A DNA stretch of 24,680 nucleotides, taken from IMG/VR virus record IMGVR_UViG_3300046714_000167, positions 1 through 24,680 of that record; one strand, written 5' to 3'. Positions 1 to 24,680 of this stretch are shown one piece after another. Within the stretch, counting starts at the first letter, position 1. Every line of letters starts with the position of its first letter. The notes beneath the pieces were generated by a model. That model was not told the origin of the DNA and did not search any database. It saw only the letters and a program-made list of their open reading frames with translations. A program made the position numbers and the translations under genes. Origin of the DNA: a virus.

Positions 1-2
1 AC

Positions 3-452
3 GCTTTTTGGATCGTTCGTTGTGATTGCGGCAACGAGACGTGCGTGGTTGGCACGTCACTTACAACTGGTAATACGTCAACCTGCGGAAAGGGTACTTG
101 CCGGTATCCTCGACAATCTCTCGCCGCCCTGTTCGACCGACACACGATCCCCGAGCCCAACAGCGGCTGCTTACTTTGGATCGGCTCCACCGACTCGAAC
201 GGATACGGGCAATTAAGAGTTGGCCAAAAACTGCGGCGAGCCACTCACGTTGCCCTCGAACTCGCCGGTAAGCCACTCGCTCCGGGGACACGCGCCCTCC
301 ACTCTTGCGACAACTCCTATTGCGTAGAAGAAAACCACTTATTCCACGGAACACAAAAAGACAATGTCGACGACATGATCCGCAAGGGCCGACACAACCA
401 CAGCGGACTGGAGCTTGGCCGCGGCTGGAATAAACATCATGAAACGACCTAA
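3..452 (+). CDS. HNH homing-type endonuclease, 5' end cut by window edge
   Basis: The reading frame is open from base 3 with no stop upstream, so the true start lies outside the window; an internal GTG at 45 is not needed. The upstream codons read a cysteine-rich segment with a CDCG, then a CGKGTC pair, resembling the small zinc-ribbon-like N-terminal region common in phage HNH proteins. The C-terminal half carries the HNH_3-type signature: an ALHSCDNSYCVEENHL segment (about 290-340) followed by HGTQKDNVDDMIRKGR, with the paired cysteines, the HL and the N/DM/GR residues expected of the family. Such proteins cut DNA and often spread as free-standing homing endonucleases. Base composition is lower in GC than the downstream genes, consistent with separate mobility. 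Its 3' end overlaps the next gene by 14 bases. Family assignment is firm; target unknown. Confidence 0.85.
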   Translation, partial: AFWIVRCDCGNETCVVGTSLTTGNTSTCGKGTCRYPRQSLAALFDRHTIPEPNSGCLLWIGSTDSNGYGQLRVGQKLRRATHVALELAGKPLAPGTRALHSCDNSYCVEENHLFHGTQKDNVDDMIRKGRHNHSGLELGRGWNKHHETT

Positions 453-810
453 AACAGAACACGCCCTACAAGCCGAAGTGGTGCGCTTTCTTACTGTAAA
501 CGGGAAGCTGGGTATCTTTTTCTTTGCGGTCCCCAATGCCGGAAAACGCAGCCCCAGCTGGGGGGCAAGAATGAAAGCCGAAGGATTAAAAAGCGGAGTG
601 GCTGATCTCTGTATACTAGCGAGTGCCGGCACGGTGTTCTGGCTCGAACTTAAGCGCACGCCAAAGAGCGTGCGGAGTGATGCCCAGAAGGGTTTTGCTG
701 CGATCTGCGAGCGCCTCGGCCACACCTACGCACTGGCGCACAGCTTCGAAGAGGCGATCGTGATCTTGACCGCTTGGGGCGTGCTCAAACCGAAACTGGC
801 GTCACCGTGA
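439..810 (+). CDS. VRR-NUC domain nuclease (PD-(D/E)XK fold)
   Basis: A 123-aa protein matching the stand-alone phage VRR-NUC family. Visible motifs are an N-terminal helix with E13 (HALQAEVVRFL), the segment AVPNAGKRS, then GARMKAEGLKSGVADL with D56, then FWLELK with E70 and K72 forming the E-x-K half of the active site, and Q83 in the following helix. Members are structure-selective nucleases thought to resolve branched DNA such as Holliday junctions during phage replication and recombination. The start at ATG 439 was chosen because the protein then begins just before the conserved helix; an upstream TTG at 415 is in frame but adds only an unrelated extension. The end overlaps the next gene as GTGA, suggesting translational coupling. 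Family confidence is high; the exact substrate is inferred. Confidence 0.85.
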   Translation: MKRPKTEHALQAEVVRFLTVNGKLGIFFFAVPNAGKRSPSWGARMKAEGLKSGVADLCILASAGTVFWLELKRTPKSVRSDAQKGFAAICERLGHTYALAHSFEEAIVILTAWGVLKPKLASP

Positions 811-1289
811 GCGAAACTACAAGCGATAGCGCCGACCCCTTCGTGCTCTACGTCGCACGTCATCGGCGGCCATCGCGCATGACAAAAACCGAGCCGGCGC
901 CAACTTTCAAACCGGGCCCGCTCGAACAGAAGATGGAAGACAACTCGATCCTGACGCGGCGCTGGCGCCGCTGGATCAGGGCCGAGGTGCGCGAGCATCT
1001 GGCGACGCCCTACCCGCAACAGTTCAGCGAATTGCGCCGGCTGCTGCGCCGGCTGACGATCGACGACGGCGAAGTGCTGGTCGATTACGTGCGCGCCGCC
1101 GACTGGCTACACGCGGCCCCGATCGCGACCCGCATCGTGGCGCAGCGGATCATCGCGATCAGGATCATACAGCTGCGCGTGCGCAACGGCCTCGCCGAAA
1201 TCGATGACAGTCTTCCGTTTTCCGACGAACCCCAAACAGTCTTCGAACAAATCCGCGATCACCTTCGTGTCTACGGGGTGGCGCAATGA
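807..1289 (+). CDS. Unknown phage protein
   Basis: I do not recognise this 160-aa protein. The GTG at 807 overlaps the upstream TGA as GTGA, which favours coupled initiation there; ATG 879 is an alternative that removes a 24-residue low-complexity leader. From about residue 50 it is helical and arginine-rich (RRWRRWIRAEVREHL; RRLLRRLTIDD), followed by a hydrophobic isoleucine-rich segment (RIIAIRIIQLRV) and an acidic patch near the C terminus. No catalytic motif is evident. Its neighbours are a VRR-NUC nuclease upstream and, four bases past its stop codon, the first GGCNN repeat array. It may be a nucleic-acid-binding accessory of the recombination block, but that is only context. Confidence 0.65.
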   Translation: MSETTSDSADPFVLYVARHRRPSRMTKTEPAPTFKPGPLEQKMEDNSILTRRWRRWIRAEVREHLATPYPQQFSELRRLLRRLTIDDGEVLVDYVRAADWLHAAPIATRIVAQRIIAIRIIQLRVRNGLAEIDDSLPFSDEPQTVFEQIRDHLRVYGVAQ

Positions 1290-1293
1290 TCTC

Positions 1294-1575
1294 GGCATGG
1301 CGAGGCGGGGCTTGGCGAGGCGGGGCCGGGCTGGGCGCGGCTGGGCGAGGCAAAGCGCGGCGGGGCACGGCCAGGCTCGGCATGGCGAGGCAAGGCAAGG
1401 CCTGGCTTGGCTCGGCCCTGCGCGGCCAGTCGGGGCGAGACCAGGCGCGGCCAGGCGTGGCGGGGCACGGCGCGGCACGGCAAGGCAGGGCAAGGCTAGG
1501 CTGGGCTGGGCCCGGCGTGACTAGGCTAGGCTGGGCTTGGCGGGGCAGGACAAGGCACGGCGAGGCTAGGCTAGG
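1294..1575 (+). repeat. GGCNN pentanucleotide array 1 (56 units)
   Basis: A perfectly phased run of 5-base units GGCNN fills this intergenic stretch: 56 units plus a terminal GG, without a single insertion or deletion. By hand tally 50 of 56 units have an exact GGC; six carry one substitution in it (AGC, TGC, GTC and three GAC). All 16 dinucleotides occur at NN, so neighbouring units are not copies of each other as in an ordinary microsatellite. It starts 4 bases after the upstream stop and ends 40 bases before the next ATG. The tail AATTTTTAACC follows it. Both strands stay largely open for translation because the pattern rarely makes stops, but the resulting Gly/Ala/Arg-rich peptides are a by-product of the repeat, not genes. 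Confidence 0.97.
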
Positions 1576-1615
1576 AATTTTTAACCGAGGACTACAACCA
1601 TGAGGGAGAAGCGAA

Positions 1616-2269
1616 ATGTTAGACAAGCCGAAACGAGAAAAAGCAGGCGGCGAAGATCACGCAAACAGTGTGCCACCTGTCAGAATTGCCAGCATTCACG
1701 ACCTCATCACAAAGCAGATTACCCTCCAGGGCCTCACGGATGTGATGTTCGACCGCTACCCTGGGGACAACAACACCAAGTTGGAGGCTCATCAAAAACT
1801 GTACCTGGCACCTGGCGGTTCCAAAGTCATTGGTCTCCCGGCGTTAAATATCATGTCCTTTTTGTCGGCCCACAACACCAATTCCGCACCGAAACGCCTA
1901 CGTGACAAGCGCAAGTACAAGGACCTCGCCAACGCAATGCTGTCATTCGTCAGCATCCGGCAGGCCTTTATCCCGTTCATGCGCGACGGCAAGCCGATCG
2001 TGTTCGGCAAGTTCGAGGGCGATCACGATCCCCTTAGCGGCTGTTATATCCATTACTCGGTCGCGCGCCTCGACAAGGGAATACCAAACCCAAAGGTGCG
2101 GCCTGTTATTCCCCTTGAATGGTATCTCGAATTCACCATGGACATCTTCCCCAACCGCGAGATCAAAGAGCAGGACGTTCTCAACTTGGTCGAAGAGGGC
2201 GGCCGCGCGATCGGCATAGGGACCTTTAGGGGGGTCTTTGGAAAGTTCCTCGTGGCCGGCTGGGAGTGA
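1616..2269 (+). CDS. Conserved-looking phage protein of the recombination block, function unknown
   Basis: A 217-aa protein. The ATG at 1616 has a good AGGGAG Shine-Dalgarno about 7 bases upstream; an out-of-frame ATG at 1600 opens only a shadow frame. The central region (MRDGKPIVFGKFEGDHDPLSG and a following VARLDKG) leads to a C terminus with RPVIPLEWYLEFTMDIFP and then EEGGRAIGIGTFRGVFGKF. This end resembles a widespread phage protein type, found near exonuclease and single-strand-binding genes, that ends in a G-x-GxxRxxxGxF pattern; I recall the pattern, not a named function. It sits between GGCNN arrays 1 and 2. A role in DNA recombination or annealing is plausible from position only. 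Confidence 0.75.
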   Translation: MLDKPKREKAGGEDHANSVPPVRIASIHDLITKQITLQGLTDVMFDRYPGDNNTKLEAHQKLYLAPGGSKVIGLPALNIMSFLSAHNTNSAPKRLRDKRKYKDLANAMLSFVSIRQAFIPFMRDGKPIVFGKFEGDHDPLSGCYIHYSVARLDKGIPNPKVRPVIPLEWYLEFTMDIFPNREIKEQDVLNLVEEGGRAIGIGTFRGVFGKFLVAGWE

Positions 2270-2285
2270 GTTTTACCTTTTTCGC

Positions 2286-2627
2286 GGCTGGGCACGGCAT
2301 GGCCCGGCGAGGCCGGGCCGGGCGCGGCCTGGCGCGGCGAGGCAAGGCCCGGCGCGGCAGGGCGCGGACAGGCATGGCCCGGCAGGGCGAGGCAAGGCAA
2401 GGCGAGGCAAGGCAGGGCGCGGCTCGGTGGGGCCCGGCCGGTCTGGGCGGGGCTGGGCGCGGTCTGGCGCGGCAAGGCAAGGCGCGGTGAGGCGCGGCGT
2501 AGCGCGGCGCGGCGCGGTTGGGCCGGGCGCGGTCAGGCACGGCGGAGCACGGCCGGGCGAGGCTGGGCGAGACTTGGTGAGGCGCGGTCGGGCTCGGCGT
2601 GGCGCGGCGGGGCGGGGCAAGGCGAGG
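2286..2627 (+). repeat. GGCNN pentanucleotide array 2 (68 units)
   Basis: The longest array: 68 phased GGCNN units plus terminal GG, no indel. By hand tally 56 units keep GGC; the 12 deviants are mostly GGT (7), with GGA, GTC, GAC and two AGC. Fifteen of 16 dinucleotides occur at NN (TA absent; GC and GA commonest). It begins 16 bases after the upstream stop, following a short T-rich stretch, and is followed directly by TTTTAACAATG. The last unit and GG create GCGAGG, a Shine-Dalgarno-like sequence 8 bases before ATG 2636. The array fills nearly all of the 406-base gap between genes; nothing else is seen in it. Confidence 0.97.
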
Positions 2628-2635
2628 TTTTAACA

Positions 2636-2692
2636 ATGACAAACAGCAAACCCAAAACCAGGAAAGCAAAACCCAATGGCCCTGATCGCTGA
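2636..2692 (+). CDS. Possible 18-aa leader peptide before the exonuclease
   Basis: A tiny frame encodes MTNSKPKTRKAKPNGPDR, lysine-rich and ending inside the exonuclease gene (17-base overlap). Its ATG lies exactly 8 bases after the GAGG formed by the end of array 2, good Shine-Dalgarno spacing. Translation of it would carry ribosomes across the exonuclease start at 2676, so it could couple array state to exonuclease expression. It is very short, and the exonuclease has its own AGGAAAG, so this may be chance. Confidence 0.3.
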   Translation: MTNSKPKTRKAKPNGPDR

Positions 2693-3767
2693 CACGCTGT
2701 CCCGCTACGCCGCCACCGTGCTCAAGACTTTCGCCCACGATCGCACCGAGACCGTCGGCGCTTCGGAAATAGGGCTGTGCGCGCGCAAGACCTTCTACGA
2801 GAAGAACGCCGTCGACCCGCAGATGGTGACCGAGCGCGACCCCGAGCACGTCGACACCTGGGGCACGCGGCTGCGCGGCACCCTGTTCGAAGACAAGTTC
2901 TGGCTGCCGGCGCTGCGCAAGCGTTTCGGCAAGCGGTTGCTGTTCGCTGGCAAACAGCAAACCAGCTTCCGCTACGAATTCTTGTCGGCGACGCCCGACG
3001 GCGTCGTCGTCGACCTGACCGAGAAGGAACTCGCCGAGCTGGGATTGCTCGGCGAGGCCGACGACTGCGTCGTCGTCGAATGTAAAACTATCGACCCGCG
3101 CGCGACGCTGACAGAAGCGAAGGCGTCGAACATCTTTCAGTGTCACGTGCAGATGGGCCTGCTGCGCATGAACACCAAGTATCAACCGAGCCACGCCGTG
3201 TTGAGCTACACCGACGCGAGCGACTGGAGCGTCGTCACCGAGTTCGTCATCAAATACGACGAGCGCATCTTTGCAGCGGCGGTGGTACGCGCCCGCAACA
3301 TCATGACGGCGCAGGCCGGCCACGAGCTCGAGCCCGAGGGCTTCCTGCGCGGCGGCAAGGAATGCCGCTACTGCCCCTACACCAAGGCCTGCGGCATCGA
3401 TCGGAGGCGCTTGCCGTTCCAAGAAGCGGGCCCGGTCGATCCGCAGTTCAAGGCCGAGATCAGCGACATGGCGCACGAGTATCGCGCCATCGAAGGCAGC
3501 CGCGACCGCGCCGACGAAGACCTCAAACGCATGCAGGAGAAGATCAAGACGCGGCTGCGCGATCGCGGTGTCCGCAAAATTCCCGGCGTTATCACTTGGT
3601 CCGAAGTGAGGGGGAGGGAAACTTACGACAACAAAGCAATACAAGCGGCAGCACTCGCCGCCGGGATTGATTTAAGTCCATTTCGGGAGTATGGCGAGCC
3701 ATCCGACCGCCTCTTGATCGCGATCGGCAAACAGCAGAACGACAAACCAGAAGGACAAGACCGATGA
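2676..3767 (+). CDS. Cas4/RecB-like PD-(D/E)XK exonuclease with predicted Fe-S cluster
   Basis: A 363-aa nuclease. The active-site motifs are visible in order: TPDG with D108, then VVVECK with E135 and K137, then QCHVQMGL with Q155 and Q159. Four cysteines match the iron-sulfur arrangement of Cas4/AddB-type nucleases: C35 (EIGLCARKTFY) and the cluster C230-x2-C233-x5-C239 (ECRYCPYTKACG). Such enzymes resect DNA ends for recombination, usually 5' to 3' in Cas4-like members. The C-terminal 100 residues form a charged helical region. The ATG at 2676 has AGGAAAG 9 bases upstream. It overlaps the next gene as ATGA, so the two are probably made together, like exonuclease and annealing or binding-protein pairs of other phages. 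Assignment is strong; the presence of a bound cluster is inferred. Confidence 0.88.
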   Translation: MALIADTLSRYAATVLKTFAHDRTETVGASEIGLCARKTFYEKNAVDPQMVTERDPEHVDTWGTRLRGTLFEDKFWLPALRKRFGKRLLFAGKQQTSFRYEFLSATPDGVVVDLTEKELAELGLLGEADDCVVVECKTIDPRATLTEAKASNIFQCHVQMGLLRMNTKYQPSHAVLSYTDASDWSVVTEFVIKYDERIFAAAVVRARNIMTAQAGHELEPEGFLRGGKECRYCPYTKACGIDRRRLPFQEAGPVDPQFKAEISDMAHEYRAIEGSRDRADEDLKRMQEKIKTRLRDRGVRKIPGVITWSEVRGRETYDNKAIQAAALAAGIDLSPFREYGEPSDRLLIAIGKQQNDKPEGQDR

Positions 3768-4609
3768 ACAAGCTCGTCGAAGCCAGCCAAGCTAAAAACC
3801 TCCCCGCCACCCCCGACGATCGCGGCGATCCGTTCGCCGCCCACGCGCAAGCCAACCGCGCAACGAACATCGTCGGGCGGCTGCTGAAATACTCCAAGGG
3901 CGACTACAGCGTCGGCGATACCCCGATCGCTTACGGGCATCGCTTCATTGCCCACATGGACTCGATCTTGAACGGCTGGATCAGGTGGGAAGACAACAAG
4001 CCACAACAGCACGTCATGGGCCGCATCAAAGACTTCTACCAGGTGCCGCCACGCTCTTCGCTCGGCTTCGACGACCAGGACCTCTGGGAGGTCGACGACC
4101 GCAACGAGCCGCGCGACCCCTGGCAGCGCAGCTACTACATCGTGCTCAAGAGCGCGCCCGGCTACGACATCCCGGTCGAGTTTTCGAACAACCCGGACGG
4201 CGAAGACGAAATCAGGGGCCACGACGACGGCACGCTGTTTACCTTCCCGGCCTCCAGCACCGGCTCGATCGGTGCCGTCAACCGCCTGATCGAACGCTAC
4301 GCCGAGCTGAAAGCCCAACACCCCGACGACTGGCCGATCATCGCGATCGGCTCGTCCTCGTATGCCCATAAGATTAAGTCCTACGGCAGGGTAAAATTTC
4401 CCGTCTTCACCGTCGTTGGCTGGGCTCCGAAAGGTGCCTTCGAAGGTGACGAGCCTGCCGTTGAGGAACCGAAGCAGGTTGAGGAGGCCAAGCCAGCACA
4501 GCGCAAGCAGGCGGCGGCCGCGCGCCAAGCAGCGCGCCAAGCGGCGCCGTCACCGGAACAACAACGACCCACCACAGCTAGTGTGCCACCGCGGAGCGGA
4601 CGCTTCTAG
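3764..4609 (+). CDS. Exonuclease-coupled phage protein, possible ssDNA-binding/recombination partner
   Basis: A 281-aa protein overlapping the exonuclease stop by ATGA. It resembles a phage family I recall from replication blocks: an N-terminal GRLLKYSKGDY, then HRFIAHMDSILNGWIRWEDN, a WEVDD/RDPWQRSYY stretch, the core GSIGAVNRLIERYAEL, and a conserved-looking KIKSYGRVKFPVFTVVGW followed by P-K. After about residue 225 the protein becomes a disordered Ala/Glu/Gln tail ending PPRSGRF. A folded core plus a long flexible tail is typical of single-strand-binding proteins, but the tip is not acidic as in bacterial SSB. The function is therefore inferred from the coupling. Array 3 begins 4 bases after its stop. 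Confidence 0.75.
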   Translation: MNKLVEASQAKNLPATPDDRGDPFAAHAQANRATNIVGRLLKYSKGDYSVGDTPIAYGHRFIAHMDSILNGWIRWEDNKPQQHVMGRIKDFYQVPPRSSLGFDDQDLWEVDDRNEPRDPWQRSYYIVLKSAPGYDIPVEFSNNPDGEDEIRGHDDGTLFTFPASSTGSIGAVNRLIERYAELKAQHPDDWPIIAIGSSSYAHKIKSYGRVKFPVFTVVGWAPKGAFEGDEPAVEEPKQVEEAKPAQRKQAAAARQAARQAAPSPEQQRPTTASVPPRSGRF

Positions 4610-4613
4610 TAGC

Positions 4614-4715
4614 GGCGAGGCCGGGCACGGCGCGGCATGGCAAGGCCAGGCCGGGCGTGGCTGGGCGGGGCGCGGCACGGCAAGGCTCGGCGGGGCAAGG
4701 CAAGGCAAGGCGAGG
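4614..4715 (+). repeat. GGCNN pentanucleotide array 3 (20 units, all perfect)
   Basis: Twenty consecutive GGCNN units plus terminal GG, with GGC intact in every unit and eleven different dinucleotides at NN (AA commonest). It starts 4 bases after the upstream stop and its final GAGG lies 8 bases before the TTG at 4724. The following bases AAATAATTTTGAC are A/T-rich, as after the other two arrays. It is the shortest and least diverged array. Its last units (GGCAA repeated, then GGCGAGG) resemble the end of array 2. Confidence 0.97.
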
Positions 4716-4723
4716 AAATAATT

Positions 4724-5140
4724 TTGACAACTCACAACACCGCCTGGGGCACGGTCGGCGCCATCGTGCGGCAGGCCAAAGTTCGCGCCGACCAGCACCT
4801 CGACGAGAAAGCCCGGAGGGTCCCGCGCTACTTCTCCAAAGGTTTTATGAACCATCCAAAGCGAGCGGCGAACTACATCGCCACCTGCGACGAGGCGAAA
4901 CGCCTCGGAATAAAGTTCGCGCCGCGCGACAAAAAGTTCGCCAGCTTGGAACGGCGCTCGCGCCGGAAAGTCACGCTGGCGACCACCGAGACGGACGTGC
5001 GGAACGCCAACCGCGCCAAGCTCAAGGCGGCCCTCGCCGCCCGCGCTGCCGCGCAACGCAAAGCCGCCGCCGACGCCGGCACGCCCCGAAACGCCGGCCA
5101 CAGCGACCACCGCCCCGACCACATTAGCAAATGGACCTAG
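4724..5140 (+). CDS. Small basic protein, unknown function
   Basis: A 138-aa protein beginning at TTG 4724, chosen because the GAGG at the end of array 3 is 8 bases upstream and because earlier in-frame starts lie inside the repeat. The body is rich in Lys/Arg (KARRVPRYFSKGF; RRSRRKVTL) and ends in an alanine/arginine-rich helix and a disordered tail. No known motif is visible; a nucleic-acid-binding role would fit the charge. It is the last gene before the strong terminator at 5177-5213. Use of a rare TTG start next to the array suggests low or regulated translation. Confidence 0.65.
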   Translation: MTTHNTAWGTVGAIVRQAKVRADQHLDEKARRVPRYFSKGFMNHPKRAANYIATCDEAKRLGIKFAPRDKKFASLERRSRRKVTLATTETDVRNANRAKLKAALAARAAAQRKAAADAGTPRNAGHSDHRPDHISKWT

Positions 5141-5176
5141 CGGTAGTAGGTCGATCGATCGGAGCCACTACGAAAC

Positions 5177-5213
5177 AGCCCGGCGCGTGACTAGCACCAC
5201 GCGCCGGGCTTTT
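5177..5213 (+). terminator. Strong intrinsic terminator
   Basis: A perfect 13-base stem (AGCCCGGCGCGTG at 5177-5189 pairing with CACGCGCCGGGCT at 5198-5210) has an 8-base loop and is followed by TTTTAA. It lies 37 bases after the 138-aa gene and ahead of the primase, so it separates the recombination block from the primase transcript. Confidence 0.9.
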
Positions 5214-5274
5214 AATGCTGCCTGTGACATCACCCGTAAGACACCAGAAACGGGCTTAACCAACGGAGGCGCGC

Positions 5275-8073
5275 ATGACGTCTACCACTTCAATGGCTAT
5301 AAATCCAGACCCCTTCGCCGCGCTCGAATTTGTCAAAAGTCTATTCGCCGGCACCACCGAGATGGTGATCCTGACCTCCCTTCCAAATACGCGCGACGAC
5401 ACCGCCCAGAGCCCGCCCCGCAACCTGCCGACCCGCGACGGCGACGCCATTATCCCATTCGTGCGGCGCTGGGATCGCGTCGGCCGCGGGATGTTCTTCT
5501 GCGTCTCGACCCAGGCCGGTTCGCGCTCGAAAAAGAACGCCCGCGAGCTGCCGGCGCTGTGGGCGGACATCGATTTCAAGAACGTCGACGCCACCCCCGA
5601 GCAGGTCATCGCCGCAATCGCGACGCTGCGCTACCCGCCGACCTTCATCGTGTCGTCGGGCCACGGGCTCCACCTCTATTGGCGCCTCGCCGAATGGGTC
5701 GACGCCCAGGTGCACCAGGAGGCGGTCGAGCACGCCCTCCACCTGCTCGCCGACCACGTCGCCGGCGACCCCGCGGTCTGCGAAGTGGCCCGCCTGATGC
5801 GGCTGCCAGGCACGCATAACACCAAGGAAGAGCCAATTGCCGTCACGGCGGTCCAAACCAAGGGCGCGCCGGTTTACGCGTTCGGCGAGCTCCTGGCGTG
5901 GCTGGAGGGGCAGCCGGCGCCGATCCTGACCCGCAAGCCGTCCGCGGCGTCCGCGCCCGCTCAAACCGCTCAAACCGTTCAAACCGTTCAAACCGTTCAA
6001 ACCGACCCCTTCCGGGCCGCCGCCATGCAGTCCGGCTTCAAGCCGCCGATCGACGTCGAGACCCGCCTCGGCGAGATGACCTACCAGGGCACCGGCGAGA
6101 CCGGCATCCACCTCACGCAAATAGCCACCTCGGCGGCGCTCCTGCACCAGGGCGAGAGCATCGACGACATCGTCGAGACCCTGCTCGAAGCCACCCGCCG
6201 CGCCGCCGGGCCAGCCGGCGCCAAGTGGCACTGGGGTAGGGAGGAAAAGGCGCTACGCAACATGTGTAGGACTTGGCTCGAAAAGCACCCCGAGCTCGAG
6301 CCGGACGAGCCCGAGCGCATCGACCGCGCGCCGAGCCCGCTGTGGGCATCTATGGAGAAAACCGACCCCGAAACGGGGGAGGTGTTGGATGCCAAACCGC
6401 TTGACACCCCCAAAGCGGAACAAGCGGAACAGGCAAAACCGGCAGAACCGGCAAAACCCAAACGCGCCAAAAAGATCAAGCCGCACGTCGCAATCGCGGA
6501 AGCCTACCTCGCGGCCGGCGAGCCGATGATCGCAATCGAGGGCGGAGTCTGGTGCTACCACGACCGGCTGTGGCGGTTCGAGACCGGTGACGGGTGGCTC
6601 AATGCCGAGCTCGATCACGTGGCGCAGGAGCTCGGCTTGGTGTCCACCAGCCGCCTGATCAGCGAGGCCCGCAATTACCTACTGCGCCATAAAAAGGTCT
6701 GGCGCCGCCAGGCCCCCGACTTCGACCATCACGGCCAAATCCCGACCCGGTCAGGCCTGGTCGACCCCCTGACCGGAATGCTGATCCCGCCGGCGCCCGA
6801 GCACTACGTCACCTGGCGGATCGAGGCCGACTACGACCCGGTCGCCCCCTGCCCACTGTGGCGGCAGCTGCTGGCCGACGCCTTCCTCGACCACCCCGAT
6901 GCCGCCGCCTGCGTCCAGCTAATCCAGGAGCTGCTCGGCGCCGGCCTGATCGACCGCAAGGGCACCGAACGCTCGCGCGCGCTGGTACTGGTCGGCGACA
7001 GCAATTGCGGGAAAAGCAGCATCCTGGAGGTGTTGGCGGGGTTGTTCGGCCCCGACCACAATACCTCGACCTTCGACAAGATCGAGGGCACCCACGGCCT
7101 GGTCCCATTCGCCAAGCGGCAGCCGTGGCTGCTGCCGGAAGCGTTCGACGCCTCGAAGTGGCACTTGTCGTCGACCGTCAAACTGATTTTGAGGGGCGAG
7201 CCGTTCCAGATCAACATCAAGGGCGGCCCGATTATGACAGTGCGCGCGACGGCGCCGGCGTTCTGGGGGTCGAACGTCGCACCCCAGTTCAAGGAGGCCA
7301 CCAAGGCGGTGATCAACCGCCTGGCGATCGTCGAGTGCCGCCGCGTGTTCGATCCAGCGGTGCCGACCGGGGTGGCGGCGATCGCGCGCGCGCGCGGCTA
7401 CGACGAGCCGCAGCACCTCGTGCTGGCCACCGAAATGCCGGGGCTGCTGGCGTGGGCAGTCGAAGGCTTAAGGCGGCTGCTCAAGCGCGGCCACCTGGTG
7501 ATGCCGACAACCTCGGAGGAGGCCGGCCACCGGATCCGCCGCGACAGTAACCTGGTCGCTGGCTTCCTCGGCGAATGCGTCGACTTTGACCCGAACACGA
7601 TGGTGTCCTCGGCCGATTTCTGCGCGGCGTTCGCGGTCGCCTGGATCGAAGCAAAAGGCGAGGACCGCCGCTTGCCCTCGAACGACGCGATCACCAAGGC
7701 AATCCGCGCCTTCGGCGACGCCCGGATCGCGACCGGCGAGGAGCTCCGCGACGAGCGCCGCCGCTACTACGCCGGCGTCGGCCTCAATGCCGAGGGCTTG
7801 CGGCTGCACGGCAAGGCCCTCGAGCAAGATTTGTTCGCCTCCAAGACGCTGTCGACAACGCCGCCGGGCGAAACCGTCAATCGGGTTATCCCGGAGCGTT
7901 GGGACACCAAACAGATGGTCCAAGACATGCGAAAAGCTCACGACCTGACGCGTAAAATGTCGCGTGGCGGAAATGGAAATGGGCATGACGCGGCAGAGCC
8001 AGAAACCACTCCAGAAACCCGCGACAGGAGCGGCGTCAGGATCGGCGAAGTCCTTGATCCGACAGATGATTAG
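5275..8073 (+). CDS. Primase-helicase fusion (RepB-type primase + D5/SF3 helicase)
   Basis: A 932-aa protein with GGAGG 5 bases before ATG 5275. Residues about 20-215 look like an archaeo-eukaryotic/RepB-type primase: LWADIDFKN with D98 and D100 as metal ligands, SGHGLHLYWRL with H130/H133, and CEVARLMRLPGTHN near 180. A linker with AQT/VQT repeats (about 229-243) and a second Ala/Lys-rich linker near 380-400 follow. The C-terminal half is a D5/P4-type superfamily 3 helicase: Walker A GDSNCGKS at residues 574-581 (K580), a Walker B-like PWLLPEAFD near 620, and a sensor/Arg-finger stretch (FWGSNVAP, then NRLAIVECRRVF). It would unwind and prime the phage origin, as in P4 alpha-like proteins. 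Length fits two-domain members. It is probably a single-gene transcript: a terminator precedes it and a weaker one follows. Confidence 0.92.
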   Translation: MTSTTSMAINPDPFAALEFVKSLFAGTTEMVILTSLPNTRDDTAQSPPRNLPTRDGDAIIPFVRRWDRVGRGMFFCVSTQAGSRSKKNARELPALWADIDFKNVDATPEQVIAAIATLRYPPTFIVSSGHGLHLYWRLAEWVDAQVHQEAVEHALHLLADHVAGDPAVCEVARLMRLPGTHNTKEEPIAVTAVQTKGAPVYAFGELLAWLEGQPAPILTRKPSAASAPAQTAQTVQTVQTVQTDPFRAAAMQSGFKPPIDVETRLGEMTYQGTGETGIHLTQIATSAALLHQGESIDDIVETLLEATRRAAGPAGAKWHWGREEKALRNMCRTWLEKHPELEPDEPERIDRAPSPLWASMEKTDPETGEVLDAKPLDTPKAEQAEQAKPAEPAKPKRAKKIKPHVAIAEAYLAAGEPMIAIEGGVWCYHDRLWRFETGDGWLNAELDHVAQELGLVSTSRLISEARNYLLRHKKVWRRQAPDFDHHGQIPTRSGLVDPLTGMLIPPAPEHYVTWRIEADYDPVAPCPLWRQLLADAFLDHPDAAACVQLIQELLGAGLIDRKGTERSRALVLVGDSNCGKSSILEVLAGLFGPDHNTSTFDKIEGTHGLVPFAKRQPWLLPEAFDASKWHLSSTVKLILRGEPFQINIKGGPIMTVRATAPAFWGSNVAPQFKEATKAVINRLAIVECRRVFDPAVPTGVAAIARARGYDEPQHLVLATEMPGLLAWAVEGLRRLLKRGHLVMPTTSEEAGHRIRRDSNLVAGFLGECVDFDPNTMVSSADFCAAFAVAWIEAKGEDRRLPSNDAITKAIRAFGDARIATGEELRDERRRYYAGVGLNAEGLRLHGKALEQDLFASKTLSTTPPGETVNRVIPERWDTKQMVQDMRKAHDLTRKMSRGGNGNGHDAAEPETTPETRDRSGVRIGEVLDPTDD
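5959..6003 (+). repeat. Five tandem 9-base repeats in the primase linker
   Basis: Five copies of GYTCAAACC encode (A/V)QT repeated five times. The copies differ only at the second base (C in the first two, T in the last three), so expansion looks recent. The length is a multiple of three, so copy-number change keeps the frame and only alters linker length between the primase and helicase domains. Confidence 0.95.
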
Positions 8074-8075
8074 AC

Positions 8076-8102
8076 GTCCGGCTGACGCCTGACACCTTTT
8101 TT
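8076..8102 (+). terminator. Weak intrinsic terminator candidate after the primase
   Basis: GTCCGGC (8076-8082) can pair with GCCTGAC (8087-8093) around a TGAC loop with one mismatch, and TTTTTT follows 3 bases later. The remainder of the intergenic region to 8276 has TATTAT at 8104, a possible -10 element without a clear -35, and no other feature I can support. Confidence 0.4.
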
Positions 8103-8276
8103 CTATTATGCGGAATATGCAAAATAGCACTAAACGGTACACGGGTACGGCACAGTGAGAACAGATAGGGGGTGCAAAAAGTGCGTACAGCGATTTGGGG
8201 AAAACGGCCGCAGGCGTCATTTCGGGCCGGACGTCGGCGGTCGAACACCAAGGGGCCTGGGCAGAGGGAGACGGCA

Positions 8277-8804
8277 ATGGGAACGCTAGGAATCGAGCGT
8301 GCGAACATGCGGCAGGCGGCACAAGCCGGCGAGGCGGTGCGCAAGTGGCACGCCGAGGTGACGACGGCGGCGCTCGCCTTCGAGGCGCGCTGGACGATGG
8401 TCGCGCTCGGACTGCATGACCCCGAGCAGGCGAACCGATTGGAGCGGGCGCACAACCTGTTTCTTGAGGCCTGTGTGAACGGCGCGGCCTACAAGATCGC
8501 GATCCAGGGCCGCGAGCTCTGCGAGCTCTACGCCGTGGCTGCGGCGGTGTTGACGGCGGCCGGGATACCGGACGATGCCTACCAGATCGGGCGCTGCCCA
8601 CGCACTGGCACGACGGTGGCGATCGGCGAGAACAAGGCCTGCCTCCACCGGGTGCGGGAGCTTCACGGCGACAAGGTGATCTACCTCTCCCCGGACGAGG
8701 TCGCGATCCTGTTCGGCTCGATCGAGGCGTTCAAGTCGATCGGCGCCATCAAGCTGCAATGGCCTGGCGCCGACCTCACCGGTGCGAAGGAGAAGCGCCC
8801 ATGA
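8277..8804 (+). CDS. Unknown phage protein
   Basis: A 175-aa protein. ATG 8277 has AGAGGGAG about 7 bases upstream; the frame is open further upstream to 8172 but that part is Arg/Gly-rich and lacks a ribosome site. The N-terminal half is alanine-rich and helical (RQAAQAGEAVRKWHAEV; LFLEACVNGAAYKIAI). The C-terminal half has GRCPRTGTTVAIGENKAC and then YLSPDEVAILFGSIEAF. I do not recognise the family and see no catalytic signature. It overlaps the next gene by ATGA. Confidence 0.65.
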   Translation: MGTLGIERANMRQAAQAGEAVRKWHAEVTTAALAFEARWTMVALGLHDPEQANRLERAHNLFLEACVNGAAYKIAIQGRELCELYAVAAAVLTAAGIPDDAYQIGRCPRTGTTVAIGENKACLHRVRELHGDKVIYLSPDEVAILFGSIEAFKSIGAIKLQWPGADLTGAKEKRP

Positions 8805-9301
8805 CCCGCGCCGATACCGTGAAGGCGGCGCGCGATGCCGGCGTGGGCGCCTCGATCGCGCTGACCGGGTTGGCGGTGCTGGCGCTCGCGCTCGCGCCGC
8901 TGCGCAACCAGCCGCAAAAACCGGCGCCAGCTCTAGAGCCCATGCGGGCGACCTTGATCGAGACCGTCACGGTCCCCGCCTCCGTTACCGTCAAGGCCGA
9001 TCGGCTGGAGCCCGAGCCCGCGAAGACGGGCGTGAACGCCCTGGTGCCGATGACCCCGACCGAGCGGGTGGCAATGGACTTTGCCCTGCGGGAGGCGTTC
9101 AGGGGCATTGTCGACCCACCTGCGCCCTCTGCCGCCACCCAGGCGTTAAAACGCGTCCGCGACCGCTTGGGCCCCGAGCCGACCCCTTCCAAGGCCGAGC
9201 TACCCCCCAAAAAGACCGAAGCCCGCGAGCGGGCGTTGTGCCAGCGTCACGAGCTCCGGACGGTATGGATAGACCAGTGGCGCTGGCGATGCCGGCGCTA
9301 G
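8801..9301 (+). CDS. Small membrane-anchored protein, unknown function
   Basis: A 166-aa protein starting at ATG 8801, which overlaps the upstream stop as ATGA and has AAGGAGA 7 bases before it. A hydrophobic segment at about residues 15-33 (GASIALTGLAVLALALAPL) after a positively charged start predicts a single N-terminal membrane anchor or uncleaved signal. The rest is Pro/Lys-rich and probably extended. The C terminus has a short Cys/Trp/Arg motif (LCQRHELRTVWIDQWRWRC). The stop codon TAG shares the CTAG at 9298-9301 with the stop of the convergent minus-strand gene. Confidence 0.65.
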   Translation: MTRADTVKAARDAGVGASIALTGLAVLALALAPLRNQPQKPAPALEPMRATLIETVTVPASVTVKADRLEPEPAKTGVNALVPMTPTERVAMDFALREAFRGIVDPPAPSAATQALKRVRDRLGPEPTPSKAELPPKKTEARERALCQRHELRTVWIDQWRWRCRR

Positions 9302-9522
9302 GAGGGGAGGCTCAGCAGGATTTCCTCGGCGCCGTAGACGTGCGGCCCGCAGCCGGCCTCGCACGAGCCGCCCCGCATGTCGGGCTCGCAGCCACCGTGT
9401 TCGAGGCCGCAGACCAGGCAGAACCCAAGGTCGTCGAGGGTGGTCATGCGGCGCTCGACGGCGTCGCAGATCACCTCGGTGGTCAGCGAGGCGTGGCGCT
9501 TGGAAAAACGGGGTCTGGTCAT
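9298..9522 (-). CDS. Small cysteine-rich (zinc-ribbon-like) protein
   Basis: A 74-aa protein, last of a three-gene minus-strand operon; its ATG overlaps the upstream gene's stop as ATGA, and GGGAG lies about 9 bases before the start. Six cysteines occur in the C-terminal half: CLVCG, then HGGCEPD, then CEAGCG, followed by HVYGAEEIL. This spacing suggests metal binding. I recall similar short proteins with a C-xx-C plus 'GAEE' ending in alphaproteobacterial phages but know no function. Confidence 0.65.
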   Translation of the reverse strand: MTRPRFSKRHASLTTEVICDAVERRMTTLDDLGFCLVCGLEHGGCEPDMRGGSCEAGCGPHVYGAEEILLSLPS

Positions 9523-9848
9523 GGCAGGACGCTCCCGGTGGCGAGGTAGTGCATGGCGCGGCGGGCGTGCTCGGCCCGGCCGGCCTCGGCGAGGTTGAGG
9601 ATGGCGACCTCGGCTTCGGCCTCGGCGAGGGCGAGGCGGTAGGCGCACCGGTCGGTTTTGCCGACAAAGTGGTGGCCGCGGTGCTCGAGGATCGCGACGC
9701 CGCGGGCGCGGGTCGAGATCATGGCGGGACGCTTGCCGGCGGCTGCATATTCCGGCGTCAGCTTGACGACCGCGACGTTGCGGTAGGGCGAGCGCACGTT
9801 CGCCGGCATGCACGCCTTCGAGGTCATGACGATCCAGGGTCCGGTCAT
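9519..9848 (-). CDS. Unknown small protein of the minus-strand operon
   Basis: A 109-aa protein preceded by GGAGG with 7-base spacing on the minus strand, and overlapping both neighbours by ATGA. The N-terminal half is basic with beta-like segments (VAVVKLTPEYA; GVAILEHRGHHFVGK); the C-terminal half is an Ala/Glu-rich helix. No motif is recognised. The good ribosome site and double coupling support it as real despite dense alternative frames in this GC-rich stretch. Confidence 0.6.
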   Translation of the reverse strand: MTGPWIVMTSKACMPANVRSPYRNVAVVKLTPEYAAAGKRPAMISTRARGVAILEHRGHHFVGKTDRCAYRLALAEAEAEVAILNLAEAGRAEHARRAMHYLATGSVLP

Positions 9849-10033
9849 CGGCTCGCCTCCACGATTTCGGCGTCGGCGACTGGCTGCAGCAGCCAGGCGC
9901 GGACCAAATAGGGGTTGTCCCTGGCATCTTCGTAGACGACCAAAATCTGGTCGTTGGGGCGTACGCCGAGCACGCAGGCGTACTTGCCGATGTAGGGGTT
10001 GTAGACCAAGTCACCGTTGCGGAACTTTTCCAT
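9845..10033 (-). CDS. Small SH3-like protein, first gene of the minus-strand operon
   Basis: A 62-aa protein. The chosen start at 10033 gives a compact product beginning MEKFRNGDLVYNPYIGKYA, with alternating hydrophobics (YACVLGVRPNDQILVVYED; VRAWLLQPV) that look like a small beta-barrel. An in-frame ATG 30 codons upstream would put the start inside an inverted repeat and is less likely. The upstream site is only a purine run (AAAGAAAG). Function unknown. Confidence 0.6.
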   Translation of the reverse strand: MEKFRNGDLVYNPYIGKYACVLGVRPNDQILVVYEDARDNPYLVRAWLLQPVADAEIVEASR

Positions 10034-10060
10034 CTGTGTTTCTTTCTTTCTGTTTGCGGT

Positions 10061-10121
10061 CCAGGACGGTCCTGGGGCGGTTTCGACGTTGATGGGTGTG
10101 CGCCCTTTCGCCATCAACGTC
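10061..10121. promoter_or_regulatory. Two inverted repeats in the divergent intergenic region
   Basis: Between the minus-strand operon and the + strand 62-aa gene lie CCAGGAC-G-GTCCTGG (10061-10075), a near-continuous palindrome suited to a dimeric repressor, and an 11-base perfect inverted repeat, GACGTTGATGG (10085-10095) with CCATCAACGTC (10111-10121), around a 15-base spacer. Neither is followed by a T-run on either strand, so operator or mRNA-leader roles are likelier than termination. A -10-like TAAAAT occurs at 10128. No regulator gene is adjacent. Confidence 0.5.
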
Positions 10122-10165
10122 AAGGGCTAAAATGGGCAAAGCGCAATTATTTTTGGGAGCGTGTA

Positions 10166-10354
10166 ATGGCAATGATGAAGGTGGTGGCCTTGCTGGACCA
10201 CCAGATCATGGCGGAGCGTGCTAAACGCGAGCAGGAATTGGCGGGCCTGGCGGCCGAGATGGCGCAGCTGCGCGCGCGCGTGGACGCGGTCGCGGCCGAG
10301 CTTGCCCGCTACCTCAATGACTTGCGCAATACTGGTAGGGTTGGGCCGCGATGA
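10166..10354 (+). CDS. Short coiled-coil protein
   Basis: A 62-aa protein with GGGAG 6 bases before ATG 10166. Residues about 15-50 form a continuous amphipathic helix with heptad-like Leu/Ala spacing (ELAGLAAEMAQLRARVDAVA), probably a dimeric coiled coil. It immediately precedes the terminase genes, where small accessory packaging proteins are common, but nothing specific shows a packaging role. Confidence 0.6.
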   Translation: MAMMKVVALLDHQIMAERAKREQELAGLAAEMAQLRARVDAVAAELARYLNDLRNTGRVGPR

Positions 10355-10375
10355 TGGGTAAGAGGGTGAGGTCAA

Positions 10376-10678
10376 ATGCCGACCAAAAAACCAAAACTGC
10401 CGGCAGATATCCGCAGCTTGGCGCGGCAGTGGACGCATGCGTCCATCCGTTGCCTCGGCGGCATCGTCACTCATGGCGAAAGCGAGATGGCGCGGGTTGC
10501 TGCGGCGAACGTGCTGCTGAGTTACGGCTGGGGCAAGCCTAATCAAAAGCACACGCTCGATGACAATACCGGCGCCCCGATCACGATCAATATCGTGTAT
10601 CGGCAGCGCGAGCCCGGTCCCGAGGTCAAGACGATCGAGCACGACGCGATCGCGGCGAAGGGCAACGGCCATGGCTGA
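10376..10678 (+). CDS. Putative small terminase subunit
   Basis: A 100-aa protein directly upstream of, and overlapping by 8 bases, the large terminase. GGTGAGG precedes ATG 10376. The N-terminal two thirds are helical: RSLARQWTHASIRCLGGI, then MARVAAANVLLSYGWGKP, a pattern I associate with short proteins occupying the small-terminase position in rhizobial-type phages. A beta-like ITINIVYRQ and an unstructured tail follow. Small terminases recognise packaging DNA and regulate the large subunit. The call relies mainly on position and weak similarity; it is shorter than many small terminases. Confidence 0.6.
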   Translation: MPTKKPKLPADIRSLARQWTHASIRCLGGIVTHGESEMARVAAANVLLSYGWGKPNQKHTLDDNTGAPITINIVYRQREPGPEVKTIEHDAIAAKGNGHG

Positions 10679-12053
10679 TGGGGCGACGTTCACACTGCCA
10701 AATGGTGGCTGGCGCGAGCGCACTTATCAGCAGCCGCTCTGGGATTATCTCAATCATGCGTCCGGCGTTAAGCGGGCGCTGGCGGTGTGGCACCGCCGCG
10801 CCGGCAAGGACGACGTCGCGTTACATTGGGCCGCGATCGCCGCGATGACGCAGCGGGTCGGCAATTACTGGCATGCTATGCCGGAATATAGTCAGTGCCG
10901 CAAGGCGCTGTGGACGGCTATTAATCCTAACACCGGCAAGCGTCGCATCGACGAGGCCTTCCCGCTCTCGCTCCGCGCCGTGACCAACGAAAGCGAAATG
11001 TTCGTTAGGTTTTTAAACGGCTCGACCTGGCAATTGGTGGGAAGCGATTCCTACAACAGCCTGGTCGGCTCGTCCTGCGCTGGCGTGACCTTCAGCGAGT
11101 ACGCGCTCGCGAACCCGAGCGCGTGGACCTACATCCGGCCGATCCTCGAAGAGAACAACGGCTGGGCGCTGTTCATCACCACGCCGCGCGGCCGCAACCA
11201 TGCGCACGCGCTGGCGCAATACGCCGAGCATTCGCCCTACTGGTTTTATCAGCGGCTGACCGTGCACGACACGCAGGCGCTGTCGGCGCAGCAGCTGGCG
11301 GAGACCAAGGCCGAACTCATGGCGCTCTACGGCGCCGATGTCGGCCGCGCCCAGTTCGAGCAAGAATACGAATGCAGCTTCAACGCGGCGATCCTCGGTG
11401 CGTTCTACGCATTGGAGATGGCGCAGGTTCGCGCCGAGGGTCGCATCCTGCCGGTGCAAGCCGTCGCCGGTCGACCGGTAAATGTGAGCTGGGACCTCGG
11501 CACCAAGCACGATACGGCGCTGTGGTTTTTTCAGGCCGTCGGTGCGCAGGTCTACATCCTCGACCATTACGCCGCATCAGGCGTCGGTGTCGACCACTTC
11601 GCCAGTGTGATCAAGGAGCGGTGCGCCGAGCACGGCTGGACGCATGGCGTCGACTACGTGCCGCACGACGCCAAGGTGCTGGAGTTCGGCACGGGGCGTA
11701 CCCGCGTCGAGACGATGCAGCGGCTCGATCTCAACCCGATGCTCGTCCCGGCGGCGAGCGTCGACGACGGCATCAATGCGGTGCGCCGGCTGTTGCCGTT
11801 GTGCGTGTTCCATCCGCGCTGCGAGGAGCGCGGGATCGCGGCGCTCGAACAGTATCATCGCGAGTGGGATGACGATAAAAAATGCTTCAAGGCCTCGCAC
11901 GTCGACGACTGGACGGCGGACACCTGCGACAGCTTTCGCTATCTTGCGCTCGCTTACAAGCCGGCGCCGCGGCACATTCCCAAGCCGGTGCCGCAGCCGG
12001 GCTGGCGTATCCCACCGGTTGACGAATACCAGCGCAGGCGCGCGCGGCTATGA
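10671..12053 (+). CDS. terL: Terminase large subunit (ATPase-nuclease)
   Basis: A 460-aa DNA packaging motor. ATG 10671 was chosen because upstream codons in this frame are a shadow of the small subunit. The ATPase domain has the Walker A-like HRRAGKD (residues 41-47, K46), Walker B CAGVTFSEYA with E143, and the coupling motif ITTPRG near 169-174. The nuclease domain shows the RNase H-like acidic residues: VSWDLG with D275, VPHDAK with D333, and the C-terminal VDDWTADTCDSFRY with D417/D420. This set is complete, so the enzyme looks intact. It acts at the portal, translocating and cutting concatemeric DNA. It overlaps the next gene by ATGA. Confidence 0.95.
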   Translation: MADGATFTLPNGGWRERTYQQPLWDYLNHASGVKRALAVWHRRAGKDDVALHWAAIAAMTQRVGNYWHAMPEYSQCRKALWTAINPNTGKRRIDEAFPLSLRAVTNESEMFVRFLNGSTWQLVGSDSYNSLVGSSCAGVTFSEYALANPSAWTYIRPILEENNGWALFITTPRGRNHAHALAQYAEHSPYWFYQRLTVHDTQALSAQQLAETKAELMALYGADVGRAQFEQEYECSFNAAILGAFYALEMAQVRAEGRILPVQAVAGRPVNVSWDLGTKHDTALWFFQAVGAQVYILDHYAASGVGVDHFASVIKERCAEHGWTHGVDYVPHDAKVLEFGTGRTRVETMQRLDLNPMLVPAASVDDGINAVRRLLPLCVFHPRCEERGIAALEQYHREWDDDKKCFKASHVDDWTADTCDSFRYLALAYKPAPRHIPKPVPQPGWRIPPVDEYQRRRARL

Positions 12054-12406
12054 CCGAACTTGATGAGGCTTATGCTGCGTATTGGCGGGCGCAGACGCGC
12101 CAGGAAGAGCGGGCTGCTTATTTGTGGATTATGTCACTCGGTGGCAACGATGGCGGCTATGCAGGGAGGCTGTATAGAATGATAAATCATCAAGGTGTCG
12201 ACCCCGAGGCGATCGCGTACACGACCGAGCGCGCTGCCGAGATCACCGGGCGCAGCCGCACCAGAATCAAGAAGGCGATCCGCCAGGGCGAGATGGTCGC
12301 CCTGAAGGACGGCCGCGCGACCATCATCACGCGGGCCGAGTTGCTGCGTTGGGTCGACGCCTTGCCGCGGCTGGAACCGGAGGCGCAGGTGCTCGATGCC
12401 GGATGA
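12050..12406 (+). CDS. Helix-turn-helix (excisionase/MerR-like) DNA-binding protein
   Basis: A 118-aa protein coupled to the terminase by ATGA. Residues about 57-105 form an excisionase-type winged helix: YTTERAAEITGRSRTRIKKAI, then RQGEMVALKDGRATIITRAEL and LRWVDALP. The N-terminal 50 residues are helical and unlike known domains. Such small HTH proteins in phages act as regulators or DNA-bending factors; here, inside the packaging block, it could also assist terminase. Fold call good, role uncertain. Confidence 0.75.
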   Translation: MTELDEAYAAYWRAQTRQEERAAYLWIMSLGGNDGGYAGRLYRMINHQGVDPEAIAYTTERAAEITGRSRTRIKKAIRQGEMVALKDGRATIITRAELLRWVDALPRLEPEAQVLDAG

Positions 12407-12572
12407 ATACAGGATGCCGCCGGCCGAGCGCGCCGCCTACGCCAATGGTTGGGATGCGCGACAGGAGGAGATTAACGAGCTAAAAGCAGAGGTCGAGCGG
12501 CTGAAGCGAGCGGTTCGGGCGTGTGGTCCTTGGGAGTTGGGGTATGGCGGACAACAATGCGCCGGCGAGTGA
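12396..12572 (+). CDS. Short coiled-coil protein overlapping HTH and portal genes
   Basis: A 58-aa frame running MPDEYRMPPAERAAYANGWD, then a charged heptad helix (EINELKAEVERLKRAV) and a short Gly/Cys tail. It overlaps the HTH gene by 11 bases and the portal start by 29 bases. GGAGG lies about 12 bases before ATG 12396, slightly far; a second ATG at 12414 follows a closer AGG. Without it there would be an untypical 137-base gap here, and the coiled-coil composition looks coding. Confidence 0.6.
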   Translation: MPDEYRMPPAERAAYANGWDARQEEINELKAEVERLKRAVRACGPWELGYGGQQCAGE

Positions 12573-14856
12573 TGACTATCGTCATGATGACTTGGAATAC
12601 AATCCTAAGGCCGCGCCGAAGCCGGCGCTGGCCTGGCTCAATCTTCTCAAGGAAAGCGAAACCGCGTTCGAGCCGTGGAACGCCCACTGTGACAAGATCG
12701 ATCGGCGCTACGCGAGCTTGGAGCGGCTTAGTACCAATGCACGCGATCCGGAATTCCAGATGTTCTGGGCTAATTGCGAAGTGCTCAAACCTTCAATCTA
12801 TGCGCGTCCGCCGGTTCCTGTGGTTGTCCCGAAGTTCAAGGACCGGAGACCGATTTATCAGGCTGCCAGCGAAGTGCTTGAACGCTGCGCGGTGGTTGCT
12901 TTCGACCTGACGACGATCAACGACCAGCTCTTGCTGGTGCGCGACGACGTCGCGATGCTCGGTCGAGGTGCCCCATGGTGTCGTTATGAGAGCGGAGACG
13001 ACCAAAGCGGCTATTACAGCACTGAAAAGGTTTGCGTTGATTTTAAGCATCGTCGTGACTTTTTACATTCTTTGTCACGGTGCTGGTACGAGGTGACGTG
13101 GGTTGCCGGCGCCAGTTATCTGACGCGCGAGGAGGCGCACAAGCGGTTCTCTCCCGACAGTGGCAATTGCTACCAGGACGCCGATTACAAGGTCGACAAG
13201 GAGGCCGAGGCCGTCGGCGGCAGCGATCGGCGCGAGCGCGCCAAGTTCTGGGAGATTTGGGACAAGACCACGCGCCGCGTCTATTGGGTGGCGGAGGGTT
13301 GCGATGAAATCCTCGACGAGGGCGATCCGCATCTCGATCTGTCGTGCTACTTCCCCTGTCCGCGGCCGGCCTACGGCACGACGCAGCGATCGTCGCTGGT
13401 GCCGGTGCCGGACGTCATGCAGTACGAGGATCAACTCGAAGAGATCAACAGCCTTACTGGTCGCATCCACGCGCTGAGTGACGCGATCGAGGTGAAGGGT
13501 TTCTATCCGTCCGGCACCACCGAGATTGCCGACGCAATCCAGGCGGCGCTCGCGATCAAGGAGCCCGGTCGTGTGTTGGTGCCGATCGCCAACTGGGCGG
13601 CGTTCGGCGGTACCAAAGAGGTGATCATCTGGTTGCCGATCGACATTATTGCGCAGGTGGTGACGGCGCTGGTCGCGATCCGCAAGCAGGTGATCGACGA
13701 CATTTATCAGATCACTGGTCTCAGCGACATTATGAGAGGCGAGACCGACGCGCGCGAGACGCTCGGCGCGCAGGAGCTCAAGACACAGTTCGGGTCGAGC
13801 CGTATCCGCGATCGCCAGTTGGAGATGATCCGGGTGGCGCGCGACCTCGTGACCATTGCCTGCGAGATCATGTGCGAGCGTTTCAAAGACGAAACGCTGA
13901 TCATGATGAGCCAGACCGAGTTGCCGACGCGGGAGATGTTGGAGCGCAAGGCGTGGCCGCTGCAGCAGAGGCTGCAGATGATGTCGCAGCAGATGCAGCA
14001 ACAGGTGCAGAAGATGCAAACGCCGCAGGGTCAGCAGGGGCAGGACCCGCAGGCGATCCAGCAGGCGATGCAACAGCAACAGCAGCAGATGCAGAGCTTG
14101 CAGGATGAGATCAAGCAGATTGCCGAGGAGGTGACGATCGATCAAGTGCTTAAATTCCTACGCGATCATCGCGCCCGCTCGTTCGTGCTCGACATCGAAA
14201 CCGACTCGACGATCATGGCGGACGAGAACAGCGAGAAGCAGCGCCGCACCGAGTTCACCGGCATGCTCGGCCAATTGCTGCAGCAGATTGCGCAGTTGAT
14301 CGGGGCGGAGCCGAAGACCGCGGAATTCTGCGGCGAGGTTTTGAAGTTCTCGGTGGCGCCGTTCCGTGCCGGCCGCGCGCTCGACGGTGCCATCGACGAG
14401 CTGGTCGAGGTGATGAAGCAGAAGGGCGACCAGCCGCGCGGCGACGATCCGCAGACGGCGCAGAACAAGATCGCGCTGCAGATCGAGCAGCTGAAGCAGC
14501 AGCGCCAGGGCGAGAAGGACAAAGCCGACATCGCGCTCAAGCAGCAGGAGCTGCAGCAGCGCGACGAGCACGAGAAGATGAAGCTGGCGGCGCAGCAGAA
14601 CATCGAACGGATGAAACTCGGCGCCAAGTCGCAGGACGACGGCACCAAGGCAGCGGCCGCCAACCAAAAGTTAATGCACGATCGCGAGACCCATCAGATG
14701 GACATGGTCGCGCAGCAGGCTGACTTGCAGGCGCAGCGCGAGAAGGCCGCGATGGCGCAGCAGACCTCGATCGCGCGTCAGGGCGAGATGGCGGCGCGCG
14801 CCAGTGCGCAGCGCGCGCAGCAGCAGATGCGACAGCAGCCGCAGAGGTACTTCTGA
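12544..14856 (+). CDS. Portal protein
   Basis: A 770-aa portal, the dodecameric ring at the capsid vertex through which terminase packages DNA. ATG 12544 has GGGAG 7 bases upstream. The N-terminal part has WNAHCDKIDRRYASLERL and FWANCEVLKPSIYARPP; the middle has WEIWDKTTRRVYWV and the long helical crown region (QYEDQLEEINSLTGRIHALSD; YQITGLSDIMRG). These fit large podovirus-type portals. From about residue 460 it becomes extremely glutamine-rich, with QGQQGQDPQAIQQAMQQQQQ near 500, and residues about 640-770 are a Gln/Lys/Glu/Ala coiled-coil tail. Such tails can project into the capsid as a barrel. The stop overlaps the next ATG (TGATG). Confidence 0.9.
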   Translation: MADNNAPASDDYRHDDLEYNPKAAPKPALAWLNLLKESETAFEPWNAHCDKIDRRYASLERLSTNARDPEFQMFWANCEVLKPSIYARPPVPVVVPKFKDRRPIYQAASEVLERCAVVAFDLTTINDQLLLVRDDVAMLGRGAPWCRYESGDDQSGYYSTEKVCVDFKHRRDFLHSLSRCWYEVTWVAGASYLTREEAHKRFSPDSGNCYQDADYKVDKEAEAVGGSDRRERAKFWEIWDKTTRRVYWVAEGCDEILDEGDPHLDLSCYFPCPRPAYGTTQRSSLVPVPDVMQYEDQLEEINSLTGRIHALSDAIEVKGFYPSGTTEIADAIQAALAIKEPGRVLVPIANWAAFGGTKEVIIWLPIDIIAQVVTALVAIRKQVIDDIYQITGLSDIMRGETDARETLGAQELKTQFGSSRIRDRQLEMIRVARDLVTIACEIMCERFKDETLIMMSQTELPTREMLERKAWPLQQRLQMMSQQMQQQVQKMQTPQGQQGQDPQAIQQAMQQQQQQMQSLQDEIKQIAEEVTIDQVLKFLRDHRARSFVLDIETDSTIMADENSEKQRRTEFTGMLGQLLQQIAQLIGAEPKTAEFCGEVLKFSVAPFRAGRALDGAIDELVEVMKQKGDQPRGDDPQTAQNKIALQIEQLKQQRQGEKDKADIALKQQELQQRDEHEKMKLAAQQNIERMKLGAKSQDDGTKAAAANQKLMHDRETHQMDMVAQQADLQAQREKAAMAQQTSIARQGEMAARASAQRAQQQMRQQPQRYF

Positions 14857-15032
14857 TGACGTACACGCTGCTGATCTTCGTCGTGTTCGGCACTTATCAC
14901 AGCGTGGCTCACATCGATGGCTATCTCTCGCTGCAGGCTTGCCAGTCGGCGGTGGCGCAGATTGTCAGCTTGCCGCCGTTGCGGGTTATGGCGCTTTGTA
15001 TCAGCGGTCCGGACCGGAGGTTTTTTCAGTGA
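14856..15032 (+). CDS. Small protein with hydrophobic N terminus
   Basis: A 58-aa protein starting at the TGATG overlap with the portal stop. The first dozen residues (MTYTLLIFVVFGTY) are hydrophobic; later a Cys-containing helix (LQACQSAVAQI) and LRVMALCI follow. It could be membrane-associated or a small secreted protein with a Cys pair. No family recognised. Confidence 0.6.
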   Translation: MTYTLLIFVVFGTYHSVAHIDGYLSLQACQSAVAQIVSLPPLRVMALCISGPDRRFFQ

Positions 15033-15056
15033 TAATGCGGCTTGAGGAGGGTGGCT

Positions 15057-15332
15057 ATGGCTGACCCGGAGGACCCGTGGAAGGCGTATCAGAAACAGGT
15101 CGACAACCTCCAGGATGACGACGCTTTCGGCGCGACGATCGACCCGAGCCGCTACGGCCGCACGGTGTCGGCGGTGCCGCAGGTCGCCGCGGTCGCGCCA
15201 CCGGCGCCGCCGACCTGGGTGACACCGGTGCCGGTGCCGAAGTTCGACCCGCGCTCGCTGAGCCGGCAGCCCGGCTGGTCGGAGGATGCGCGTCCGACCG
15301 ACGCGCGGGCGGCCTACACGAGGCGGTACTGA
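15057..15332 (+). CDS. Small proline-rich protein of the head gene cluster
   Basis: A 91-aa protein with GAGGAGG 6 bases before ATG 15057. It begins with an acidic helix (DPEDPWKAYQKQVDNLQDDD), continues with an extended Pro/Val/Ala stretch (APPAPPTWVTPVPVPKFDP) and ends with a basic AAYTRRY. Largely disordered in appearance. Overlap of its stop with the next start (TGATG) implies co-translation. No known function; probably virion or assembly related by position. Confidence 0.65.
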   Translation: MADPEDPWKAYQKQVDNLQDDDAFGATIDPSRYGRTVSAVPQVAAVAPPAPPTWVTPVPVPKFDPRSLSRQPGWSEDARPTDARAAYTRRY

Positions 15333-15661
15333 TGAGCGGGCGGGATGATATTGCGCTGGCGCTGACGCGGCAGGACGACCTAGCCAGGGCCGCAGGGATC
15401 AACGATATCGACCCGCTGCAGCGGTACTTTGCTGCAAACCCGTTGCCACCGCCATACCCGACAGCTCCGCCGGAGCCTGGAGCCTCTCTCCAGCGGCAGG
15501 CACCGCCGGTCCACGGTGGTAACCCCCGCTTTCTGCCGACTGCGAATGACGCGGCCTTCATGGCAGGCTTGGAGACGGTGCCGCCGTCAATGAATGTTGA
15601 CGACCGCCGCAACATCGTTCCAGGACTCAACCGCGAATACTTCCGGCTGCGCGACGACTGA
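15332..15661 (+). CDS. Small proline-rich protein, unknown
   Basis: A 109-aa protein coupled to its upstream neighbour by TGATG. A helical N terminus (DDIALALTRQDDLARAAG) is followed by a proline-rich central region (NPLPPPYPTAPPEPG) and a polar C terminus. It looks like an extended linker or internal virion peptide. Not recognised. Confidence 0.65.
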   Translation: MSGRDDIALALTRQDDLARAAGINDIDPLQRYFAANPLPPPYPTAPPEPGASLQRQAPPVHGGNPRFLPTANDAAFMAGLETVPPSMNVDDRRNIVPGLNREYFRLRDD

Positions 15662-15672
15662 AGGGTATCGAC

Positions 15673-16833
15673 ATGGCGATGGGCGATCTGGCGCGCAGCG
15701 ACGAGTATGGCGGCGATAATTCGTTGTTGCCGACGCCGCGCAATCCGGCGATGCCGCCGCAGAGTGTCGTAGACCTGTTCACGCCCAATCTGTCACGGCC
15801 AGAAACTTACGCGCCGCGGTCGGCCGATCTTATCCCCAACGAAGCCGGCAAGGTGCCGACTTCGGACCCGCTGACCACCGGCTTTGCGGCCGATGCTGCC
15901 AATATGGCGGGTTATGCCATTCCGTTCGGGGGGCCGATAGCAGGGGCTGCTGCCAAGGTTGCGGTGCCGTTGCTCGCGGTTGGACGACGGCTGGTGCCCG
16001 CGGCGGAGGAAGCGGCTGTAACCGGCATTCGCGCCTACCACTCTTCGCCGCACGATTTTGACAAGTTCGATTTTTCCAGGATCGGCACTGGCGAGGGCGC
16101 GCAGGTGTATGGGCACGGTGGCTATTTTGCCGAGAACCCAGCGGTGTCGGGACAGGGCGGGGAGTATTGGAATAATTTCCTGCATCGGTTCGAGGGGCCG
16201 GAAAACATAGCGGCGCAGCAATTGTCGGGTTACGGGTTCGACCGCAAGGCGGCAATCGACAGTCTGCGAGAGGGCATCGCATTGAAGCAGAAGGTGCTTC
16301 AATCTGGTGAATTGTATCCGGGCCATAAGATACCCGAGGCAGGCGTCACGGGGCGTATCGAAGCCATTGACCGGTTGAGTAAGGCCAAAGAACTACTCGA
16401 AAGCGGCAAGCCGGTCGGCCCGCGGACCTATGAGGTCAACATCGCCGCGCGGCCGGAACAGATGCTGGATTGGGACAAGCCGCTGGCGCAGCAAGGCCGG
16501 GTCGGGGCGGATGCAGCAAGGATAGCCGGTTTGCCGGACGACGTGTTGCACGCGACTCCAGGTGCCACGGCGTATCGTACTGCCGGCGCATCCGACCGCA
16601 CGGCGGCGGCTTTGCGCGAAGCCGGCATCCCCGGCATCCGCTACCTCGACCAGGGGTCGCGGATGAATGCCACATCTACATTCCCGCAGCTGCGTGATCT
16701 GCCGCGTACCAGCAACTACGTCATGTTCCCCGGCACCGAGGACCGGATCAAAATCCTGAAGAAGTACGGTGTCGCCGGTGCGGTCCCGACCATGGGCGCG
16801 TTCGCTGCTGACGATCGCTACGACAACCAGTGA
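15673..16833 (+). CDS. ADP-ribosyltransferase-like (ART-PolyVal type) protein
   Basis: A 386-aa protein with AAGGG before ATG 15673 (a second ATG six bases later is possible). Residues 1-120 are low-complexity with a hydrophobic Gly/Ala stretch (GYAIPFGGPIAGAAAKVAV), possibly membrane-interacting. From residue 121 the ART-PolyVal signature appears: AYHSSPHDFDKFDFSRIGTG, EGAQVYGHGGYFAENP, then near the C terminus AALREAGIPGIRYLDQGSR and NYVMFPGTEDRIKILKKYG. In this superfamily H123 and Y151 would contact NAD, with an acidic or Gln residue as third catalytic position. Known polyvalent-protein ARTs travel with phage or plasmid DNA and may modify host targets on entry, like T4 Alt. Location among head genes supports virion packaging. 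Activity is inferred. Confidence 0.8.
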   Translation: MAMGDLARSDEYGGDNSLLPTPRNPAMPPQSVVDLFTPNLSRPETYAPRSADLIPNEAGKVPTSDPLTTGFAADAANMAGYAIPFGGPIAGAAAKVAVPLLAVGRRLVPAAEEAAVTGIRAYHSSPHDFDKFDFSRIGTGEGAQVYGHGGYFAENPAVSGQGGEYWNNFLHRFEGPENIAAQQLSGYGFDRKAAIDSLREGIALKQKVLQSGELYPGHKIPEAGVTGRIEAIDRLSKAKELLESGKPVGPRTYEVNIAARPEQMLDWDKPLAQQGRVGADAARIAGLPDDVLHATPGATAYRTAGASDRTAAALREAGIPGIRYLDQGSRMNATSTFPQLRDLPRTSNYVMFPGTEDRIKILKKYGVAGAVPTMGAFAADDRYDNQ

Positions 16834-16843
16834 GGAGGAATAA

Positions 16844-17017
16844 ATGCCCCCATATCCGAGACCGAAGTCCGACGCGCAGAGAAAATTGATGCGGGCCATT
16901 GCCGCCGACCCGAAATTGGCGCGCGAAAAGGGCATCTCGCAGAAGGTAGCCCGCGAATTTGATAAGGGCGACAAGGGGGGCAAGTTGCCATATCATAAGA
17001 AATCGCCACGTCGGTAA
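16844..17017 (+). CDS. Small basic protein
   Basis: A 57-aa lysine/arginine-rich protein with an excellent GAGGAGGAA ribosome site before ATG 16844. Sequence runs from MPPYPRPKSDAQRKLM through helices (IAADPKLAREKGISQKVARE) to a basic tail (KGGKLPYHKKSPRR). The pattern resembles short phage proteins of the portal-capsid interval; it could bind DNA in the virion. Function unknown. Confidence 0.7.
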   Translation: MPPYPRPKSDAQRKLMRAIAADPKLAREKGISQKVAREFDKGDKGGKLPYHKKSPRR

Positions 17018-17035
17018 CGTGAAGGAAACATTCCT

Positions 17036-17944
17036 ATGGCCCAGTCCGCGCTCACTGTTACGCCGCCCAATCCGTCGCCGCCGACGAATTTCTCGAGCAC
17101 CGGCGCGACCGGCCCCAATCCGCCCAATTTCACCAAGACCAACTACGCCAACCCCTATAACTTGTCGGCCAGGGCTTCGGGCGCCAACGGCACGACGCTG
17201 ATCGCCGACGAGCGGCCGGTGCAGACCATTCCTGGCGTTGGGGTGAATCAGAGCCCGCCGCCCTATTTCGACGATGGTACAGGTGGAGCTCGTGGGACAT
17301 TTGCAACGAACACTGCGGCGCTGGCGAGTGGCACAGGCGCAACGTCAGGCGGCACTGAAAACACTTACCCCGGCACCGACGTCACCGGCTTGGCGGTCAA
17401 CGATCTCGGCGCGGTGCCGGCATCGACCAGCGTCGCCAACGAGGGCGCCGGCACCGAGACGGCGACTTGGGGCCCAAGCACGGGGGCGAACCTGACTGGC
17501 TACAATGCGGCTGTCACGATACCGGGCGTCGTATCGACCTATAGCCCTAACAATCCCGGCACGGCCTGGGCCGAAGGCGCCGCCGGCGGTCCGATCGTGA
17601 TGACGAGCGACCTCGGTAGCTTCACCGGTGTCGCCAACAGCCCTAACGCGCAGCACGCGTCGAGCCTGTCACCGGCGGCTAATCCGACGTTGACCAGCAT
17701 CACGCCGACTACCGCGGTGTCTGGCACCGGTACTGTTGCGTTGACTGCGGTGACGGGGACTAACTTCACGCCACAGAGTGTGGTCTACGCTAACGGCTTG
17801 CCGGTTCCGACGGTGTTCGTGTCGAAGACGACACTGACAGCGACGATCCCTAAGAAGGCGACGGCGTCACCACCGACCTGGCCGATTGTGGTGGTGACCG
17901 GTGGCGTCGTCGTTACTGCTCCACAGACCTTCACCTGGACCTAG
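17036..17944 (+). CDS. Virion surface-type protein with C-terminal IPT/TIG domain
   Basis: A 302-aa protein with AAGGAA 8 bases before ATG 17036. Residues 1-215 are low-complexity Thr/Gly/Asn/Pro-rich without charge, typical of extended structural proteins. Residues about 217-302 read as an IPT/TIG immunoglobulin-like domain: PTLTSITPTTAVSGTGTVAL, VTGTNFTPQSVVYANG, TVFVSKTTLTATIPK, IVVVTGGVVV. Such Ig-like domains decorate phage capsids or tails and bind weakly to cell-surface carbohydrate. It is followed by another IPT/TIG protein, suggesting a paired system. Confidence 0.75.
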   Translation: MAQSALTVTPPNPSPPTNFSSTGATGPNPPNFTKTNYANPYNLSARASGANGTTLIADERPVQTIPGVGVNQSPPPYFDDGTGGARGTFATNTAALASGTGATSGGTENTYPGTDVTGLAVNDLGAVPASTSVANEGAGTETATWGPSTGANLTGYNAAVTIPGVVSTYSPNNPGTAWAEGAAGGPIVMTSDLGSFTGVANSPNAQHASSLSPAANPTLTSITPTTAVSGTGTVALTAVTGTNFTPQSVVYANGLPVPTVFVSKTTLTATIPKKATASPPTWPIVVVTGGVVVTAPQTFTWT

Positions 17945-17949
17945 GGGCT

Positions 17950-18780
17950 ATGGCTTTCACTTTTCCGCCGATGACGCCCTGGGTGCCTGGCGAGACGGAG
18001 GAGGAACGCGCCAATCGTCAAGCGAAGGAGCAACGAGAGTTTCATCGATTAGAGTTAGAAAAGGAGAAGGCATCTATGGTGCAATCCATTAATGAACCAG
18101 GAACGCCCGCCTTCGAAGAGGTTGCCGGCCAGGTCAAGCCGGCGATCACCGCGATCGTGCCTGACACTTGCGCGATCGATGACGCAGACTTCACGCTCGA
18201 TATCACCGGCGAGGGGTTCGGGCCGAGTACCGTAATTTTCTTTGCTGGTCACACAGAGCCGACGACATTTGACGGCGTCGACACGGTGTCGACCGGCGTC
18301 AAGCCCGCGCTGTGGGGCTCGCCGGCCACGGTGCAGGTCTATGTCGTAAACGGCACGTTGCACAGTGATCCGGTGGACTTCACTTTCACCGACGCGGCTG
18401 GCGCGACACGGGGCGGCAAGAAGGGAGAAGTGAAGCAAGTTGAGCTGACGCTGACCGGGCTCAACCCAGATCACGCGCCCGCCGGCGCTGGTCCAGACCT
18501 GCTGCTGCGGGTGTTCGGCACTGGGTTCGACAAGCACTGCAAGATTGTATTCGACGACGAGGAGATGATCACCTCCTACGAGGACGATCGCGCCTTGACG
18601 GCGTGGGTGCCGAGCGCGACGACACCGAGCGAAGTCGATGTCGAGGTGGCGCGCGGCGATGACCTGACCGAGGTGTTGACCTTCGAATTTGTGGAGAAGG
18701 GTGGCTCTGGGCGCAAGGGCAAAGCCGTGCGCAAAGAAGCTAAGGCCACGCCGGCGCACAAGCGCGCGAAGAAGAAGTAA
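17950..18780 (+). CDS. Protein with two IPT/TIG Ig-like domains
   Basis: A 276-aa frame. Two Ig-like repeats are visible: about residues 63-147 (AITAIVPDTC... ITGEGFGPSTVIFFAG... VQVYVVNGTLHSDPVDFTF) and 165-250 (LTGLNPDHAPAG... VFGTGFDKHCKIVFDD... LTAWVPSATTPSEVDVEV). The C terminus is a lysine-rich tail (about 25 residues). The start at 17950 has only a poor site 2 bases after AGGGG, whereas ATG 18076 (residue 43) has AAGGAGAAGG at ideal distance; a shorter 234-aa product, or two forms, is possible. Likely a virion decoration or head-fibre protein. Confidence 0.72.
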   Translation: MAFTFPPMTPWVPGETEEERANRQAKEQREFHRLELEKEKASMVQSINEPGTPAFEEVAGQVKPAITAIVPDTCAIDDADFTLDITGEGFGPSTVIFFAGHTEPTTFDGVDTVSTGVKPALWGSPATVQVYVVNGTLHSDPVDFTFTDAAGATRGGKKGEVKQVELTLTGLNPDHAPAGAGPDLLLRVFGTGFDKHCKIVFDDEEMITSYEDDRALTAWVPSATTPSEVDVEVARGDDLTEVLTFEFVEKGGSGRKGKAVRKEAKATPAHKRAKKK

Positions 18781-18785
18781 CATAA

Positions 18786-18956
18786 ATGGCCATGCCTGTA
18801 GTTACCGTTGCTGCGAATGGCCTCCCAGTGGTGGACGTGACGGCGGTTGCGCCGCGACAAGGTCTGCCGGTAACCGAGGCAGCTAACGGTAAAGGCCTCG
18901 CCGTGACCAAGGTGACCGGTGGCAAGCCTGGGATGGCGGTGGTTTACTCGCCATGA
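18786..18956 (+). CDS. Short repetitive beta-type protein
   Basis: A 56-aa protein with internal pseudo-repeats: VTVAANGLPVVDVTAVAP, QGLPVTEAANGKGLAVTKV, TGGKPGMAVVY, i.e. a G-L-P-V-x-[DE]-[AV] motif recurring about every 17 residues. Such short glycine/valine repeats occur in phage structural clusters. Ribosome site weak; its stop overlaps the oxygenase start as ATGA. Confidence 0.65.
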   Translation: MAMPVVTVAANGLPVVDVTAVAPRQGLPVTEAANGKGLAVTKVTGGKPGMAVVYSP

Positions 18957-19660
18957 GCGCGCTGGCCGAGGCCGATTACAAAGTCGATCCCGCAGACGTG
19001 CGAACCGATTGGCAGGTGCGTCAGTTGACGCCAGGCGCCTTTGTCGTCGACAACCTGCTCGGCGACGTCGAGCGCGCCGCCGTGCTTGCTTTCCTGGACG
19101 AGGGCGGCTGGAAGTTCGGCTGGAAGTCGGCCTCGAAGACCGACGTCTATTCGTTTTGGCACCGGCACTTTGCCGGCTACCGACGGGCCACCGGCGGGCC
19201 ATCGAGCAAGTATCCGTGTGCAGACGAGCTGCAGCGCGTCGCGCCATTCCTGTTTGAGCTCTGGCTCAAGCTGACGCCGTCGGTGTTCGATGGTCATACG
19301 CTGTTTCGCTGCTACGCCAACGCCACCAGCTACGGCAGCGACGGCACGATCCACACCGATACGAAGGACGTCAAGGGCTACACCTCGGTGTACTATCCGC
19401 ACGCGGAGTGGCAACCGAATTGGGCCGGCGAGACCGTGCTGTTCAATGACGAGAAGTCGGACATCGTTGCGTCGGTGTATCCACGACCAAACCGATTGCT
19501 GGTGTTCCGTGGCGACATCCCGCACGTTGCACGCGGGGTGTCGCGCATTTGCCCGGTGCTGCGGGTGACATTAATGTGGAAAACGCAGTATGATGACCCC
19601 TCAAAACAGGAGGGTGTCCATGAAGCCGAGGGACTACACAAACTACCACAGGGTATCTGA
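18953..19660 (+). CDS. 2OG-Fe(II) dioxygenase (prolyl-4-hydroxylase-like)
   Basis: A 235-aa protein of the 2-oxoglutarate/iron(II) oxygenase superfamily. The double-stranded beta-helix motifs are present: GTIHTDTKD with metal ligands H134 and D136, a following YTSVYYPHAEWQPNWAGETVL strand pair, RPNRLLVFRGDIPH with distal ligand H191, and VLRVTLMWK with R204 as the likely 2OG-binding Arg. It would hydroxylate a protein, nucleotide or lipid substrate; the substrate cannot be read from sequence. Start overlaps the upstream gene (ATGA). The last 24 residues after MWK are atypical and coincide with the leader and start of the next gene, an HNH endonuclease, suggesting the original C terminus was replaced. 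Confidence 0.85.
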   Translation: MSALAEADYKVDPADVRTDWQVRQLTPGAFVVDNLLGDVERAAVLAFLDEGGWKFGWKSASKTDVYSFWHRHFAGYRRATGGPSSKYPCADELQRVAPFLFELWLKLTPSVFDGHTLFRCYANATSYGSDGTIHTDTKDVKGYTSVYYPHAEWQPNWAGETVLFNDEKSDIVASVYPRPNRLLVFRGDIPHVARGVSRICPVLRVTLMWKTQYDDPSKQEGVHEAEGLHKLPQGI

Positions 19661-20102
19661 GTTGCTTTTGTACAAGCCTCGGCTTGGGGTACTTATTTGG
19701 AAGGTTTCGATGCGCCATGGGCAGGTGCCGCGTGGGTCAATTGCGGGGCACGTCGGTGCAGATGGATATCGGACGATTATGATCGACGGCAAGGCGTACA
19801 AAGCACAGCGATTGGCGTGGTTGCTTCACACCGGCTCATGGCCGAAGGATCAGATCGACCATGCCAATAGGATCAAGGACGACAACCGGTTTGTCAATTT
19901 GAGGGAGGCTACAAAGTCTCAAAATCAAATCAACAGCGGCATGTACCGGAACAACAAGAGCGGGTATCGCGGAGTGTATTTTAACAAGACGAGCGGCAAA
20001 TGGGCGGCTGAAATCAAAAGAAATGGAGTTATGCGTCGCGTCGGATTTTTTGTCACTCCAGAAGAGGCTCACTTGCGGCGCCAAATGGAATTGTCGCGAT
20101 GA
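19620..20102 (+). CDS. HNH endonuclease with C-terminal AP2 domain
   Basis: A 160-aa free-standing homing-type endonuclease. AGGAGGG lies 5 bases before ATG 19620; the frame also has upstream codons inside the oxygenase gene. HNH core: RLAWLLHTG, then QIDHANRIKDDNRFVNLREAT (D80-H81 and N94 as the characteristic residues). Residues about 114-150 form an AP2 DNA-binding domain (SGYRGVYFNKTSGKWAAEI and GFFVTPEEAH). This two-domain layout is typical of mobile endonucleases in phages. GC content is visibly lower than in neighbours, a mark of recent acquisition. It overlaps the oxygenase 3' end by 41 bases and the next gene by ATGA. Confidence 0.92.
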   Translation: MKPRDYTNYHRVSELLLYKPRLGVLIWKVSMRHGQVPRGSIAGHVGADGYRTIMIDGKAYKAQRLAWLLHTGSWPKDQIDHANRIKDDNRFVNLREATKSQNQINSGMYRNNKSGYRGVYFNKTSGKWAAEIKRNGVMRRVGFFVTPEEAHLRRQMELSR

Positions 20103-20737
20103 CGATCACGACAGAGCAACTAAACTTCCTGGTCAATAAGGCACGCGTGGCTGAGGTCAGGCACAGCGGGCGTACACTGTTCGCGCATCTGCACGGGACG
20201 CACAGTCTGCTGCGGTCATGGGGCGCGCGCCCGGAGGTGTGCCTTGCAGGATTATTTCACAGCATTTATGGCACGCGTGCTTTTAAGCACAAATCATGGC
20301 CGCTCACGGAACGCCACGTCGTCCGCGACTTGATCGGGCGCGAGGCCGAGTGGCTGGCGTACCTGTTCTGCGCCACCGCGCGACCGAAGGCATTCGTTGA
20401 AGCCGCCGAGATCAACAAGCCGGCGATCATCACTGACCTCTTCCGCAACATGGAGCTCTTGTTGACGCCGGCGGAGCTCAAAGACCTGCTCGAGATCGAG
20501 GCGGCGAACTTGATCGAGCAGGACTCGAGATCGCGGCGTTTGTTGAAACGACTGCGCGATAGCGGTATCAGTGTGGCTGCGCAAGCTGCAATCACTGGAC
20601 ACATCAGCAAGCATGCCGATTTACCAGGTGGCCCCCAATCGGTGGTCGAACCAGTTACCCGTGACCGGCCGGAAGCGCTCGACCTTGGGCTTTCCGATGG
20701 TCATCTCCGACGAGATGCCGCCGACCGAGCAAATTGA
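20099..20737 (+). CDS. DUF6817-like (degenerate HD-type) protein
   Basis: A 212-aa protein coupled to the HNH gene by ATGA. Residues 20-95 match the pattern I recall for DUF6817, an HD-like helical family: HSGRTLFAHLHGTHSLLRSW with H30/H32/H35, then VCLAGLFHSIYGTRAF with H54, and IGREAEWLAYLFCA. In true HD hydrolases an H-D pair binds metal; here the position reads H-S, so catalysis is uncertain. Members sit near small-molecule oxygenases and hydrolases, and here it lies one gene from the 2OG oxygenase. The last 40 residues overlap the next gene and look less conserved. Confidence 0.65.
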   Translation: MTITTEQLNFLVNKARVAEVRHSGRTLFAHLHGTHSLLRSWGARPEVCLAGLFHSIYGTRAFKHKSWPLTERHVVRDLIGREAEWLAYLFCATARPKAFVEAAEINKPAIITDLFRNMELLLTPAELKDLLEIEAANLIEQDSRSRRLLKRLRDSGISVAAQAAITGHISKHADLPGGPQSVVEPVTRDRPEALDLGLSDGHLRRDAADRAN

Positions 20738-20912
20738 CGGCAAATTTTACACGAGTAAGCGGGCGTTTCGCGCGGTCGGTCGGGCCAACGGCCTGACCGA
20801 GGTCGGTGACCAACAATTCAAACCAAAATGGCGATCGACTGACCTCGCCGAGGTCAAGGCCAGGCGCCGGCAGACGCTCAAGCGCGCCGTCGATCGCGTC
20901 AAAGGAGCATAA
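20613..20912 (+). CDS. Small conserved-looking phage protein before the scaffold
   Basis: A 99-aa protein starting at ATG 20613 (MPIYQVAPNRWSNQLP). Its best core is VISDEMPPTEQIDGKFYTSK, then FRAVGRANGLTEVG and a Lys/Arg-rich tail; I associate this pattern with short proteins preceding scaffold/capsid genes. The 125-base overlap with the upstream gene is long; ATG 20697 would shorten it to 41 bases, but the N-terminal segment looks genuine. Function unknown. Confidence 0.65.
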   Translation: MPIYQVAPNRWSNQLPVTGRKRSTLGFPMVISDEMPPTEQIDGKFYTSKRAFRAVGRANGLTEVGDQQFKPKWRSTDLAEVKARRRQTLKRAVDRVKGA

Positions 20913-20914
20913 TC

Positions 20915-22267
20915 ATGTCTGATGTAGGAATTGGTTCGGCGGCCCCGCCGTCGTCGGCGCCCTCCGGGTCGCCGGCTGCGCCTCCCCAGCAAGGCGTAGG
21001 CCAACAGGGCAGCGTCCCGATCGATCCGAACCAGGTAAACATTCCGAACCCGGTAGGATCGCAAGCCCCGGCCAAGGCCGGCATGAGCCTGGCCGAGGCG
21101 CGGCGCGCGTCAATCCAGGAGGCGTTCCGCAAGTCGCGCGATCCGGAGTGGCAGCGGAGCCGTCCGGGACCGGCGCAGGCCGCCAAAGGTCACAATCAAC
21201 CACCGGAGCCGACCGCCAATGAGCCGCCGGCGCGGCGCGAGCGCGGCGAGGGACAGGCGCCGTTTGATCTCAAGAAGCGCCCGGTCGAGGAACCACGCCG
21301 GCGCCGGCAGCAGCAGGGCGAGGCACAGACGCCGCCGGCGGCGGGCCCGCAGCGCGGTGACGGCGGCCGCTTTGCGCCGCGGCAAGCACAGCCGCCAGGT
21401 GGGGCACAAGCCCCCCGCTCGCAGCAGGGGGGTTACACCCCAGCCAACAATCCGTTGCCGGCGAATGACCCGCACCGCGAACCGCCGCCACGCATGACCG
21501 AGCAGGCCAAGTCGCAGTGGCACACCGTGCCGGCGCCGGTGCGGGGCGAGTTCGTGCGCATGCATCGGGAATTCGCGCACGCGCACCAACGCTACGATAC
21601 GTTCAAGAAGATCGCCGCCGCTTACGAGCCGGTTCGGGCTTACGACAGCCTTGCTCGCCGGCAGGGGACCACCCTGGACCGTGTGCTCAACAACTTCACC
21701 TCGATCGAGCACAAACTGCGCTCCGACCCGATCGGTGGTCTCGATCTGATCGTGAACAACCTGAACCTGCAGGCGCCCGATGGCCGCCGGCTCGGCCTGC
21801 GCGACGTCGCCTGGCATGTGCTCAACCAATCGCCCGAGCAGCTGGCGCTGCTGCAGCAGCGTAACGCGCAGGCTGCGCACGCGGCGCAACTAGCGCAAAT
21901 GCGGCAGCAGCAGGCGGCGCTTGCACAGCAACAGCAACGCATGCAGTATGAGAACCAGTTTCGCCAAACCCGCAGCGGGGTCGACCGGTTCGCCGAGACC
22001 CATCCGCGGCTGGACGAGCTAGGACCGGTTATCGAGCGCGAGCTCAAGCTAGGGTTCGGTCTCGAACAAGCGTACCAGCGAGCATGCATGCTCGTGCCCG
22101 CGGCTCGTGCGGCCGGCGGCCAACAATCCCAACGCCAACCCGATCGGTCTATTCACGGCGCGCCCAGTGGCGGCCCATCAAACGGCGCCCAACAACGTCG
22201 AGGAAAATCGGTCGGTCGCCGCGAGGCCATCGCGAACGCGCTTGCATTCGTGCGGGGCTCGCTCTGA
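20915..22267 (+). CDS. Putative capsid scaffolding protein
   Basis: A 450-aa protein immediately before the major capsid gene, with AAAGGAG 7 bases before ATG 20915. The first 200 residues are Pro/Gln/Ala/Arg-rich and disordered; residues about 205-285 are helical (WHTVPAPVRGEFVRMHREFA; LDRVLNNFTSIEHKL), followed by a Gln-rich coiled coil (about 310-350) and a basic C terminus (QQRRGKSVGRREAI). Disorder plus coiled coil plus basic C-terminal helix, next to the capsid gene, is the usual scaffold layout: it chaperones capsid assembly and leaves before maturation. No sequence motif proves it; the call is positional and compositional. Confidence 0.75.
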   Translation: MSDVGIGSAAPPSSAPSGSPAAPPQQGVGQQGSVPIDPNQVNIPNPVGSQAPAKAGMSLAEARRASIQEAFRKSRDPEWQRSRPGPAQAAKGHNQPPEPTANEPPARRERGEGQAPFDLKKRPVEEPRRRRQQQGEAQTPPAAGPQRGDGGRFAPRQAQPPGGAQAPRSQQGGYTPANNPLPANDPHREPPPRMTEQAKSQWHTVPAPVRGEFVRMHREFAHAHQRYDTFKKIAAAYEPVRAYDSLARRQGTTLDRVLNNFTSIEHKLRSDPIGGLDLIVNNLNLQAPDGRRLGLRDVAWHVLNQSPEQLALLQQRNAQAAHAAQLAQMRQQQAALAQQQQRMQYENQFRQTRSGVDRFAETHPRLDELGPVIERELKLGFGLEQAYQRACMLVPAARAAGGQQSQRQPDRSIHGAPSGGPSNGAQQRRGKSVGRREAIANALAFVRGSL

Positions 22268-22274
22268 TTTGACC

Positions 22275-22329
22275 GGAGCGCCCACAGCTGTCTCGACAGG
22301 CAGCATGCGCTCCATTGATTGTGGAGCGC
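22275..22329 (+). promoter_or_regulatory. Capsid leader with alternative hairpins covering the ribosome site
   Basis: GGAGCGC occurs at 22275-22281 and again at 22323-22329, where it is the Shine-Dalgarno of the capsid gene. Between them GCGCTCC (22307-22313) is complementary to both. Downstream pairing, GCGCTCCA with TGGAGCGC, gives an 8-bp hairpin with a 7-base loop hiding the ribosome site; upstream pairing frees it and encloses a small CTGT-CTCG-ACAG hairpin. The two structures exclude each other. Pairing is seen in sequence; regulation is inferred. Confidence 0.5.
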
Positions 22330-22333
22330 GACG

Positions 22334-23356
22334 ATGCCCAACATCACTACAAATGCTCAGTACCAGCAAATTCTGAGCATGAGCCTGGAAGATCGCTCAT
22401 CCGACTATCAGGACTTGGTCTCCAACAACAACGCCATCCTGGCGGTCTTGAAGCGCAAGGGCCTGTGGCAGACCTACTCGGGTCCGCGCATCCGCCAGAC
22501 GCTGCAAATCGGCAAGCAGAACGCGCAATGGTATTCAGGTTTCGATACGCTGCTCAACCCGGCGATCGACCTCTTCAATGACGCGTTCTACGAGCCGAAG
22601 ATGGTGGTCGTTCCCGTCATCTTGTCGATGCAAGAGATACTGAACAACGAAGGTGAGAGCCAGATCATCGACGTGATGGAGGCCTACATCGAGGCTGCCG
22701 AAAAGTCGCTCGAAGATGCCATGGACGCCGGCATTCAGAGCGACGGGACAGCGAATGGCGGCAAGCAGATCACCGGCCTGGCGACGGCTATTCCGATCGT
22801 TCCCACGTCCGGCATCTACGGCGGTATCGATCGCAGCTCGGCGATTATCTGGCGAACGCAGACGTTCGACGCGCACACTTACAGCGCCGCGATTGGCACC
22901 CAGGTCAACGCAACCACCATTCGCCCACTGCTCAACGCGATCATGACCAAGCAGTCGCGCGGCAAAGACTACGCCGACCTCTTGTTGATGAGCCCCGAGC
23001 ACTACGCCGCCTACGACGCAGCGACGATCGCAATCCAGCGCCAGACCAACGAGACTTCGTTGGGCAAGTTAGGTTTCACGGCGCTGGAATATATCGGCGG
23101 CGGCAAGCGGGCCGAGATCGTGCTTGACGGCGGCATCGGCTCGAACATGCCGGCTAATACGACATTCGGTATAAACACTTCCAGTTTGCGCATGCGCTAC
23201 CACCCGAGCCGCAATTTCACCAAGCTGTTTCCCGGTGAAGGCCAAATCCCGATCGACAAGGACGCGATCGCGCAATTCATCGGGTTCATGGGCGAGCTCA
23301 CGATGACGAACTCACTGTTCAACTGGCGCATGTACGACTCAAATCCTGCTGCTTAG
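22334..23356 (+). CDS. Major capsid protein
   Basis: A 340-aa protein directly after the scaffold. ATG 22334 is preceded by GGAGCG. Features fit a HK97-fold capsid: an N-terminal arm (SDYQDLVSNNNAILAVLKRK), the long spine-helix region QEILNNEGESQIIDVMEAYI, then a P-domain/A-domain part with LLLMSPEHYAAYDAATIAIQ, FTALEYIGGGKRAEIVLDGG, FGINTSSLRMRYHP, and a C-terminal QFIGFMGELTMTNSLFNW. I recognise this as a type common in podovirus-like phages of Proteobacteria. It builds the icosahedral shell, with the portal at one vertex. High expression would be expected, which makes the leader hairpin interesting. Confidence 0.88.
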   Translation: MPNITTNAQYQQILSMSLEDRSSDYQDLVSNNNAILAVLKRKGLWQTYSGPRIRQTLQIGKQNAQWYSGFDTLLNPAIDLFNDAFYEPKMVVVPVILSMQEILNNEGESQIIDVMEAYIEAAEKSLEDAMDAGIQSDGTANGGKQITGLATAIPIVPTSGIYGGIDRSSAIIWRTQTFDAHTYSAAIGTQVNATTIRPLLNAIMTKQSRGKDYADLLLMSPEHYAAYDAATIAIQRQTNETSLGKLGFTALEYIGGGKRAEIVLDGGIGSNMPANTTFGINTSSLRMRYHPSRNFTKLFPGEGQIPIDKDAIAQFIGFMGELTMTNSLFNWRMYDSNPAA

Positions 23357-23410
23357 CAACTACGCGGGGGCCCTGAAACCTCTCTGCCCAGCCTACCCCC
23401 GTGGAGAGCG

Positions 23411-23449
23411 CGGGAGCCGTCGGACTTGTCAGGAGAACGACGGCTCCCG
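23411..23449 (+). promoter_or_regulatory. 12-bp hairpin after the capsid gene
   Basis: CGGGAGCCGTCG (23411-23422) pairs perfectly with CGACGGCTCCCG (23438-23449) around a 15-base loop. No T-run follows, so it is unlikely to be a strong intrinsic terminator; mRNA 3'-end protection or partial attenuation between the abundant capsid message and the next gene is more likely. The flank 23366-23400 also holds complementary G and C runs. Confidence 0.6.
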
Positions 23450-23475
23450 ACTAAACCGCAATGGAGTGATTTGCG

Positions 23476-24195
23476 ATGTCGATCTACAGTCTCAAAGGTG
23501 ACGATGTGTTGGTGCCGCTGTTTCGGCACGACGCTACGCAGGACATAGCCGCCTCCGCCAAGGAGGGCCGGCCGATCTTCCAGGATGTCGAGGTGTGCGA
23601 CATCCACATTCCGGGCTCGCGCAATTTCGGCACCTATCCGGCGCTGTCGCGATCGCACTGGATGACCGATCCCTACACCGGGCAAAACGCCGAGGTGACG
23701 TATGCCGAGCGATTCTCCGATCAGTACAAACAGTTCAAGGCCAAGCTGACGCAGACCAAGCGCGGCACGCCACTAACGGACGCCCCGTTCATGACCGAGG
23801 CGCGCCGCGCCGAGATGCGGGCGATGAACATCTACACGGTCGAGGGGCTGGCGGCGGTCGATGGCCAGGAGCTCAAGAACCTCGGTCCCGGCGGTCGCGA
23901 TCTGAAAAACTTCGCGATGGAGTATCTCGATCAGAGCAAGCGCGGCGCCGCCGACACCCAGCTGAAGGCCGAGCTCGAGGCGATGCAGGCGCGCATGCAG
24001 ATCGTGGAAGAGGACAACGCCATCCTCAAGAGCAAGATCGCGACCGGCGAGGCCCAGTTCGAGCAAATGACAGTCGAGGGCTTGCGCGCCTACATCACGG
24101 CAAATTCCGACGCGCCGCCGCTCGGCAGCATGAACCGCAAGACGCTGATCCGGATGGCGTTGGAATGCTCGTCTAAGCAGGAGCGTGCCGCATGA
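23476..24195 (+). CDS. Unrecognised head-region protein
   Basis: A 239-aa protein with GGAGTGA before ATG 23476. The N-terminal half has DDVLVPLFRHDATQDIAASA and IHIPGSRNFGTYPALSR, mixed strands and polar loops. The middle carries RRAEMRAMNIYTVEGLAAVD and DLKNFAMEYLDQS, resembling the helical 'glycine-rich platform' regions of phage head-associated proteins. Residues about 155-195 form a coiled coil (LKAELEAMQARMQIVEEDNA), and the C terminus is a small helical domain (MNRKTLIRMALECS). I do not know its function. Overlap with the next gene (ATGA) implies joint synthesis. Confidence 0.7.
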   Translation: MSIYSLKGDDVLVPLFRHDATQDIAASAKEGRPIFQDVEVCDIHIPGSRNFGTYPALSRSHWMTDPYTGQNAEVTYAERFSDQYKQFKAKLTQTKRGTPLTDAPFMTEARRAEMRAMNIYTVEGLAAVDGQELKNLGPGGRDLKNFAMEYLDQSKRGAADTQLKAELEAMQARMQIVEEDNAILKSKIATGEAQFEQMTVEGLRAYITANSDAPPLGSMNRKTLIRMALECSSKQERAA

Positions 24196-24680
24196 CGCTG
24201 CTGACGACCATTCAGGAAGTCACGTCTTTCATTGGGGTGGCGCGGCCGCAAGCCGTGTTCCCCAATCTCGCGTCGAGCCGAACGATGCAGGAGCTAGTCA
24301 GCCTCGCCACCGAGATGGCGCAGCGGATCGCTTACAACACGCGCGAATGGCAGAAGCTGAAAACCCGCGTGACGTTTTTTGGTGATGGGATCATCACGCC
24401 GCCGGCGACGAGTATTGTCGGCACCGAGGCGTTTTCGTTGCCGGCGAACTATCAGCGCATGTTGCTGAACAGCAACGTGTGGCGGTCGACCTCCGCGATC
24501 CAGCCGATGCGGTTCATCTCCGACGCCGACGAATGGCTGCAGCGGCGGGCTCGCGGGATTGTCTACACTTGGGGCGAGTGGATCATCCTCGCCGACGGCC
24601 TGCACGTCTGGCCAGTCATGTCGGCGCACACCTCGTCGGCGTGGCTGCCACATCACGCTTACAATATCGGCGATCTCGCA
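24192..24680 (+). CDS. Head-tail adaptor-like protein, 3' end cut by window edge
   Basis: The frame from ATG 24192 (overlapping the upstream stop as ATGA) stays open to the last base, so at least 163 residues are visible and the C terminus is missing. It starts with TLLTTIQEVTSFIGVARPQ, then ELVSLATEMAQRIAYNTREW, FSLPANYQRMLLNSNVWRST, and DADEWLQRRARGIVYTWGEW. The pattern of an N-terminal helical part followed by a 'LPANYxRML' strand region and a W-rich beta part is one I associate with podovirus head-to-tail connector (gp4-like adaptor) proteins that dock under the portal. Assignment by recalled family pattern and position. Confidence 0.7.
   Translation, partial: MTLLTTIQEVTSFIGVARPQAVFPNLASSRTMQELVSLATEMAQRIAYNTREWQKLKTRVTFFGDGIITPPATSIVGTEAFSLPANYQRMLLNSNVWRSTSAIQPMRFISDADEWLQRRARGIVYTWGEWIILADGLHVWPVMSAHTSSAWLPHHAYNIGDLA

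Follow-up and report, generated by a model that had tools for sequence, protein, structure and literature searches.

The window, that is, the whole stretch of DNA analyzed, is an entire IMG/VR record of 24,680 bp. Its genes include those for a phage terminase, a portal, and head proteins, and the terminase is nearest to those of Rhizobium (60%) and Bradyrhizobium (58%) phages. Three arrays of a degenerate pentamer, GGCNN, are interspersed with genes on the plus strand, and each is a candidate source of the guide RNAs (vrRNAs) discussed below. Array 1 (1294..1575) consists of 56 units, 50 of them with an intact GGC, array 2 (2286..2627) of 68 units, 56 of them intact, and array 3 (4614..4715) of 20 units, all 20 intact; each closes with a final GG. 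The gene vipr (1616..2269, +) lies between arrays 1 and 2, starting ~40 nt past the end of array 1 and stopping 16 nt ahead of the start of array 2, and encodes a predicted 217-aa Cas7-like RAMP protein of the phrog_4652 family, the function of which is given as unknown in PHROGs. Between arrays 2 and 3 lie a gene for a RecE-like, Cas4-fold exonuclease of phage recombination (2676..3767, +; phrog_434, 1.7e-23) and, in the same operon, a gene for a 281-aa protein (3764..4609, +; phrog_9528, labeled nucleotidyltransferase in PHROGs, 2.2e-12). The three arrays start 4, 16, and 4 bases, respectively, after the preceding stop codon, on the coding strand.

A phase scan of the window revealed exactly three such runs of units on the plus strand (1294-1573, 2286-2625, and 4614-4713, without the final GG) and none on the minus strand. 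Over the three arrays, GGC is intact in 126 of the 144 units, indels are absent, and each of the 18 deviant units carries a single substitution (GGT 7, GAC 4, AGC 3, GTC 2, TGC 1, and GGA 1). These counts agree with the original prediction, made from the sequence of this DNA, as does the placement that it described, with three arrays in the gaps between genes, starting 4-16 bases past stop codons and oriented with transcription. The prediction also held that the NN positions are saturated while GGC is held. All 16 dinucleotides were indeed found at NN across the three arrays, but their usage is not uniform, TA being ~2-fold under-represented and TG ~1.7-fold over-represented relative to independence, and GGY describes the retained motif better, because GGT accounts for seven of the 18 deviants. 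Exact GGCNN runs reached at most four units in 300 Markov sequences matched in composition, compared with 20 in the window.

Pairing of the arrays with a RAMP protein family

When viral contigs were scanned for stretches with nine exact GGCNN units, at least 120 were obtained, and nearly all of those listed contained degenerate arrays; 116 viral loci were analyzed. Among the array-bearing viral loci listed, no locus used both strands, and same-strand genes flanked both sides in 136 of 175 array zones. When all proteins of these 116 loci, which had been chosen solely by the array pattern, were clustered, the Vipr family formed the dominant cluster, being present in 81 of the 116 listed loci by BLAST and in 87 by HMM, and the next most shared family was present in 17. 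In the reverse test, five close relatives of the window Vipr served as the query, arrays were not used as a criterion, and 80 viral loci were fetched. Same-strand GGY/NN arrays were found within 1.5 kb of vipr in 68 of these 80 loci, usually a few bases past the vipr stop codon or just ahead of its start, and no array was detected in the remaining 12; opposite-strand arrays numbered three in total among the 80 loci. A pattern search of this kind had been proposed with the original prediction, and its outcome was the same form in many phages, on one strand and accompanied by a co-occurring protein family. An assembly artefact, named there as a possible undoing of the arrays, is ruled out because they recur in many independent contigs.

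The arrays had further been tied to a recombination operon. That setting is real in the window but varies among relatives: the neighbors of vipr in this clade repeatedly include genes for RecE-like nucleases, Erf or Sak4 annealing proteins, SSB, a helicase, and replication, but none of them is constant, and the recombination setting is therefore a tendency rather than a rule. The true link is with vipr (1616-2269). The second commonest neighbor family around clade vipr genes was present in 15 of ~80 loci, and vipr and the arrays are the sole constant pair across relatives.

An AlphaFold (AF2) model, built from the family alignment (pLDDT 93, pTM 0.83), predicted a CRISPR Cas7-like RAMP fold for the window Vipr. 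The 50 best-listed PDB matches in a Foldseek search of this model were all CRISPR complexes or subunits, mainly the type III RAMPs Csm3/Csm5/Cmr, which were among the best, together with type VII matches (E-values down to 2.9e-5, prob ~1.00, identity 7-15%). Residues W169, G200, R205, and G209 are invariant across 71 divergent family members, and the last three are carried by the C-terminal GGRAIGIGTFRGVFGKF of the window Vipr, which resembles the glycine-rich loop (G-loop) of RAMP proteins. The window Vipr had no useful match in Pfam, NCBIfam, or PADLOC, and a tblastn search of INPHARED phages with it gave no match, the family being too divergent for tblastn.

Relation to VIPR systems and variation among clades

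In VIPR systems, a RAMP protein encoded by a phage, Vipr, binds vrRNAs in which GGY alternates with NN (bioRxiv 2026.04.26.720920, PMC13142463). The NN pairs are matched to double-stranded DNA with a 1-nt skip, rival phages are repressed, and targeting was demonstrated for two members of the Vipr family (PMC13142463). The published vrRNAs, from the SUSP1 and P. fulva clades, contain 9-16 repeats each, and staggered arrays and overlapping vrRNAs are mentioned for other VIPR types (PMC13142463). The Escherichia phage SUSP1 protein encoded at 28474-29061 (-) matched the profile of the array-derived family at 2e-46, and GGY arrays were found up- and downstream of the SUSP1 Vipr, where the preprint maps vrRNAs. 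Vipr proteins are small RAMP homologues with an RRM core and a G-loop, features to which the Foldseek matches (prob 1.00), the G-loop, and the SUSP1 match (2e-46) point for the window protein, and the tandem YNNGG (GGY-NN) form of the guides is seen in the 126 GGC and seven GGT units, out of 144, of arrays that flank vipr. Because sequence family, fold, and array form agree, the window arrays and the gene at 1616-2269 are read as a phage-borne VIPR system, with the arrays as guide-RNA genes, at a probability of about 0.9. The original prediction had held that no element of this form was described in phages, which proved incorrect, since VIPR guide-RNA arrays had already been reported (PMC13142463, April/June 2026). 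What is new here is a VIPR member whose Vipr belongs to another clade than that of SUSP1; the kind of element is already known.

Like the type II VIPR systems of SUSP1 and of a Pseudomonas fulva prophage, the window combines a RAMP protein of the same family with GGY/NN pentamers beside vipr on the same strand, and, as with SUSP1, the system resides in a phage genome. The window arrays differ from the published ones in their length, 56, 68, and 20 units instead of the 9-16 repeats that are a feature of the characterized clades and not of all VIPRs, and in their strong preference for GGC over GGT. They also appear to lack the SUSP1-type structured tail, in place of which the final 3-4 units read GGC(A/G)A. 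No constant accessory gene was seen, and with regard to a vap gene, no neighbor family was present in more than 15 of ~80 clade loci. With the Cas7/Csm3 backbone and crRNA of class 1 CRISPR-Cas, the window shares a RAMP fold with a glycine-rich loop, as indicated by Foldseek, and probably a periodic grip of protein on guide RNA. It differs in having neither a spacer-repeat array nor a cas operon, in its single 217-aa protein, and in its repeat unit of 5 nt, compared with a Cas7 footprint of 6 nt. Assignment to class 1 CRISPR-Cas was rejected; there are no direct repeats of CRISPR form in the window, and the neighboring genes are those of phage recombination and replication.

In a maximum-likelihood tree, the window Vipr was placed in a well-supported clade (100/99) that comprises 23 rows and excludes SUSP1, and the form of the arrays was found to track the Vipr clade. 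The median array length is 12 units in SUSP1-like loci and 11 in a 27-member clade, in which successive blocks are offset by a 4-nt phase step. In the window's clade, the median is 19 units, with a maximum of 89, at least 25 units in 15 of 55 arrays, and without any phase step; arrays of up to 140 units occur in a clade of four members (locus L013). The position of array 2 is conserved in relatives, and distal arrays like array 3 are also present in L250, L319, L323, and L324.

Comparison of 146 distinct arrays from close relatives of the window revealed that the 5′ units are free, and that NN near the 3′ terminus is AA or GA in 81% of arrays at position -2, in 76% at -3, and in 48% at -4. The window arrays end with the NN series GA-TA-TA (array 1), AA-GA (array 2), and AA-AA-AA-GA (array 3). 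Downstream of the terminal GGC(A/G)A units, GG is followed by an A/T-rich stretch, with no long tail common to relatives, and an Rfam search of the array tail, which included the hammerhead, gave no match. Since the last units are fixed and the 5′ units free, the 3′ handle in the window's clade seems to be made of the repeat units themselves, and not of a structured tail. Internal GGC(A/G)A pairs are weakly enriched in long arrays (z = 2.1), and this was judged too weak for them to be claimed as guide boundaries.

Read-out of the variable positions and competing explanations

The NN usage was found to be closer to codon positions 1-2 of neighboring phage genes than to any other frame or strand. 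This fit would be expected if the wobble base were skipped in coding targets, and is suggestive of such a read-out. The low TA and high TG of the NN pairs are genome-like, as would be expected if each NN were a copy of two adjacent bases in a coding target, with the wobble base passed over. Neighbor-dependent mutation could yield part of this dinucleotide bias.

A target scan of IMG/VR with six 9-unit array probes gave 0-2 exact matches each, close to the chance level, and none was convincingly extended past the probe. A match between units 1-10 of array 1 and L331, near an integrase start (20/20, one unit past the probe), is not claimed as a target, with about one chance match per probe and the skipped base falling off the wobble position. 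Decoded peptides had no match in phages and plasmids, and searches of phage records, plasmid records, and 274 bacterial genomes likewise yielded no target. All arrays were also compared with ~5.7 Mb of target sequence (both strands counted), and there was no clear excess at any skip length. As no target was found for the window's clade, the 1-nt-skip rule is there inherited from PMC13142463. An order-level bacterial target search, centered on G001, covered small genomes of an unlikely host group.

The competing explanation that fares best is a regulatory one, in which the RAMP protein would coat the arrays and control its own operon, by attenuation or through mRNA stability, with no guiding to DNA. 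TRAP reads a triplet with 2-nt spacers, at (G,U)AG-NN RNA sites that are few in number. It thus resembles the window in having a conserved triplet every 5 nt that is, or in the window would be, bound by a repeated protein unit, but the window-type system has a different fold and probably a different function, and its arrays run to 89-140 units. Regulation of this kind would agree with the location of the arrays, 4-16 nt past stop codons within an operon, and with the outcome of the searches, in which no target was found for the window arrays. However, targeting was demonstrated for two family members (PMC13142463), the hypervariable NN and the free 5′ end are unexpected from simple coating, and the NN composition is like that of codon positions 1-2; simple coating is accordingly considered very improbable.

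Still less credence is given to an ordinary microsatellite, that is, a GGC-rich pentamer expanded by slippage and subsequently decayed. Near-perfect GGCNN runs do occur in many GC-rich bacterial genomes, and in a bacterial genome scan of the same kind as the viral one they made up 109 of the 120 runs fetched, the other 11 being degenerate. Each of the near-perfect runs, however, has fewer than five different NN, and a Vipr gene was found beside none of the 109, compared with five of the 11 degenerate runs (Fisher p = 2e-6). The window, in contrast, keeps GGC in 126 of 144 units with NN near saturation and zero indels, and across dozens of unrelated contigs, arrays of this type are confined to one strand and adjoin members of a single protein family. 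The microsatellite explanation is refuted by the reciprocal protein linkage, and the window arrays are neither a product of chance nor a microsatellite. The view first taken of these arrays, of selection on GGC at a 5-base spacing and not slippage, is upheld. The accompanying caveat, that comparable runs might be found in genomes of the same GC content, has been answered: such runs exist in GC-rich genomes but are of a different kind, near-perfect and without Vipr. A simple search rule can be offered, namely at least nine exact GGCNN units with at least five different NN.

Nor is there appreciable likelihood that the arrays encode a protein of pentapeptide repeats, G-x-A-(R/W/G)-x: stops arise in GGCNN solely at NN = TA or in deviant units, which leaves long open frames through the arrays, the open frame at 1286-1603 overlaps the upstream stop as ATGA, and nine of the 12 deviants of array 2 share a codon phase (uncorrected p = 0.004), but GGC is retained at every base whichever codon phase it falls in, the wobble position included, stops are present in some frames, and the codon-phase bias is not seen in the other arrays (z 0.7). 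A three-unit periodicity among the deviants of array 2 is absent in other arrays and was taken as chance.

Proposed mechanism and significance

As a VIPR system, the locus would operate through transcription of the arrays together with the surrounding genes, yielding guide RNAs (vrRNAs). Vipr RAMP subunits would align along this RNA, probably one per GGYNN repeat, each holding GGY and presenting NN. By the mechanism reported in PMC13142463, the NN pairs would jointly define a DNA target with gaps, in which each pair is read as NNx and one base is skipped, and the Vipr-guide complex would silence genes carried by rival phages or by other mobile elements. It is proposed that GGC and its 5-nt spacing are held because they set the binding register of Vipr, and that NN is variable because it is the targeting message. 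The 56- and 68-unit arrays may be processed into several guides, may hold guides that overlap in a staggered arrangement, as mentioned for other VIPR types, or may function uncut. The arrays, the RAMP protein, the reciprocal linkage, the family identity with the SUSP1 Vipr, and the conserved 3′ end were established here; RNA binding, the 1-nt-skip code, DNA targeting, and an anti-phage role would hold for the window's clade by analogy with PMC13142463.

The long uninterrupted guide arrays of this clade and of a second one (up to 140 units, L013) might represent a distinct VIPR architecture, a suggestion that is tentative and given less than even odds. Such arrays could form a single RNA-protein filament that reads a very long gapped target, or could comprise several guides placed end to end and delimited solely by GGC(A/G)A handles.

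The analysis provides an independent confirmation, from sequence only, of the pairing of a RAMP protein with GGY/NN arrays, which emerged from a search by arrays, emerged again from a search by protein, and was told apart from microsatellites. The locus adds a well-populated, GGC-dominated Vipr clade (80 viral loci fetched), the arrays of which are often far longer than the characterized ones, to a family of phage-borne systems that has been proposed to be ancestral to CRISPR and to represent a new mode by which RNA addresses DNA.

Features of the window

The 171-aa ORF located upstream of array 1 (window positions 774-1289) had no match in PHROG or Pfam, and its weak CARF/HEPN match in PADLOC (E 0.0065) is probably due to chance; by its position only, the ORF is a candidate accessory gene. 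Within array 2 (2286-2625), 9 of the 12 units deviating from GGC share one phase of a three-unit period (uncorrected p = 0.004), a placing that was absent from the other arrays. The primase gene carries a near-perfect 9-bp tandem repeat, CCGTTCAAA, of 5.3 copies (5957-6004), and an Endonuclease V-like gene (18953-19660; phrog_274, 1.6e-17) is surrounded by structural genes.

Array architecture in related loci

Arrays of up to 140 units were observed in a separate Vipr clade comprising the viral loci L013 (6311-7010), L035, L110, and L009, in which the GGT share is 15% and a hairpin-like sequence, GGGCCTTATTGC..AGGGCGGCTAA..ACCGCCTT, recurs after the arrays. In seven comparison loci (L089, L122, L066, L116, L127, L014, and L032), one 4-nt unit often connects GGCNN blocks that are about 9-12 units long, so that the pattern repeats roughly every 49 nt; these are possibly the "staggered" arrays of the VIPR preprint (PMC13142463). 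In the 27-row Vipr clade, the variable pair of the last unit is AG in 60% of arrays.

Possible array turnover

Duplications of NN units were found inside the arrays of L290 (17 units apart) and L315 (9 units apart). The sister loci L298 (5336-5560) and L299 (1608-1807) have 32 identical NN units in common in the 3′ part of the array and differ in the 5′ part, a sequence pattern that looks as if guides had been swapped at the 5′ end.
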